Part shown: piece after piece, positions 1-54,622 of the stretch | Layout: each line of letters opens with the position of its first letter | Numbering within the stretch: the stretch's first letter is position 1 | Virus record (IMG/VR): IMGVR_UViG_3300017741_000005 | Location: 1 to 54,622 of that record | Reading direction: 5' to 3' (one strand) | Source: a virus | DNA length: 54,622 nucleotides | Notes under the pieces: generated by a model | Database searches by the model: none | What the model was told of the DNA's origin: nothing | Seen by the model: only the letters and a program-made list of their open reading frames with translations | Translations under genes and position numbers: made by a program

Positions 1-1
1 A

Positions 2-535
2 CATGTTGGTAATCTTCACGTTGACTCAGCAGATATTATTACGATTGCGAGAGCAAATCTTTCAGGCGGAACAGGTATTACATATAATACAGGGACAGGT
101 GCAATCACAACAACAGATGGAGACATCGTTCACGATAATCTGTCAGGGTTTGTTGCAAATGAACACATAGACCATACCAGTGTTTCAATGATTGCAGGAA
201 ATGGTTTGAGTGGTGGTGGAACAATCGCAGCCGACAGAACATTCAACATTGACTCAGCAAATGTCAGAGGCATATTTACTGCAAACAAAGGTTTATCTGT
301 ATCATCTGGTGAGTTTAACATTGACTCAGCAAACGTTAGAGGTATGTTCTCTGCTTCTGGATTATCATATAATAATGGAACAGGTGCATTTAGCATATCT
401 GCAACACAAGTCATGGACTTGATAAAAACAGTAGATTCGAATGGTAGTGGATTGAATGCAGCGACACTTGATGGTCAAGAAGGCACACACTATCGTATCA
501 ATGTATTCAATGCGGCTGGAAGTCTATTAAACTAG
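2..535 (+). CDS. Tail-fibre-like structural protein, C-terminal part (5' truncated)
   Basis: The frame is open from base 2 to a TAG at 533-535, so the gene begins upstream of the window; the ATG at 188 is internal. The visible 177 residues are low-complexity, Gly/Ser/Thr/Asn-rich beta-repeat sequence as in phage fibres and long structural repeats, with phrases such as GTGAITTTDGD, DNLSGFVANEHIDHTSV and a terminal LDGQEGTHYRINVFNA segment. A 10-residue motif FNIDSANVRG occurs twice, 24 residues apart. It sits immediately before the neck genes, where marine T4-like phages often place a large virion protein. The exact virion role (fibre, baseplate or capsid decoration) cannot be fixed from this end alone. 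Confidence 0.7.
   Translation, partial: HVGNLHVDSADIITIARANLSGGTGITYNTGTGAITTTDGDIVHDNLSGFVANEHIDHTSVSMIAGNGLSGGGTIAADRTFNIDSANVRGIFTANKGLSVSSGEFNIDSANVRGMFSASGLSYNNGTGAFSISATQVMDLIKTVDSNGSGLNAATLDGQEGTHYRINVFNAAGSLLN
242..342 (+). repeat. In-frame tandem repeat in the fibre-like gene
   Basis: Two near-identical 29-bp copies, at 242-270 and 314-342, encode FNIDSANVRG. They are offset by exactly 72 bp (24 codons) and differ only at synonymous positions, which suggests selection on the protein repeat. A weaker relative (VDSADI) is visible at the left edge. Confidence 0.6.
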
Positions 536-548
536 GATAAATACAACT

Positions 549-1346
549 ATGGCAAGACCAAGTTCAAGAGAAACATTTATAGATTACTGTCTAAGACGTT
601 TGGGTCATCCTGTTATCGAGATAAACATGGATGAGGAACAAATGGATGACCGTGTAGATGACGCATTGCAACTCTACTACGAGTATCATGCTGATGGTAG
701 CACTCGTATTCCCTTTGCAATTAAACTGACACAGACTCATTTCGATAACGAGTATATTGATTTGAATGCGGTTGATTCAGAAAATCCCGGCCTTGCGGCA
801 ATAAGAAATAGAATTATAAATGTTGTAAAAGTGTTTCCACTAAATGACCAGACATCTGATGTAAATTTCTTTGATGTAAAATATCAGATGAGATTGAATG
901 ATATGTTTGATTTACAGACAGGTATTGGTGACCTTGCATACTACGAGCAGATGCAACAGTATCTTGGTTTGGTTGATATGAAACTTACTGGTCATCCACA
1001 GATTGCATATAACAGACGAACAGGTCATTTAGTAATTGAAGGTGATTTGAAATCTGAACAAACAAGTGCAGATATCAGAGTGGGAGAATTTATTATGGTA
1101 GAATTGTATATTCGTCTTGGTAATGATGTAAATGTTTGGGACGATTTATTTCTCAAAGAATATACAACAGCATTATTTAAAAAACAATGGGGTGAGAACA
1201 TATCAAAGTTTGACGGAATAACTATGCCTGGCGGGATAACACTAAATGGTCGTCAATTGGTTGATGATGCGAATGTTGACATCGAAAAAGCAAGAGAGAG
1301 ACTATACAACGAATACGACACACCACCTGACTTCTTTGTGGGGTAA
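549..1346 (+). CDS. 13: Neck protein gp13 (head completion)
   Basis: A 265-residue protein whose N-terminus (ETFIDYCLRRLGHPVIEIN, then a DDRVDDALQLYYEYH segment) is the signature of T4-family gp13, which with gp14 forms the neck that seals the filled head and accepts the tail. T4 gp13 is somewhat longer (about 309 aa). It is followed three bases later by gp14, the T4 order. The start is set by the ATG after an AGGA at 534-537. A late-promoter-like GATAAATA overlaps the preceding stop codon but lies too close to the ATG to be relied on. Confidence 0.85.
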   Translation: MARPSSRETFIDYCLRRLGHPVIEINMDEEQMDDRVDDALQLYYEYHADGSTRIPFAIKLTQTHFDNEYIDLNAVDSENPGLAAIRNRIINVVKVFPLNDQTSDVNFFDVKYQMRLNDMFDLQTGIGDLAYYEQMQQYLGLVDMKLTGHPQIAYNRRTGHLVIEGDLKSEQTSADIRVGEFIMVELYIRLGNDVNVWDDLFLKEYTTALFKKQWGENISKFDGITMPGGITLNGRQLVDDANVDIEKARERLYNEYDTPPDFFVG

Positions 1347-1349
1347 ATA

Positions 1350-2246
1350 ATGGCAACTAATCCATATTTTAAACAAGGTGTTCGTTCGGAACAACAACTC
1401 TACGAAGATATTATCATCGAAGCACTAAAGTTCTATGGCCAAGATGTATTCTATCTACCTCGTGAAGTAATCAATAAAGATAAAGTATTTCTTGATGATG
1501 TGCCTTCTCGTTTTGGAGATGCATATAAGATAGAGATGTATATCGAGAACACTGATGGATTTGATGGTGAAGGAGACCTCTTCACTAAGTTTGGTGTTGA
1601 GATTCGTGACCAAGCAACTTTTGTTGTTGCAAAAAAAAGATGGACACAATTAGTTGGAAGTAATCTGGCCACAGCAAACTTTCGTCCAAGAGAGGGTGAC
1701 CTAATCTATCTTGAACTATCTCAATCTCTTTTTCAAATCATGAAAGTTGAGACCGAGACACCATTCTATCAGGTAAAAGACCTTCCGACATTCCGTCTTA
1801 TGTGTGAGTTGTTCGAATACAATGACGAAGACTTTGACACATCAATCGAAGACATTGATTCAATTGAACTTGATGGTTCATATCAGTATCGTCTCACAAT
1901 GGACTCAGGACAAGGATATATACTTGGTGAGACAGTTTCACAGGCATTTGCTACAGGTGGTGGAGTTCTTGGAACAGAGGCTTATACTATCAATGGTGAG
2001 GTCACTCGTTGGTCTGACTCAGATAAAATTCTACAACTTGCTCATGTGGGTGCTAATGATGGTAAATTCCACGAACCTACGACTACTCAGTTTGTTACTG
2101 GTAATACGTCTAATGCAAAGGCAACACCGACAGGTGTCGTAGAACTTCAGGAGATTGTCAATGATGCTCAGAATAAAACCTTTGACGACTTTGAGAGTGA
2201 CTTCTTAGACTTCTCAGAGAGTAATCCATTTGGAGATATGTCGTAA
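1350..2246 (+). CDS. 14: Neck protein gp14
   Basis: A 298-residue protein beginning with NPYFKQGVRSEQQLYEDIII and YGQDVFYLPRE, characteristic of T4-like gp14, the second neck or head-completion protein. It is slightly longer than T4 gp14 (256 aa). The middle (about 155-260) is Asp/Thr/Gly-rich beta sequence. It starts 3 bp after gp13, and its TAA overlaps the ATG of gp15 (TAATG), so the three are translationally coupled. Acts at the portal-proximal neck of the virion. Confidence 0.87.
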   Translation: MATNPYFKQGVRSEQQLYEDIIIEALKFYGQDVFYLPREVINKDKVFLDDVPSRFGDAYKIEMYIENTDGFDGEGDLFTKFGVEIRDQATFVVAKKRWTQLVGSNLATANFRPREGDLIYLELSQSLFQIMKVETETPFYQVKDLPTFRLMCELFEYNDEDFDTSIEDIDSIELDGSYQYRLTMDSGQGYILGETVSQAFATGGGVLGTEAYTINGEVTRWSDSDKILQLAHVGANDGKFHEPTTTQFVTGNTSNAKATPTGVVELQEIVNDAQNKTFDDFESDFLDFSESNPFGDMS

Positions 2247-3034
2247 TGTTTGGAACACATTTTTATCATAAACGAGTTAGAACTGCGGTCTCTGTATTTG
2301 GGTCACTATTCAATAATCTTTATGTTCTAAGAACTAAGAGTGATGGGTCAGTCATGTCTCAGGTTAAAGTGCCTTTGTCATATGCACCCAAAAGAAATTT
2401 TCTATCTCGTCTTCAAGAAATGTCAGATAAGGGTGCAGAAGCAGAACGACTTGTTGCAATCAAACTACCTCGTATGTCATTTGAGATTACAAGCATGAGT
2501 TATGATGCGGTGCGTCAACTGCCTAAAATAAACTCAATATCAAAAGCAATTCAAGACCAAGCAGTTACCAAAAGAGAAAAACTATTTACGTCTACACCTT
2601 ACATACTTAACTTTCAATTGAACATCTATGCAAAATCACAGGATGATGCGTTGCAAATTGTAGAACAGATTCTACCTTTCTTTGCACCACAATATACAAT
2701 ATCAGTAAAACCATTTACCGATATTCCAAGTTTGATTGAGGATGTCCCTATTACACTCACAAGTGTTGGAATGCAAGATGATTATGAAGGTGCAATCGAA
2801 CAAAGAAGAACGATTGTGTATACTCTTGATTTTGAAATGAAGATTGCATTCCATGGCCCACTGAGTCAAAGCAGAATTATTCGTGATGTTCGCAGTAATT
2901 TATTTTTACAAAATGCAGGATTAAACGATAGTGATGTTTATGTTGAAACAATAAAAGTAGTTCCGAATCCTGTCACAGTAAATGCAGATAGTGATTATGG
3001 ATTTACTGAAACATTTTTGGATAGTGCGCCTTGA
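2246..3034 (+). CDS. 15: Tail sheath stabiliser gp15
   Basis: A 262-residue protein, close to T4 gp15 (272 aa). It opens with MFGTHFYHKRVRTAVSVFGSLFNN and contains VPLSYAPKRNFLSRL, both typical of the family. gp15 forms the hexameric terminator that caps the tail tube and sheath and joins the tail to the neck. The ATG overlaps the stop of gp14, and its own TGA overlaps a TTG start of the next gene (TTGA), continuing the coupled chain. Confidence 0.85.
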   Translation: MFGTHFYHKRVRTAVSVFGSLFNNLYVLRTKSDGSVMSQVKVPLSYAPKRNFLSRLQEMSDKGAEAERLVAIKLPRMSFEITSMSYDAVRQLPKINSISKAIQDQAVTKREKLFTSTPYILNFQLNIYAKSQDDALQIVEQILPFFAPQYTISVKPFTDIPSLIEDVPITLTSVGMQDDYEGAIEQRRTIVYTLDFEMKIAFHGPLSQSRIIRDVRSNLFLQNAGLNDSDVYVETIKVVPNPVTVNADSDYGFTETFLDSAP

Positions 3035-3384
3035 CCGATAACGTAAAAAACGACTATGAATACTCTCGTGATACATATTATAACCTTTTAGAAAAAGGTA
3101 AAGAGAGTTTAGAATTAATGATTGAAGTTGCTCGTGAGAGTGAACATCCTAGAGCATTTGAAGTATTGTCAGGTATGATGAAAAACATGGCAGACATCAA
3201 TGATAAATTGATGGACTTGAATAAGAAAAACAAGGAAATCAACAGAAAGGATGATGAACCAACACAGATAGGTAATACCACCAATAATCTTTATGTTGGA
3301 ACGACAGCGGATTTGCAAAGGTTGCTTCAGGAAGAAAAAGGAATGGTGATAGATGCTGAATCAGAAGGAAAATTACCTCGGTAA
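3031..3384 (+). CDS. 16: Terminase small subunit gp16
   Basis: A 117-residue acidic/basic helical protein in the gp16 position immediately before the large terminase, which is the main evidence for the call. It contains helical heptad-like segments (EKGKESLELMIEVARESEHPRAFEVLSGMMKNMADINDKLMDLNKK) like other small terminases, which form rings that recognise DNA and stimulate the large subunit. The start appears to be TTG at 3031 overlapping the gp15 stop. The 3' end overlaps gp17 by 32 bp in another frame. Confidence 0.8.
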   Translation: MTDNVKNDYEYSRDTYYNLLEKGKESLELMIEVARESEHPRAFEVLSGMMKNMADINDKLMDLNKKNKEINRKDDEPTQIGNTTNNLYVGTTADLQRLLQEEKGMVIDAESEGKLPR

Positions 3385-4972
3385 TCCTAATGTCAAGCGT
3401 GATGGGATTCGACAACAATATACAAAAGAACAGTTAAAAGAATACATTAAGTGTTCTAATGACCCTGTATATTTTGCAACGACCTATCTGAAAGTTATAT
3501 CTCTTGATGATGGACTTGTTCCATTTAACTTATATCCATATCAAGTTGATATGTTCAAACACTTTAATGAAAATAGGTTTTCAATCGTTCTGGCATGTCG
3601 TCAGTCAGGCAAGTCAATTAGTAGTGTCGCATATATACTTTGGTATGTATGCTTTCACACTGAGAAGACCGTTGCAATCTTGGCAAACAAGGGAGCAACT
3701 GCTAGAGAGATGTTATCTCGTATATCTCTTATGTTGGAAAATCTTCCATTTTTTCTGCAGCCAGGTTGTAAAGCTCTCAATAAAGGTTCTATTGAGTTTT
3801 CTAATAATTCTAGGATTATCGCCGCTTCTACCTCTGGTAGTTCCATTCGTGGTCTGTCTGTTAATTTACTATTTCTTGACGAGTTTGCATTCGTGGAAAG
3901 AGCGAACGAGTTCTACACCTCGACCTACCCAGTTATCTCCGCAGGCCGAGAAACTAAAGTCATCATTACAAGCACTGCGAACGGAATTGGTAACACCTTC
4001 CACAAAATATGGGAAGGGTCAGTCCAAAAAGTAAATGAGTTTGTTCCATTTACTGTAAACTGGTGGGATGTGCCAGGCCGTGATGAGAAATGGAAAGCAC
4101 AGACGATTGCAAACACATCTCAACTTCAATTTGACCAAGAGTTTGGTAACACCTTTTTTGGGACAGGTGATACTCTAATCAACGCTGAGACGTTGTTATC
4201 GTTTCGTGCAAAACCACCTAAAAAAGTGTTCGAAGGTGGCGACCTATTGGTCTATGAAGAACCTATCAAGAGTCACGAGTATATCATGACTGTTGACGTG
4301 TCAAAAGGAAGAGGTCAGGATTATTCTACCTTTACGGTAATTGATATTGGCACTAGACCGTTCAAACAGGTTGCCGTTTATCGCAACAATACTATTTCTC
4401 CAATTCTCTTTCCCAATATTATATATAAGTATGCAAACCTCTATAATCAAGCCTATGTGGTAATAGAGTCAAATGATTCTGGACAGGTAGTATGTAATGG
4501 ACTATATCAAGATATGGAGTATGATAATATCCATATGGAATCTGCGATAAAGGCAGACCGTATCGGTATTGAGATGAACAGAAAAGTTAAAAGACTAGGA
4601 TGTTCAGGTATCAAAGATATTCTAGAAAACAAAAAACTTTCAATCGTAGATGAACAAACTATATTAGAAATATCTACATTTACTTCAAAGGGACAGTCAT
4701 ACCAAGCATCTGATGGTAATCATGATGACCTGATGATGAATCTAGTGATGTTTGGATACTTTGTATCTACACAATTCTTTGCTGATATGACAGACATCAA
4801 TCTTAAAGAAATGATGTTTAAAAGAAAAATGCAAGAGATACATGACGATGTTCCACCATTCGGACATATAGATGATGGAATTGAAAATGCTGAGTTAGAA
4901 GAGAGTCAAGATGAATGGAATGGCCGTTGGCATAACTACTCAAACTACAAAATAGGTGTGGAAGATTGGTAA
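3353..4972 (+). CDS. 17: Terminase large subunit gp17 (ATPase/nuclease packaging motor)
   Basis: 539 residues. The ATPase domain shows Walker A RQSGKS at about 83-88, Walker B LLFLDE at 172-177 and coupling motif TSTANG at 206-211. The nuclease domain shows Asp in TVDVSKGRGQD (about 315), Glu in VIESNDSG (372) and the DGNHDDLMMNL acidic motif near 454-464. T4 gp17 is larger (610 aa). The protein cuts concatemeric DNA and drives it into proheads at the portal. The start lies inside gp16; a later start would lose conserved N-terminal sequence. Two late promoters follow the stop. Confidence 0.95.
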   Translation: MLNQKENYLGNPNVKRDGIRQQYTKEQLKEYIKCSNDPVYFATTYLKVISLDDGLVPFNLYPYQVDMFKHFNENRFSIVLACRQSGKSISSVAYILWYVCFHTEKTVAILANKGATAREMLSRISLMLENLPFFLQPGCKALNKGSIEFSNNSRIIAASTSGSSIRGLSVNLLFLDEFAFVERANEFYTSTYPVISAGRETKVIITSTANGIGNTFHKIWEGSVQKVNEFVPFTVNWWDVPGRDEKWKAQTIANTSQLQFDQEFGNTFFGTGDTLINAETLLSFRAKPPKKVFEGGDLLVYEEPIKSHEYIMTVDVSKGRGQDYSTFTVIDIGTRPFKQVAVYRNNTISPILFPNIIYKYANLYNQAYVVIESNDSGQVVCNGLYQDMEYDNIHMESAIKADRIGIEMNRKVKRLGCSGIKDILENKKLSIVDEQTILEISTFTSKGQSYQASDGNHDDLMMNLVMFGYFVSTQFFADMTDINLKEMMFKRKMQEIHDDVPPFGHIDDGIENAELEESQDEWNGRWHNYSNYKIGVEDW

Positions 4973-4974
4973 AG

Positions 4975-4982
4975 TATAAATA
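4975..4982 (+). promoter_or_regulatory. T4-type late promoter (TATAAATA)
   Basis: An exact TATAAATA directly after the gp17 stop and 62 bp upstream of gp18. This is the -10 element recognised by gp55 sigma with the gp45 clamp; gp55 and gp45 are both encoded in this window. Confidence 0.75.
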
Positions 4983-5014
4983 AAAGTATTGAACTACCGT
5001 ATTATGAAACTTAT

Positions 5015-5022
5015 TATAAATA
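5015..5022 (+). promoter_or_regulatory. T4-type late promoter (TATAAATA), second copy before gp18
   Basis: A second exact TATAAATA 40 bp after the first and 22 bp before the gp18 ATG. It leaves room for a short leader carrying the AAAGGAAAAG ribosome site. A doubled late promoter fits the high copy number of sheath and tube protein. Confidence 0.8.
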
Positions 5023-5043
5023 AAACGATATAAAGGAAAAGTT

Positions 5044-6816
5044 ATGGCACTTTTTACACCCTCCGCAAGTCCTGCCGTAACTGTAAAAGAAATTGACCTT
5101 ACGGGCGTAGTCCCTAATGTCCAGACTTCTACAGGTGCGTTCGTAGGCAACTTTGGTTGGGGAGCCGCAGGGGAAACCACACTCGTTTCAACAGAAACCG
5201 AGTTGGTTAATAAATTTTCTGCGCCTACAACCAGTAATACGGTAGACTTTCATTCTGCCGCATTCTTTCTAAGATATTCTAACACACTACAAGTTGTCCG
5301 TGAAGTTGATAGTGACGCAAAAAATGCTCTCGCTAACAACACATCACTTGGTTCACTTACAGCACAACAAATCAAAAACGTAAATGCATTCGAGTCACTC
5401 ACTATCGATAGTTCTGATGGTGCGTTTCTTGCTAAGTATCCTGGCGAACTTGGTAACTCACTTCAAGTTGCTATCTGTGGTTCAGATAGTGATGCTGGTG
5501 GAGCAACCAACTTTAATGCATGGGCATACAAATCAAGTTTTGATGCAGCGCCTGGAACATCAACATTCGTGTCAAATCACGGCGGTAAAAACGATGAAAT
5601 CCACGTTGCTATTATTGACCAAGATGGTGAAATCACTGGAAATGTTGGTGAGGTTCTCGAAACATTCCCATTCTTATCTGTTGCGACTAACGCAAAGACA
5701 ACAGATGGAACATCAAACTACTATCGTGATGTTATAAAAACACAATCTCAGTGGATAAACGCTGGTATCCTGCACACAGGAGACTCTGCTTCTGTATCTG
5801 ATTTCCGTGGTGCAAATTGGGACACTGCTTCAACACAGGCTGGAAACACAGATTTTAAATCTGATTTTAAATTCTCAGTCGCACAAGCAACATGGTCACT
5901 CGCAGGTGGTGTTTCTTCTTCAACCCTTGGAACAGACGATATTCTTCGTGGTTTCGATAAGTTTGAAGACAAAGACAATATCGAGATTGATTTCTTGATT
6001 GCACCTGAGTCTATTGCTGACGCAACTGCAACAACTGTTGTAAATGACTTGGTTGCAACTGCCGCATCACTTCGTAAGGATTGTGTAGTGGTCGCATCAC
6101 CGTCACGCACAGCCGCAGTGACAACTGGAACAAATACTGCGATTCTAGCATGTAATAACACATACACCAAATCATCGTATCTCTTCCAAGATAATAATTA
6201 CCTCAAGGTATTTGATAAGTATAATGACCAATTTATCAAAATTCCTGCCGCATCAAGCACCGCTGGTTTGATGGCTTCTACCGATTTAGTCGCTGCGAAC
6301 TTCTTCTCACCAGCTGGTTCTCGTAGAGGTCGTTATCTTGGTATTACAGACATCGTTGTTTCTCCGACTAAGGCAGAAAGAGATGCGCTGTATAAAGCAG
6401 GTATCAATCCAATCGCAAATATCCCAGGCGAAGGAATTATTCTTTTTGGTGATAAAACTAATGAGTCACGACCAAGTGCGTTTGACCGCATCAATGTTCG
6501 TAGACTCTTCTTGGGTATCGAACGTGCAATTGCAATTGCAGGGCGAAACGTAATGTTTGAGTTCAATGACGAGTTTACTCGTGCAGAGTTCGTAAACATC
6601 GTTGAACCATTCCTTCGTGAGATTCAGGGAAGACGGGGTATTACTGACTTCCGTGTTATCTGTGACGAAACGAATAACACTGCCGCTGTGATTGACCGCA
6701 ATGAATTTATTGCAAGCATCTTCATCAAGCCTGCTCGTTCTATCAACTATGTGACACTTAACTTTGTCGCAGTTAGAACTGGTGTAGACTTCGAAGAAGT
6801 TGTTGGCACAGTATAA
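5044..6816 (+). CDS. 18: Tail sheath protein gp18
   Basis: 590 residues; T4 gp18 has 659. The N-terminus (TPSASPAVTVKEIDLTGVVPNVQTSTGAFVG) is the family hallmark, and the C-terminal contractile core (NVRRLFLGIERAIAIAGRNVMFEFNDEFTRAEFVNIVEPFLREIQGRRGITDFRV) is well conserved. It polymerises around the tail tube and contracts to drive the tube through the host envelope. It has a strong AAGGAAAA ribosome site and two late promoters upstream, and gp19 follows after 14 bp. Confidence 0.95.
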   Translation: MALFTPSASPAVTVKEIDLTGVVPNVQTSTGAFVGNFGWGAAGETTLVSTETELVNKFSAPTTSNTVDFHSAAFFLRYSNTLQVVREVDSDAKNALANNTSLGSLTAQQIKNVNAFESLTIDSSDGAFLAKYPGELGNSLQVAICGSDSDAGGATNFNAWAYKSSFDAAPGTSTFVSNHGGKNDEIHVAIIDQDGEITGNVGEVLETFPFLSVATNAKTTDGTSNYYRDVIKTQSQWINAGILHTGDSASVSDFRGANWDTASTQAGNTDFKSDFKFSVAQATWSLAGGVSSSTLGTDDILRGFDKFEDKDNIEIDFLIAPESIADATATTVVNDLVATAASLRKDCVVVASPSRTAAVTTGTNTAILACNNTYTKSSYLFQDNNYLKVFDKYNDQFIKIPAASSTAGLMASTDLVAANFFSPAGSRRGRYLGITDIVVSPTKAERDALYKAGINPIANIPGEGIILFGDKTNESRPSAFDRINVRRLFLGIERAIAIAGRNVMFEFNDEFTRAEFVNIVEPFLREIQGRRGITDFRVICDETNNTAAVIDRNEFIASIFIKPARSINYVTLNFVAVRTGVDFEEVVGTV

Positions 6817-6830
6817 GGGGGGATTGACAG

Positions 6831-7358
6831 ATGGCAATTCTAGGAATCGAAGATTTCAAATCAAAACTTAGAGGTGGGGGCGCTCGTCCTAATCTCTTCA
6901 AAGCAACTGTGAACTTCCCAGGCTATGCTGGCGGAGATGTTGAACTTACATCATTCTTGTGTAAGACCGCTCAACTTCCTCCATCAATCATTGCACCAAT
7001 CGAAGTTCCATTCAGAGGACGACAGTTGAAGATTGCAGGTGACCGCACATTCGAACCGTGGACAGTAACAATCATCAACGATACTGATTTTTCTATCCGT
7101 AATTCTATGGAACGTTGGATGAATGGTATCAATTCTCACTCCGCAAATACAGGTTTGACTAATCCAGTGGATTATCAAGCAGACCTAGTTGTTGAACAAT
7201 TGGATAAAGACTCTACAATTTTGAAAACATACAACTTCCGTGGATGTTTTCCAACAAACGTATCTGAGATTGAAGTCAACTACGAAACAAATGACGCAAT
7301 CGAAGAGTTTACTGTTGAGTTCCAAGTTCAATATTGGGAATCCGCAACGACTAGTTAA
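6831..7358 (+). CDS. 19: Tail tube protein gp19
   Basis: 175 residues (T4: 163). The family features IEVPFRGRQLKIAGDRTFEPWTVTIINDTDF and a terminal beta-rich FTVEFQVQYWE are visible. It forms the hexameric rings of the inner tail tube through which DNA passes. It shares an operon with gp18 and is followed by a strong intrinsic terminator, so sheath and tube form one late transcript. A diverged paralogue lies at 18028-18564. Confidence 0.94.
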   Translation: MAILGIEDFKSKLRGGGARPNLFKATVNFPGYAGGDVELTSFLCKTAQLPPSIIAPIEVPFRGRQLKIAGDRTFEPWTVTIINDTDFSIRNSMERWMNGINSHSANTGLTNPVDYQADLVVEQLDKDSTILKTYNFRGCFPTNVSEIEVNYETNDAIEEFTVEFQVQYWESATTS

Positions 7359-7374
7359 TATCATTATAAGTAAA

Positions 7375-7403
7375 GGGGTAGGGTTAATCCCTACCTCTTT
7401 TTT
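7375..7403 (+). terminator. Intrinsic terminator after gp19
   Basis: A 9-bp stem (7375-7383 with 7389-7397, one G-U pair) around the loop TTAAT, followed by six T at 7398-7403. It separates the tail operon from gp20. Confidence 0.85.
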
Positions 7404-7418
7404 ATAGATGGATAGGTA

Positions 7419-8930
7419 ATGGCAGAACAAGACAATAGTATCTTCAAGTTGTTTGGTTTCGAACTCAAACGAGCCTCCGAAAGAGTAAAGGAAGACCCCA
7501 AACTTAAATCAATTGTTGCTCCTACAGATGATGATGGTGCAGGATATATAACTGCGTCTGGTTCTCACTATGGACAATACGTTGATATGGATGGCGCTCA
7601 GGCGAAAGACAATCAACAACTCATTATGAAATATAGAGGTGTATCACATCATCCTGAAGTAGATGCCGCCGTAGAAGATATTGTGAATGAATCTATTGTT
7701 GGTTCAGAAGGTATTGCATGTGAAATCAACTTAGATAAAGTCGATGCCGCAAACAATATCAAAAAACAAATGACCGAAGAGTTCAATAACGTTTACTCTA
7801 TGATGAAATTTAGTGAACTTGGTCATGATATTTTCCGTTCATTTTATGTGGATGGTCGTCTTGTTTTTCATTTGGTCGTAAATGAAAGTAATATGAAAGC
7901 CGGTATTCAAGAGATTCGGCCGATTGATTCCGCAAAAATTCGTAAGGTCAAAGAGGTCAAGTATAAGAAAGACCCTGCTACTGGTGCAAAGGTCGTTGAT
8001 AAAATAAATGAGTTCTATCTCTTTCAAGAAAAAGCAGGAATGAATCAGGGTGTAAGATTATCACCTGACTCAGTATCCTATACCACAAGTGGACTTCTTG
8101 ACCCATCAAAAAGAACAGTGGTATCTTATTTACATAAGGCACTCAAACCAATCAACCAACTAAGAATGATGGAAGACTCTCTAGTCATCTATCGTCTTGC
8201 TCGTGCGCCTGAAAGACGCATATTCTATATTGACGTTGGTAATATGCCAAGGAATAAATCCGAAGCATATATGAAAGACATTATGACTCGTTATAGAAAC
8301 AAGTTAGTATATAACGCAAGCACAGGTGAACTCAAGGATGACCGTAAACATATGTCCATGTTGGAAGATTTCTGGTTACCACGCCGTGAGGGTGGACGTG
8401 GAACAGAGATTACCACATTGCCAGGCGGTGAAAACTTAGGTCAGATAGACGATATCATATATTTCCAAAAGAGATTATATCGTTCATTGAATGTTCCTAT
8501 CAATCGCCTTGAACAAGAAGCACAATTCTCCTTGGGTCGAGCCACTGAAATTTCACGAGACGAGGTGAAGTTTCAGAAGTTTATTGACCGATTGCGTAAA
8601 AGATTCTCTATGGTATTTACGAATATCCTGAGAAAACAACTAATCTTGAAAGGTGTAATCACTGAACAAGATTGGGAATCATGGAAAAGTGATATCTATA
8701 TTGACTTCCAAAGAGACAATCACTTTACAGAGTTGAAAGATGCGGAGTTACTCCGTGAGAGACTTACAACTCTTGACCAAGTATCAAACTATGTTGGGGA
8801 ATACTTCTCAAGAGAGTGGGTCATGAAAAATGTCATGATGTTCTCAGATGAAGATATTACCCAAATGAAAGATGAAGTTGAAAAAGAGAATGCCAAAGGT
8901 GGCGATGAAGAAGAGAATGAGGAATTTTAA
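7419..8930 (+). CDS. 20: Portal protein gp20
   Basis: 503 residues (T4 524). The typical portal sequences YRGVSHHPEVDAAVEDIVNESIV, LRMMEDSLVIYRLARAPERRIFYIDVGNMPRNKSEAYM and LPRREGGRGTEITTLPGGENLGQIDDI are present. A dodecamer of this protein forms the unique vertex where prohead assembly starts, and through which gp17 packages DNA. It ends in an acidic tail, and the core-protein gene follows 2 bp later. Confidence 0.95.
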   Translation: MAEQDNSIFKLFGFELKRASERVKEDPKLKSIVAPTDDDGAGYITASGSHYGQYVDMDGAQAKDNQQLIMKYRGVSHHPEVDAAVEDIVNESIVGSEGIACEINLDKVDAANNIKKQMTEEFNNVYSMMKFSELGHDIFRSFYVDGRLVFHLVVNESNMKAGIQEIRPIDSAKIRKVKEVKYKKDPATGAKVVDKINEFYLFQEKAGMNQGVRLSPDSVSYTTSGLLDPSKRTVVSYLHKALKPINQLRMMEDSLVIYRLARAPERRIFYIDVGNMPRNKSEAYMKDIMTRYRNKLVYNASTGELKDDRKHMSMLEDFWLPRREGGRGTEITTLPGGENLGQIDDIIYFQKRLYRSLNVPINRLEQEAQFSLGRATEISRDEVKFQKFIDRLRKRFSMVFTNILRKQLILKGVITEQDWESWKSDIYIDFQRDNHFTELKDAELLRERLTTLDQVSNYVGEYFSREWVMKNVMMFSDEDITQMKDEVEKENAKGGDEEENEEF

Positions 8931-8932
8931 CA

Positions 8933-9259
8933 ATGAGTGAAACCGAAATTAATCCAATTGAAGACCTTGTAAATCAAATCACAGATGGTGAGTTGAATAA
9001 GGCAGAGGGTTCTTTCAATAGTCTAATCCAAGATAAAATGGTTGCGGCTTTGAATGCCCGAAGAATTGATGTAGCAAGCAGTGTATATGGAGTATCCGAT
9101 GGAGAACCTGAAGACGAAACTGATATCGTTGATGAAGTCGTTGAAGACGAAATTGAAACAGATTTGGACGAAACTGAAACCGATTCTGAAGAAGATTCTG
9201 ACATATCTGACGAAGAAATTGAAGAGTTTTTGGACGATTCTGAAGACGAAACTGAATAA
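8933..9259 (+). CDS. 67: Prohead core protein, gp67-like
   Basis: A 108-residue, very acidic protein in the T4 gp67 position between portal and protease. The N-terminal third (IEDLVNQITDGELNKAEGSFNSLIQDKMVAALNARRIDVASSVYG) is a short helical segment seen in small prohead-core proteins of T4-like phages. The rest is almost only Glu, Asp, Thr and Ser. Core proteins fill the prohead interior and are degraded by gp21 during maturation. The call relies on position, composition and the N-terminal helix. Confidence 0.65.
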   Translation: MSETEINPIEDLVNQITDGELNKAEGSFNSLIQDKMVAALNARRIDVASSVYGVSDGEPEDETDIVDEVVEDEIETDLDETETDSEEDSDISDEEIEEFLDDSEDETE

Positions 9260-9281
9260 TATTCGTTAAAAAGTATTTTTA

Positions 9282-9289
9282 TATAAATA
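9282..9289 (+). promoter_or_regulatory. T4-type late promoter (TATAAATA) before the core/protease genes
   Basis: An exact TATAAATA in the intergenic gap; the next ATG starts only 9 bp after it ends, so the leader would be a few bases at most. Confidence 0.7.
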
Positions 9290-9297
9290 ATATTACA

Positions 9298-9510
9298 ATG
9301 AAAAGATATAAAGAAATATTACTAGAACTAGCAGGGCGAAAGCCCGCTGGTAAGTCCGTTTTTAACAAAAAGTTAAACGGCTTTCCTGTATTGATTACAA
9401 AAGAAAAAAACGAATTTGTTGTGTATATTGATGGTGACCGATTAGACTCCTTCAAATCACAACGAGAGGCAGAGCAATCTGCTCAAAAAGTAACAAAGGC
9501 ACTAAAGTAA
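9298..9510 (+). CDS. Small basic protein in the gp68 position
   Basis: 70 residues, basic, with a beta-hairpin-like middle (GFPVLITKEKNEFVVYIDGDRLDSFKSQREAEQSAQKVTKAL). It occupies the T4 gene 68 position (a second prohead core protein, 141 aa in T4) but is much shorter and not recognisably homologous by eye. No Shine-Dalgarno is visible and the late promoter is almost adjacent, so it may be translated from a nearly leaderless mRNA. Its TAA overlaps the gp21 ATG, which suggests coupling to protease synthesis. Confidence 0.65.
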   Translation: MKRYKEILLELAGRKPAGKSVFNKKLNGFPVLITKEKNEFVVYIDGDRLDSFKSQREAEQSAQKVTKALK

Positions 9511-10172
9511 TGAAACTTATTACTGAGTATACCGAAAACGATACACTTCAGTGTATTATCGAAAAGAAAGCAGATGGCGAAAAGAACTACGTCATCGAAG
9601 GTGTCTTTGCACAAACAGATAAAAAAAATCGTAATGGCCGTGTTTACCCTAAACCAATTATGGAAAAGGCAATAGGCAAATACGACAAAGAACAAATTCA
9701 GAAAAATCGTGCGGTTGGGGAACTCAATCACCCCGAAGGGCCAACGGTTAATCTGGACAAAGTTTCTCATCGCATCACTGAAATGAAATTTCAGGGTAAT
9801 GATGTGGTAGGAAAGGCACAAATATTGGATACTCCGATGGGTAAGATTGTGAAAGGTCTTCTCGATGGTGGTGTGCAACTAGGCGTGTCAACTCGTGGTA
9901 TGGGTAGTCTTGAGAGACAAAATGACACGATGGTCGTCAAAGACGACTTTATTCTTAGCACTGTTGACATAGTGCAAGACCCATCTGCACCTAATGCATT
10001 TGTTAATGGAATTATGGAAGGTGTTGAGTGGGTTTGGAATAATGGCATTTTAGAACCTCAAGAAATTGAAATAATGGAGACTGAAATTAAGACTGCTCCG
10101 AAACCTGTCTTGTATGAGACAAGCGTTCGAGAGTTTAAGAATTTCCTCTCGTTACTAAAATCTAGCATGTAG
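9510..10172 (+). CDS. 21: Prohead core protease gp21
   Basis: 220 residues (T4 212). It is a herpesvirus-assemblin-type serine protease: the catalytic His lies in GELNHPEGPTVNL (H74) and the nucleophile Ser in GVQLGVSTRGMGS (S127); the STVDIVQDPSAPNAFV block is also conserved. It cleaves core and capsid proteins, including itself, during prohead maturation. The start overlaps the previous stop (TAATG). The gene ends at the TAG just before the strong ribosome site of gp22. Confidence 0.92.
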   Translation: MKLITEYTENDTLQCIIEKKADGEKNYVIEGVFAQTDKKNRNGRVYPKPIMEKAIGKYDKEQIQKNRAVGELNHPEGPTVNLDKVSHRITEMKFQGNDVVGKAQILDTPMGKIVKGLLDGGVQLGVSTRGMGSLERQNDTMVVKDDFILSTVDIVQDPSAPNAFVNGIMEGVEWVWNNGILEPQEIEIMETEIKTAPKPVLYETSVREFKNFLSLLKSSM

Positions 10173-10181
10173 GAGGTCAAT

Positions 10182-11264
10182 ATGACTGACGAAAATCAAG
10201 AAGTTGAACTCCACGATGAAGTAACAGACGAAATCGTGGAAGATACTCTCGGAGAGGCGGCACATGGTAGTGTCGCTGCTAAAGGCAAAGCTGGTGACGC
10301 ACAACCAACTGACGAAACAGATTCAAACGCTGCAACTGATAAAGCAGCCGATGGAACGTCACAGGCGAAAGTACCAGGCGGAGTCGCAAATCAGGGCGAA
10401 AAGAAGCCTAAAACAAAAGCAGGAATGATTAGCGCTATGTTCAATAAGATGAACGGCATGTCTAAAGCAGACGTGGAAGGCATGTATCAATCATATCATA
10501 AAGAGTCGGTAGACATGGAAGAAGATGAAGTCATCGCTGAAACCAGTGTTGACACTGCAACCGAACTCGATGCACTAGTCGAGTCTGAAGCTACACTCAG
10601 TGATGAGTTTAAAGCTAAAACTGCTGTGTTGTTTGAAACTGCTCTAAAATCTAAATTGTCTGAAGAAGTAGACCGTTTAGAAGAACAGTATCAAGAAGAA
10701 CTTTCAAGCGAAATCGAACAAACTAAGTCCGAGCTCGTTGAGAAAGTTGATAACTACCTTAACTATGTAGTTGAAACTTGGATGGAAGAAAATAAAGTTG
10801 CAATCGAAAGCGGTCTCCGCACTGAAATTGCTGAAAACTTTATGACCTCACTGAAAGACCTCTTCACGGAGTCTTACATTGAAGTTCCAGAATCCAAAGT
10901 TGACCTAGTAGATGAACTTGCTGAACAAGTAGAAGAACTTGAGACTAAACTCAACGATACTACTCAGAAAGTCATCGACACTACTGGTGAACTGGAAGAG
11001 TATAAAAGAGAGTCAATCATTCGTGAAAACTCTCGTGACCTTGCAGACACTCAGGTCGAGAAGTTAAAAACACTCCTTGCAGATATTGATTTTGACAGTG
11101 AAGAGAAATTTGCTGAAAAAGTTGAAACTGTAAAAGAGTCATACTTCACAAAACAAGTAACGTCTGACGAAGAAATCCTTGATGAAGATACTACTGACAA
11201 CACTGTCGAAATATCTGACTCTATGGACAAATACGTTCAGGCAATCCGTAAAACCGTCAAATAA
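10182..11264 (+). CDS. 22: Major prohead scaffold protein gp22
   Basis: 360 residues (T4 269), acidic and strongly helical, with long coiled-coil-like Glu/Lys runs from about 130 to 340 (EEVDRLEEQYQEELSSEIEQ and ELAEQVEELETKLNDTTQK). It sits between gp21 and gp23 as in T4. It forms the inner core that shapes the capsid and is then digested by gp21. An almost perfect AGGAGG at 10171-10176, the best Shine-Dalgarno seen in this window, precedes the ATG, consistent with very high synthesis. The N-terminal part (about 20-90) is an Ala/Gly/Lys/Thr-rich linker of unknown use. Confidence 0.88.
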   Translation: MTDENQEVELHDEVTDEIVEDTLGEAAHGSVAAKGKAGDAQPTDETDSNAATDKAADGTSQAKVPGGVANQGEKKPKTKAGMISAMFNKMNGMSKADVEGMYQSYHKESVDMEEDEVIAETSVDTATELDALVESEATLSDEFKAKTAVLFETALKSKLSEEVDRLEEQYQEELSSEIEQTKSELVEKVDNYLNYVVETWMEENKVAIESGLRTEIAENFMTSLKDLFTESYIEVPESKVDLVDELAEQVEELETKLNDTTQKVIDTTGELEEYKRESIIRENSRDLADTQVEKLKTLLADIDFDSEEKFAEKVETVKESYFTKQVTSDEEILDEDTTDNTVEISDSMDKYVQAIRKTVK

Positions 11265-11275
11265 GGAAAAGAAAA

Positions 11276-12592
11276 ATGCAAGTATCCTATGACACTTTGA
11301 TTGAGAAGTGGAGTCCAGTTCTGGATGAAACTTCTGCTGGTGAAATCTCTGATTATCACCGTAAAGCAGTGACGGCTGCTGTATTGGAAAACCAAGAGAA
11401 AGCTCTTCGTGAAGAAGCATCTGCATCCGCAGGCTTTTTGACAGAGGTTTCTGCAAACAATACAAGCTCCGTTGCTAACTTTGACCCAGTATTAATTTCA
11501 CTGGTTCGCCGTGCAATGCCTAACCTCATCGCCTATGATGTGTGTGGTGTTCAACCAATGACAGGCCCAACTGGTCTCATCTTTGCGATGAAATCACGTT
11601 ACGGTTCTGGCACAACTGGAGCTCGTGAAGCTCTCTTCAACGAAGCCGAGACACGTTTCTCAGGTGACTCAGGTGGAACTCATGACTCAGATAACCCATC
11701 TGGTTTTGATTCTGCTAATGGTCTTATCGACTCTGAAGGTGACAGAACAACTGGCATCTTCGCTGGTGGTATGCCAACAACATCTGCTGAAGACCTCGGT
11801 GACGGCGGTTCTTCTTTCAACGAAATGGGTTTCACCATTGAGAAGCAAACTGTGACTGCCAAGTCTCGTGCGCTGAAAGCAGAATACACCATCGAACTCG
11901 CACAAGACCTGAAAGCAATTCACGGACTTGACGCTGAAACTGAATTGGCAAACATCTTGTCAACAGAAATTTTGGCTGAAATCAACCGTGAAGTTATCAG
12001 AACAATCAACACACAAGCCAAAACTGGCGCACAACAAGCAAACACAGCACAGAATGGTATCTTTAACCTTTCAAGTGATGCGGATGGTCGTTGGAGTGTT
12101 GAGAAGTTCAAAGGTCTCATCGTGCAGATTGACCGTGAAGCAAACATCATTGCTAAAGAAACACGCCGTGGTAAGGGTAACGTAATCATCGTCTCTTCAG
12201 ACGTTGCTACTGCTCTCGTGAGTGCAGGTAACTTAGATTATACACCTGCTCTGAATACAAACCTCGCAGTGGACGACACAGGTAACACCTTTGCCGGAAC
12301 ACTCAATGGTCGTATTCGTGTTTATATTGACCCATATGCACAGAACGATTATGTAAACGTAGGTTATAAAGGCACAAACGCTTATGACGCTGGTGTCTTC
12401 TACTGTCCATATGTTCCATTGCAAATGGTCAAAGCTGTTGGTGAAAATGACTTCCAACCTCGTATCGGGTTTAAAACTCGTTACGGTATGGTGTCAAACC
12501 CATTCGTAGGTGCTACACCTTCAAATGGTTTGGCTGCTGTCAAAACAAACCAATACTATCGTATCTTTGGTGTAAGAAACATTCTTACCTAA
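11276..12592 (+). CDS. 23: Major capsid protein gp23
   Basis: 438 residues (T4 521), HK97 fold. Diagnostic segments include RRAMPNLIAYDVCGVQPMTGPTGLIFAM, TVTAKSRALKAEYTIELAQDLKAIHGLDAE and PYVPLQMVKAVGENDFQPRIGFKTRYG. The N-terminal region of about 50 residues, rich in Glu and Ala, should be removed by gp21. It forms the hexamers of the head. It ends the virion operon and is followed by a strong terminator and the oppositely oriented cargo island. No gp24 vertex gene follows it here. Confidence 0.95.
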   Translation: MQVSYDTLIEKWSPVLDETSAGEISDYHRKAVTAAVLENQEKALREEASASAGFLTEVSANNTSSVANFDPVLISLVRRAMPNLIAYDVCGVQPMTGPTGLIFAMKSRYGSGTTGAREALFNEAETRFSGDSGGTHDSDNPSGFDSANGLIDSEGDRTTGIFAGGMPTTSAEDLGDGGSSFNEMGFTIEKQTVTAKSRALKAEYTIELAQDLKAIHGLDAETELANILSTEILAEINREVIRTINTQAKTGAQQANTAQNGIFNLSSDADGRWSVEKFKGLIVQIDREANIIAKETRRGKGNVIIVSSDVATALVSAGNLDYTPALNTNLAVDDTGNTFAGTLNGRIRVYIDPYAQNDYVNVGYKGTNAYDAGVFYCPYVPLQMVKAVGENDFQPRIGFKTRYGMVSNPFVGATPSNGLAAVKTNQYYRIFGVRNILT

Positions 12593-12639
12593 GTCGGTAT
12601 ATAAAAATAAGAGTAGGGATAACCTACCACATATTTTTA

Positions 12640-12669
12640 AGGGGAGACTTCGGTCTCCCCTCTTTTTTT
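12640..12669 (+). terminator. Intrinsic terminator after gp23
   Basis: A perfect 9-bp GC-rich stem (12640-12648 with 12653-12661) closed by the very stable TTCG tetraloop, followed by a run of seven T. It ends the late head operon immediately before the converging minus-strand gene. Confidence 0.92.
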
Positions 12670-12670
12670 G

Positions 12671-14029
12671 TCAAGCACTTTTACGAAAATTACATGATGC
12701 GTGAACAGCAGCGCAATTTTCATCTATCGTTGGATTGCCATCTTTATAAAGAAGAATATGGTCACCATGAATATCTTCACCAAATTCAGGCATTTCTTCA
12801 CTACAGATATTACATTTACCATCTTGTTCATAATACGCTTTTCTCACAACATCACGACTAAATGTGCGTTCACTATCAAGTTCAGTAAATTCATAACCAA
12901 TTTTTGTCATCTCGTTTCGCAACATATTCAACGCATCAACGGTATCTGTCACTGTAGTTCCACCCAATTTAAATTGGAATGGTGTTTTATACAAGTCTTT
13001 AGCCCGTAAACTTTTATCAGAAAGATTTTCAACTGCTTGGACATAAACATTCATGAAATTAATCGGGTTAAGACTAATTTTTTCCTTGATATGTTCAGAA
13101 ACAATAACACAGAAATTACGAAATAACTTTGGTGTAATCATCTGTTGCGCTTGAGGAACTCCTCGCAATGCTTGGTTTCCGAAACGCATAAGTGTATCAA
13201 TGTGACGAGAATTGAATTTTTTTTCTTTTCTCGCTGCATGACTGATATAAAAATTATCCATACACTTATTGGTGACTCCTTTAGTCTTGTAATCATCTGT
13301 TGTTGTCATGTAAATAAGTTCGGCAAGGTGTTTATCAATATCGAGTTTCTCGTGTTTAGCCTTAATCAGATATTTCAATACCATGTCATTCTTATCCTTC
13401 GTCTTAAATACTGGATAAGATTTGAAACGTGATTTCTCTTGAACAAAACGTGACATCGGTGAAGAAATCGCCTGACGTTTTTCTTGGGCCTCAAGTTTTG
13501 TTACATTATTAAGAATATTTACGAATAATTCTCCAGCTTCAACGCTACTAATATCTACATAAGTTTGTGCAGTCAGAACATAATTTTCAAAATGTTTTCT
13601 TGCAACTTTAGGAAGTTGTTTGAAATACTTTCCACGAAGGTCATATGTGAATTCATCATTATCATCAAAACTAACACATGCAAGTTCTTCATCATTAGGA
13701 AGAGGAAATCCATTCTCATAGAAAAGTTTACAACTTGTAGAACGTTGTTGACCATCCATTACTTCGCACTTATAGTCTCGTGGAATATCACAACCAAAAC
13801 GAAGCGTCATCTCAGGAATAATAATTTTAGGAATGAAAATTGTTTTTATTAATTGTTGTGAAAATTTTAATGTTGCACGAAAATAACGTTGATATTCTTC
13901 AGGACTCAAATTAATAAGACCACTTGTTGTCAACATCAACAAATCTTTCAATGTGAAATTAATACGGCCGTTGGGGTTTATTACTGATGTGTCCCCACTC
14001 ATCAATGTTTCTAAATCTGATTTAGACAT
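12671..14029 (-). CDS. DUF262-HNH protein (GmrSD/SspE-type nuclease family)
   Basis: 452 residues. The N-terminal domain carries the DUF262 (ParB-like NTPase/nuclease) motif DGQQR, preceded by beta strands (CEVMDGQQRSTSCKLFY), and a later VNILN segment. The C-terminus is an HNH nuclease with metal-binding cysteines: CNICSEEMPEFG, then HGDHI, then NCAAVHASCN. This combination is seen in type IV restriction and phosphorothioation-linked defence nucleases, usually with DUF1524 rather than a short HNH. I prefer the ATG at 14029, with AGGAG at 14037-14041, over the upstream in-frame ATG at 14074. The gene has its own promoter and faces the head operon. Likely role: attack on competing phage or host DNA; a homing-like or DNA-maintenance role is the alternative. 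Confidence 0.72.
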   Translation of the reverse strand: MSKSDLETLMSGDTSVINPNGRINFTLKDLLMLTTSGLINLSPEEYQRYFRATLKFSQQLIKTIFIPKIIIPEMTLRFGCDIPRDYKCEVMDGQQRSTSCKLFYENGFPLPNDEELACVSFDDNDEFTYDLRGKYFKQLPKVARKHFENYVLTAQTYVDISSVEAGELFVNILNNVTKLEAQEKRQAISSPMSRFVQEKSRFKSYPVFKTKDKNDMVLKYLIKAKHEKLDIDKHLAELIYMTTTDDYKTKGVTNKCMDNFYISHAARKEKKFNSRHIDTLMRFGNQALRGVPQAQQMITPKLFRNFCVIVSEHIKEKISLNPINFMNVYVQAVENLSDKSLRAKDLYKTPFQFKLGGTTVTDTVDALNMLRNEMTKIGYEFTELDSERTFSRDVVRKAYYEQDGKCNICSEEMPEFGEDIHGDHILLYKDGNPTIDENCAAVHASCNFRKSA

Positions 14030-14118
14030 ACTTATACTCCTATAATTTGTGCTACACTTCACTGTGTCTTGCACGCTTTACTCTGGTCTTCAAACAATAT
14101 GACTTGACCAGTCTTTAT

Positions 14119-14147
14119 AATATATCAAACTATGAAAAAAATGTCAA
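14119..14147 (-). promoter_or_regulatory. Sigma70-type promoter of the DUF262-HNH gene
   Basis: On the minus strand TTGACA (14147-14142), 17 bp, TATATT (14124-14119). The predicted start is near 14112, giving a leader of about 80 bases before the AGGAG-ATG. Confidence 0.75.
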
Positions 14148-14154
14148 GCGTTTT

Positions 14155-15282
14155 TTATCGAATAATGTCGATTTTTTCTGCATTAACATTCCAAGACTCC
14201 ACCTCTGTTCTGAGACGATTGTCATTCTTTAGAGTCTCGTATCGAGTGGATGCCTTGTTACGCCACCACTCTATCACACCCTCAAGACTGAAACGGTCAT
14301 AGTTTTCTTTCTTGACCAGTGTGTCAGTCTCAAGGTTGAGATACTGTTGCACATTCTCATATCCATAGGTAGAGAAGTAGGAACGTTTCTGTTCAGTAAG
14401 TCCCTTTGCATCAAGGAAGGCCTGACAGAACTTTTTATATGCAGACTCATCGACACTCTTGAGAGAGTTCTTGATTATACTTACCATCTTAGTTTGAGCT
14501 TTTAGTTTTTTAGATGATGCCTGTGGGTCAACGATAGACTTACCATCATTACGTTCAGTAAAGAATGTCATGAGACGGCGATACTTGTCATCATTGATTA
14601 ATGGTGCAAAGTTAGAGTCTGTCAGACCATTATGTCTCAAAAACGGCTTCATACCGTCATACTGAGATGAAGACTTAGTTGACCCATAGAGAGATGTAGT
14701 TTCAAACATACAGATGTTCGCATCATACTTCTTGTTCACAGTTTCTCGTGAATAGTGTGAACAACAGATAGCAGCAAGCAATTTACCACCCAAATAGTTG
14801 AAACCAAATGGTTGGGTTGGAACGATGTTGAACCCCATGATTACTGATTGGTTGAAACGTCTCATTATTTCAGGATTGAGAGTGTCCAGTGGTTTACCCA
14901 GCCAGAGGTTACGAGGACGAGAGTTAATGACAGGAGAACCAAAACGAATCATACCTACAACCATACCTGTATTCTTCTCACGAACAATCCAACAGAGTTG
15001 TTTGCCTGGAATACTTGACTCACAGGGTGCAGATGTGGTAATCTCCATATATTGCATAAACTCTGATTGTGTGGGTTGATACACAGAGAACTCCATATCT
15101 TTGGGATGCATATCGAACTTGTTGAAGATATCCTCTTCAGGCCCCATGCCTGGCAGTGCATTGAACCCACCCATGCGTTCCAACTTGATTGTTCGCATAT
15201 AATCGTCAATACGGTCAAAGTTTGCAAAGAACTCCGTAAAGACATTTGCAGCGTATAGTGCGTCTTCTTTGTTTAAAATCAT
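14155..15282 (-). CDS. DruA/DUF4338-like protein
   Basis: 375 residues. The central region (about 95-200) reads CWIVREKNTGMVVGMIRFGSP, then RPRNLWLG, RRFNQSVIMGFNIVPTQPFG, NYLGGKLLAAI and MFETTSLYG. This matches from memory the layout of DUF4338/DruA proteins: a GNAT-like strand pattern, an FGSP/FxS motif, an RDxWIG-like motif, an N/P-rich LASxxL-like segment and an ETF/ETT motif. DruA is the core of Druantia anti-phage systems. The C-terminal 170 residues are helical and unrecognised. A Shine-Dalgarno GAGG lies 6 bases before the ATG at 15282, which I prefer to the in-frame ATG at 15300. The gene has a near-consensus promoter of its own. A GNAT-type modification enzyme is the alternative. 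Confidence 0.6.
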   Translation of the reverse strand: MILNKEDALYAANVFTEFFANFDRIDDYMRTIKLERMGGFNALPGMGPEEDIFNKFDMHPKDMEFSVYQPTQSEFMQYMEITTSAPCESSIPGKQLCWIVREKNTGMVVGMIRFGSPVINSRPRNLWLGKPLDTLNPEIMRRFNQSVIMGFNIVPTQPFGFNYLGGKLLAAICCSHYSRETVNKKYDANICMFETTSLYGSTKSSSQYDGMKPFLRHNGLTDSNFAPLINDDKYRRLMTFFTERNDGKSIVDPQASSKKLKAQTKMVSIIKNSLKSVDESAYKKFCQAFLDAKGLTEQKRSYFSTYGYENVQQYLNLETDTLVKKENYDRFSLEGVIEWWRNKASTRYETLKNDNRLRTEVESWNVNAEKIDIIR

Positions 15283-15303
15283 ATTTACCTCATCATTCAT
15301 TAC

Positions 15304-15332
15304 ATTATATCGTATATAGCATTGAAAGTCAA
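15304..15332 (-). promoter_or_regulatory. Near-consensus sigma70 promoter of the DruA-like gene
   Basis: On the minus strand TTGACT (15332-15327), exactly 17 bp, TATAAT (15309-15304). It is divergent from the promoter at 15368-15396. Confidence 0.82.
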
Positions 15333-15367
15333 GGAGAAAAATAATCGCTTTTTATTAAAAAAAGTGC

Positions 15368-15396
15368 TTGACATTCTCCGTAGAATGTCGTATGGT
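15368..15396 (+). promoter_or_regulatory. Promoter with an operator-like dyad in its spacer
   Basis: TTGACA (15368-15373), 17 bp, TATGGT (15391-15396). A perfect inverted repeat with 8-bp arms and a 4-base centre (GACATTCT at 15370-15377, AGAATGTC at 15382-15389) overlaps the -35 and fills the spacer. It would start transcription of the small-gene cluster near 15403. Confidence 0.7.
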
Positions 15397-15425
15397 AAGT
15401 TATAGTCAAGAGAAAGGAAATGATT

Positions 15426-15584
15426 ATGTTTCAGATTCGTCAAGAGAGTAACAATCGTTTAGTCGCTGGTTTCTTTGAAGTCATTGAGACTATTGAGGAA
15501 GCAGAGAAGGTTTTGAAATACTTTCAAGACCGTATTGAAGAGAAATTGATTATTGTTGAAATAGCTGTTGAGGAGGCTGCCTAA
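15426..15584 (+). CDS. Small hypothetical protein, first gene of the early cluster
   Basis: 52 residues, not recognised. It begins MFQIRQESNNRLVAGFFEVIETIEEAEKVLKYF and ends in a Glu-rich helix, so it is probably a small alpha/beta protein. AAAGGA precedes the ATG at good spacing, and the predicted transcription start lies 23 bases upstream. The TAA overlaps the next ATG (TAATG). Confidence 0.7.
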   Translation: MFQIRQESNNRLVAGFFEVIETIEEAEKVLKYFQDRIEEKLIIVEIAVEEAA

Positions 15585-15808
15585 TGAATTATACTGAACT
15601 ATTTGAAACCACATTTTTGTTTAAAAGATTTGACCCACTTGATATGGACAATCCATATGTAGAGAAAGAAGTTCGTATCGTTGATATCCTTGATGGGCCT
15701 GGCGCAGACCGCCGTGATTATGTTGTAGTCGAAGGTCTAGAAGATTATGAGGTAGATATGCCCCTTGAGAACTTCTTGAAAAACACTCGTGTGAAAGAAA
15801 ACGCTTGA
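15584..15808 (+). CDS. Small acidic hypothetical protein
   Basis: 74 residues, acidic, not recognised. The middle (KEVRIVDILDGPGADRRDYVVVEGLEDYEVDMPLENFLKN) looks like a small beta-barrel. It is translationally coupled to the gene before it. The -35 box of the next promoter overlaps its stop codon. Confidence 0.7.
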   Translation: MNYTELFETTFLFKRFDPLDMDNPYVEKEVRIVDILDGPGADRRDYVVVEGLEDYEVDMPLENFLKNTRVKENA

Positions 15809-15833
15809 CATCATCTGTTTGATTTGGTAATGT
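15805..15833 (+). promoter_or_regulatory. Promoter TTGACA-17-TAATGT
   Basis: TTGACA at 15805-15810 overlaps the stop of the previous gene; the -10 is TAATGT. The next ATG is at 15861 with AAAGGA upstream. Confidence 0.6.
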
Positions 15834-15860
15834 AAGATATAACTTGAGAAAGGACTTGTT

Positions 15861-16043
15861 ATGAAATACGAAGTAAATATCACTGGTAAAACAAAAGACA
15901 CCATTGTCTTTGAGACCGCAAAAGAAGCCGTGAAGTATGTTCTTACCGAACTACATGATGTAGGGTTCACCGTTGATGGTCGGACTTACGAAGAGAAGTT
16001 CGAAGAAATCACTTGGGTTGGTAAAGGAGAGGTTATAGCATGA
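15861..16043 (+). CDS. Small hypothetical protein
   Basis: 60 residues, not recognised. The first half (MKYEVNITGKTKDTIVFETAKEAVKYVLTELHDVGFTVDG) is a beta-beta-alpha-like layout found in small phage early proteins. It is overlapped by the next gene at ATGA. Confidence 0.68.
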   Translation: MKYEVNITGKTKDTIVFETAKEAVKYVLTELHDVGFTVDGRTYEEKFEEITWVGKGEVIA

Positions 16044-16312
16044 ATTATGTAACAGGTAATTTTGATGTGTGTGGAACTTATCTTCAAGGAACAGTCAATA
16101 CATCTTATGATAGGTTAGTCAATTTGTTTGGTGAACCTATCACTAGAAGTGATGATAAAGTTCAAGTAGAATGGGCAGTCAAGTTCGATGATGGAACTCT
16201 TGCCACAATCTACGATTGGAAGGAAGATACAAATCCTTCTGGTGTCACAGAGTGGCACATTGGTGGTTTTTCACAAGCCGCAGTTTATAATGTAATTGAT
16301 GAGGTAATATAA
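16040..16312 (+). CDS. Hypothetical protein
   Basis: 90 residues, not recognised. Aromatic-rich, ending DWKEDTNPSGVTEWHIGGFSQAAVYNVIDEVI; a small alpha/beta protein with a WHIGG turn. It overlaps its neighbours at ATGA (start) and TAATG (stop), so it is a member of a tightly packed early cluster. Confidence 0.7.
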   Translation: MNYVTGNFDVCGTYLQGTVNTSYDRLVNLFGEPITRSDDKVQVEWAVKFDDGTLATIYDWKEDTNPSGVTEWHIGGFSQAAVYNVIDEVI

Positions 16313-16473
16313 TGAGACTTGGAAAATATTTTGTAGAGGTTGACACCTCTGTCACTGGTGAAAAAGTAGAAGGTTACTACTTTCGCATCAAAGAAGACCG
16401 TGACGCTCGGATTGAGGAGTTGGTCAATGAATATGGTGTTGAGGTAATCAATGCTATCGGAGATTATCAATGA
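16312..16473 (+). CDS. Small hypothetical protein (short gene)
   Basis: 53 residues, not recognised; begins MRLGKYFVEVDTSVTGEKVEGYYF and ends in a helix. The ATG overlaps the previous TAA, and the TGA overlaps the next ATG, so both ends support a real gene. Confidence 0.65.
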   Translation: MRLGKYFVEVDTSVTGEKVEGYYFRIKEDRDARIEELVNEYGVEVINAIGDYQ

Positions 16474-16595
16474 TTGATTATAATCGTCTTATAAGTAATG
16501 CAGAGAGGGCTTTTCAGTCCTCTCAGTCCGAGTGGGCAAAAGAATACTGGTTGGAAGTCATTACAAAGTTAGCACAAAATGTTGACAAGAACTGA
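16470..16595 (+). CDS. Small hypothetical protein (short gene)
   Basis: 41 residues, probably two helices (MIDYNRLISNAERAFQSSQ, then WAKEYWLEVITKLAQNVDKN). It starts at ATGA with the gene before and overlaps the next gene by 17 bp in another frame. No function recognised. Confidence 0.6.
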   Translation: MIDYNRLISNAERAFQSSQSEWAKEYWLEVITKLAQNVDKN

Positions 16596-17697
16596 TATAG
16601 TTCAGTTTCAAGAGAAAAAAATATTAGAGAAGTTCGGTATGTCAATATCGGACTTTACTAATAAAGTTCCTTTTTCGGGAAAGGAAACTCTGTCGTGTCT
16701 CAATATAGGTTACCCACCTGTGATTGGTTTTACGAGTGGAACGACCACGCAGACTAACATCAACTATTGGAATACAAACTATTTCAATGAACAGATGTCT
16801 CGTGATTGGTATCATCAAGGACTTCGAGAAGGTGATTACATTATCATCTTTGGTCTTTCTACTCGTGGTAGTATGAGATACTCAATGTCGATGTATGAGG
16901 AGAATGGTGTCATTCCTATCTTCATTCCTCATCATCCCAAATATATTCCAGAAGTCATTGAAGCAATAAAAAAGTATAAACCAAAAGTCTTCAATCTATT
17001 ATCTAATCCCATGATTATGGCCTTCGAGAATTATTTCGAGAAGAACAACATTGACCCTGTTGAGTTGTTCTCTTGTTTTGATTTGTTTCACTTCGGGGGT
17101 GAACACATGTCAGACCGATATAAAGAACTCGTGAAGTCTTGGCAGATTGACATCATTGAATGCACATCTGTCGGTGACCGATATGCGGCATTTGAATGTA
17201 AAGAAAAAAATGGTTTTCATGTGTATGAGGATTTACTTTTCATAGAAACCATAGATGATGAAATGGTAGTGACATCCCTGTATGATACACCCGAACCTTT
17301 TGTTCGTTTCAAAACAGGGGATATCATTAAGAAATATGATGATGTATGTGAGTGCGGTTCATCCCATATGCGTTTCGAGGTTCTAGGACGTAAGACATAT
17401 CAGGTAAAATTTCAGAACAAATCACTCTTTCCTCTTGATGTTCAGAGGATTGTTGAGACAATACCCGAAACTCGTTCAGGTGTATTTCAAATAAAAAGAC
17501 CACGCAAAGGTGCAAATGTTATAGATATAATTGTAGGTTACGAAAAAGATAAACTTAATCGTAACTTATCTGAATTAAAAAATGAACTAGAGTCTAAGAT
17601 TGTTAGTTCACTAAGTATACCAAATTGTGTAGAATTAGTTGAGGCTAAAACTATATTACAAAACAATCCACTACACAAGGTTAAGAGGGTAATATGA
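16579..17697 (+). CDS. PaaK-like AMP-forming ligase (ANL superfamily)
   Basis: 372 residues. The ANL P-loop GFTSGTTTQ lies at about 49-57. Phenylacetate-CoA-ligase-type motifs follow: FHFGGEHMSDRY, then RFKTGDIIKKYDDVCECGSSHMRFEVLGRK (with the CxCGS turn), and the catalytic lysine region NPLHKVKRVI at the end. The enzyme would adenylate a carboxylic acid. It is short: about 100 residues usually found before the P-loop are missing, and the next gene may supply them. The C-terminus overlaps that gene at ATGA. Substrate unknown. ANL genes are unusual in phages, and this window has two more. Confidence 0.75.
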   Translation: MLTRTDIVQFQEKKILEKFGMSISDFTNKVPFSGKETLSCLNIGYPPVIGFTSGTTTQTNINYWNTNYFNEQMSRDWYHQGLREGDYIIIFGLSTRGSMRYSMSMYEENGVIPIFIPHHPKYIPEVIEAIKKYKPKVFNLLSNPMIMAFENYFEKNNIDPVELFSCFDLFHFGGEHMSDRYKELVKSWQIDIIECTSVGDRYAAFECKEKNGFHVYEDLLFIETIDDEMVVTSLYDTPEPFVRFKTGDIIKKYDDVCECGSSHMRFEVLGRKTYQVKFQNKSLFPLDVQRIVETIPETRSGVFQIKRPRKGANVIDIIVGYEKDKLNRNLSELKNELESKIVSSLSIPNCVELVEAKTILQNNPLHKVKRVI

Positions 17698-18026
17698 AAG
17701 CAGTATTTCTAACAAAAGAATATAATGATACTGATATAGAAGAACAAAAAAATATACTTGAACAAAGTTTTCATACTTTCTTTGATGAGATACATCGTTC
17801 TCCTGTTCTGATTGTATCAAACTTTGCAAGTGGTCACATAGTAATGCCTTTGGAGATTGCTCTTTTTGAAAACAATATTAGTTATGGTAATTGGGAAAGT
17901 GAACCATGTGACTATGATGGACTGAATCAGGTCATAATTCAAAACAGTATAAAACATATTTTTTGTGACCGACATGTTGATGTAAATCTTATAAATACAG
18001 ATAACGTAAAAGTTTATAGGATTTAG
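17694..18026 (+). CDS. Hypothetical protein, possible detached ANL N-terminal segment
   Basis: 110 residues, overlapping the PaaK-like gene at ATGA. The stretch VLIVSNFASGHIVMPLEIALFENNISYGN resembles by eye the early ANL segment that the two full-length relatives in this window show (GDLVLNSFIFGDTDHYALFFACAELGIQTW at 43612-45030, and a similar one at 50027-51364). This suggests that the N-terminal part of the adenylating enzyme is encoded as a separate downstream gene. It could equally be an unrelated Rossmann-like protein. Confidence 0.55.
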   Translation: MKAVFLTKEYNDTDIEEQKNILEQSFHTFFDEIHRSPVLIVSNFASGHIVMPLEIALFENNISYGNWESEPCDYDGLNQVIIQNSIKHIFCDRHVDVNLINTDNVKVYRI

Positions 18027-18027
18027 T

Positions 18028-18564
18028 ATGGCAATTGATACCACAACTATCAAGACGCAGATATTGGATGAAGAACTCACCAGTAATCTGAACTATCTAC
18101 AACCAACAGGTTTTCGTGTCACGATTGACCGAACAAGATATCCCAACTTAGAATATTTTGTTCAGTCTGTCAATCATCCAGGCGCAACCATGACACCTGT
18201 CGAACTCCCTGTTCGTAGAATTACGTCTGTTCCGATAGCCGGTGATAACGTTACATTTGGTGAGGTTTCTTTCTCACTGATACTTGATGAGAATCTTACT
18301 GGTTATCAGGAAATGTTCAATTGGATTGTTCGTATCGCAAATGAGGGTCAAGTATCTCCTATTCAACGAGATACTAGAAATCCGACATATGCTGACATCA
18401 CATTATCAATTCTTTCAAGTCACAACAATGGTGTGAAAAAAATTAGATATCTAAATTGTATTCCTACTTCGGTTGGTGCAATTACATTCCAATCAACTTC
18501 TGGTGCAACTGATTATCTCACATTTGACGTTTCATTCCGTTTCTCTCAATTCGAATTTGTTTGA
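18028..18564 (+). CDS. Second tail-tube-fold protein (gp19 paralogue, baseplate tube candidate)
   Basis: 178 residues. It aligns by eye with gp19 (6831-7358): VNHPGATMTPVELPVRR followed by PIAGDNVTFGEVSFSLILDENLTGYQEMFNWI, and an RYLNCIPTSVGAITFQ to FRFSQFEF end equivalent to the gp19 FRGCFPTNVSEIEVNY to FQVQYWE segment. In T4, gp48 and gp54 are tube-fold proteins that start the tube at the baseplate, so an initiator or adaptor role is likely. It lies 2 bp after an accessory enzyme and before uvsY, far from the tail genes. Confidence 0.75.
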   Translation: MAIDTTTIKTQILDEELTSNLNYLQPTGFRVTIDRTRYPNLEYFVQSVNHPGATMTPVELPVRRITSVPIAGDNVTFGEVSFSLILDENLTGYQEMFNWIVRIANEGQVSPIQRDTRNPTYADITLSILSSHNNGVKKIRYLNCIPTSVGAITFQSTSGATDYLTFDVSFRFSQFEFV

Positions 18565-18589
18565 CTTTTAACTCACGTTCTGATATAAT
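18561..18589 (+). promoter_or_regulatory. Promoter TTGACT-17-TATAAT of uvsY
   Basis: A consensus -10 with extended TGA, and -35 TTGACT overlapping the previous stop codon. The uvsY ATG begins 7 bp after the -10, at the predicted +1. Confidence 0.8.
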
Positions 18590-18595
18590 TATATT

Positions 18596-19042
18596 ATGAT
18601 TGATTTAGAAACTATTCTTGCGGAGTGGAAAGAAGACTCCGAAATATCCAAACATCAATTAGACGAGACCTCTCGTGTAACTCCTGCATTGCATTCCAAG
18701 TATCTTGAGTATTTGTCACTGACCAAACTACGTCTGAAGAAGGCCGAGTTCAAACAGAAAGAACTTCTCAAGGATAAGTGGTTATACTATAATGGTAAGA
18801 TGGATGAGGAGACTATTCAAAGTAAGGGTTGGTCACCTGACCCCTTTAATGGTCTGAAGATACTCAAAGGTGAGATGGAACACTACTATGATAGTGACCC
18901 TGAGATACAGGAGTCGGAGATGAAAATCCAGTATCTTAAAACGATTATAGATACTCTTGAACAAATTATAAACAATCTAAACTGGCGACATCAAACGATT
19001 GGTAATATGATTAGATGGAGACAGTTCGAATCGGGAGTGTAA
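18596..19042 (+). CDS. uvsY: Recombination mediator UvsY
   Basis: 148 residues (T4 137). The family pattern is clear: LAEWKEDSEISKHQLDETSRVTPALHSKYLEYLSLTKLRLKKAE, then KEKW-like KDKWLYYNGKM and a terminal NNLNWRHQTIGNMIRWRQF. UvsY loads the UvsX recombinase onto gp32-coated single-stranded DNA. It is predicted to be transcribed as a leaderless mRNA from its own promoter. A 46-residue membrane protein and uvsW follow. Confidence 0.92.
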   Translation: MIDLETILAEWKEDSEISKHQLDETSRVTPALHSKYLEYLSLTKLRLKKAEFKQKELLKDKWLYYNGKMDEETIQSKGWSPDPFNGLKILKGEMEHYYDSDPEIQESEMKIQYLKTIIDTLEQIINNLNWRHQTIGNMIRWRQFESGV

Positions 19043-19043
19043 A

Positions 19044-19184
19044 ATGAAATGGATTGATGATGTAAAAGATTCCTTCAAAGTCAATAAGGTATACGAATCA
19101 CGTTGGGTATGGTATCACACTATCCTTGCAGCTGAAATCTTTCTGACTAATATTCTATTGATTCTTATTCTTTTCAAACTGTGA
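19044..19184 (+). CDS. Single-pass membrane microprotein between uvsY and uvsW
   Basis: 46 residues: a charged N-terminus (MKWIDDVKDSFKVNKVYESR), then a hydrophobic segment of about 24 residues ending at LILILFKL. It starts 1 bp after the uvsY stop and overlaps the GTG start of uvsW. Function unknown; the topology is probably N-in with one membrane span. Confidence 0.65.
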   Translation: MKWIDDVKDSFKVNKVYESRWVWYHTILAAEIFLTNILLILILFKL

Positions 19185-20662
19185 GTCTTCCTAATACAAT
19201 CACGGTGGGATTGAAAGACCACTCAATGATGTTGGTTGATTGTGAGGCACATCAACTACCAGAGTTGCGTGAATATTTTTCATTCTATGTCCCCGGCTAT
19301 AAATTTATGCCGATGTATAAGTCTCGTAAGTGGGATGGTAAGGTGCGTCTATTCAATCAGGTCACTCGTGAATTGAACACTGGTTTGTATGAACATCTCA
19401 AGAAGTTCTGTCAAGACCGCATGTATCCTCTTCAATTACAGGAGACTGACTATGGACACCCTGCACAGAAGAATGAAGTATCGCATATCAATCTGACCAA
19501 GTTTCTGAATGGACTTGATTCTCCATTTGACTTGCGTGACTATCAGTATAACGCAGTATCGCATGGTATTCAGAATAAAAGAGCCATTCTGCTATCACCT
19601 ACAGGTTCAGGTAAATCATTCATCATCTATAATCTGTTGCGTTGGTATATCGATAACTATGATAAGAAGATATTGATTGTTGTTCCGACAACAAGTCTGG
19701 TCGAACAGATGTATAAAGACTTTTCTGATTATGGATTTGACCCTGAGTTAGTTCATAAGATTTACTCTGGTAAAGATAAGACGACAGACAAACAAATCAT
19801 TATCTCCACATGGCAGTCCATATACAAGTTCTCAAAAGAATGGTTCGAGGACTTTGGTTGTGTGTTTGGTGATGAGGTTCATTTATTCAAAGCAAAGTCT
19901 CTGTCGGGTCTGATGAATAAGTGCGTCAATGCAGAGTATCGTTTTGGCACGACAGGAACTCTGGATGGGACAGAGACAAATAAACTAGTTCTGGAGGGTT
20001 TATTTGGGCCTACATATCGTGTGACTATGACACGAGACCTTCAAGAGAAAGGCACACTCGCAAAACTTGACATCAAGATTTTGTTATTGAGATACCACAA
20101 TGATGTGTGTCATATGATGAAGAACGCAACCTATCAGGAAGAGCTTGATTATATTGTTCAGAACACTAAACGAAACAATCTGATATCAAACCTTGCGGTT
20201 GACCAAAAGGGGAATACACTTATTCTCTTTCAGTTCGTGGAGAAACATGGCAAACCATTGTATGAACTGATACGAGATAAAATAGAGGAGGGTCGTAAGG
20301 TATATTATGTGTCTGGTGAGGTTGATGCATCTGACCGAGAACAGATTCGTGGTATTGTAGAGAAACAGAAAAATGCAATCATTGTCGCATCTCTTGGAAC
20401 TTTTAGCACTGGTATTAACATTAGGAACTTACATAATATTATCTTTGCAAGCCCAAGCAAATCTCAAATCAAAGTCCTACAGAGTATCGGACGAGGACTA
20501 AGACAATCTGATGATGGTTCAACAACAAATCTAATTGATATCGCAGACGACTTACATATTAAATCACATAAAAATTTCACATTAAGACATAGTGCCGAAA
20601 GAATTAAGATATATACTAAGGAACAGTTTCCTTATAAGATATACAATATAAATCTGAAATGA
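19181..20662 (+). CDS. uvsW: DNA helicase UvsW
   Basis: 493 residues (T4 503), superfamily 2. Motif Q/I: LRDYQYNAVSHGIQNKRAILLSPTGSGKS (Walker A about 142-149). Motif II is DEVH in VFGDEVHLF, motif III-like FGTTGTLDG, and motif VI QSIGRGLRQ near the C-terminus. UvsW unwinds branched recombination intermediates and R-loops and helps switch off origin replication late in infection. The start is GTG, overlapping the membrane microprotein gene; the stop overlaps the radical SAM gene. Confidence 0.93.
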   Translation: MSLPNTITVGLKDHSMMLVDCEAHQLPELREYFSFYVPGYKFMPMYKSRKWDGKVRLFNQVTRELNTGLYEHLKKFCQDRMYPLQLQETDYGHPAQKNEVSHINLTKFLNGLDSPFDLRDYQYNAVSHGIQNKRAILLSPTGSGKSFIIYNLLRWYIDNYDKKILIVVPTTSLVEQMYKDFSDYGFDPELVHKIYSGKDKTTDKQIIISTWQSIYKFSKEWFEDFGCVFGDEVHLFKAKSLSGLMNKCVNAEYRFGTTGTLDGTETNKLVLEGLFGPTYRVTMTRDLQEKGTLAKLDIKILLLRYHNDVCHMMKNATYQEELDYIVQNTKRNNLISNLAVDQKGNTLILFQFVEKHGKPLYELIRDKIEEGRKVYYVSGEVDASDREQIRGIVEKQKNAIIVASLGTFSTGINIRNLHNIIFASPSKSQIKVLQSIGRGLRQSDDGSTTNLIDIADDLHIKSHKNFTLRHSAERIKIYTKEQFPYKIYNINLK

Positions 20663-22206
20663 CTTATCACGGCCTGATGCTAGGCAATTTCGATTCTAAT
20701 AGTATGGCGCCATATCGAGGATTTGGTAACCATAGAATTGCAACTCACCTGAGAAGACAGGGGTGGGATATCGAGTGCCTAGATTACACTGTGCATTTTT
20801 CAGACGATGAGATAAAGTGGTTTCTTGAGACTCGTATCACTAAGAATACTATCTTCATTGGACTGAGTATTATATTCTATCTTGAATTGCAGGGTGATGT
20901 TCAAAGAGTCAACAGAATTATTCATCATATCAAAACCAAGTATCCGTGGGTTCAGATTATCGCAGGTGGGGTAAAATGGTTTGCGGTGGGTCTTGTTGAT
21001 GCAGATTGGTATATTACAGGGAATGGTGAGTTTGCCATAGATGCTGTTTTAAAATATGTAACAGGAAATGGAAGTGAACCAAGACACGTTCCTGCAAGGA
21101 ATGGAAAACTTATTGATGCTGTTCATGCATATCCTTGTTTTCCAAAGAGAGATGCTAAAATCTCATTTCAAGAACGAGACTATATTCAATCACATGAGGC
21201 CTTGAATGTAGAACTCGCAAGAGGGTGTAAGTTCAAATGTAAATATTGTTCGTTTCCTTTGATTGGTCTCAAGGGAGATATGACACGAGACGAAGACAGT
21301 GTATATGATGAGTTCAAAGAAAACTATGACCGATGGGGTGTGACAAATTATTATGTGACTGATGATACCATAAATGATACCACCGAAAAGATGGAGAAGA
21401 TGTCAAGTGCTATTCGTAAACTTGATTTCAAACCATCTCTTCATGGATATGCTCGTGCTGACCTTCTCATACATCATGGTCAAAAGACTTGGGATGATAT
21501 GATTGATATGGGTCTCATATCGCATAGTTATGGTGTCGAGACTCTTAATCATCAATCAGGTAAAGAAGTTGGAAAAGGTATGAACCCCGAAAAGGTCAAA
21601 GAGGGGTTGTTAGAAGTTGAGGAGTATTTCAATAAGAATAGTGACACTTTTTACACAGGTAGTATGACTATGATTGCAGGACTTCCCTATGAGTCGTTTG
21701 AGACTCTTGATAATGGTAAGAAGTGGTTGAACAAGTATTGGAACAATCATGGAATCAAATATCTACCTCTACTGATTCATGAACCCAAAGATACGTCTCA
21801 TAGTGAGATTGACATGAGTAATGCAAATAATTTTAAGAAGTATGGGTATAAGTTTTTACATGATGTCCCACCAACGTATGACAAAGGTATGTTTGATTAC
21901 TTTGGTGAGATAAAAAAGAAGAAAGATAATACAAAAGGCCATGATGGAATATACTTTAACTTCTGGACTCATCACTCAGACGAATATGACTTTGTTGATA
22001 TGATTGAGTGGGTTCGAGACTTCAACGAGGATAGGTCTGATAATAAGATGAACTCCAACTTTTGTTTTGATATTGGATATACATCGTTAGCAAGTGAAAA
22101 CACAGAACTAAAAAATTTTTATGGTGAAGATTGCGTCCAAATAGACAAACCTGAAATTATGAATAAAATGCTTGATAAATATAAGTATGAGAAACTAAAT
22201 GGATAA
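20659..22206 (+). CDS. Radical SAM protein with cobalamin-binding-like N-domain (paralogue 1)
   Basis: 515 residues. The N-terminal 130 residues look like a Rossmann-type cobalamin-binding-like domain (RIATHLRRQGWDIECLDY and VQIIAGGVKWFAV), without an obvious DxHxxG cobalamin ligand. The radical SAM cluster motif CKFKCKYC gives Cys190, Cys194 and Cys197, followed by the GGE-region equivalent VTNYYVTDDTIND and TMIAGLPYES. It should cleave SAM reductively and act on an unknown substrate. It starts at ATGA with uvsW. A paralogue lies one gene downstream with the same layout. Confidence 0.82.
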   Translation: MTYHGLMLGNFDSNSMAPYRGFGNHRIATHLRRQGWDIECLDYTVHFSDDEIKWFLETRITKNTIFIGLSIIFYLELQGDVQRVNRIIHHIKTKYPWVQIIAGGVKWFAVGLVDADWYITGNGEFAIDAVLKYVTGNGSEPRHVPARNGKLIDAVHAYPCFPKRDAKISFQERDYIQSHEALNVELARGCKFKCKYCSFPLIGLKGDMTRDEDSVYDEFKENYDRWGVTNYYVTDDTINDTTEKMEKMSSAIRKLDFKPSLHGYARADLLIHHGQKTWDDMIDMGLISHSYGVETLNHQSGKEVGKGMNPEKVKEGLLEVEEYFNKNSDTFYTGSMTMIAGLPYESFETLDNGKKWLNKYWNNHGIKYLPLLIHEPKDTSHSEIDMSNANNFKKYGYKFLHDVPPTYDKGMFDYFGEIKKKKDNTKGHDGIYFNFWTHHSDEYDFVDMIEWVRDFNEDRSDNKMNSNFCFDIGYTSLASENTELKNFYGEDCVQIDKPEIMNKMLDKYKYEKLNG

Positions 22207-22684
22207 TGATATGTCAAAAGAATTTAAAGAACCACAAGTAAGACAGTTTAAACTTTCTTCAGGCGAAGAGATTGTTTGTGAGGTTGTCGATTGGACAGGA
22301 GAACCAGAGGAGAGCGAATTAATCGTTCGTAAGTGCATGTCTCTTGTTCTTCGTGAGGCTCCAGCATCAACCTTCTACTCATTCAAACCTTGGATGATAT
22401 ATCAAGAGAATCCTGAAGATTTTATTATTATTCAGGCTCAACATGTTGTGAGTATCGGATTTCCGACTAAGAAACTCCTGAGTCATTATGATGAAGCAGT
22501 AGAAGAAATGACAAAGATTCATGAGGAAAGAAGAAAGTATGATGAGGATAGTAATGATATCAACAAAGACGTTAGAACTTTGATAGAACAAACTTCTACG
22601 GCAGAAGAATTTTTGAAAGAACTTGCAGGAGAAGATTCTGCATCTTTTGGTAATGTAATACCATTTAGTCGAGACATTCACTAA
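22199..22684 (+). CDS. Hypothetical protein with a small beta-barrel-like N-domain
   Basis: 161 residues between the two radical SAM genes. Residues about 10-85 (VRQFKLSSGEEIVCEVVDW to AQHVVSIGFPTKKLL) form five predicted strands in an Sm/Lsm-like arrangement, followed by a charged helix and an acidic tail. An RNA-binding or adaptor role is possible but not shown. The start may be ATG 22199 or 22211. It overlaps the stop of radical SAM paralogue 1. Confidence 0.6.
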   Translation: MDNDMSKEFKEPQVRQFKLSSGEEIVCEVVDWTGEPEESELIVRKCMSLVLREAPASTFYSFKPWMIYQENPEDFIIIQAQHVVSIGFPTKKLLSHYDEAVEEMTKIHEERRKYDEDSNDINKDVRTLIEQTSTAEEFLKELAGEDSASFGNVIPFSRDIH

Positions 22685-22687
22685 ACC

Positions 22688-24424
22688 ATGCATGGACTTC
22701 TTTTTGGCACTAAGAGCCATATGGATGAACAACAGATATTTCATTCAAAGGGCTTTCGGACTCTTGTAGACATTCCTGCAAGAACCTTTGGTGCGTATAA
22801 AATTGCAACTCATCTAAGAGACAATGGATGGGACATTGAAGTCATTGACTTCTTCTATGCGTTTAGTTTCGAGGAGATATGTCTACTACTACATGACCGC
22901 ATCACTCCAGAGACTAAGTTTATTGGTTTCAGTATCTTCTATAAACAACACGACCAAGGCGACAATGACCCACGAGGTTTACAGTTTTACACTGGTGAGG
23001 ACGATAAACTCAATCAAGTTCTGAAATACATTCATGTGCATTTTCCTTGGGTCACAACATTGTGTGGGGCTCAGAAACTGAAAAGTTTGATGAAGATTAA
23101 GTCTCACTATCACATCATCGGATTTGGTGAGTCAGCAGTAACCGCACTTACAGACTTTCTGATTGGCAAAGGGCCACACCCCGAAACCACAACTGTAAAG
23201 AATCTATATGATGTTCCAAGTGCAAGTTATGAGGTTGAACTCAATGTGATTGATGCTACCAGACACTATCCTGCATTTCCAAAACGAAGTGCTAAGATTA
23301 CATACGAGGATAGAGATTACATACAATCCAATGAAACACTGAATATTGAGTTTAGTCGAGGATGTAAATTTAAGTGTGCATTCTGTTCCTACAATCCTCT
23401 GGGCGTCAAGGGTGATATGACAAGATGTAATGATGATGTCTATGAAGAACTCATGGAAAATTACGATAAATGGGGATGCACTCAATACATTGTATCAGAC
23501 GAAACTTTCAATGATACCAGTGAGAAACTTGACAAGTTTGCAGAGGTATGTAAACGACTTCCCTTTCAACCAACCTTTCACGGATTTGTTCGCATGGACT
23601 TGATGGCAAGTCGAGGTGAGAGAGATTGGGATAATATGCTAGAGATGGGATTTGTTGGTCATCACTATGGAATTGAAACACTCAATCATGAGTCTGGTAA
23701 AGCAATTCGCAAAGGTATGCATCCTGATAAGATAAAAGACTATCTTGTGAAAACAAGAAACTACTTTGTTGAGAACAGTCCTGTCGGATACTACTCAGGT
23801 GTTATCACAATGATTGCAGGATTACCTCATGAGTCGCAGGAGAGTCTCAAAGAATCACAGAGATGGTTGTTTCAGAACTGGCCAGACAAATACTTTTTTA
23901 TTCCTCTTGTTTTGACTGTTCCCGAAAAGTTAACCAAAAATAAATTTGACCCGAACTCTGATTTTGATAACTTGTCTTTACAACATGGATATGAGTTTCA
24001 AATGTATAATGACAGAGATACTGATTGGGCTGGTATCAAAAGAGGACTTAGTGATGAAGATAAATATCATCGAGGGATGATTAAATGGATTCATCCTAGT
24101 AAAGAATATGATTATGTTGATATGTTGAAATGGGTCGGCACAATTAATTTTGACCGAGTTCACAAGATATCAATGTGGAGTCTGCCGATGTTCACACAAA
24201 CAAATAAGAATATTGCAGATACTTTTATGAAAGGTGTTGATTGGGATATGACTGATACCAATAAAATTCTTGATTTTGTTCACAAGTATAAGGAACTCAA
24301 ACTTGGCCGGAGTAGTCACGAAAGAATACCTGTTCACAAAACACCGATTCACAATAATGAAGTTATGACTAAATTAGGACAACAGGCCACAGAACAAATG
24401 ACAAGAAACTTAGATGTCAGTTAG
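22688..24424 (+). CDS. Radical SAM protein with cobalamin-binding-like N-domain (paralogue 2)
   Basis: 578 residues. It has the same architecture as paralogue 1: RIATHLRDNGWDIE-like KIATHLRDNGWDIEVIDF at about 39-55, cluster motif CKFKCAFC (Cys226, Cys230, Cys233), KGDMTRCNDDVYEELMENYDKWG, and TMIAGLPHESQES. It is longer by an insert near 85-105 and a C-terminal basic tail. The pair probably arose by duplication and may act on related or consecutive substrates. The substrate is unknown. The 3' end faces a minus-strand promoter that would make an antisense transcript. Confidence 0.82.
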   Translation: MHGLLFGTKSHMDEQQIFHSKGFRTLVDIPARTFGAYKIATHLRDNGWDIEVIDFFYAFSFEEICLLLHDRITPETKFIGFSIFYKQHDQGDNDPRGLQFYTGEDDKLNQVLKYIHVHFPWVTTLCGAQKLKSLMKIKSHYHIIGFGESAVTALTDFLIGKGPHPETTTVKNLYDVPSASYEVELNVIDATRHYPAFPKRSAKITYEDRDYIQSNETLNIEFSRGCKFKCAFCSYNPLGVKGDMTRCNDDVYEELMENYDKWGCTQYIVSDETFNDTSEKLDKFAEVCKRLPFQPTFHGFVRMDLMASRGERDWDNMLEMGFVGHHYGIETLNHESGKAIRKGMHPDKIKDYLVKTRNYFVENSPVGYYSGVITMIAGLPHESQESLKESQRWLFQNWPDKYFFIPLVLTVPEKLTKNKFDPNSDFDNLSLQHGYEFQMYNDRDTDWAGIKRGLSDEDKYHRGMIKWIHPSKEYDYVDMLKWVGTINFDRVHKISMWSLPMFTQTNKNIADTFMKGVDWDMTDTNKILDFVHKYKELKLGRSSHERIPVHKTPIHNNEVMTKLGQQATEQMTRNLDVS

Positions 24425-24454
24425 GGTATTCAACCCTCCCCAAAAGGTATTTTG

Positions 24455-24483
24455 ATTATACCACGAATTACAAACTTTGTCAA
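24455..24483 (-). promoter_or_regulatory. Perfect-consensus minus-strand promoter, antisense to radical SAM 2
   Basis: On the minus strand TTGACA (24483-24478), exactly 17 bp, TATAAT (24460-24455), with TGG just before the -10. It points into the 3' end of the radical SAM gene, where no convincing minus-strand gene exists. Confidence 0.7.
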
Positions 24484-24497
24484 GTAAAAAAATATAC

Positions 24498-24527
24498 TTG
24501 ACTTTTATATAATAACTATGATATAAT
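24498..24527 (+). promoter_or_regulatory. Promoter TTGACT-18-TATAAT of gene 55
   Basis: TTGACT 24498-24503, 18-bp spacer, TATAAT 24522-24527 with extended TGA. Its -35 and that of the antisense promoter form a perfect 8-bp inverted repeat (24479-24486 and 24495-24502) followed by TTTTATA. The gp55 ATG lies 10 bp after the -10. Confidence 0.75.
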
Positions 24528-24536
24528 GGACATATT

Positions 24537-25124
24537 ATGAAACCACAAGATAGACCTCACTATGTAAACAACGCACAGTTCTCAACAGCTGTTGTGGAAT
24601 ACTGCACAGATTTACAACAATCAAGAGAGAAAGAAGAAACCTTACCAAAGGTCACGGATTACATTGCACAATGTTTTCTAAAGATTGCGGAAGGTCTTTC
24701 TCATAAATCCAACTTTGTTCGTTACACCTATCGAGAAGAGATGGTGATGGATGCGGTAGAGAATTGTCTCAAAGCCATCGAGAATTATAATATAGAGAAA
24801 GCAACACGCACAGGTAAACCAAATGCGTTTGCATACTTTACACAAATCTCTTGGTATGCATTTCTTCGTAGAATCGAACGAGAGAAGAAACAACAGGATA
24901 TCAAGATGAAATATATCGATGAGTCGGGTATTGAGACTTTTCTTGATAACGAGTTGGGTGATGCACAATCTGCACAGGTTGCTCAGGCCTTTATCGATAC
25001 ACTACGTTCTCGTATCGATGAAGTGAAAGAAAAGGATAATAAATGGGAGAAGGTTGTCAAGAAAGAAAGACGGCGAAGAACCATGAGAGTTGATTCTGAC
25101 CTGAGTAATTTTATCATTGACTAA
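24537..25124 (+). CDS. 55: Late-transcription sigma factor gp55
   Basis: 195 residues (T4 185). Sigma region 2-like sequence YREEMVMDAVENCLKAIENYNIEKATRTGKPNAFAYFTQISWYAFLRRIEREKKQQ is diagnostic. gp55 redirects host RNA polymerase to TATAAATA promoters; it is coupled to replication through the gp45 clamp. Several such promoters occur in this window before head, tail and tmRNA genes. The promoter leaves only about two leader bases, so the mRNA may be nearly leaderless. Confidence 0.9.
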   Translation: MKPQDRPHYVNNAQFSTAVVEYCTDLQQSREKEETLPKVTDYIAQCFLKIAEGLSHKSNFVRYTYREEMVMDAVENCLKAIENYNIEKATRTGKPNAFAYFTQISWYAFLRRIEREKKQQDIKMKYIDESGIETFLDNELGDAQSAQVAQAFIDTLRSRIDEVKEKDNKWEKVVKKERRRRTMRVDSDLSNFIID

Positions 25125-25145
25125 TCTTGAGAAATCTGATATAAT
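25117..25145 (+). promoter_or_regulatory. Promoter TTGACT-17-TATAAT overlapping the end of gene 55
   Basis: TTGACT at 25117-25122 overlaps the gp55 stop; the -10 at 25140-25145 carries extended TGA and overlaps the ATG at 25144. It probably serves gp47/gp46 more than the small gene it overlaps. Confidence 0.72.
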
Positions 25146-25308
25146 GAATAGATTAAGTTTTCACGGCAAAACCGTGGAACAAGCAGAGTGGGTTCTGAGT
25201 CATTTTGGAACTGACGAAATGAGAGAGTATTACAAAGACAACAAAGGTTTCAACGATTGGTTGGAAGATTGTCGTCAAGTAGTTGTTGCGAGGAGACTAG
25301 ACTATTGA
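25144..25308 (+). CDS. Small hypothetical protein before gp47
   Basis: 54 residues, charged and helical (MNRLSFHGKTVEQAEWVLSHFGTDEMREYY), not recognised. The last codons overlap the gp47 start (TTGA). If transcribed from the overlapping promoter the ATG would be lost, so it must be translated from read-through mRNA or start elsewhere. Confidence 0.55.
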   Translation: MNRLSFHGKTVEQAEWVLSHFGTDEMREYYKDNKGFNDWLEDCRQVVVARRLDY

Positions 25309-26363
25309 AATTAGCAATACTAAACGATACCCATTGCGGTATTCGTAATTCTTCTGACATCTTCATGGATTATCAAGAACAGTTCTATAGTGAAGTGTTC
25401 TTTCCATATCTGTTAGAGAATGATATCAAACATGTTCTGCACTTGGGTGATTACTACGACAATCGTAAGACAATCAACTTCAAGGCACTTCAACACAATC
25501 GTAAAATCTTTCTAGAGCCTTTGCGTCAACATGGTATGACAATGGATATCATTATCGGTAACCATGACATGTATTATAAGAATACGACTGAACTGAATGC
25601 ACTGAAAGAGTTGCAGGGTCACTATATGAATGAGGTCAATCTTATTTTGAAACCAAAGGTAGTTGACTATGATGGTTTGAAGATGGGTCTCGTTCCGTGG
25701 ATTTGTCAAGACAATGAACAGGAATGTCTGGATTTCATTCAGAATTGTAAAGTCGATTTCATTGGCGCACATCTAGAACTCACAGGCTTTGATATGCACA
25801 AGGGTATGCCGTGTTATGATGGCATGGACGCAAAACTCTTTGACCGATTTGAGATGGTATTGACAGGACACTTCCACGCAAAGTCAACTCAAAATAATAT
25901 CTACTATCTGGGTAGTCAGATGGAGTTCTTCTGGAATGATTGTAATGATAAAAAGTATTTCCATGTTCTTGACACAGACACTCGTGAGTTGACATCAGTT
26001 CACAATCCTATTACAATCTACGAGAAGATTTATTACGACCACGAGAAGATGAATAAGTTTACAGACCTGAGATATCTGGACAACAAGTTCGTCAAGGTCA
26101 TTGTAGTGAACAAGGGTGACCCCTTTGAGTTTGAAAGGTTCATTGACCGAGTGCAGGCTCAGAAGATACACGAATTGAAAATACAAGAGGACTTTGCGGA
26201 GTTTATTGGAGAAAATGTCGAAGATGAAAAGATTTCACTTGACGATACTGAAACAATAGTGTATAATTATATTGATGCTGTCCAAACCGACTTGGACAAA
26301 GGAAGGATTAAGAAGGAGATTTCTGACCTCATGAAAGAGGCTCAGACTATGGAAATTGTATGA
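25305..26363 (+). CDS. 47: Recombination nuclease subunit gp47 (SbcD/Mre11-like)
   Basis: 352 residues (T4 339). Metallophosphoesterase motifs: NDTHCG (D8, H10), HLGDYYDNR (D49), IIGNHDMY (N86-H87) and TGHFHAK. With gp46 it resects DNA ends and supports recombination-dependent replication. The start is TTG at 25305 overlapping the preceding stop, because MKLAILNDTH matches the family N-terminus; the longer upstream frame is not conserved-looking. The stop overlaps the gp46 start. Confidence 0.92.
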   Translation: MKLAILNDTHCGIRNSSDIFMDYQEQFYSEVFFPYLLENDIKHVLHLGDYYDNRKTINFKALQHNRKIFLEPLRQHGMTMDIIIGNHDMYYKNTTELNALKELQGHYMNEVNLILKPKVVDYDGLKMGLVPWICQDNEQECLDFIQNCKVDFIGAHLELTGFDMHKGMPCYDGMDAKLFDRFEMVLTGHFHAKSTQNNIYYLGSQMEFFWNDCNDKKYFHVLDTDTRELTSVHNPITIYEKIYYDHEKMNKFTDLRYLDNKFVKVIVVNKGDPFEFERFIDRVQAQKIHELKIQEDFAEFIGENVEDEKISLDDTETIVYNYIDAVQTDLDKGRIKKEISDLMKEAQTMEIV

Positions 26364-28087
26364 TTTATTTTGAGAAACTTAGATTTAAAAATTTTCTATC
26401 GACAGGAAATAACTTTACAGAAATAGATTTTGAAACAACGGCAACCACACTCGTGGTTGGTCAGAATGGTGCAGGTAAATCTACTATGTTGGATGCTTTG
26501 TCATTCGGTCTGTTCGGTAAACCTCATCGTAAGATTTCGAAACCACAACTCGTCAACTCTATCAATGGTAAAGGGACGTTAGTTGAAGTGGAGTTTCGAA
26601 TAGGTTCACAGAAGTATAAAGTTGTCCGTGGTATCAAACCGAACAAGTTTGAGATATGGGTAAATGGTAATCTGTTGAACCAAAGTTCTCATGCAAGAGA
26701 ATACCAGTCTATGCTTGAGAACAATATCGTCAAGTTGAACCACAAGTCCTTTCATCAGATTGTGGTTCTTGGGTCTTCATCCTTCGTGCCCTTCATGCAA
26801 CTCTCCTCTCAAGCAAGGCGTGATGTGATTGAAGACCTACTTGACATTAATATGTTTAGTAAGATGAATGGTATTCTCAAAGAAAAGGTTTCGATTCTCA
26901 AAGACCAGATGAGTGAGAACATACACGAGTTGGCTATGGTCGAACAGAAAGTTGCATCACAGAAGAAGTATCTTCGTGACCTGAGTTCGATTACAGCTCA
27001 ACAGAAGAAAGAGAAACTTGACACCATCAAATCTTTACAAGAGGACATTCGTGTTCTGAATGAAAAGAATAATGAACTTACAAAAGATATCACAGAGAAG
27101 TCTCCAGATGTCAATGAGAATATGACTAAGATATCAGAACAAATTACGTCTCTTGACAAATACATGATGCAGTTTTCAACACAACAAAAAGATGTGGTCA
27201 AACAGGCAAAGTTCTTTGAGGATAATGATATCTGTCCGACCTGTTCACAAGACATCGATGAGACAACGAAGAACTATCATCTTGATAAATGTAAGACCAA
27301 AGCAGGGACTATCAAGAATGCACTCGACATGGGTGACCTACAGAGAAAAGAGTTTTCGGAAAAACAAGAATCCATTCAAGTTCAACTTGATTGCATAAGA
27401 GAGTGGCAGTCGTCAGTCAATGCAAACAATCAAGAGATTTCTACAATCAATAGAAGTATCGATAGACTCAATAGTGAACTTGATACTATTGACAATGAGA
27501 CAGGTGATTTGAGTGAGGCTAATGACGAACTTGAAAATCTTAGAGTTGAGAAAGAGCAACTTCAAAAGAAGAAGTATGAACTCTCTGAGCAGAACTCATA
27601 CTATCGTATCAGTTCAGAGTTGTTGAAAGACACTGGTATCAAGACAAAGATTATCAAACAGTATCTACCAGTCATCAACAAACTTACTAACGAGTATCTA
27701 CAAATTCTTGACTTCTTTGTTCACTTCAATCTGGACGAAGCCTTTGAAGAGACTATTCGGTCACGACATCGTGACGCATTCTCCTACGACTCATTTAGTG
27801 AAGGGGAGAAACAACGTATCGACTTATCACTACTCTTTACTTGGAGACAGATTGCCAAGATGAAGAATAGTGTTGCAACCAATCTTCTCATTCTGGACGA
27901 AACATTTGACTCGTCTTTGGATGGACAGGGCATCGAGAATCTGATGCACATCATTCACTCTCTTGCCGAGGATACAAATGTTTTTGTCATCTCTCACAAA
28001 TCTGAGTTGGAAGAAGATTCACAATTCAAGAGACGTATTGAATTTATCAAAGATAAAAACTTCAGTAAAATCAAAATAGCTGCTTGA
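26360..28087 (+). CDS. 46: Recombination nuclease subunit gp46 (SbcC/Rad50-like)
   Basis: 575 residues (T4 560). Walker A GQNGAGKS at 34-41, long coiled coils on both sides of a zinc hook CPTC near 292, ABC signature FSEGEKQRIDLS and Walker B NLLILDETFD. An SMC-like ATPase that bridges DNA ends and controls gp47. The promoter for gp45 begins at its last codons. Confidence 0.93.
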   Translation: MIYFEKLRFKNFLSTGNNFTEIDFETTATTLVVGQNGAGKSTMLDALSFGLFGKPHRKISKPQLVNSINGKGTLVEVEFRIGSQKYKVVRGIKPNKFEIWVNGNLLNQSSHAREYQSMLENNIVKLNHKSFHQIVVLGSSSFVPFMQLSSQARRDVIEDLLDINMFSKMNGILKEKVSILKDQMSENIHELAMVEQKVASQKKYLRDLSSITAQQKKEKLDTIKSLQEDIRVLNEKNNELTKDITEKSPDVNENMTKISEQITSLDKYMMQFSTQQKDVVKQAKFFEDNDICPTCSQDIDETTKNYHLDKCKTKAGTIKNALDMGDLQRKEFSEKQESIQVQLDCIREWQSSVNANNQEISTINRSIDRLNSELDTIDNETGDLSEANDELENLRVEKEQLQKKKYELSEQNSYYRISSELLKDTGIKTKIIKQYLPVINKLTNEYLQILDFFVHFNLDEAFEETIRSRHRDAFSYDSFSEGEKQRIDLSLLFTWRQIAKMKNSVATNLLILDETFDSSLDGQGIENLMHIIHSLAEDTNVFVISHKSELEEDSQFKRRIEFIKDKNFSKIKIAA

Positions 28088-28112
28088 CAAATCTGTCGAG
28101 TTATGATATACT
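28084..28112 (+). promoter_or_regulatory. Promoter of the gp45 clamp gene with dyad over the -10
   Basis: TTGACA-17-TATACT with extended TGA. A perfect 6-bp-arm inverted repeat, TCGAGT (28096-28101) and ACTCGA (28110-28115), brackets the -10 box. The leader is about 25 bases and has TGGAG before the ATG. Confidence 0.78.
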
Positions 28113-28143
28113 CGATGTAATTTTAACGATTGGAGAATATATT

Positions 28144-28818
28144 ATGGAATTATCCGACACTACAATTAATATTTTAAAAAACTATGCTACCATTAATCCA
28201 AACATTGTAATTGGAGAAGGTAACACTATTAAGACAATTTCGGTTGCCCGAAACGTCATGTCAAAGACAGAGGTCGTTGAGACATTTGACTCAACGATTG
28301 GTATCTACGATTTGAATGAGTTTCTGGGTGCGGTGTCTCTTGTCAAAGAACCACGTTTCGAAGTGACAAAAGATTACATCAACATTTCTGATTCTAGACG
28401 TTCAGTAAAATACTTTCTGTCTGACCCTGAGATGTTGACATCGCCTGGCAAAGATGTTAATATGCCTGACACCGAAGTTAAGTTTAGTCTAGATACTGAT
28501 ACACTCAGTGATTTGAAAAAGGCCGCATCTAACTTTGGTTATGAGAATATCTCTATCAAACCATCGACAGGTTCGGTATCACTTTCTGTAACCGACACAG
28601 ATAACGCAACTTCTAATGTGTTCTCAATTGATGTTGAAGGAACATATCCAGAGGGAGCAGACTTCAACTTTATTTTGAATGTAAATAATCTGAAGGTTGT
28701 AAATGAAGATTATGATGTTGAGATTTCATCTAAACTAATCTCACACTTTACAAGTAAGCAGTCTCCGACTGAATACTTTATTGCACTTGAAAAGTCATCT
28801 ACATATAATGGAGCATAA
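28144..28818 (+). CDS. 45: Sliding clamp gp45
   Basis: 224 residues (T4 228). It starts MELSDTTINILKNYATINPNIVIGEGNTIKTIS, the familiar clamp N-terminus. The trimeric ring tethers gp43 polymerase and also activates gp55-dependent late transcription. I use the ATG at 28144 (TGGAG upstream, downstream of the promoter) rather than the longer frame beginning within gp46. The next gene begins one base after the stop. Confidence 0.92.
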   Translation: MELSDTTINILKNYATINPNIVIGEGNTIKTISVARNVMSKTEVVETFDSTIGIYDLNEFLGAVSLVKEPRFEVTKDYINISDSRRSVKYFLSDPEMLTSPGKDVNMPDTEVKFSLDTDTLSDLKKAASNFGYENISIKPSTGSVSLSVTDTDNATSNVFSIDVEGTYPEGADFNFILNVNNLKVVNEDYDVEISSKLISHFTSKQSPTEYFIALEKSSTYNGA

Positions 28819-28819
28819 A

Positions 28820-29029
28820 ATGGCAAAAGCAGAAACAAAAGACCACACTACTATCTACGAATTGGGCAATAGAGTATCTCGTTCTACTGTGGCAGTAATT
28901 GATACCGTTGTTCAACGAGGCGGTTTCAAAGGTGAAGAACTCTCAACAATCGGTCAACTAAGAGACCAAGCAGTTCAGATTATTCAAATCTGTGAGGAGT
29001 ATCAATCCGCACAGGGAGTTGAAGAATAA
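28820..29029 (+). CDS. Small hypothetical protein between gp45 and gp44
   Basis: 69 residues: MAKAETKDHTTIYELGNRVSRSTVAVIDTVVQRG and GQLRDQAVQIIQICEEYQSAQ; mostly helical, not recognised. GGAG precedes the ATG. Its place inside the clamp and clamp-loader cluster suggests a replication-linked accessory role, by position only. Two tandem hairpins follow the stop. Confidence 0.65.
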   Translation: MAKAETKDHTTIYELGNRVSRSTVAVIDTVVQRGGFKGEELSTIGQLRDQAVQIIQICEEYQSAQGVEE

Positions 29030-29054
29030 GTCAGGCGTTCTCCTTTCCGCCGAC
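29030..29054 (+). other. Hairpin 1 with CUCCUUUC loop
   Basis: The stem GTC-(A bulge)-GGCG with CGCC-GAC at 29030-29037 and 29048-29054 directly follows the gene stop. Its loop contains TCTCCTTTC, identical to the loop of the terminator 5 bp downstream. Confidence 0.55.
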
Positions 29055-29058
29055 TTGG

Positions 29059-29095
29059 TGAGGTGAGCGTCTCCTTTCCGCTCACCTCATTTTTT
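29059..29095 (+). terminator. Intrinsic terminator before gp44 (hairpin 2, same loop)
   Basis: A perfect 11-bp stem (29059-29069 with 29079-29089), loop TCTCCTTTC, then six T. It separates gp45 from the gp44 promoter. Confidence 0.88.
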
Positions 29096-29096
29096 A

Positions 29097-29125
29097 TTGA
29101 CATATCACGGCTGATGTGATATACT
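29097..29125 (+). promoter_or_regulatory. Promoter of gp44 with a perfect dyad in the spacer
   Basis: TTGACA-17-TATACT with extended TGA. The inverted repeat ATATCAC (29102-29108) and GTGATAT (29116-29122), with a 7-base centre, fills the spacer and enters the -10. Confidence 0.78.
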
Positions 29126-29147
29126 TGTTTTTTATTATGGAGAGAGT

Positions 29148-30086
29148 ATGAGTAATGAATTTCTATGGGTCGAGAAGTATCGTCCCAAAACTATCGCAGA
29201 TACTATTCTGCCAAAAGAACTCAAGCAAACGTTTCAGAATATTGTTGACTCTGGTGAGATACCCAACATGTTATTCACTGGCACGGCTGGTCTTGGTAAG
29301 ACTACAGTTGCTCGTGCAATCTGTAATGAACTAGACCTTGACTACATTGTCATCAATGGTTCGGAAGAGGGTAACATCGACACCCTGCGTGGTAAGATTA
29401 AACAGTTTGCTTCTTCGGTATCTCTATCAGGTGGATACAAAGTTGTTATTCTTGACGAGGCAGACTATCTCAATCCTCAATCCACACAACCTGCATTGCG
29501 TGGTTTCATCGAAGAGTTCTCGCAGAACTGTCGATTCATTCTGACATGTAACTTCAAGAACAAGGTCATAGAACCTCTTCACAGTCGTTGTGGAGTGTAT
29601 GAGTTTAATACCACCAAGAAAGATATGATTGACCTCTGTGGGTCATTTATGACACGTCTGATGGACATTCTGAACAAAGAAAACGTCACTTATAATAAAG
29701 AAGTGATTGCAAATCTTATTACTAAACATGCTCCTGATTGGAGACGTATTCTGAATGAATCACAAAGAGGTTCAATCGGTGGAAGCATAAACACTGATGT
29801 TATCATTAGTGACAATAGTCAGTATTCTGACCTTTACAAACATCTCAAGGATAAAGACTTCAAGAAGATGCGTAAGTGGGTTGTAAACAATGTTGATGTT
29901 GAACCGGCTGCAATCTTTCGTGGTGTCTTTGATACAATGGAAGGTCATGTCAAACCTGAAAGTATTCCGCAGTTGATTCTCATCCTTGCGGATTATCAAT
30001 ACAAGAATGCATTCGTTGCTGACCATGAACTAAATATGGTTGCATGTCTAACAGAATGCATGGCAAACGTGGAGTATATAAAATGA
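29148..30086 (+). CDS. 44: Clamp loader large subunit gp44
   Basis: 312 residues (T4 319), AAA+ family. It starts WVEKYRPKTIADTILP; Walker A GTAGLGKT at 45-52, Walker B VVILDEAD ending at 106, sensor region RFILTCNFKNKVIEPLHSRC with the SRC arginine finger. With gp62 it opens and loads the gp45 clamp. GGAGAG precedes the ATG. The stop overlaps a 24-codon membrane microprotein gene. Confidence 0.94.
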   Translation: MSNEFLWVEKYRPKTIADTILPKELKQTFQNIVDSGEIPNMLFTGTAGLGKTTVARAICNELDLDYIVINGSEEGNIDTLRGKIKQFASSVSLSGGYKVVILDEADYLNPQSTQPALRGFIEEFSQNCRFILTCNFKNKVIEPLHSRCGVYEFNTTKKDMIDLCGSFMTRLMDILNKENVTYNKEVIANLITKHAPDWRRILNESQRGSIGGSINTDVIISDNSQYSDLYKHLKDKDFKKMRKWVVNNVDVEPAAIFRGVFDTMEGHVKPESIPQLILILADYQYKNAFVADHELNMVACLTECMANVEYIK

Positions 30087-30157
30087 AAGAAAGTATGAAA
30101 CAAGGATTGATATTCGTCATAATCTTTTTAGTTATTGGACTGATTGCATTTAGATGA
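30083..30157 (+). CDS. 24-residue membrane microprotein
   Basis: MKESMKQG followed by a hydrophobic span LIFVIIFLVIGLIAF. Its ATG overlaps the gp44 stop (ATGA) and its stop overlaps the next ATG (ATGA), so it is placed exactly like a coupled gene. Function unknown. Confidence 0.5.
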   Translation: MKESMKQGLIFVIIFLVIGLIAFR

Positions 30158-30357
30158 TTGAATATCGCACATGGGAAAAAGTAGTAGCACGAGCATTAGA
30201 CTACTATATTGGTCGGACAGATGAGGATGAACCGAAAGTTCCTATCCTTACAATGAAACAAGCACGAAAGGGACTATACCTTCGTATGTTATTACAGTTC
30301 GTCAATTGGATTACCTGTTTCTTTATTATTGCAGGTGTGATTAAACATTGGGGTTGA
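30154..30357 (+). CDS. Small membrane protein
   Basis: 67 residues with a charged N-terminal half (MIEYRTWEKVVARALDYYIGRTDEDEPK) and a C-terminal membrane span (FVNWITCFFIIAGVI). Not recognised. It lies in a run of membrane-associated genes after gp44 and just before the PsiE-like protein. Confidence 0.68.
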   Translation: MIEYRTWEKVVARALDYYIGRTDEDEPKVPILTMKQARKGLYLRMLLQFVNWITCFFIIAGVIKHWG

Positions 30358-30382
30358 CAAATATGGATGATTATGATATAAA
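30354..30382 (+). promoter_or_regulatory. Internal promoter TTGACA-17-TATAAA
   Basis: A good match with extended TGA, but the -10 lies inside the first codons of the PsiE-like gene. It would therefore supply the genes after it (dCMP deaminase, gp62, regA) rather than psiE. Confidence 0.6.
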
Positions 30383-30791
30383 GCCAAATGGACGAGTAAA
30401 TCGTGGACTTCACTGGACAACTAAAGTATCAGAGAAGTTCTTACTCGCAATTATCGGTGGTCTCACTATGATTGCGGCTGGCGAACAAATATGGATGATG
30501 TATGAGAAGTGGACAGTTCAACTTGGAGATTTATTTCTTCTATTCATTTATGCAGAGGTTGTAGGTATGGTCGGAGCATTCTATGCAAGTCATCGTATTC
30601 CTGTAACCATTCCAATCATCATTGCGATTACTGCACTCTGTCGTCTGGTTGTCCTGCATAGTAAGGACATGGCCGCAATGCAGTTGTTGGCAGAGACAGG
30701 TGCTATTGCAGTTCTTGCCGCAGCTGCATATCTGATGTCTCTCAAGGATAAACTATCATTAGAAAAAGAAAGACTTCGAGATGATAAATAA
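30363..30791 (+). CDS. PsiE-like membrane protein
   Basis: 142 residues with four membrane segments (starting near LAIIGGLTMIAAGE, FLLFIYAEVVGMVGAFY, IPIIIAITALCRLVVL and AIAVLAAAAYLM). The stretch EVVGMVGAFYASHRIPVTIPIIIAITALCRLVV matches the phosphate-starvation-inducible PsiE family pattern (membrane helix, HRIPV, then IAITALxR). PsiE function is unknown, and in bacteria it is induced by low phosphate. The ATG at 30363 is preferred to a TTG at 30348. No PhoB box was identified. It would act in the host inner membrane. Confidence 0.7.
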   Translation: MDDYDIKPNGRVNRGLHWTTKVSEKFLLAIIGGLTMIAAGEQIWMMYEKWTVQLGDLFLLFIYAEVVGMVGAFYASHRIPVTIPIIIAITALCRLVVLHSKDMAAMQLLAETGAIAVLAAAAYLMSLKDKLSLEKERLRDDK

Positions 30792-31203
30792 GTGGGACTA
30801 TGCACACATGCAGGCCGCAGAGGTGTATGCAGAATTATCAACCGCAACACGACTTAAAGTCGGAGCAGTCATTGTAAAAGACAATCGTATCATATCGATT
30901 GGATACAATGGTATGCCTTCGAGTTGGACAAATGTGTGTGAGTATCAAGACTCCTTTGATGGTAAGTGGATTACCAAACCAGAAGTTCTACATGCAGAGA
31001 CAAATGCAATCGCAAAGGTTGCACGTTCAAATGAAAGTGCAGAGGGTGCTACATTATACACTACAGTCTCACCTTGCCTTGATTGTGCAAAACTGATATA
31101 TCAATCTGGTATCACACGTTTGGTCTGGAGAAACCAATACAAAACTGATGCAGGAAATGTTTTTCTCGTAACCGCTGGTATTGAGGTAGATTACTTACCA
31201 TGA
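30781..31203 (+). CDS. cd: dCMP deaminase
   Basis: 140 residues, zinc-dependent cytidine/deoxycytidylate deaminase fold: HAE motif at 71-73 (H71, E73) and PCLDC at 98-102 (C99, C102). It converts dCMP to dUMP, supplying substrate for ThyX (41777-42433). It overlaps the PsiE-like gene by 11 bp at the start and gp62 at the stop (ATGA). Confidence 0.9.
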   Translation: MINKWDYAHMQAAEVYAELSTATRLKVGAVIVKDNRIISIGYNGMPSSWTNVCEYQDSFDGKWITKPEVLHAETNAIAKVARSNESAEGATLYTTVSPCLDCAKLIYQSGITRLVWRNQYKTDAGNVFLVTAGIEVDYLP

Positions 31204-31568
31204 ACCCATTTGATTATGTGACCTCTATCAACTATTCTAAGAAAGATGTGATGGAAGATGAAAAGACCTACAACTCTTTTATGGTCAATCGCAGTCTTTC
31301 TTACTTCTCTGATACAGTTGTTCTCGCAAATGAGATGAATCGATATCATCACCTAGACAATCGTCTACAATACCAATTTCTTATAAATATTGTTAGGAAA
31401 CGCAAAAGGTTTTCTAAATGGTTAAAACCAGAAATACAGAATGACGTTGATGTGGTGAAAGAATACTATGGTTACAGTAATGAAAAGGCTTCCCAAGTCC
31501 TTCCTCTTTTATCACCCCAACAAATAGAAATAATAAGAAATAAGGTGAATAAAGGTGGAAGAAAATAA
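31200..31568 (+). CDS. 62: Clamp loader small subunit gp62
   Basis: 122 residues, shorter than T4 gp62 (187). NPFDYVTSINYSKKDVMEDEKTYNSFMVNRSLSYFSDTVVLANEMNRY and KRKRFSKW are characteristic of the family. It completes the clamp loader with gp44, here separated from it by five genes, four of them small membrane or nucleotide genes. It is followed directly by regA as in T4. Confidence 0.9.
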   Translation: MNPFDYVTSINYSKKDVMEDEKTYNSFMVNRSLSYFSDTVVLANEMNRYHHLDNRLQYQFLINIVRKRKRFSKWLKPEIQNDVDVVKEYYGYSNEKASQVLPLLSPQQIEIIRNKVNKGGRK

Positions 31569-31593
31569 TTTAGTATCATGGAGTCCTGCAAGT

Positions 31594-31965
31594 ATGTTAG
31601 AGATTACTCTAGCAGAACCAGATGACTTTCTCAAAGTCCGTGAGACTCTGACACGAATCGGTGTCGCATCACGAAAAGATAAAAAACTCTATCAGTCATG
31701 TCATATTCTTCATAAACAGGGACGATACTTTATCGTTCACTTCAAGGAACTATTTTTGCTTGACGAGAAGAAATCAAATCTAGAAGTTTCTGATATAGAG
31801 AGACGTAATACAATTGCAACTCTTTTGTCTGATTGGGGTCTCGTTGAGATTCAAAACAAAGATGTGATTGAGGGTTGCGCCCCTTTACGGACAATAAAGA
31901 TTATTGGTTACAAAGAAAAAGACCAGTGGGAACTATGTCCGAAATACAATATCGGGAACAAATAA
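31594..31965 (+). CDS. regA: Translational repressor RegA
   Basis: 123 residues (T4 122). MLEITLAEPDDFLKVRETLTRIGVASRKDKKLYQSCHILHKQGRYFIVHFKELF is an evident RegA; it ends in PKYNIGNK. It binds initiation regions of early mRNAs and represses their translation. The ATG at 31594 matches the family N-terminus and has GGAG about 10 bases upstream; a GTG at 31555 would add 13 residues and overlap gp62. Confidence 0.92.
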   Translation: MLEITLAEPDDFLKVRETLTRIGVASRKDKKLYQSCHILHKQGRYFIVHFKELFLLDEKKSNLEVSDIERRNTIATLLSDWGLVEIQNKDVIEGCAPLRTIKIIGYKEKDQWELCPKYNIGNK

Positions 31966-32504
31966 AGAAAACTTTTATATCTCATCTTTCAGATATTCGA
32001 AACAAACATAGTTGGAAAACTCATTTTGATATCAAGTTTTCTTGGGATGATATAATTCGTTTATTAGATACTCATCCAGAAAAACTTTTAAAATGGAAAG
32101 AGGATAAACAGAAAGTTGAGATAGAGAGGTTTCATCTACGACCATCTGCACCTCCGATTGCACATGATGTGGTTTCGGTGTTGAATGATATCTTTGTTCC
32201 CAAAGCACCTCTACCTGAATTGTATCGACCACACATTAGTAATATAGTGTTCGTTGGCTTTGGTGTTGGTTCAGGTTCATATCCCAATCATAAGGATAGT
32301 ATGGATGTCTTTCTTATTCAAATGCTTGGAAGTGTTAATATCACAATAGACGAAAAAGACTTCTTTCATATGAAGCAAGGTGATGCGGTGTGGATACCAA
32401 GAGGGACATATCATCAAATTCATACAATGGGTTCAAGGGTAACATTCTCGTTTGGTGTTGAGACAGGTCGCAGTCCTGAGTGTGACCCTGCTACCTACGT
32501 CTAG
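31935..32504 (+). CDS. Cupin / HxD-type oxygenase-like protein
   Basis: 189 residues. C-terminal double-stranded beta-helix: HKDSMDVFLIQMLGSVNITI gives an HxD pair, and MKQGDAVWIPRGTYHQIH gives the distal His, the iron site of cupin-fold oxygenases of the JmjC/ROXA type. The N-terminus is helical (ISHLSDIRNKHSWKTHFD). It may hydroxylate a protein or nucleotide; the substrate is unknown. The ATG at 31935 overlaps the regA 3' end. Confidence 0.68.
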   Translation: MSEIQYREQIKKTFISHLSDIRNKHSWKTHFDIKFSWDDIIRLLDTHPEKLLKWKEDKQKVEIERFHLRPSAPPIAHDVVSVLNDIFVPKAPLPELYRPHISNIVFVGFGVGSGSYPNHKDSMDVFLIQMLGSVNITIDEKDFFHMKQGDAVWIPRGTYHQIHTMGSRVTFSFGVETGRSPECDPATYV

Positions 32505-32643
32505 ATTGTTTCTTTTCTAACTTCTTTCGCTTTGCGATAGTTTGAGGCATCGGGCCTGAGTTGAGTTCCTCAGTATGATTACGAGCGTTCTCTATCATCG
32601 CTGCTAATTTGATTGCTGTTTCGGGTGTTTGAACTTTTTTCAT
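32491..32643 (-). CDS. Small basic protein on the opposite strand (tentative)
   Basis: 50 residues: MKKVQTPETAIKLAAMIENARNHTEELNSGPM followed by a very basic tail ending KKLEKKQSRRR. The composition is protein-like and the tail suggests nucleic-acid binding. It converges with the cupin gene, overlapping by 14 bp. The ribosome site (AGAG) is weak and no clear promoter is seen. Confidence 0.42.
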   Translation of the reverse strand: MKKVQTPETAIKLAAMIENARNHTEELNSGPMPQTIAKRKKLEKKQSRRR

Positions 32644-32652
32644 GGTTTGCTC

Positions 32653-32705
32653 TTGTAATTAGAATACATACTTCTTATATATACTTATGAGGATGCCGAT
32701 ATCGG
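32653..32705 (+). promoter_or_regulatory. Possible Hsp20 promoter with palindrome in the leader
   Basis: TTGTAA (32653-32658), 17 bp, TATATA (32676-32681). The 10-bp palindrome CCGATATCGG (32696-32705) would lie about +9 to +18 of the mRNA. The match to -35 is weak. Confidence 0.4.
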
Positions 32706-32744
32706 GTTCTCGATTTGTCTTGCTAATTTATAGGAGATAACGAC

Positions 32745-33161
32745 ATGACAAAATACGAAGTAGGAAAAACGCATTTTCCAAAATCAGCGTTCATTGGTTT
32801 CGACCATTTGTTCAACGAACTTGAGTATGCAACAAAACACGCTCACGACCATTATCCACCTCACAACATTATCAAAGAGAGTGATGATGAGTTTACGATT
32901 GAAGTTGCGGTTGCAGGATTTACCCAAGACCATTTGAATATTGAACAGAAAGAACGTTCTCTCACCATTACAGGTGAGTATGAAAGTAAAGGCCGAGAAG
33001 TTATTCATCGTGGTATATCCACACGAAATTTCAAACGTCAATTCCGTTTGTCTGAGTATGTCGAAGTAACTGGAGCGTCTCTGAAGGATGGTATTCTCGC
33101 AGTAAATCTGAAGTTAGAAATCCCAAAAGAGAAGCAGCCTCGTAATATAACAATCAGTTAA
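32745..33161 (+). CDS. hsp20: Small heat shock protein Hsp20
   Basis: 138 residues. The alpha-crystallin domain runs from about 46 to 136: EFTIEVAVAGFTQDHLNIEQKERSLTITGEYESKG, FKRQFRLSEYVEVTGASLKDGILAVNL, and a C-terminal IxI-like NITIS. An ATP-independent holdase, common in marine T4-like phages; it probably protects the host proteome or aids folding of virion proteins. AGGAG at good spacing precedes the ATG. Confidence 0.92.
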   Translation: MTKYEVGKTHFPKSAFIGFDHLFNELEYATKHAHDHYPPHNIIKESDDEFTIEVAVAGFTQDHLNIEQKERSLTITGEYESKGREVIHRGISTRNFKRQFRLSEYVEVTGASLKDGILAVNLKLEIPKEKQPRNITIS

Positions 33162-33177
33162 TCACGAGGAAAAAGAA

Positions 33178-33261
33178 ATGACCCAAAACTGGCTCGAACG
33201 TGGAGTGTTCGCCATTATCGCACTATGTATTGTTGCGATTGCGGCACAACCACTCATCTAA
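33178..33261 (+). CDS. 27-residue membrane microprotein
   Basis: MTQNWLERG followed by a hydrophobic span (VFAIIALCIVAIAAQPLI). AGGA precedes the ATG by 8 bases. It lies between hsp20 and a terminator, so it is probably co-transcribed with hsp20. Function unknown. Confidence 0.52.
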   Translation: MTQNWLERGVFAIIALCIVAIAAQPLI

Positions 33262-33269
33262 CAAGAATG

Positions 33270-33299
33270 GTCAAGGGGGCAAAAGTCCCCTTGACTTTT
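33270..33299 (+). terminator. Terminator whose 3' arm carries the gp43 -35 box
   Basis: A perfect 9-bp stem, GTCAAGGGG (33270-33278) with CCCCTTGAC (33287-33295), then TTTTGTTT. The TTGACT -35 element at 33291-33296 lies inside the 3' arm, so one element ends the upstream transcript and starts the next. Confidence 0.82.
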
Positions 33300-33319
33300 G
33301 TTTATGAGTAGTGTATAAT
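33291..33319 (+). promoter_or_regulatory. Promoter TTGACT-17-TATAAT of gene 43
   Basis: A consensus -10 preceded by GTG; the leader of about 18 bases includes AGGA before the gp43 ATG. Confidence 0.82.
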
Positions 33320-33343
33320 GGTTTTATATTATGAGGATTTTAT

Positions 33344-35806
33344 ATGAAATTTTATACATCCATTGAAAGATATGGTAACACGATTCTATATCGTGGTTAT
33401 GATGGTGCGGAACGCATCAAGAAAAGAGTTCCGTTCAAACCTACACTTTTTGTAGACGGACAGAGTGAATGGAAAACACTTGAAGGTAAATCTGTTGCAC
33501 CTGTCGCAATGGACTCGATGCGTGACGCAACAGAGTTCATCAAGAAGTATGAGAAAGTTCCTAACTTCAATGTCTATGGTATGAACAACTTTGTGATGCA
33601 GTTCATCGCAGAGGTATTTCCATCTGACATCAAGTTTGACTCCAATCAAATATCAATCACCACAATCGATATCGAGGTTGCGTCTGATGAGGGCTTTCCC
33701 GAACCCGAAACCGCAAACTATCCTATCATCTCAATCTGCACAAAATCAAACAAAGAGGATTTCTTTCGAGTATGGGGTCTTGGTGAATACACACCCAAAG
33801 ATGAAAAGACAATCTTTATAAAGTGTGATAGTGAACTCGATTTGATTATGTCGTTTCTTGCTTACTGGTCAGACTATGGACTTCCTGATATTGTCACTGG
33901 TTGGAACTCCAAACAGTTTGACATTCCCTATATGGTCAATCGCACACGCAAGGTAGTCGGTGAAGAGTCGGTCAAGAAGTTCTCTCCGTGGGGTGTGGTG
34001 TCACCTCGTAAGGTTCGTGCCAACAAGTTTGGTATGAATGAGGTTGATACCTATGACATCATGGGTGTCGCACAACTTGACTATTATGACCTGTTTCGTA
34101 AGTTTACCTACAACACGCTCGGTCAACAAGAGTCCTATCGACTTGACCACATTGCGAATGTTGTATTGGGTGAGCGCAAACTATCCTATGAAGAACATGG
34201 CAATCTGCATACACTCTATAAAGAGGACTACCAGAAGTTTATTGACTATAACATCAAGGACGTTGAACTGGTTGACAAACTCGAAGAGAAACTTGGTCTC
34301 ATCAGCCTTGCACTTACTCTTGCGTATCGAGGTGGAGTGAACTATGAAGATGTCATGGGAACTACTGCTATCTGGGACTCAATCATCTATCGTATTCTCA
34401 ATCAACAGAAGGTTGTTGTTCCTCCAAAGGTTGAAAAGGTAAAGGGTGATTACGAAGGTGGATATGTAAAAGACCCGATGGTTGGTTCGCATGATTGGGT
34501 CACATCTTTTGACCTGAACTCTCTGTATCCCAATATCATTGTTCAATACAATATGTCACCTGAGACCGTCATTGATGGATTGATTGATACAGATGTGGAA
34601 CGCATGTTGCGTAAACAAACTGAGATAACAGGTAAGTATGCGACTGCTCCAAGTGGTGTTCGTTTCTCGGTTGACCGTGAGGGTGTCATTCCAAGTGTCA
34701 TTCGTCAGTATTATAGTGAACGCCGTGTCATCAAAAAAGAGATGTTGGACTCACAACAAGAGTATGAACAGACACCAACCAAGTCTTTATCAAACAAGAT
34801 TTCCCAACTAGACAATCAACAGATGGCTATCAAAATCCTCATGAATAGTCTGTATGGTGCTTTGGGTAATAGATGGTTTCGTTACTTTGACCAAAGAGTT
34901 GCGGAGTCCATCACACTAGCGGGTCAGTTGTCAATCAAATGGGCAGAACGTGAAGTCAACAAGGAGATGAATAAACTCCTTGAGACTGATAAAGATTATG
35001 TGATTGCCATTGACACTGACTCGCTCTATATTAATATGTCTGAGTTGGTCAAGAAGTTTGACCCCAAAGACCCTGTGAAGTTTCTGGATAAGATTTCGTC
35101 TGACCACTTCGAGAAAGTTCTGGAGAAGTCGTATGAAGAACTTGCAGACTACACCAACGCATACGTCAATCGTATGGAGATGGGTCGTGAGGTGATTGCT
35201 GACCGTGGTATCTGGGTTGCTAAGAAACGATACATTCTCAATGTTCATAACTCTGAGGGTGTGCAGTATGCAGAACCTAAACTCAAGATGATGGGTATCG
35301 AGGCCATCAAGTCATCCACTCCTCAAGTCGTGCGTCAGAAGATGAAAGAATTATTTAATGTTATCATTGAGGGTGATGAGTCAAATACTCAACAGTTTAT
35401 CAATCGTTTTCGAAATGAGTTTCAATCACTTCCTGCCGAAGATATCTCATTCCCTCGTGGGGTGAGTCAGGTAAACAAATGGAAAGACCGTGACTCTATC
35501 TATAAGAAGGGAACACCCATTCATGTTCGGGGTGCGTTACTATATAATCACTACACCAAAGACCTAAGATACGAGTCAATCAAGAATGGTGAGAAGATAA
35601 AGTTCGTGTATCTCAAACAACCCAATCCTATCAAGGAGAATGTCATCACCTATCCTGTCAATCTGCCTCGTGAGTTGGGACTTGAGAAGTATGTGGATTA
35701 TGGTCTGATGTTTGAGAAGACTTTTCTTGACCCACTCGAACCAATCCTCGATGCGGTTGGTTGGTCGGCTGAACCCAAAGCACAGTTGGATATGTTCTTT
35801 GCTTGA
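33344..35806 (+). CDS. 43: DNA polymerase gp43 (family B)
   Basis: 820 residues (T4 898). Exo [10 protein letters not shown] with D109 and E111; Pol motif [17 protein letters not shown] (catalytic Asp near 390); motif [21 protein letters not shown]; motif [10 protein letters not shown] with Asp near 557 and 559. The replicative polymerase with proofreading. The C-terminal LDMFFA end is a likely clamp-binding peptide. It is the first gene after its own promoter; the next gene starts in its last codons. Confidence 0.96.
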
Positions 35807-36266
35807 CCTAAACATACACGAAGATTTCATTGATGATTTTGAAACAATTGCCTTGGATGCAAGAAATGCCGAATACTTTACACCCCAAGAATCCAATGAA
35901 ATATTAGGCGTCATTGAAAGCTGGTCAGGTCTTCGCACTCTCAATATCAAAACAATATATCCTGACCTAACAACCAAGATTGAAAAGACGACAGGTAAGA
36001 TAGTTGACCGTATGCACTTTTATCAATGTGAGGGTAATAATATAAAAGGTTTTCAAGAACATGTCAGTAGCATCGCAAAAAGAACTCACAGAGATAAGTG
36101 TCAATGGGCTGGGGTCATCTATTTGTGGGGTGAAGCAGGAACTTATTATAATGGTGAAAAGATTGACTTCAAAGAAAATCGTTTCATTTGGTATGATGCA
36201 CAAGAACCTCATGCGCCGATGGCATCTATTGAAGACCGTTGTGTCATCGTAGTTTTTATGTCTTGA
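35799..36266 (+). CDS. 2OG-Fe(II) oxygenase-like protein
   Basis: 155 residues with a C-terminal beta-helix: [22 protein letters not shown] gives an HxD pair, [12 protein letters not shown] the distal His and [10 protein letters not shown] the Arg of the family. It would use iron and 2-oxoglutarate to hydroxylate a protein or DNA base; the substrate is unknown. The most likely start is a TTG at 35799 overlapping the gp43 end (in-frame ATGs further upstream lie inside gp43). Confidence 0.65.
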
Positions 36267-36291
36267 CAATTCTCATTGGGTATGATATAGT
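36263..36291 (+). promoter_or_regulatory. Promoter TTGACA-17-TATAGT
   Basis: Extended TGA before the -10. It begins at the stop of the oxygenase gene. The ATG at 36298 falls exactly where transcription should start. Confidence 0.75.
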
Positions 36292-36297
36292 ATGATA

Positions 36298-37233
36298 ATG
36301 AATTACTCTCTTACTTTGTTTCAAAATACATTTGATAACAAGACTCATCGTGTTATGGAATTTGACACATGGGAAAAGTTTGAGAGTTTACTTTATGCAC
36401 TTAGTGAAAAGAAAGGACAAAAAGGTGGTAGAGATTCTTCTCCTCTTATCAGCCCTGCTTGTTATCGTGTGGATACTACCCGCTCTAATAAATCTGTTGA
36501 AGTATGGGGTGGCTGGGCTTGCCTTGATGTGGATGATTTTGTTTGTTCTAGCGAACATCTAGAACAGACATTATATGAAAAGTTCGGTGAGTATTATTAC
36601 ATATGTTACTCAACCGCCTCATCAACAATCGAACAACCAAAGTTTCGTCTGGTGTTTCCTCTGACCAAAGAGGTTGTCTCCAAAGACTTACCACACTTCT
36701 GGTTCGCAATGAACAAGGAGTTTGATGAGTTGGGAGACGAACAGACCAAAGACTTGTCTCGTATGTATTATGTCCCTGCACAATATCCCAATGCATACAA
36801 CTTTATCTTCACCAACGAGGGTGTGAAGATTGACCCTGACATGTTAAGAAACAAACACTCCTATGTAGAATCAACAGGTAATACGTTTCTTGACCGACTA
36901 CCTCCTGCTATGCAAGAGGCTGTAATACAGCATCGTAAGAACTCCCTAGATAATACTGATTACTCTTGGACATCATATCGGGATTGCCCATTCTTTCCAA
37001 AACGATTGGTTCAAGAGTATCGTTCTATTACTGGAACTGGATGGTATCACAAGATGTATCAGATTATGGTTGCGGTTGCAGGTAACGCAGTATCCAAAGG
37101 ATATCCGATATCTGCAAATCAGATTGCAATACTTTGTTCTGAGTTGGACAGAGAGACTGGTAACTGGTATGAAAACAGACCCCTAGATAAAGAAGCAGAT
37201 AGAGCATTAGAATATATCTATAGGAACGGATAA
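36298..37233 (+). CDS. Primase-polymerase-like (AEP) protein
   Basis: 311 residues. WGGWACLDVDDF gives the acidic DxD pair of archaeo-eukaryotic primases, followed by YICYSTASSTIEQPKFRLVFPLTKEV and DLSRMYYVPAQYPNAYNF, the layout of the RepB/VirE-type primase-polymerase domain. The usual His after the T/S-S step is not obvious (SSTIEQ), so catalysis is uncertain. The C-terminal half is helical. No T4-type gp61 primase is in the window, so this may be the primase of the phage or a replication-linked relative. An in-frame ATG at 36292 touches the -10 box; I take 36298. Confidence 0.55.
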   Translation: MNYSLTLFQNTFDNKTHRVMEFDTWEKFESLLYALSEKKGQKGGRDSSPLISPACYRVDTTRSNKSVEVWGGWACLDVDDFVCSSEHLEQTLYEKFGEYYYICYSTASSTIEQPKFRLVFPLTKEVVSKDLPHFWFAMNKEFDELGDEQTKDLSRMYYVPAQYPNAYNFIFTNEGVKIDPDMLRNKHSYVESTGNTFLDRLPPAMQEAVIQHRKNSLDNTDYSWTSYRDCPFFPKRLVQEYRSITGTGWYHKMYQIMVAVAGNAVSKGYPISANQIAILCSELDRETGNWYENRPLDKEADRALEYIYRNG

Positions 37234-38177
37234 TGAGAATACTAGTAACAGGGGGAGCAGGTTTCATTGGTAGTCACCTGATGGACTCACTCATTGAGGA
37301 TGGTTTTAAAGATGTCATGGGAATTGACAGTTTTGCTAATCATTACTATGACCCCAAGCTAAAGTATGCAAGACGAGATTATTTCGGTAATCAGGTTTAT
37401 GAATGTGACCTCAAAAACTTTGATGCACTTGACGAAGCATTCAATGTTTTAAAACCAAACATCGTGATTCATTTAGCAGGTCGTGCGAATGTTCGTGCTT
37501 CTTTTGGAAACGAGAGACTGTATCATCAAGATAATATCGATGGAACTCAAAATCTAATTGAGGTCTGTCAGATGTATGATGTTGGTAAAGTTCTCTATGC
37601 ATCAACTAGTTCTATCTATGGTGGAACACCTATTCCTGAGACTGGTTGGACTGAGGACAAAGTTACAGGTCATCAACTCAATGCATATGCATATACAAAA
37701 CATGTGAATGAGTGTCAGTTCAAGGTTTCGGGTCTGAACAATGTAGGTCTTCGATTCTTTACTGTGTATGGCCCTTGGGGTCGTCCTGATATGGCATTGT
37801 TTGATTTCACAAAAAGTATTATTGCAGACAAACCAATACAGGCTTTCAATTATGGACAGATGAAACGAGACTTTACATATATTGGTGATATTATCGAGGG
37901 TATTAAGATTGCACTCTTCGAAGATATCAAGTCTAATGAGATATTTAATATTGGTCGGGGTAAACAGGTTGAATTGATGGACTTCATTGACCATATCGGA
38001 AAAGAACTTGGCCGAGAACCAGATATTGTTCTTGCACCCAAACATCCTGCCGATACAATTGAAACTTGGAGTAATACATATAAGTTAAGAGGATTAGGAT
38101 ATAAACCTAAAACAGACATCGAACAGGGTGTCGCTGCATTTATGAAATGGTATAAAGATTATTATAAGGTGAATTGA
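37233..38177 (+). CDS. NAD-dependent epimerase (UDP-sugar 4-epimerase-like)
   Basis: 314 residues, extended SDR family: TGGAGFIGSH at 6-15, catalytic STSSIYGG and Y152xxxK156 (YAYTKH), and a GLRFFTVYGPWGRPDMA segment typical of UDP-glucuronate/UDP-galactose 4-epimerases. It would interconvert nucleotide sugars. The stop overlaps the next gene, a UDP-glucose dehydrogenase-like protein, so the two may act in one sugar pathway for host LPS change or for virion or DNA glycosylation. Confidence 0.85.
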   Translation: MRILVTGGAGFIGSHLMDSLIEDGFKDVMGIDSFANHYYDPKLKYARRDYFGNQVYECDLKNFDALDEAFNVLKPNIVIHLAGRANVRASFGNERLYHQDNIDGTQNLIEVCQMYDVGKVLYASTSSIYGGTPIPETGWTEDKVTGHQLNAYAYTKHVNECQFKVSGLNNVGLRFFTVYGPWGRPDMALFDFTKSIIADKPIQAFNYGQMKRDFTYIGDIIEGIKIALFEDIKSNEIFNIGRGKQVELMDFIDHIGKELGREPDIVLAPKHPADTIETWSNTYKLRGLGYKPKTDIEQGVAAFMKWYKDYYKVN

Positions 38178-39031
38178 TGATGAATAAATTACAAGTAGGT
38201 ATTGTTGGTTATGGTAAACTTGGACGGGCTGTTGAGTTTGCTTTCACTCATCCTCATGTCAACACATTTATTGTTGATGATGAGGAAGGAAAAAGTATTG
38301 ATGACTTGGTAGAGTGGAAACCTAATATTACAGTCATATGTGCTGAACCAGTTATTAGTGATGATGGTTTTCTTGATTGTTCTATCATTGAAGATGCAGC
38401 TCTAAAAATATTAGAACATACCAAGGGTGGTGTTATTGTTAAATCAATAATCACACCTGATATTGCCTCCCGACTTTTTGATTCTGTCTTTGACGATGAC
38501 TTAAAAAGACTGACATTTAATCCAGACCTTAATATCCACGATAATCCTAAGAGAGATTTTGTTGAAGCAGAATATCAGTTGGTTGGTGGACTTCGAGAAG
38601 CAACCGCCGCAGTTGCAAACATCTATGAGGCATTTACAAATATTCATGCTCAACAGTTTAAGTTTGCAACTGGGCCAGAGGTTTTGTATGCAAGACTTGC
38701 AACAGACTCTTTTATTGCACTCAAAAAACTCTGGTTCAATCAGGTGGTTGACTCTGCAAAAAGATTTCAATGTAACTCATCAACTGTCATCAATCATATA
38801 ATGAATGACCCTCGTGTCGGTAAAGAATATATGACTGTTCCAGACTATGATGGAAAAGATGGAATTGCAAATCAAGATATAACAAGAAACATTCGAGCGT
38901 TTTCACAGTTCGATAAAGACTTGACTTTGTTGAATGAATGTGTTATACTAAACGACAAGTATCGCAAAATAGGAGACTCGAATGTCGATAATGGACAAAC
39001 TGAAAAAGAACTCGAAAATCAAGACGACTGA
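38177..39031 (+). CDS. UDP-glucose 6-dehydrogenase-like protein, probably divergent
   Basis: 284 residues, shorter than bacterial UDP-glucose dehydrogenases (about 390-430). The N-terminal Rossmann domain KLQVGIVGYGKLGRAVEFAF, the FNPDLNIHDNPKRDFVEAEYQLVGG segment and ARLATDSFIALKKLWFNQV resemble the UDPGDH/GMD family. The catalytic Cys of GGxCxPKD is not visible; the region reads TVPDYDGKDGI with Lys and Asp kept. It may be a different dehydrogenase or inactive. Start at ATG 38177 with AAGGT upstream. The uvsX promoter lies in its 3' end. Confidence 0.65.
   Translation: MMNKLQVGIVGYGKLGRAVEFAFTHPHVNTFIVDDEEGKSIDDLVEWKPNITVICAEPVISDDGFLDCSIIEDAALKILEHTKGGVIVKSIITPDIASRLFDSVFDDDLKRLTFNPDLNIHDNPKRDFVEAEYQLVGGLREATAAVANIYEAFTNIHAQQFKFATGPEVLYARLATDSFIALKKLWFNQVVDSAKRFQCNSSTVINHIMNDPRVGKEYMTVPDYDGKDGIANQDITRNIRAFSQFDKDLTLLNECVILNDKYRKIGDSNVDNGQTEKELENQDD
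38921..38949 (+). promoter_or_regulatory. Promoter TTGACT-17-TATACT of uvsX
   Basis: Located within the 3' coding end of the preceding gene; the leader of about 25 bases carries AGGAG before the uvsX ATG. Confidence 0.72.
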
Positions 39032-40019
39032 AGTTCTAGAAAAAAGTAAATTCTTTACAGAAAAGGATATGGTCTCGACAGATGTTCCAATGGTGAACGT
39101 TGCATTGTCGGGGTCAATTAACGGTGGTGTCACGCCAGGACTTACAGTCCTTGCAGGCCCCAGTAAGCACTTCAAGACTTCGTTTGCTCTGCTCATGGCA
39201 GGTGCATATCTGAAAGCAAAAGAAGATGCAGTTCTGCTCTTTTATGATAGTGAGTTTGGTTCACCCCAATCTTACTTTGAGCAGTTCGGGATTGACACCA
39301 GCCGAGTTCTGCATACCCCGATTGCCAATGTCGAGGAACTCAAGTTTGATATAATTTCACAACTTGAGAACATTGACCGAACCGATAATGTGATTATCGT
39401 TATTGATTCGATTGGTAATCTCGCATCTAAGAAAGAACTAGAAGATGCGATGAATGAAAAGTCGGTTGCAGATATGTCTCGTGCAAAAGCACTCAAAGGT
39501 TTATTCCGCATGGTCACACCTTATTTGACTATGAAGAACATTCCGATGCTTGCCGTTAATCACACATACAAAGAGATTGGTCTCTTTCCAAAAGACATCG
39601 TGGGCGGTGGAACTGGTATCTACTACTCGTCTGATAACATCTGGATTATTGGTCGTCAACAAGATAAACAAGGAACAGAAATCAAGGGTTATCACTTTGT
39701 AATCAATATCGAAAAGTCTCGTTATGTAAAAGAGAAAAGTAAGATACCTATCTCTGTTTCTTGGGAAGGTGGTGTCCAACAGTTTAGTGGTCTTCTTGAT
39801 GTTGCTGTGGCTGGTGGGTATGTTGTCAAACCTAGTAATGGTTGGTATAGTATTGCAGGAGAAGAAAAGAAAGTTCGTCAAGCAGAGACACTCACCAAAG
39901 ATTTCTGGACTCCTGTCTTTGAGAACACTGACTTTGCTGATTTCATCAAGTCCCAATACTCAATCGGTCTTGCACAAAAAGTAGACATGGATGAGATTGC
40001 GGTGAATGAGAATGAATGA
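38982..40019 (+). CDS. uvsX: Recombinase UvsX (RecA-like)
   Basis: 345 residues (T4 391). The Walker A variant GPSKHFKT at 59-66 is typical of UvsX; then LLFYDSEFGSP, VIVIDSIGNLASKKELEDA (Walker B) and MLAVNHTYKEIGLFPKDIVGGGTGIYYSSDNIWII. It forms filaments on ssDNA for strand exchange. It overlaps the previous gene by 50 bp and its stop overlaps the next start. Confidence 0.94.
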   Translation: MSIMDKLKKNSKIKTTEVLEKSKFFTEKDMVSTDVPMVNVALSGSINGGVTPGLTVLAGPSKHFKTSFALLMAGAYLKAKEDAVLLFYDSEFGSPQSYFEQFGIDTSRVLHTPIANVEELKFDIISQLENIDRTDNVIIVIDSIGNLASKKELEDAMNEKSVADMSRAKALKGLFRMVTPYLTMKNIPMLAVNHTYKEIGLFPKDIVGGGTGIYYSSDNIWIIGRQQDKQGTEIKGYHFVINIEKSRYVKEKSKIPISVSWEGGVQQFSGLLDVAVAGGYVVKPSNGWYSIAGEEKKVRQAETLTKDFWTPVFENTDFADFIKSQYSIGLAQKVDMDEIAVNENE

Positions 40020-40422
40020 TATTGTAAACACACTGAGTGAAGATGTTCACTATGAGGTGATACCACAGGCCGATAGTCCTGATGGTTGGGATGTTCGTCT
40101 ACTTGAAGAATATCCTGAGACTGTAATTCGATTTGGTAACATCACCTTTCAAGGTGAGAATGCAGATGACCCCGATGGATACCTGTCATTTTCGTGTGAT
40201 GTAGTTTCAACTCCTGACCCTGACCTTGAGGGTATTGATGAGAACTTGACATTTCAAGAGTATTGTGGTAAAATACTTACTTCTATACTTGAAAGAGCGG
40301 TGAGTGAAGGAACTCTTGTCGGAAAAGACAATCAGACAGGAGAGATGTTGGCAACACCAGAAATGCATGAGGAAGCAAAGGAACTATACAATGAATATCA
40401 ATCTAGAACAGACGATACTTAG
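40006..40422 (+). CDS. Conserved-position hypothetical protein between uvsX and gp41
   Basis: 138 residues, acidic, not recognised. It contains WDVRLLEEYPETVIRFGNITFQGENADDPDGYLSFSCDVV (beta strands) and a helical C-terminus (MHEEAKELYNEYQ). Its overlap with both uvsX and gp41 suggests coupled synthesis and a possible replication accessory role; that is inference from position. Start ATG 40006 or 40012. Confidence 0.68.
   Translation: MRMNDIVNTLSEDVHYEVIPQADSPDGWDVRLLEEYPETVIRFGNITFQGENADDPDGYLSFSCDVVSTPDPDLEGIDENLTFQEYCGKILTSILERAVSEGTLVGKDNQTGEMLATPEMHEEAKELYNEYQSRTDDT
40246..40274 (+). promoter_or_regulatory. Possible internal promoter TTGACA-17-TAAAAT before gp41
   Basis: The boxes match at 17-bp spacing, but the element is inside a coding region and more than 100 bp from the gp41 start. 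Confidence 0.35.
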
Positions 40423-41770
40423 AAACCTTCTTACTAATGAAGAGTATATGCGAAGGGTTCTTCCTTTCATATCTCCTGATTACTTTGAGGGTGTCTATCG
40501 TGGTATGTTCAAAGAGGTTACAAAGTTCGTTGCTAAGTTCAATAAACTCCCTACTCTGGAGTCATTCAAGATTGAGATAGATGAAAACAATTCTCTTGGT
40601 GAAGAGAACTATCGTCAAGCAATTGAACTTCTTCCTAATGTCTTCACACCTGAATCTGAGAACCTTGACTGGTTGATTGAACGCACCGAGAAGTGGTGTC
40701 AAGACCGAGCAGTGTTCAACGCAGTGATGGAGAGTATCTCTATCATCGATGGTAAACATGCAACACTACAAAAGAATGCAATACCTGATGTCTTGAGTAA
40801 AGCACTAGGTGTTTCATTTGATGCAAATATTGGCCACGACTATCTTGAGAATGTGAATGAACGTTTTGACTTCTATCATCAACAGGAAGAAAGAGTTCCA
40901 TTTGACCTAGAACATTTCAATATGATTACCAAAGGTGGTCTGCCTAACAAGACACTGAACATCGCACTCGCAGGAACAGGAGTGGGTAAGTCTTTGTTCA
41001 TGTGTCATATGGGTGCATCCGCACTTTCACAAGGTCGTAATGTTCTCTATATCACAATGGAGATGGCAGAGGAACGTATCGCAGAACGCATGGATGCCAA
41101 TCTGTTGAATATTCCAATTGACCAGATTGAGAATCTATCTAAAGATATGTTCACAGACAAAGTGACTACACTGAAAGCAAAGACTGAGGGTAAACTGATT
41201 ATCAAAGAGTATCCAACAGGTCAAGCACACACAGGTCACTTTCGTGCATTGTTGAATGAACTCAAACTCAAGAAGAACTTTGTTCCTGAAATGATTTTCA
41301 TTGACTACCTAAATATATGTGCGTCATCACGAATGAAAGGAATGGGCGGTGCTATCAACTCATATTCATACATTAAAAGCATTGCAGAGGAAATTAGAGG
41401 CCTCGCAGTCGAGTTCAACGTTCCGATTGTATCTGCAACGCAGACGACTCGTTCTGGTTATTCTAATGACGATGTTGGGTTGGAAGATACGTCCGAGTCT
41501 TTTGGACTACCCGCTACCGCCGACCTCATGTTCGCACTCATCTCAAACGATGAACTAAATAATGTTGGAAAGATACTGGTCAAACAGTTGAAGAATCGAT
41601 ATAATGACCCGACACGATACAATCGGTTCACTCTCAAGATTGACAGGTCTAAGATGCGTCTCTCTGATGACAATGACAGTGATGATGGAGTGAAAGCGGA
41701 TAATGTAATTCCTGTCTTTGACCAGACTAAAACCGCTGATAGATTTAAAGATTTTAAGATAGATGGTTAA
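40391..41770 (+). CDS. 41: Replicative helicase gp41 (DnaB-like)
   Basis: 459 residues (T4 475). Walker A AGTGVGKS at 194-201, then LYITMEMAEERIAERMDANLL, Walker B EMIFIDYLNICASSRM, and IVSATQTTRSGYSNDDVG. It moves 5'-3' on the lagging strand and works with the primase. The start at ATG 40391 (AAGGA upstream) gives the family N-terminus MNINLEQTILRNLL; the open frame extends further upstream only within the previous gene. Confidence 0.93.
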   Translation: MNINLEQTILRNLLTNEEYMRRVLPFISPDYFEGVYRGMFKEVTKFVAKFNKLPTLESFKIEIDENNSLGEENYRQAIELLPNVFTPESENLDWLIERTEKWCQDRAVFNAVMESISIIDGKHATLQKNAIPDVLSKALGVSFDANIGHDYLENVNERFDFYHQQEERVPFDLEHFNMITKGGLPNKTLNIALAGTGVGKSLFMCHMGASALSQGRNVLYITMEMAEERIAERMDANLLNIPIDQIENLSKDMFTDKVTTLKAKTEGKLIIKEYPTGQAHTGHFRALLNELKLKKNFVPEMIFIDYLNICASSRMKGMGGAINSYSYIKSIAEEIRGLAVEFNVPIVSATQTTRSGYSNDDVGLEDTSESFGLPATADLMFALISNDELNNVGKILVKQLKNRYNDPTRYNRFTLKIDRSKMRLSDDNDSDDGVKADNVIPVFDQTKTADRFKDFKIDG

Positions 41771-41776
41771 GAAAAA

Positions 41777-42433
41777 ATGAGTGAAGTAAATCTTATTGCA
41801 GTGAGTAAGCCTTCTGCTATTACAGAATGCACAACAGCAGAGCAACTTATTGCCTATACCGCACGAGTAAGTAATCCTGCTAATCAGAGCAACACCGAAA
41901 CAGCACCACGTCTGTTGCGTTATCTGATTCGTGAAGCACATTGGTCACCATTTGAGATGGTGCATATGACTCTTGAAATCAAAACGACTCGTGACATTGC
42001 ACGTCAGATTTTGCGTCACCGCTCGTTCTCGTATCAAGAGTTCTCGCAACGATATGCTGTTGCGCCAGGATTTGAGTCACGCAAAGCACGACTACAAGAC
42101 GAGAAGAATCGTCAGAACTCTGTAGAGACCGATGACCATGACTTGAATGAGTGGTGGTCGATGGAACAGAAGAAAGTCCAAGCACATGCTGAGATGTCTT
42201 ATAAAGATGCACTTGCAAAAGGTATTGCAAAGGAACAAGCACGGGCATTATTACCCGAAGGTTTGACACAATCAACAATCTACATGGCGGGTTCACTTCG
42301 TTCTTGGATTCACTATTGTGACTTGCGTAGAGGGAATGGCACACAGAAGGAACACAGTGAGGTTGCTGACAAGTGTTGGGAAATCATTGGCGTTCACTTT
42401 CCAGACATTGTAAAAGCATTAGAAGATGACTGA
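41777..42433 (+). CDS. thyX: Flavin-dependent thymidylate synthase ThyX
   Basis: 218 residues. The ThyX motif RHRx7S is complete: R80-H81-R82 to S90 (RHRSFSYQEFS), with Arg92 next. It makes dTMP from dUMP using FAD and methylene-THF, and pairs metabolically with the dCMP deaminase at 30781. ThyX instead of the T4 td-type ThyA is usual in marine T4-like phages. Its stop overlaps the following gene. Confidence 0.94.
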   Translation: MSEVNLIAVSKPSAITECTTAEQLIAYTARVSNPANQSNTETAPRLLRYLIREAHWSPFEMVHMTLEIKTTRDIARQILRHRSFSYQEFSQRYAVAPGFESRKARLQDEKNRQNSVETDDHDLNEWWSMEQKKVQAHAEMSYKDALAKGIAKEQARALLPEGLTQSTIYMAGSLRSWIHYCDLRRGNGTQKEHSEVADKCWEIIGVHFPDIVKALEDD

Positions 42434-43085
42434 GATTACAATCCGTAATAAAGACTTTCTTCGAACTCTTGAAGAGACTTCAGATATGTTCATCGAACAC
42501 AAAGACCTGATGGGACAACTTGCTAAGAATCTTGGGAATGTTCCGATTGGACAGGGTAAGAAGTATACCGAACCAGAGACCTATTATGAGGCATTGGAAC
42601 AGGCTGAACATCACACAGGATTTCCAGAACGAGGATATGCCTTTCAAGTCTTTGATGGTGTGATGTCTCATCCCGAAATATTCTCTCCACTGAATGACCA
42701 TACCAAATATAATCTGGTTCAACAGTTCAACGCAAATAGTAATTCTCTGACATCATACTATCCACCTCAAGGTTACATTGAATGGCACACCAACTGGAAT
42801 GCGTTTGGATATCAAATTATTTTTACTTGGAGTGAAAGTGGAGATGGATACTTTCGTTATTTTGATAAAGAGAAAAATGACTTTGTAACTCATGAAGATA
42901 AAAAAGGTTGGCAAGCAAGGTGGTATCGATTTGGTCGTGTAGACGAACCTCAACATCACTGTTGGCACGCCGCATGGACAGAATGTCCTCGACTGACTCT
43001 TGCATATAAGTTCTCATACAAGAGTGTGTTACCAGAACAAGCCTTTATGGGAATATCAGATTTGATAGAAGAGATTGAAAATTGA
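42426..43085 (+). CDS. 2OG-Fe(II) oxygenase-like protein with HxN variant
   Basis: 219 residues. C-terminal beta-helix: YYPPQGYIEWHTNWNAFGYQIIFTW carries an HTN where HxD is usual, followed by GDGYFRYFD, then CWHAAWTECPRLTLAYKF with distal His and Arg. Asn in place of Asp suggests a changed metal site or a structural role. It overlaps thyX at the start and the hydrolase gene at the stop (TTGA). Substrate unknown. Confidence 0.65.
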   Translation: MTEITIRNKDFLRTLEETSDMFIEHKDLMGQLAKNLGNVPIGQGKKYTEPETYYEALEQAEHHTGFPERGYAFQVFDGVMSHPEIFSPLNDHTKYNLVQQFNANSNSLTSYYPPQGYIEWHTNWNAFGYQIIFTWSESGDGYFRYFDKEKNDFVTHEDKKGWQARWYRFGRVDEPQHHCWHAAWTECPRLTLAYKFSYKSVLPEQAFMGISDLIEEIEN

Positions 43086-43615
43086 GATTATCATTAATTA
43101 TATTATGTTTGTTTGTAGTTTCCTGTGAAGAGTTAAATCAAGATATTAAATCAAAAGATTTGTCTCCTGTCGAACTTTATCAAAAGAAAGTTGACCCCAA
43201 GGAACTTCGTTGTCTTTCGTTGAATATCTACCATGAGGCCAGAAATGATAATCTTGCAGGAATGGTTGCAACCGCAGATGTGGTTTTGAATCGAGTGAAT
43301 GACACTCGTTATCCTAATGATGTGTGTGCAGTTATCTTTCAGAGTCAAGTATGGGAAAGTGGAATACCAAAGAAACATAAATGTCAGTTCTCTTGGTATT
43401 GTGATGGACTTTCAGATGAACCAAGAGTAGGAACGCCTTGGGAGAAGTCTAAGAAGGTTGCTGAGAATTTACTTGCGAATGATACACATCGAGGATTGAC
43501 TGAGGGTGCAACACATTACCATGCACACTATGTCAAACCATACTGGGCTGTTGATGATGGTATGCATCTTGTAGGAACGATTGGAGAACACATATTTTAT
43601 AGGTGGGATAGATGA
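43082..43615 (+). CDS. Lipoprotein cell-wall hydrolase (SleB/Hydrolase_2-like)
   Basis: 177 residues. A lipoprotein signal peptide (MRLSLIILCLFVVSC, lipobox VVSC with Cys15) precedes the Hydrolase_2 domain: LRCLSLNIYHEARNDNLAGMVATADVVLNRV, then FQSQVWESG, CQFSWYCDG, and THYHAHYVKPYW. Glu in YHEARN is the likely catalytic residue of this SleB/CwlJ-type amidase/lytic family. Membrane-anchored, it may locally cut the wall for lysis or block later infection. The start is TTG at 43082 overlapping the previous stop. Confidence 0.8.
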   Translation: MRLSLIILCLFVVSCEELNQDIKSKDLSPVELYQKKVDPKELRCLSLNIYHEARNDNLAGMVATADVVLNRVNDTRYPNDVCAVIFQSQVWESGIPKKHKCQFSWYCDGLSDEPRVGTPWEKSKKVAENLLANDTHRGLTEGATHYHAHYVKPYWAVDDGMHLVGTIGEHIFYRWDR

Positions 43616-45030
43616 TACTAAACAGAGAGATACTAAGACCAAATTTTATTTGTCGAACTAATCAGTTTGACCACGTTCCTGATATGAATCGAAGAGAGTT
43701 CTGTGAACGCATTGACAAGTGGAAGTCTTTTCTTGTAAACGAAGGTAGACTAAGAAAAGGAGACCTTGTTCTCAATTCATTTATCTTTGGAGATACTGAC
43801 CATTATGCCTTGTTCTTTGCATGTGCGGAACTTGGTATTCAAACATGGTGTGGAAACTATCCTTACAATAATCCACTCCTTGATTGCACTACACTTGCGA
43901 AAGTTAAGTTTGATGCAATCTTTACGAATATCATGGCAAAGACCTTCTATGGTAATAGTGAGATTTTTGATTTCACTGAGAAGATGATGGAAAGAAACAG
44001 AGGTAAGATATTCTTTCAAGAAGAGATTGACATTGCAAACTATGATAAAGAGTGTTTATACTCACCCTTTGTTCATCTAGACGATATATTACATGTCACA
44101 CACACCTCTGGTTATTCGGGAGATGATTACAAGTTTTCATACTTGACTCACAGACAGGCAATGGGTCTTGGATACAGAAACGCAGATGCACTTGGTATCA
44201 GAGATACACTTGCACTTCACACTAACAATATTCATCATGCTCGTGCATTGACGACATACTTCTTACCTGCAATCATGACTTGTGATGAACATCTGTTCTA
44301 TAATCTACCAAACAATACCGACTACTGGCCTGAAGATATGGTCAAGTGTCTGGAGAAGGATTTGGCAAGGGAAGAGAGAAAAGTTGTTCTTGCACAGAGT
44401 GATTTGGTTTTAGATAAACTTCAGGATTTTACTTGTTCTAATACTAAGTTTTTACTTCATCGAGGAAAACAAAAACTTCGAAACGTTCCTGTAACAACAA
44501 TCTTTGGTGAGACTGATGGCCCTCATGCGTTGTTTATTAATGGTCGTCTCGTTGATGATTACTACAAGGTTCAGATTATGGATGATGGAACAACTCTGGT
44601 CAAGAGTCGAGATTGCAAATCATGGCATATGCTTGACGAGAAGTTTGAGGAACAAGATGGTGAGTATCATATCATTGGAAGACAGTCAGAACATTCCGAC
44701 ACAGAGTATCTCAGAGATATATTAGGTCATGACGACTTTGAAATTGTAACCAAGTATGGACGAAAGTATCTGATTATACTAGATGACAATTGGGGAACAC
44801 GATATGGGATTGATGATTTACCTGATGGTGTCTTTGATTTTGATTTCACAAGTATACACACTATAAATCCTAATGCCTATACATCTGATGAGACAAGACA
44901 GTGGTGGGCTCTCAAAGAACACTTGTATCGTTCTGGTTTTGATAATAAGTCTTTTGAGATGTTTGAAGAAAGTCGTATCAAGGGAACAGATAATCTTGAT
45001 AAAATCATTGACAATACACGATATCTATGA
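43612..45030 (+). CDS. ANL-superfamily adenylating enzyme (paralogue A)
   Basis: 472 residues. N-terminal LRKGDLVLNSFIFGDTDHYALFFACAELGIQTW, then the P-loop-like DILHVTHTSGYSGDDYKFSYLTHRQAM at about 158-184 and a NNIHHARALTTYFLPAIMT segment. The later FGETDGPHALFINGRLVDDYYKVQI is equivalent to the acceptor/AMP-binding region. The P-loop is degenerate (no GTTG), so activity is uncertain. It shares several segments with the gene at 50027-51364. Substrate unknown. It overlaps the hydrolase gene at ATGA. Confidence 0.65.
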   Translation: MILNREILRPNFICRTNQFDHVPDMNRREFCERIDKWKSFLVNEGRLRKGDLVLNSFIFGDTDHYALFFACAELGIQTWCGNYPYNNPLLDCTTLAKVKFDAIFTNIMAKTFYGNSEIFDFTEKMMERNRGKIFFQEEIDIANYDKECLYSPFVHLDDILHVTHTSGYSGDDYKFSYLTHRQAMGLGYRNADALGIRDTLALHTNNIHHARALTTYFLPAIMTCDEHLFYNLPNNTDYWPEDMVKCLEKDLAREERKVVLAQSDLVLDKLQDFTCSNTKFLLHRGKQKLRNVPVTTIFGETDGPHALFINGRLVDDYYKVQIMDDGTTLVKSRDCKSWHMLDEKFEEQDGEYHIIGRQSEHSDTEYLRDILGHDDFEIVTKYGRKYLIILDDNWGTRYGIDDLPDGVFDFDFTSIHTINPNAYTSDETRQWWALKEHLYRSGFDNKSFEMFEESRIKGTDNLDKIIDNTRYL

Positions 45031-45036
45031 TATAAT
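45008..45036 (+). promoter_or_regulatory. Promoter TTGACA-17-TATAAT
   Basis: A perfect consensus with extended TGA, overlapping the end of the ANL gene; TGGAG precedes the ATG at 45062. Confidence 0.82.
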
Positions 45037-45061
45037 ACACAGATATAAAATGGAGAATATT

Positions 45062-45343
45062 ATGAATGCAGACTGGAAAACAATGTCAAAATATGAATAT
45101 GATAAAGTAGTTAATACACTGAGAGAGAATATAGTCAAACTTTCTTTCGTCAAAGTCAAAGATGGTCAGGTTCGCAACATGCGGGCTACTTTGGACTCAA
45201 GGTTTATTCCAGAGGACAAACGACCAACTACCACACTTGAACCCAATGAAAAGAAAGAGACCGTTCGTGTCTATGACTTGGATGTGGAAGGTTGGCGTTC
45301 GTTTCGTGTGAATAGTCTACAGACATTTGATGCGATTGTCTAA
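45062..45343 (+). CDS. SH3-like/DUF2693-type small protein
   Basis: 93 residues. MSKYEYDKVVNTLRENIVKLSFVKVKDGQVRNMRATLD to ETVRVYDLDVEGWRSFRVNSLQTF resembles the small phage SH3-barrel/DUF2693 proteins in which a WRSFR strand is diagnostic. Probably nucleic-acid or nucleotide related; function unknown. It has its own consensus promoter and ends overlapping the next gene by one base. Confidence 0.68.
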   Translation: MNADWKTMSKYEYDKVVNTLRENIVKLSFVKVKDGQVRNMRATLDSRFIPEDKRPTTTLEPNEKKETVRVYDLDVEGWRSFRVNSLQTFDAIV

Positions 45344-45651
45344 TGAGTAAGATTGACTATAAGTATAATGAGTTGAAACTCATCAAGGAATTAGTTGATT
45401 ATGTCAACTCAACCTATGATGAACATTACTCTCAAAACAAGTATCAGGCGACTGAGTTCATCATTGATGCTGGTCATGGAGAGGGTTTCACTCTAGGAAA
45501 CATTTTGAAATATACTCAACGATATGGTAAGAAGGCTGGAAAGAATCGTGCTGACTTACTCAAGGTTTTACACTATGCGTTGATTGCTTTACACGTTCAC
45601 GATATGGAGAATGAAAATGGAATGGATTTCACGAGACAGCAGACGGACTGA
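45343..45651 (+). CDS. DUF3310-like protein (nucleotide-metabolism type)
   Basis: 102 residues. EFIIDAGHGEGFTLGNILKYTQRYGKKAGKNRADLLKVLHYALIALHVHD follows the DUF3310 pattern (xxGNxxKYxxRxGxKxxxxxDLxKxxxY) found in T7 gp1.7-like proteins and other phage early genes. A nucleotide-binding role is plausible, not shown. It starts TAATG with the preceding gene. Confidence 0.72.
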   Translation: MSKIDYKYNELKLIKELVDYVNSTYDEHYSQNKYQATEFIIDAGHGEGFTLGNILKYTQRYGKKAGKNRADLLKVLHYALIALHVHDMENENGMDFTRQQTD

Positions 45652-45883
45652 GAAACTTGTAAGACGAGGTTTGTCCTACATCATGGGAGAACTCACGATG
45701 TGGGGTGAAAAATATTCGGGTGGTGGTTCAGTTCCCAAGTCTGTCAAAAGACGAGTCAATCGTTTGATGAATGCGAGAAAGATTTATCTGGAACGCAAAG
45801 AAGTCAAGGACTCTATTCCCCAAAGCGAACTTGATAAAAAAATCGCAGAGTATGAGAATAAAGACTTGACATCTACTGCATAG
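45617..45883 (+). CDS. Small basic hypothetical protein
   Basis: 88 residues, basic and helical (RRTEKLVRRGLSYIMGELTMWGEKYSGGG, then RRVNRLMNARKIYLERKE). Not recognised; nucleic-acid binding is possible. The ATG at 45617 has GGAG 7 bases upstream. It overlaps the DUF3310-like gene. A promoter for the RNA genes lies at its 3' end. Confidence 0.65.
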   Translation: MEWISRDSRRTEKLVRRGLSYIMGELTMWGEKYSGGGSVPKSVKRRVNRLMNARKIYLERKEVKDSIPQSELDKKIAEYENKDLTSTA

Positions 45884-45894
45884 TATGATACTAT
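45866..45894 (+). promoter_or_regulatory. Promoter TTGACA-17-TACTAT for the RNA cluster
   Basis: The predicted start is near 45901, precisely at the 5' edge of the structured RNA; tRNA-Gly follows at 45981. Confidence 0.72.
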
Positions 45895-45902
45895 AAAAAT
45901 AA

Positions 45903-45974
45903 TGATGAAAATTTAGGTTGGTTGGCCTACAGTGAAGTTCTCAGTATGAGTGTAGGGATACAAGTTTTTCATCA
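45903..45974 (+). ncRNA. Unidentified structured RNA upstream of tRNA-Gly
   Basis: A 72-base element with nested perfect helices: TGATGAAAA (45903-45911) pairs with TTTTCATCA (45966-45974); CCTACA (45926-45931) pairs with TGTAGG (45951-45956); CTCA (45940-45943) pairs with TGAG (45947-45950). The 5' interior contains a GGTTGGTTGG run. It does not fold as a tRNA and matches no riboswitch or ribozyme I can recall. It starts at the predicted transcript 5' end and ends 6 bases before the tRNA. Confidence 0.6.
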
Positions 45975-45980
45975 ATCAAT

Positions 45981-46054
45981 GCGGATGTAGCATAATGGTA
46001 ATGCACTGGATTTCCAATCCATTGATGAAAGTTCGATTCTTTCCATCCGCTCCA
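45981..46054 (+). tRNA. tRNA-Gly (anticodon TCC)
   Basis: Acceptor GCGGATG (45981-45987) pairs with CATCCGC (46044-46050); discriminator T, and an encoded CCA at 46052-46054. T-arm GAAAG-TTCGATT-CTTTC. The anticodon loop TTTCCAA gives TCC, reading GGA. One mismatch is seen at the base of the anticodon stem. Confidence 0.92.
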
Positions 46055-46075
46055 TTATTTGAAAGGCAAAATGAT

Positions 46076-46300
46076 ATGGATAATTTTACAAAATCAACTC
46101 TTCTTATGTTTCTAATAATCGCTTTATTAATTGGTTATGTTTTTGGTTTTAAAATAGGAATAGACAAAGGTGCTGAAGAAGCTTCTTCACTTTGTTATGA
46201 GGAGTCTCTCGATGCAGACCTTGAATTTCTCAAGATTGAACGCATGATAGATTTATTTTTCGATAAAGCAGTAGAGTTCAAAAATGCAACGGGTGGGTAA
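46076..46300 (+). CDS. Small single-pass membrane protein
   Basis: 74 residues: MDNFTKSTLLMFLIIALLIGYVFGFKIGIDKG (membrane span about 8-26), then a soluble helical part ending with FFDKAVEFKNATGG. The ATG at 46076 is used because upstream sequence is tRNA. Function unknown. Confidence 0.65.
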   Translation: MDNFTKSTLLMFLIIALLIGYVFGFKIGIDKGAEEASSLCYEESLDADLEFLKIERMIDLFFDKAVEFKNATGG

Positions 46301-46490
46301 ATCACATAAAGCATCTGGTGCTGAAAACATGCAACAGATGAAGACTACGTTGTTCTTCAAGGCATGTAAAGAAGTTCTTGAAGAATATGGTCATGAGGAT
46401 GCGGCATTCTACTTCGAGCAAGTGGAGACACACATGCGAAGTGGTGGTAGTCTTGATGCTAACAAGGCTGGCAATATCCTTGGTGTATAA
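46284..46490 (+). CDS. Small hypothetical protein before the tmRNA
   Basis: 68 residues, basic N-terminus (MQRVGKSHKASG) then helix (FFKACKEVLEEYGHEDAAFYFEQVETHM). Not recognised. Its stop codon is inside a TATAAATA late promoter. Confidence 0.62.
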   Translation: MQRVGKSHKASGAENMQQMKTTLFFKACKEVLEEYGHEDAAFYFEQVETHMRSGGSLDANKAGNILGV

Positions 46491-46493
46491 ATA
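46486..46493 (+). promoter_or_regulatory. T4-type late promoter before the tmRNA
   Basis: An exact TATAAATA overlapping the stop of the preceding gene. The expected start near 46500 coincides with the 5' side of the permuted tmRNA gene. Confidence 0.7.
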
Positions 46494-46496
46494 AAA

Positions 46497-46745
46497 GTAT
46501 TCGTTGAAGCAAACCAAAAGGTATACTGGACGTGGGTGCAATACCCACCGCCTCCACCAAACCCCCTCTGAGGGGGCGAAATAGGTTCGACAGGTATTGA
46601 TTAGGAATGTGGAGAATAGGTGTGGAAGCGACCTTAATCGTAACAAACTCGTAAGTGCAAACGATAATTACGCACATGAAGAGTATGCGCTAGCCGCATA
46701 GTTTTCGGGGTCAGGGGACGCCTAGCAACAGAAGTCCTCACTTTT
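46497..46745 (+). ncRNA. ssrA: tmRNA, circularly permuted two-piece type
   Basis: The acceptor piece comes first: T-arm GTGGG-TGCAATA-CCCAC (46532-46548), acceptor strand CGCCTCC (46549-46555) and ACCA (46556-46559). After a 12-base spacer the coding piece starts with GGGGGCG (46572-46578), which pairs with CGCCTCC over 7 bp including the third-position G-U that identifies alanine tRNAs. Next is the conserved GGTTCGACAGG. The resume codon GCA is at 46657; the tag reads ANDNYAHEEYALAA and stops at TAG 46699-46701. A closing hairpin (46714-46719 with 46734-46739) and CTTTTT end it. No downstream T-arm exists, excluding the one-piece form. It rescues stalled ribosomes and tags products for proteolysis. 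Confidence 0.93.
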
Positions 46746-46759
46746 TATTAGGAGATACT

Positions 46760-47197
46760 ATGATTAGATTTATTACATTATTTGTGGCGTTAGCATTCAC
46801 TACGCCAGCATATGCAGAAGAAACAATTATTGAAATGTTGAATAAACGAGACGATGGCGCTCGTATGGTATATTCAGAAGATGTCACATACATTAATGCA
46901 GGCGACACAATCAAATGGTTGCCTACCGCCAAAGGCCATAATGTTGAGTTTATTGCAGGGCCAGAAGGTTATGAATTACCCAAACGTTCTAAGTTCAATA
47001 AAGAAGTCTCATTGACATTCGATGTGCCTGGCGTATATTTGTATCAATGCACACCCCATAAAAGTATGGGTATGATTGCACTTGTTGTTGTTGGTAATGA
47101 TACATCAAATTTGACACAAGTTGCGGCGACTAAAGTATTTGGTGGTAGTAAGAAGAAGTTACAAACTCTTGCCGCTGGAGTATCTTTAGGCAATTAA
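46760..47197 (+). CDS. Pseudoazurin-like blue copper protein
   Basis: 145 residues with a Sec signal peptide (MIRFITLFVALAFTTPAYA, cleavage after about 19), so it acts in the periplasm. Cupredoxin fold with all four type-1 copper ligands: H60 (AKGHNVEF), then C97, H100 and M105 (YQCTPHKSMGM), with the C+3 and C+8 spacing of pseudoazurins. Pseudoazurin passes electrons to nitrite reductase or terminal oxidases. The C-terminal 35 residues are an extra Lys/Ala tail. TTAGGAG precedes the ATG. It follows the tmRNA and may share its late transcript. Confidence 0.85.
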   Translation: MIRFITLFVALAFTTPAYAEETIIEMLNKRDDGARMVYSEDVTYINAGDTIKWLPTAKGHNVEFIAGPEGYELPKRSKFNKEVSLTFDVPGVYLYQCTPHKSMGMIALVVVGNDTSNLTQVAATKVFGGSKKKLQTLAAGVSLGN

Positions 47198-47240
47198 TCC
47201 TCTATTCTCTGTGTTTTCTGTGGATAAACGAATCATTTCT

Positions 47241-47248
47241 TATAAATA
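47241..47248 (+). promoter_or_regulatory. T4-type late promoter (TATAAATA)
   Basis: An exact match 16 bp upstream of the next ATG; suggests that the following membrane protein genes are late. Confidence 0.72.
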
Positions 47249-47264
47249 GGAATGAGAGAGTTAC

Positions 47265-47753
47265 ATGGAAGGCACAGGGATGGAGCCAATATCAACAGCG
47301 TTAACTGGTATAGCGTTGTTTCAAAAGTCAGTGGAATTTATAAAATCAAATTTAAATACAGCAAACGACATTCGTGATATAGCATCCGCTGTTGACACGA
47401 TGTTCGCTGGTGAGAAACAAATACAAAAAGAAAGATTTGGTAATAAATCCATTATAGGTCAAACCAAAGATGCGGCATCTTCAGTCATTGATGCCAAACT
47501 GGCTAAGGAACAAATGGACGAGTTAGCTATACTAATCGATAATCGCTTCGGTTATGGAACATGGCGCCAGATTGTAGACGAAAGAGCAAAACGTTTACAA
47601 GAAGAAAAGATGCGTGAAAAAGAGGAACGTGCAGCCGCTATTCGCAAGAGACAAAAGCTGATGAAAGATATTAAGACCATAGGGATTGTCAGTAGTATCA
47701 TGTTTGGAGTTGTAATGGTTATAGTAATAGGATTAATCGTATGGATTGGGTAA
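47265..47753 (+). CDS. Late membrane-anchored coiled-coil protein
   Basis: 162 residues: helical N-terminus (ALTGIALFQKSVEFIKSNLNTANDIRDIASAVDTMFAGEKQIQKERFG), a highly charged coil (KRLQEEKMREKEERAAAIRKRQK) and a C-terminal membrane span (IVSSIMFGVVMVIVIGLIVWIG). Not recognised; a virion or lysis-related late protein is plausible because of the late promoter. The start may be 47265 or ATG 47280. Confidence 0.65.
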   Translation: MEGTGMEPISTALTGIALFQKSVEFIKSNLNTANDIRDIASAVDTMFAGEKQIQKERFGNKSIIGQTKDAASSVIDAKLAKEQMDELAILIDNRFGYGTWRQIVDERAKRLQEEKMREKEERAAAIRKRQKLMKDIKTIGIVSSIMFGVVMVIVIGLIVWIG

Positions 47754-47866
47754 CAGCAGATTTAATTGATGCTATGAACAACACAAGTTGGTTTGATGGT
47801 ATCGGAACAATAGTCGTATTGTTACTTGCATATGCGGCATACAGATGGATAAAGAAAAATGTTTGA
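47741..47866 (+). CDS. 41-residue membrane protein
   Basis: MDWVTADLIDAMNNTSWFDG, then a span (IGTIVVLLLAYAAYRWI) and a basic end. It overlaps the previous gene and the next one. Function unknown; its coupling suggests that the three small late proteins work together. Confidence 0.58.
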   Translation: MDWVTADLIDAMNNTSWFDGIGTIVVLLLAYAAYRWIKKNV

Positions 47867-48119
47867 AGGTCTTTTATTCGCTTCAACACTTAACATGATG
47901 ACTTGCAATCTGAAAAGTGGTAAGATTGAAGATGTGGGAACAAGTCAGAATCCTATGTATCAGAGAGTTTGCGAATACATATGTCAGGACTTCTCAAAGG
48001 TATTTCAGAACACAAGCAAAGAATATCAGTGTCCACCTATTCTTCACGAGAGAGTAGAGAGACCTAAACCTAAATCTATCTACAAAGGTAGTGGCCCAAA
48101 CTTTTGGCAAAAAAAGTAA
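47859..48119 (+). CDS. Small, possibly exported Cys-rich protein
   Basis: 86 residues with a short hydrophobic N-terminus (MFEGLLFASTLNMM) and four Cys (16, 38, 42, 58 approximately), then a Lys/Pro-rich tail. It could be a periplasmic lysis or spanin-like component next to two membrane proteins, but there is no clear spanin motif. Not recognised. Confidence 0.58.
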   Translation: MFEGLLFASTLNMMTCNLKSGKIEDVGTSQNPMYQRVCEYICQDFSKVFQNTSKEYQCPPILHERVERPKPKSIYKGSGPNFWQKK

Positions 48120-48128
48120 AAATAATGC

Positions 48129-48157
48129 TTGACAATTCCTTCTTGTTATGATAATAT
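48129..48157 (+). promoter_or_regulatory. Promoter TTGACA-17-TAATAT
   Basis: The -35 is exact, with extended TGA before the -10; AAGGA precedes the ATG at 48194. Confidence 0.68.
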
Positions 48158-48193
48158 GATTATATTGTTTGATAAATTGAAAGGAAAATGATT

Positions 48194-48451
48194 ATGATTT
48201 CATCAACATTAAAACAGGAACTCCTCTCCTTGTCTTCTTTTGAAGAACTAAATGAGGTAATGAAGTTTGCACAAGATGCACTCTCATTGAAAAACAAAGT
48301 CAACATCAATCTTGGTGACGAAGTTTATATCGTTCGTAAGAATGGAAAAACTCTTGGCACTGTTGAAAAAGTAAACCAGAAAAAAGCGATTATTAAAATC
48401 TATGATGGTCAACGTTACAGCGTTCCATTCACAATGTTGGAGGCTGCATAA
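48194..48451 (+). CDS. Small protein with KOW/SH3-like C-terminus
   Basis: 85 residues. A helical N-terminus (LSSFEELNEVMKFAQDALSLKNK) and a beta-barrel-like half (LGDEVYIVRKNGKTLGTVEKVNQKKAIIKIYDGQRYSVPFTML) like small RNA- or DNA-binding SH3 folds. Its TAA overlaps the DUF932 gene (TAATG), so it may be a partner of that protein. The start could also be ATG 48188. Confidence 0.65.
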   Translation: MISSTLKQELLSLSSFEELNEVMKFAQDALSLKNKVNINLGDEVYIVRKNGKTLGTVEKVNQKKAIIKIYDGQRYSVPFTMLEAA

Positions 48452-49401
48452 TGGCTCATCAGGTAGAAACAATGGCATACGCAGGGGAAGTTCCGTGGCA
48501 TGGCCTCGGTGTCCCTGTCTCAAATGACCTAACACCTCAACAGATGCAACAGAAGGCAGGTCTTGACTGGACAGTCGAGAAACAAGACCTTGTGACTGCA
48601 TCTGGTGCAAAGGTCGATGGTAAACAAGCACTGGTTCGCACATCTGATAACAAAGTTTTAGATGTTATTGGTAAAGGTTGGAATCCAGTTCAGAATGATG
48701 AGGCGTTTGACTTCTTCTCTGAGTATGTTCTTGCAGGTGATATGGAAATGAACACCGCAGGTTCACTTAGGGATGGTAACATGGTCTGGGCTCTTGCGAA
48801 AGTAAAGGACTCCTTCACTATTCTTGGTGAAGACCAAGTTGACTCTTATCTCTTGTTTTCAAATCCACACCAATATGGTAAAGCAATTGATGTTCGGTTC
48901 ACACCTATTCGTGTGGTCTGTAACAACACACTTTCTTTGTCACTTGGTCAAAAGGTAGAAAAGTCTGTATCTTTGAACCACCGCACACAGTTCAATCCTG
49001 ACTCTGTAAAAGAGACATTGGGTATTGCGTCTGAAAAATTCCAACTATATAGAGAGACTGCCGAGTTTCTTTCAACCAAGAGGTTTACAGTGGAATCACT
49101 CGTTCAATACTACAATGAGGTCTTTCCTCGCACCTATCAAGGTAAGAAGGAAATCTCTGTCAAGGACTTTACTGACTTGTCTTCTAATGGACAGAAAGCG
49201 TATGAAGTTCTGGATACTCAGCCAGGCGCACAGTTTGGTGAGGGAACATGGTGGCAAGCACTGAATAGTGTCACCTATCTGACCGACCACCAACTTGGTC
49301 GTGAGGCAGACACACGTTTGACCTCTGCATGGTTCGGTGCAAACCAATCACGCAAAGTGAAAGCAGTTGAGAAAGCAGTGGAGTATGCGAACGCTGTTTA
49401 A
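48451..49401 (+). CDS. DUF932 phage/plasmid-like protein
   Basis: 316 residues. MAHQVETMAYAGEVPWHGLGVPV is the hallmark N-terminus of DUF932 (phage/plasmid-like, TIGR03299 type), followed by WNPVQNDEAFDFF, VDVRF-like IDVRFTPIRVVCNNTLSLSL and LTSAWFGANQSRKVKAVEKAVEYA. The family is widespread on mobile elements, often suspected to act in DNA metabolism; biochemistry is unknown. It ends overlapping a 50-residue gene. Confidence 0.85.
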   Translation: MAHQVETMAYAGEVPWHGLGVPVSNDLTPQQMQQKAGLDWTVEKQDLVTASGAKVDGKQALVRTSDNKVLDVIGKGWNPVQNDEAFDFFSEYVLAGDMEMNTAGSLRDGNMVWALAKVKDSFTILGEDQVDSYLLFSNPHQYGKAIDVRFTPIRVVCNNTLSLSLGQKVEKSVSLNHRTQFNPDSVKETLGIASEKFQLYRETAEFLSTKRFTVESLVQYYNEVFPRTYQGKKEISVKDFTDLSSNGQKAYEVLDTQPGAQFGEGTWWQALNSVTYLTDHQLGREADTRLTSAWFGANQSRKVKAVEKAVEYANAV

Positions 49402-49537
49402 TCTCATAAATCGTTGGAGAGGGGTGTTCTTTGAACACCCTGACCCAATCGAAGAAAATATCGGAGAAGATGTAAGACCACATTGGGTTATGTCTACTCA
49501 AGATAAATATCGTTCGCAGGAAGAAGAAGAGTTCTAA
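49385..49537 (+). CDS. Small acidic hypothetical protein (short gene)
   Basis: 50 residues: MRTLFNLINRWRGVFFEHPDPIEENIGEDVRPHW, ending EEEEF. The start overlaps the DUF932 end, and the TAA overlaps the peroxiredoxin ATG. Unknown function. Confidence 0.58.
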   Translation: MRTLFNLINRWRGVFFEHPDPIEENIGEDVRPHWVMSTQDKYRSQEEEEF

Positions 49538-50073
49538 TGTTTAATCAAATACCAAATGTGACCTTCCAAACAAGAGTTCGAGACGACAGTTTGTTTGGAG
49601 ATAATCCCTTTCGATGGGAAGAAGTAACAACCGATGAACTATGGGGAAAAGGACGACACATCGTCTTTAGTTTGCCTGGCGCATACACTCCAACCTGTTC
49701 CACCTATCAACTACCAGATTATGAAAAGATGACCGCCGATGGCGAGTTTGCGAAGTTTGGTATCGATACAGTAAATTGTATTTCCGTCAATGATGCGTTT
49801 GTCATGAACTGTTGGGGACGTGACCAAGGTATCGAAAATATTCGATTGATTCCTGATGGCTCAGGCACATTTACTCGTCAGATGGGTATGCTTGTTGATA
49901 AAGATAATCTTGGTTTTGGAATGCGTTCATGGCGATATGCGATGATTATCGATAATGGTTTCATTGAAACATTCTTACCCGAAGAAGGATTTATTGACAA
50001 TTGTCCTGAAGACCCTTATGGAGAATCTAGTCCTCAGAATGTATTGGATATTTTGTCGGAGAATAATCTTTAG
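49537..50073 (+). CDS. Peroxiredoxin (Prx5-like)
   Basis: 178 residues. The active site PGAYTPTC at 47-54 has peroxidatic Cys54 with Thr51; LPDYEKM and a downstream MRSWRYAMIIDNG with the conserved Arg follow, as in the Prx5/AhpE class. It reduces peroxides and alkyl hydroperoxides using host thiols, probably protecting the infected cell. The 3' end overlaps the convergent ANL gene by 47 bp. Confidence 0.88.
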   Translation: MFNQIPNVTFQTRVRDDSLFGDNPFRWEEVTTDELWGKGRHIVFSLPGAYTPTCSTYQLPDYEKMTADGEFAKFGIDTVNCISVNDAFVMNCWGRDQGIENIRLIPDGSGTFTRQMGMLVDKDNLGFGMRSWRYAMIIDNGFIETFLPEEGFIDNCPEDPYGESSPQNVLDILSENNL

Positions 50074-51364
50074 ATAGAATAAATCGACTTGCATGGTTTG
50101 AGACCAATTGTAATATTGCGACTCTTTGGTGCAAGTCTTTTTCTATCTGTTGACACAACAACTCTGTTTCATGTCCTCGAAGTTGTTCCATATTGATTTT
50201 GGTGTCCTGCATAAATGGTGTTAGGTCAATGTCGTCTGGTAGATTTAACTTTCGAGGTTCGATAAAGAACTGGTCATCAATCATATATAAATCATCTTCG
50301 ATATATCTTGGTTTGTCCCACAATTCACACATAATCTCTTTACCATCAAATTCATAGAAGTCATCTGGTAAGACTCCAAGACCATTCTCTTTGACCACAC
50401 TATTCTCATCAACAAAGTTTACAAGTAAAGGAATGGCCGTATCGATTGAACCATAATGAGAATGAAACTTTACATTATATTCTCGTGTAAGGTCGGCAAA
50501 AGATTGGTCGAGTGCAAATCCACACATATTGATATTGACAGTTCGTTTGAATGGCCCTGAGAATGATTCAAGAAAGTTCATCAGTTCTGCCTTGTTTGGT
50601 ATCATAATGTGTGAGGGTGGATACTGAAGTAGGTCATGAAGTCCCTGCATCATATCTTCATTTTCTTCTTGACTGAGGTCATGACCTATTGCAAATGACC
50701 CGTGGACATGCGCTTTCATCAAGGCAGGTAAGAGTGATGTAAGTAAAGCAGATGCGTGATGTAAGTTTCTAGAATGAATGACCTTTGAATCGGACTTGAA
50801 CTCAAATACATCTACATTGCGTTTCGATATTTCATATACCTCTTTGTGTGAAAACAAGATTGGTCGAGAGGGTTTTGTTGAACCACTAGTAGAAGATAAA
50901 AGAAATGGGTCAGTCGGTTCTATCGAGACATTGTAAGTCTGTTCAGGCCAGTGACCATTCTTATCTAGTTGAGGTGTCTTTCTTACATCAATTGATTTGC
51001 CACCATATAGTCTTATCATCTTATCGTGTAGACCATCATATATCCCTGACATGTCTAATGAGGAGTCGTAGATAAAATAATCAGATGGGCCGTGTAGTGC
51101 AAGTTTCGTATATGGAAGGGACAATTCAGTAGCAGGACTATCTAGAATAATTATTTTAAGACCAAGTTCTGCACATGCGAAGATAGATGCGACATGATAA
51201 GTTGAAACAGGTAAAATTGATATTGTAATGAGGTCACCTTTTTTTGCACCTCGGTCTGTGAGAAGTGCCTTGACCTTATCAATTTTTACACATATTTCAG
51301 ATTTACTTTCGTTGTCAAAAATAATATCATCAACTATGATACTACGATTTAATGTGTTTTGCAT
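50027..51364 (-). CDS. ANL-superfamily adenylating enzyme (paralogue B)
   Basis: 445 residues. AKKGDLITISILPVSTYHVASIFACAELGLKIIILD, then the P-loop FLLSSTSGSTKPSRPILFSHKEV at about 152-176, much nearer the ANL consensus than paralogue A; NLHHASALLTSLLPALM matches the equivalent segment of A. The usual C-terminal catalytic lysine domain is shortened. It would adenylate a carboxylate. It is the last gene of the minus operon headed by RNR, with AGGA upstream of its ATG, and next to a carbamoyltransferase. Substrate unknown. Confidence 0.72.
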   Translation of the reverse strand: MQNTLNRSIIVDDIIFDNESKSEICVKIDKVKALLTDRGAKKGDLITISILPVSTYHVASIFACAELGLKIIILDSPATELSLPYTKLALHGPSDYFIYDSSLDMSGIYDGLHDKMIRLYGGKSIDVRKTPQLDKNGHWPEQTYNVSIEPTDPFLLSSTSGSTKPSRPILFSHKEVYEISKRNVDVFEFKSDSKVIHSRNLHHASALLTSLLPALMKAHVHGSFAIGHDLSQEENEDMMQGLHDLLQYPPSHIMIPNKAELMNFLESFSGPFKRTVNINMCGFALDQSFADLTREYNVKFHSHYGSIDTAIPLLVNFVDENSVVKENGLGVLPDDFYEFDGKEIMCELWDKPRYIEDDLYMIDDQFFIEPRKLNLPDDIDLTPFMQDTKINMEQLRGHETELLCQQIEKDLHQRVAILQLVSNHASRFILSKDYSPTKYPIHSED

Positions 51365-51755
51365 GAATCTTACATCCTATAAATTCATTATAATACATAT
51401 CATTCAAAAGAACATCGTGTTCGAACTGGAGTTTGGCCTCGTAGTAAGAACACTCACCTTTGGTTTGACAAAGACGAAGTATCTCACGTTCAAATGATGC
51501 ACCCTCTTCAATAAGAGTCTGAACAGTTTCACTTGAACCACAGTAGTCTCTCCAGTTAGATTCTACTCGTGAAACTCTTTTTCTTTTTTTACCTTTAAGT
51601 GGTGGAAGTTTACGACTTGACCAAAAGAATTTTTTACCAATATATTTTTTACCATTTTTCAGATTCATCAAACAATAGACAAACCCTTGATAACTCTCTA
51701 ATAACTCATCAGTCGGAAGAAACGTCTTCCCCTGATATGACCACTCGTGTATCAT
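51342..51755 (-). CDS. GIY-YIG-like nuclease domain protein
   Basis: 137 residues. GFVYCLMNLKNGKKYIGKKFF is a GIY-YIG core (VYC and YIG strands); an Arg follows in SSRK and a likely catalytic Glu in YYEAKLQFE. WRDYCGSS and CKIHAKHIK complete the T4-like phage version. It could be a homing-type or repair nuclease. Start at ATG 51755, because the longer frame from 51785 lies fully in the preceding gene; either is possible. It overlaps both neighbours. Confidence 0.68.
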   Translation of the reverse strand: MIHEWSYQGKTFLPTDELLESYQGFVYCLMNLKNGKKYIGKKFFWSSRKLPPLKGKKRKRVSRVESNWRDYCGSSETVQTLIEEGASFEREILRLCQTKGECSYYEAKLQFEHDVLLNDMYYNEFIGCKIHAKHIKS

Positions 51756-53478
51756 TTTTTTCAATCCAGTAATATCTGTCTTCATGGTGTAACACTAGTG
51801 CATCAAGAGGTGTTCTCGCTAGCACTTTTAATGCACCTACTAGATTATTTATAATGGGTTCACCTCTACGATTAAATGACGTATTGAGAAGAACTCCATC
51901 AAACGCAGTGAGTATATCGTAGAATAATGGATTGGTATCTTGGTCTACAACGTGTAGACGAGTCGTGTTGTCTATGTGAGTGACGGCGTTTAGTTTGTTT
52001 TGATATCTTGGTTTTACCTTTGCGACATATGACATGTGTTCCATGTTATCAAGACTAGAGGACTCAAAATACTTGTTGCAATCTTCTTTGCGACAGGCAG
52101 CCGCATATGGTCTGAACCACTCTCTGAATTTTACAGTAGAATTTAGTTTTTCTTTTGCGGTTCTAATAGATGCGTCACATATGATTGACCTGTGTCCAAG
52201 AGCTCTAGGCCCGACCTCAACATCACCTTGAATCAAACCAATGACTTTACCATCACGAAGTCTCTGTCCAATCTCTTCGATAGTAACTTCAGTATCAAAG
52301 AACTTAGGACGATTGTGTAGGTCTCTGTCATTCATCGAGAATGCAGGGCCTGCAAATCTAAGGTCATAATCTGTTTTCTTGAGAAGATTTAGTCTACTCA
52401 TTTCTCGGAACATCATACCTACAGACAATCCACCATCTTCAGGATTCGGTGGAACATACACATTTATATCTGGAAATGTTTGTCTTACTTTCTCATTTGC
52501 TAGGACGTTCATTGCAGAACCACCAGTGAGAATGAGATTATTGTCATGGAGTTTGATGTCGTCTATGAAGTGTTCTTTAATAATATCAATAAGTGTTTCT
52601 TCAAAAAAGGATTGAAGTGTAGCGGCAATCATATATTGAGATGCCCCATTGATTGATACTCTTCCTCTGTTTTCAGGAAACTTTTCAAGAAAGTGTGATG
52701 CAGTATATGCTCCAAATCTCTGGTCGTCTATACCAAACACCTCTTGTGCCATGGCCCGATAACCATCACACGTTATAAGATTTTCACGATGTTTATGAAA
52801 GTCTCTATTTCTGTCAACAAGGGATTGAACATCTCTTGGTTTTGGACTAGCATATGCCGCCATTGCCATCACCTTACCAACCACACCTAAAGAATATCCA
52901 TGAGATGTGTTAGCATAAACTTCGTTTAGTGGATATGAGTTTGATTGATAGAACCCTGATATATGATATCCATAATTAGTTCCAGTTATCTGTTTCTTAT
53001 TTCTAAATGTTGCTGTGCGAAAATGTGTATCGTCTCCACCATTATCGAATGATATCACAAAAGCATTATCGAATCCAGACTGACCATATCCACACCAAGC
53101 ATGTGCGTCATGATGATGAATGGAATCACTAGATTCGTAAGCGTCATAGGTTGTTATTATTTTATCTTCAACGAAGACTTTGCCAGTAAAATCACCCAAT
53201 GCACTAGTTCTCTCGACAACATGAGGTGTATCTGAAAATAGATTGGCACTATTAAACTTTATATAAACATTACTAAATTCTTTAGAACCATAGAGGTCTA
53301 ATACACTATCTTGACAAAAAACAAAGTCTGAAGTTATCATGTTAGATTTTATGAATAATGAGTGTTTCACTCCTATGATGCGGTCAAACTCATACACAAA
53401 CATCTTATCAGTGTCAGGTTCATATATGGTTATAGACGAGTCGTGAAAACCCATGTAGTATGTAAGTATCGGTTTCAT
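51709..53478 (-). CDS. Carbamoyltransferase (NodU/CmcH/TobZ family)
   Basis: 589 residues, full length. The N-terminal YrdC/Kae1-like half has the metal site HHDAHAW at about 121-127, then FVISFDNGGDD, LILTGGSAMNVLANEKV and YVPPNPEDGGLSVG. The C-terminal half has GLIQGDVEVGPRALGHRSI and LLNTSFNRRGEPI. It transfers a carbamoyl group from carbamoyl phosphate by way of carbamoyl-AMP to a hydroxyl. Such phage enzymes have been linked, from memory, to carbamoylated hydroxymethylcytosine in DNA; sugars or small molecules are other targets. It starts 8 bp after a zinc-ribbon gene in the RNR operon. Confidence 0.93.
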   Translation of the reverse strand: MKPILTYYMGFHDSSITIYEPDTDKMFVYEFDRIIGVKHSLFIKSNMITSDFVFCQDSVLDLYGSKEFSNVYIKFNSANLFSDTPHVVERTSALGDFTGKVFVEDKIITTYDAYESSDSIHHHDAHAWCGYGQSGFDNAFVISFDNGGDDTHFRTATFRNKKQITGTNYGYHISGFYQSNSYPLNEVYANTSHGYSLGVVGKVMAMAAYASPKPRDVQSLVDRNRDFHKHRENLITCDGYRAMAQEVFGIDDQRFGAYTASHFLEKFPENRGRVSINGASQYMIAATLQSFFEETLIDIIKEHFIDDIKLHDNNLILTGGSAMNVLANEKVRQTFPDINVYVPPNPEDGGLSVGMMFREMSRLNLLKKTDYDLRFAGPAFSMNDRDLHNRPKFFDTEVTIEEIGQRLRDGKVIGLIQGDVEVGPRALGHRSIICDASIRTAKEKLNSTVKFREWFRPYAAACRKEDCNKYFESSSLDNMEHMSYVAKVKPRYQNKLNAVTHIDNTTRLHVVDQDTNPLFYDILTAFDGVLLNTSFNRRGEPIINNLVGALKVLARTPLDALVLHHEDRYYWIEKNDTRVVISGEDVSSD

Positions 53479-53486
53479 ATCTCTAT

Positions 53487-53612
53487 TTATCCTATTTCAA
53501 TCTCTGACCCACACATCGGACAATAAATTGGTTCTTCATCAGAGTCAACTACAGACACCTCTGTCTCTGTCTGGCATACAACACAGAATAATTCAAAGAT
53601 GTCACCCTCCAT
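53487..53612 (-). CDS. Zinc-ribbon microprotein between nrdB and the carbamoyltransferase
   Basis: 41 residues with two CxxC knuckles: CVVC at 10-13 and CPMC at 31-34, a complete zinc ribbon in an acidic protein. The ATG overlaps the nrdB stop (TAATG) and the carbamoyltransferase follows 8 bp later. It may be a small adaptor or transcription-type zinc ribbon; function unknown. Confidence 0.68.
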   Translation of the reverse strand: MEGDIFELFCVVCQTETEVSVVDSDEEPIYCPMCGSEIEIG

Positions 53613-54574
53613 TATGCCGCAACCTTATCCCAGCCCCAATCACCTTCCATACCATTTACGGAATATTCTGTGACACGTTTCTCAAAGAAGTTGTCGTGGG
53701 ATGCACCATTCAGAACCCAATCTAACCACGGCAGTGGATTGTCCTTGACACCGAACTTTGGTTTCATACCAAGTTGTAGAAGTCTGCGGTCTGCAATGTG
53801 ACGGATGTATTGTTTAACATCTTCCTCAGACAGACCTTCCATCTCCATACCATCAAAAGCAAGTTTGATGAAACGGTCTTCGAGTTTGACTACATCTTTT
53901 GCCATCTGATAGATTTTAGATTTGAGTTCATCATTGACGATACGAGGATGTTCCTCGCAGAACTCACGGAAGAGTTTCGCATTACCCTGAACGTGAACAG
54001 TCTCGTCACGAATAGACCACTCAACAATTGTTCCCATACCCTTCATCTTACCATACCGTTGGAAGTTCAACAACATCACAAACGATGCGAACACTGACAG
54101 ACCTTCGTTGAATACAGACTGTGCGAGGGCCAATGCCAGACCCGTATGACTGTTGATGTCACCCTGTTTCATGAAGTCAATCTTGTCGGACATCTCTTTG
54201 TATTCGAGGAACATATGGAAGTCCTCATCAGGCAGACCCAGAGTATCATTCAACAATGCATATGCACGTTGGTGAACTGCTTCTCGACCCGCAAACGATG
54301 ATAACATATTACGGACTTCATTATTCTTGAACTTTGGAATCAGAAGTTCGTGGTAGTTCTCACCAACTTGAACATCTGATTGTGTAAACAGACGGAGAAC
54401 CTGTGTGATAAAGTTCTTCTCTGGTTCACTCAGTTTAGTCTTCCAATCCTGAACGTCTTCGGACAGTTCTGCTTCGTCTTCAATCCAGTGTATCTCTTCG
54501 TGTTTCTTTGATAGTTCCACTGCCCACGGGTAGAGGAACGGCCGGTATGTTTTTGAAAAATCTAGTAATGACAT
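53612..54574 (-). CDS. nrdB: Ribonucleotide reductase beta subunit NrdB
   Basis: 320 residues, class I small subunit. All metal ligands are visible: D67, E98, H101, E157, E191 and H194, with the radical Tyr at Y105 (E98+7, as E115/Y122 in E. coli). It supplies the radical for reduction of ribonucleotides by NrdA. The C-terminal tail ends EGDWGWDKVAA. Transcribed just after nrdA, 3 bp apart. Confidence 0.95.
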   Translation of the reverse strand: MSLLDFSKTYRPFLYPWAVELSKKHEEIHWIEDEAELSEDVQDWKTKLSEPEKNFITQVLRLFTQSDVQVGENYHELLIPKFKNNEVRNMLSSFAGREAVHQRAYALLNDTLGLPDEDFHMFLEYKEMSDKIDFMKQGDINSHTGLALALAQSVFNEGLSVFASFVMLLNFQRYGKMKGMGTIVEWSIRDETVHVQGNAKLFREFCEEHPRIVNDELKSKIYQMAKDVVKLEDRFIKLAFDGMEMEGLSEEDVKQYIRHIADRRLLQLGMKPKFGVKDNPLPWLDWVLNGASHDNFFEKRVTEYSVNGMEGDWGWDKVAA

Positions 54575-54577
54575 TTT

Positions 54578-54622
54578 TTATCCCTCGCAAGCACGACATT
54601 CATCGTCTTCTTGTGTTTCTAA
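54578..54622 (-). CDS. nrdA: Ribonucleotide reductase alpha subunit NrdA, C-terminal end only
   Basis: The right window edge holds the last 14 codons on the minus strand (LETQEDDECRACEG, then TAA). The CxxC near the C-terminus is the redox pair expected at the end of NrdA, and the position before nrdB supports the call. The gene continues outside the window. Confidence 0.75.
   Translation of the reverse strand, partial: LETQEDDECRACEG

Follow-up and report, generated by a model that had tools for sequence, protein, structure and literature searches.

Two-Piece tmRNAs in Phages and Bacteria

The two-piece, circularly permuted tmRNA is already known as a kind of phage-encoded RNA. Buchholz et al. 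(2022) identified 402 phages with tmRNAs, which comprised 133 unique structures, 53 of them two-piece, and 50 of these marine or aquatic (PMC9004378). On this point a first-pass annotation of the locus described here is outdated, since it held the one-piece form to be the one mostly known from phages.

Among the described systems is that of Melnitz, a Methylophilales phage (MZ577097; PMC9004378). Like the virus examined here, Melnitz is a T4-like marine phage with a permuted tmRNA of the alphaproteobacterial type, and TATAAATA precedes the RNA in both. The Melnitz tmRNA is approximately 73% identical over the aligned parts to that of the window, i.e., the whole 54,622-nucleotide stretch of DNA that was analysed. 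The two differ in their tags (ANDNYVPVDYALAA in Melnitz, ANDNYAHEEYALAA in the window), in the spacer between the pieces (142 nt versus 12) and in their neighbours, with a late-transcription coactivator gene located downstream of the Melnitz tmRNA. The Melnitz RNA has been described as early and as accompanied by a glutamine riboswitch, whereas the window gave no Rfam match to any riboswitch. The Pelagibacter phages Mosig and HTVC008M are likewise T4-like and carry permuted tmRNAs, with the tags GEDNFALAA and ANFNEYALAA and spacers of 44 and 49 nt, respectively, but TATAAATA does not precede the RNA in either. The HTVC008M gene (locus L240, 1439–1780) is present but unannotated in its GenBank record.

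The bacterial counterpart is the alphaproteobacterial two-piece tmRNA (RF01849/RF04321), with which the phage gene shares the order of parts, the acceptor pairing, the T-arm, the ACCA and the -ALAA tag end. Four alphaproteobacterial genes scored 258–269 bits on RF01849, compared with 120 for the phage gene. The mycobacteriophage Bxz1 group and Bacillus phage G are listed among the phages with ssrA and so also encode a tmRNA. The tmRNAs of these phages are one-piece.

Genome Setting and Structure of the Locus

The virus record that forms the window is 54.6 kb long and has the gene content of a T4-like phage. Its terminase shares 73% identity with the terminase of phage C48C1, whose genome is complete (156 kb) and placed under Kyanoviridae; no paper naming the host of C48C1 was found. 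PHROG family matches in the window include the late sigma factor, the sliding clamp and the clamp loader. The tmRNA gene (Table 1) is preceded by a small gene whose product found no match by tblastn against named phages, and is followed by a cupredoxin gene. In two related loci, a tRNA gene lies in the latter place, directly after the tmRNA (from 3523 in L009 and from 3474 in L011). Beside the plastocyanin/azurin-family gene, other metabolic genes of the window encode a peroxiredoxin-like redoxin (49537–50073), a carbamoyltransferase (51709–53478) and a radical SAM protein (20659–22206).

Table 1. Features of the tmRNA locus and the late sigma factor gene (window coordinates).
Feature	Position	Strand	Evidence or remark
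gp55-type (T4) late sigma factor, required for use of the late promoter	24537–25124	+	phrog_234, E 2.7e-51
tRNA-Gly (TCC), 0.5 kb upstream of the tmRNA	45981–46054	+	ARAGORN, Rfam
Small protein, function not assigned, directly upstream of the tmRNA	46284–46490		
T4-type late-promoter octamer TATAAATA, 5 nt before the RNA	46486–46493	+	Predicted start ~46499
Acceptor piece (3′ half of the tRNA-like domain)	46499–46559	+	First base of the RF04321 match at 46499; covarying helices with the coding piece
T-arm, 5-bp stem and 7-nt loop, GTGGG-TGCAATA-CCCAC	46532–46548	+	Stem 5/5 paired in relatives
Acceptor 3′ strand CGCCTCC (46549–46555) and encoded ACCA (46556–46559)	46549–46559	+	
Intervening sequence AACCCCCTCTGA, 12 nt, removal expected	46560–46571	+	
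Acceptor 5′ strand GGGGGCG with G3-U70	46572–46578	+	7/7 acceptor pairs formed, G-U at pair 3
Coding piece of the two-piece tmRNA	46572–46742	+	RF01849 match ends at 46742
Frame encoding the tag ANDNYAHEEYALAA, from resume codon GCA to stop codon TAG	46657–46701	+	ARAGORN; similar tags in relatives
Plastocyanin/azurin-family protein (cupredoxin), directly downstream of the tmRNA	46760–47197	+	PF00127, E 5.9e-15; phrog_515

A complete alphaproteobacterial-type permuted tmRNA occupies positions 46499–46742, as located by Rfam models and ARAGORN; the span first proposed, 46497–46745, was marginally wider. The match to RF04321 (tmRNA_permuted) reached 121.3 bits (E 3.2e-23; 46499–46701), above the gathering score of 47, and that to RF01849 (alpha_tmRNA) reached 120.1 bits (E 3e-32; 46449–46742), above the threshold of 50. 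ARAGORN called a permuted tmRNA with the tag ANDNYAHEEYALAA. The 3′ half of the acceptor lies upstream of the 5′ half with the intervening sequence between them, the alanine identity pair G3-U70 is accompanied by a CCA end, the tag frame has a resume codon, a stop and a proteolytic tail, and the helices that join the pieces covary. All that the first-pass annotation had read from the letters holds, namely the T-arm, CGCCTCC-ACCA, the 12-nt gap, GGGGGCG, the G-U at pair 3 and the tag with GCA and TAG. Its view of the gene as phage-encoded, permuted, two-piece and complete is backed by ARAGORN and the Rfam models, by the T-stem pairing and by the covariation between the pieces.

Conservation among Relatives

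Related viral loci (n = 40) were fetched through the gene upstream of the window tmRNA. A tmRNA stands behind this same gene in L003–L005 and L009–L018 (cut off at the contig end in L010), and approximately 1.3 kb further on in L019–L021. In L006–L008 and L022–L042, no tmRNA was found in the stretch searched next to the upstream gene, though one is present elsewhere in three of these contigs. Behind the shared upstream gene, the tmRNA and an intact tag are retained even as the contigs diverge, and the tags of the relatives resemble ANDNYAHEEYALAA and end in -ALAA or -RLAA.

Among the viral pattern matches listed, which had not been selected for pairing, 89 of 89 distinct sequences have a complete T-stem (5/5 pairs), and positions 1 and 2 of the stem each display four compensatory pair types. 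The helices between the pieces were not fixed by the search pattern. In the 34-sequence phage subclade around the window, several of their pairs have changed in both partners (U-A, C-G or A-U at one, for example, and A-U or U-A at another), and acceptor pair 3 is U-G in all 34. Such covariation speaks for a two-piece fold that is in use. Two of the related loci (L012 and L013) have 28 extra nucleotides, perhaps an additional hairpin, in the coding piece ahead of the tag; the insertion is absent from the window and from L011.

The intact stems bear on the view that the gene has no function, being either a relic or a piece of host DNA captured recently, for instance from an attachment site. Host ssrA genes do serve as integration sites (PMC9004378), and the complete relative C48C1 has no tmRNA gene, so the tmRNA is dispensable in the group. 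However, the stems are all intact and covarying, both pieces are complete and the promoter is conserved. Nor was a close bacterial match found, the best among 289 alphaproteobacterial genomes being 81% over 70 nt only, on which grounds recent capture from a host was rejected. This origin is accordingly the least credible of those considered, with hardly any weight left to it.

It has also been suggested, for the tRNA-like-only tmRNA of phage DS6A, that such an RNA acts as a decoy which binds host SmpB and blocks host trans-translation. DS6A indicates that inhibitory tmRNA-like RNAs can occur in phages, and no smpB was found (PF01668) in any of 13 related phage records, which exclude the window, are mostly fragments, and include the complete C48C1 and four of 116–153 kb. 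A decoy, on the other hand, would not need the tag frame, resume codon, stop and -ALAA/-RLAA ends that are kept across the diverging relatives, and it is very unlikely to be the role of this RNA. Those 13 records give no sign of a self-sufficient trans-translation system with a phage-encoded SmpB, and host SmpB is therefore probably needed by the phage tmRNA. The earlier proposal that the phage "replaces or supplements" host rescue gains nothing here for replacement over supplementation.

Origin and Distribution

Of the 220 sequences placed in a tree, 93 are viral, and 90 of these group together with only two of the 127 bacterial ones (L264 and L256). The support is 0.78, and the tree is to be read with its short alignment (approximately 180 nt), its weak deep support, a sample partly drawn by patterns that resemble the phage gene, and a true host that may be unsampled. 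Within the tree set, virus and bacterium come no closer than 73% identity in any pair, and no bacterial sequence exceeds 62% identity to the window. A search of a 30-genome order, probably SAR11 (genomes of 1.2–1.5 Mb), returned no close bacterial tmRNA. The tree and the identities fit a long residence in phages, as opposed to a recent copy of a host gene. The tag frame is unusually long, ANDNALSNVTFVDFSAPVTAVNEDFALAA, in three viral permuted tmRNAs that lie outside the viral group (L068, L073 and L159). The acceptor pattern CCTCCACCA-N5-35-GGGGGCGAAATAGG matches at least 120 stretches in IMG/VR.

Late Promoter and Timing of Expression

The spacing between T4 late promoters and their start sites is established, and it places the predicted start of the window tmRNA at the first base of the RF04321 match. 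The octamer TATAAATA occurs eight times in the window compared with 2.66 expected, a number that no shuffle reached, and several copies closely precede genes of late type, among them the tail sheath gene and one resembling a tail-tube gene. The assignment as a T4-type late promoter is made on sequence and sigma factor, i.e., the octamer before the predicted start and a gp55 encoded in the same window.

What is new here is that the late-promoter octamer recurs at a near-fixed place before viral tmRNAs. It was found at −55 to −30 of the T-arm in 46 of 95 distinct viral permuted tmRNAs (per-sequence shuffle expectation 0.4), a raw count that is inflated by relatedness; the 95 were required to be fully paired and were used only for promoter counts, spacers and tags. 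Most copies are at −46 to −49, and a further group sits at −38. When the viral sequences are clustered at 80% identity, 20 of 28 clusters have a positive member, and parsimony on the tree requires 11 changes for octamer presence. The octamer is kept in L020 and L165 although the upstream sequence differs there. About half of the viral sequences are without an exact copy. Unlike the window, no bacterial sequence has the late octamer upstream (0/71 permuted tmRNAs, and 0/127 in a second, overlapping alphaproteobacterial set).

The conserved late promoter suggests use late in infection. The first-pass annotation had guessed as much from TATAAATA next to the gene, and that guess is strengthened by the near-fixed recurrence in viruses, the absence in bacteria and the gp55 of the window, the timing itself being read from the promoter.

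The published proposal is the opposite one. Buchholz et al. proposed that the Melnitz tmRNA acts early, since an early promoter precedes it (PMC9004378), with host proteins being tagged for breakdown and their amino acids recycled. The sequence of the octamer is also similar to that of a sigma-70 −10 box. One spacer length (approximately 16–17 nt) upstream of it, both Melnitz and L165 have a TTGACA, and the two elements together make a sigma-70-like site; TGTGGTATAAT is found in several viral upstream regions as well. In the window, however, no sigma-70-like site was found between 45900 and the RNA, and the exact octamer at its near-fixed place in 20 of the 28 viral clusters argues against early expression. 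The Melnitz octamer itself starts at locus position 1514, inside a tmRNA gene annotated from 1498. According to their methods, Buchholz et al. dropped promoters that were neither intergenic nor within a 10-bp overlap of gene ends (PMC9004378), and the octamer would thus not have been counted; this filter is presumably why it was missed. Because of the TTGACA, early or dual control is possible in Melnitz and L165. For the window, early expression appears unlikely, if clearly less so than a decoy.

A related observation concerns annotation. ARAGORN-based coordinates can put the 5′ end of permuted tmRNAs approximately 30 nt too far upstream (46465 in the window; 1498–1950 in the Melnitz locus, L238), so that the promoter falls inside the annotated gene and is hidden.

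Proposed Role in Infection

The evidence points with fairly good confidence to a functional, long phage-resident tmRNA that is expressed late and uses host SmpB and RNase P. Late in infection, host RNA polymerase, directed by gp55 and helped by the phage sliding clamp, would start at ~46499 from TATAAATA and produce a permuted precursor. By analogy with known two-piece tmRNAs, RNase P and other host tRNA-processing enzymes would cut at ~46559 and 46572 and release the 12-nt spacer. The two pieces would be held together by the acceptor stem and the inter-piece helices, as the covariation supports. As in other members of the family, the RNA would be alanylated through its G3-U70 signature, bind host SmpB and enter stalled ribosomes. 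The addition of ANDNYAHEEYALAA would then free the ribosome and mark the peptide for host proteases. The likely benefit is a continued supply of free ribosomes at a time when stalling is increased by RNA decay and by massive translation late in infection.

The locus confirms that a complete RNA for ribosome rescue, degradation tag included, is carried by T4-like phages, and the conserved late promoter suggests when this RNA would act. A broader proposal, for which the chances seem about even, is that marine T4-like phages keep a tmRNA lineage of their own in the form of a late-promoter cassette, with trans-translation as a dedicated late function, contrary to the published early proposal. Whether the RNA serves early, against host proteins, or late, to keep ribosomes free, becomes testable in an existing laboratory pair, phage Melnitz and OM43 strain H5P1.

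The Intervening Sequence

The 12-nt length of the spacer, as first noted, is correct, but its shortness is nothing special. Viral spacers range from 8 to 142 nt, bacterial ones begin at 3 nt, and bacterial spacers of 3–12 nt are common, so a very short spacer was rejected as a special feature. One prediction that weighs against the proposed role concerns the unprocessed precursor, in which the spacer (CCCCCUCUGA; 46560–46578 region) would pair with the GGGGG in the 5′ strand of the acceptor. The predicted pair probability reaches 0.96 for this pairing versus approximately 0.02 for the acceptor stem, by nearest-neighbour folding that ignores tertiary contacts. The same competition is predicted in L012 and, more weakly and with G-U pairs, in L020, and is absent for other short viral spacers. 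Such pairing may slow the processing of the precursor.
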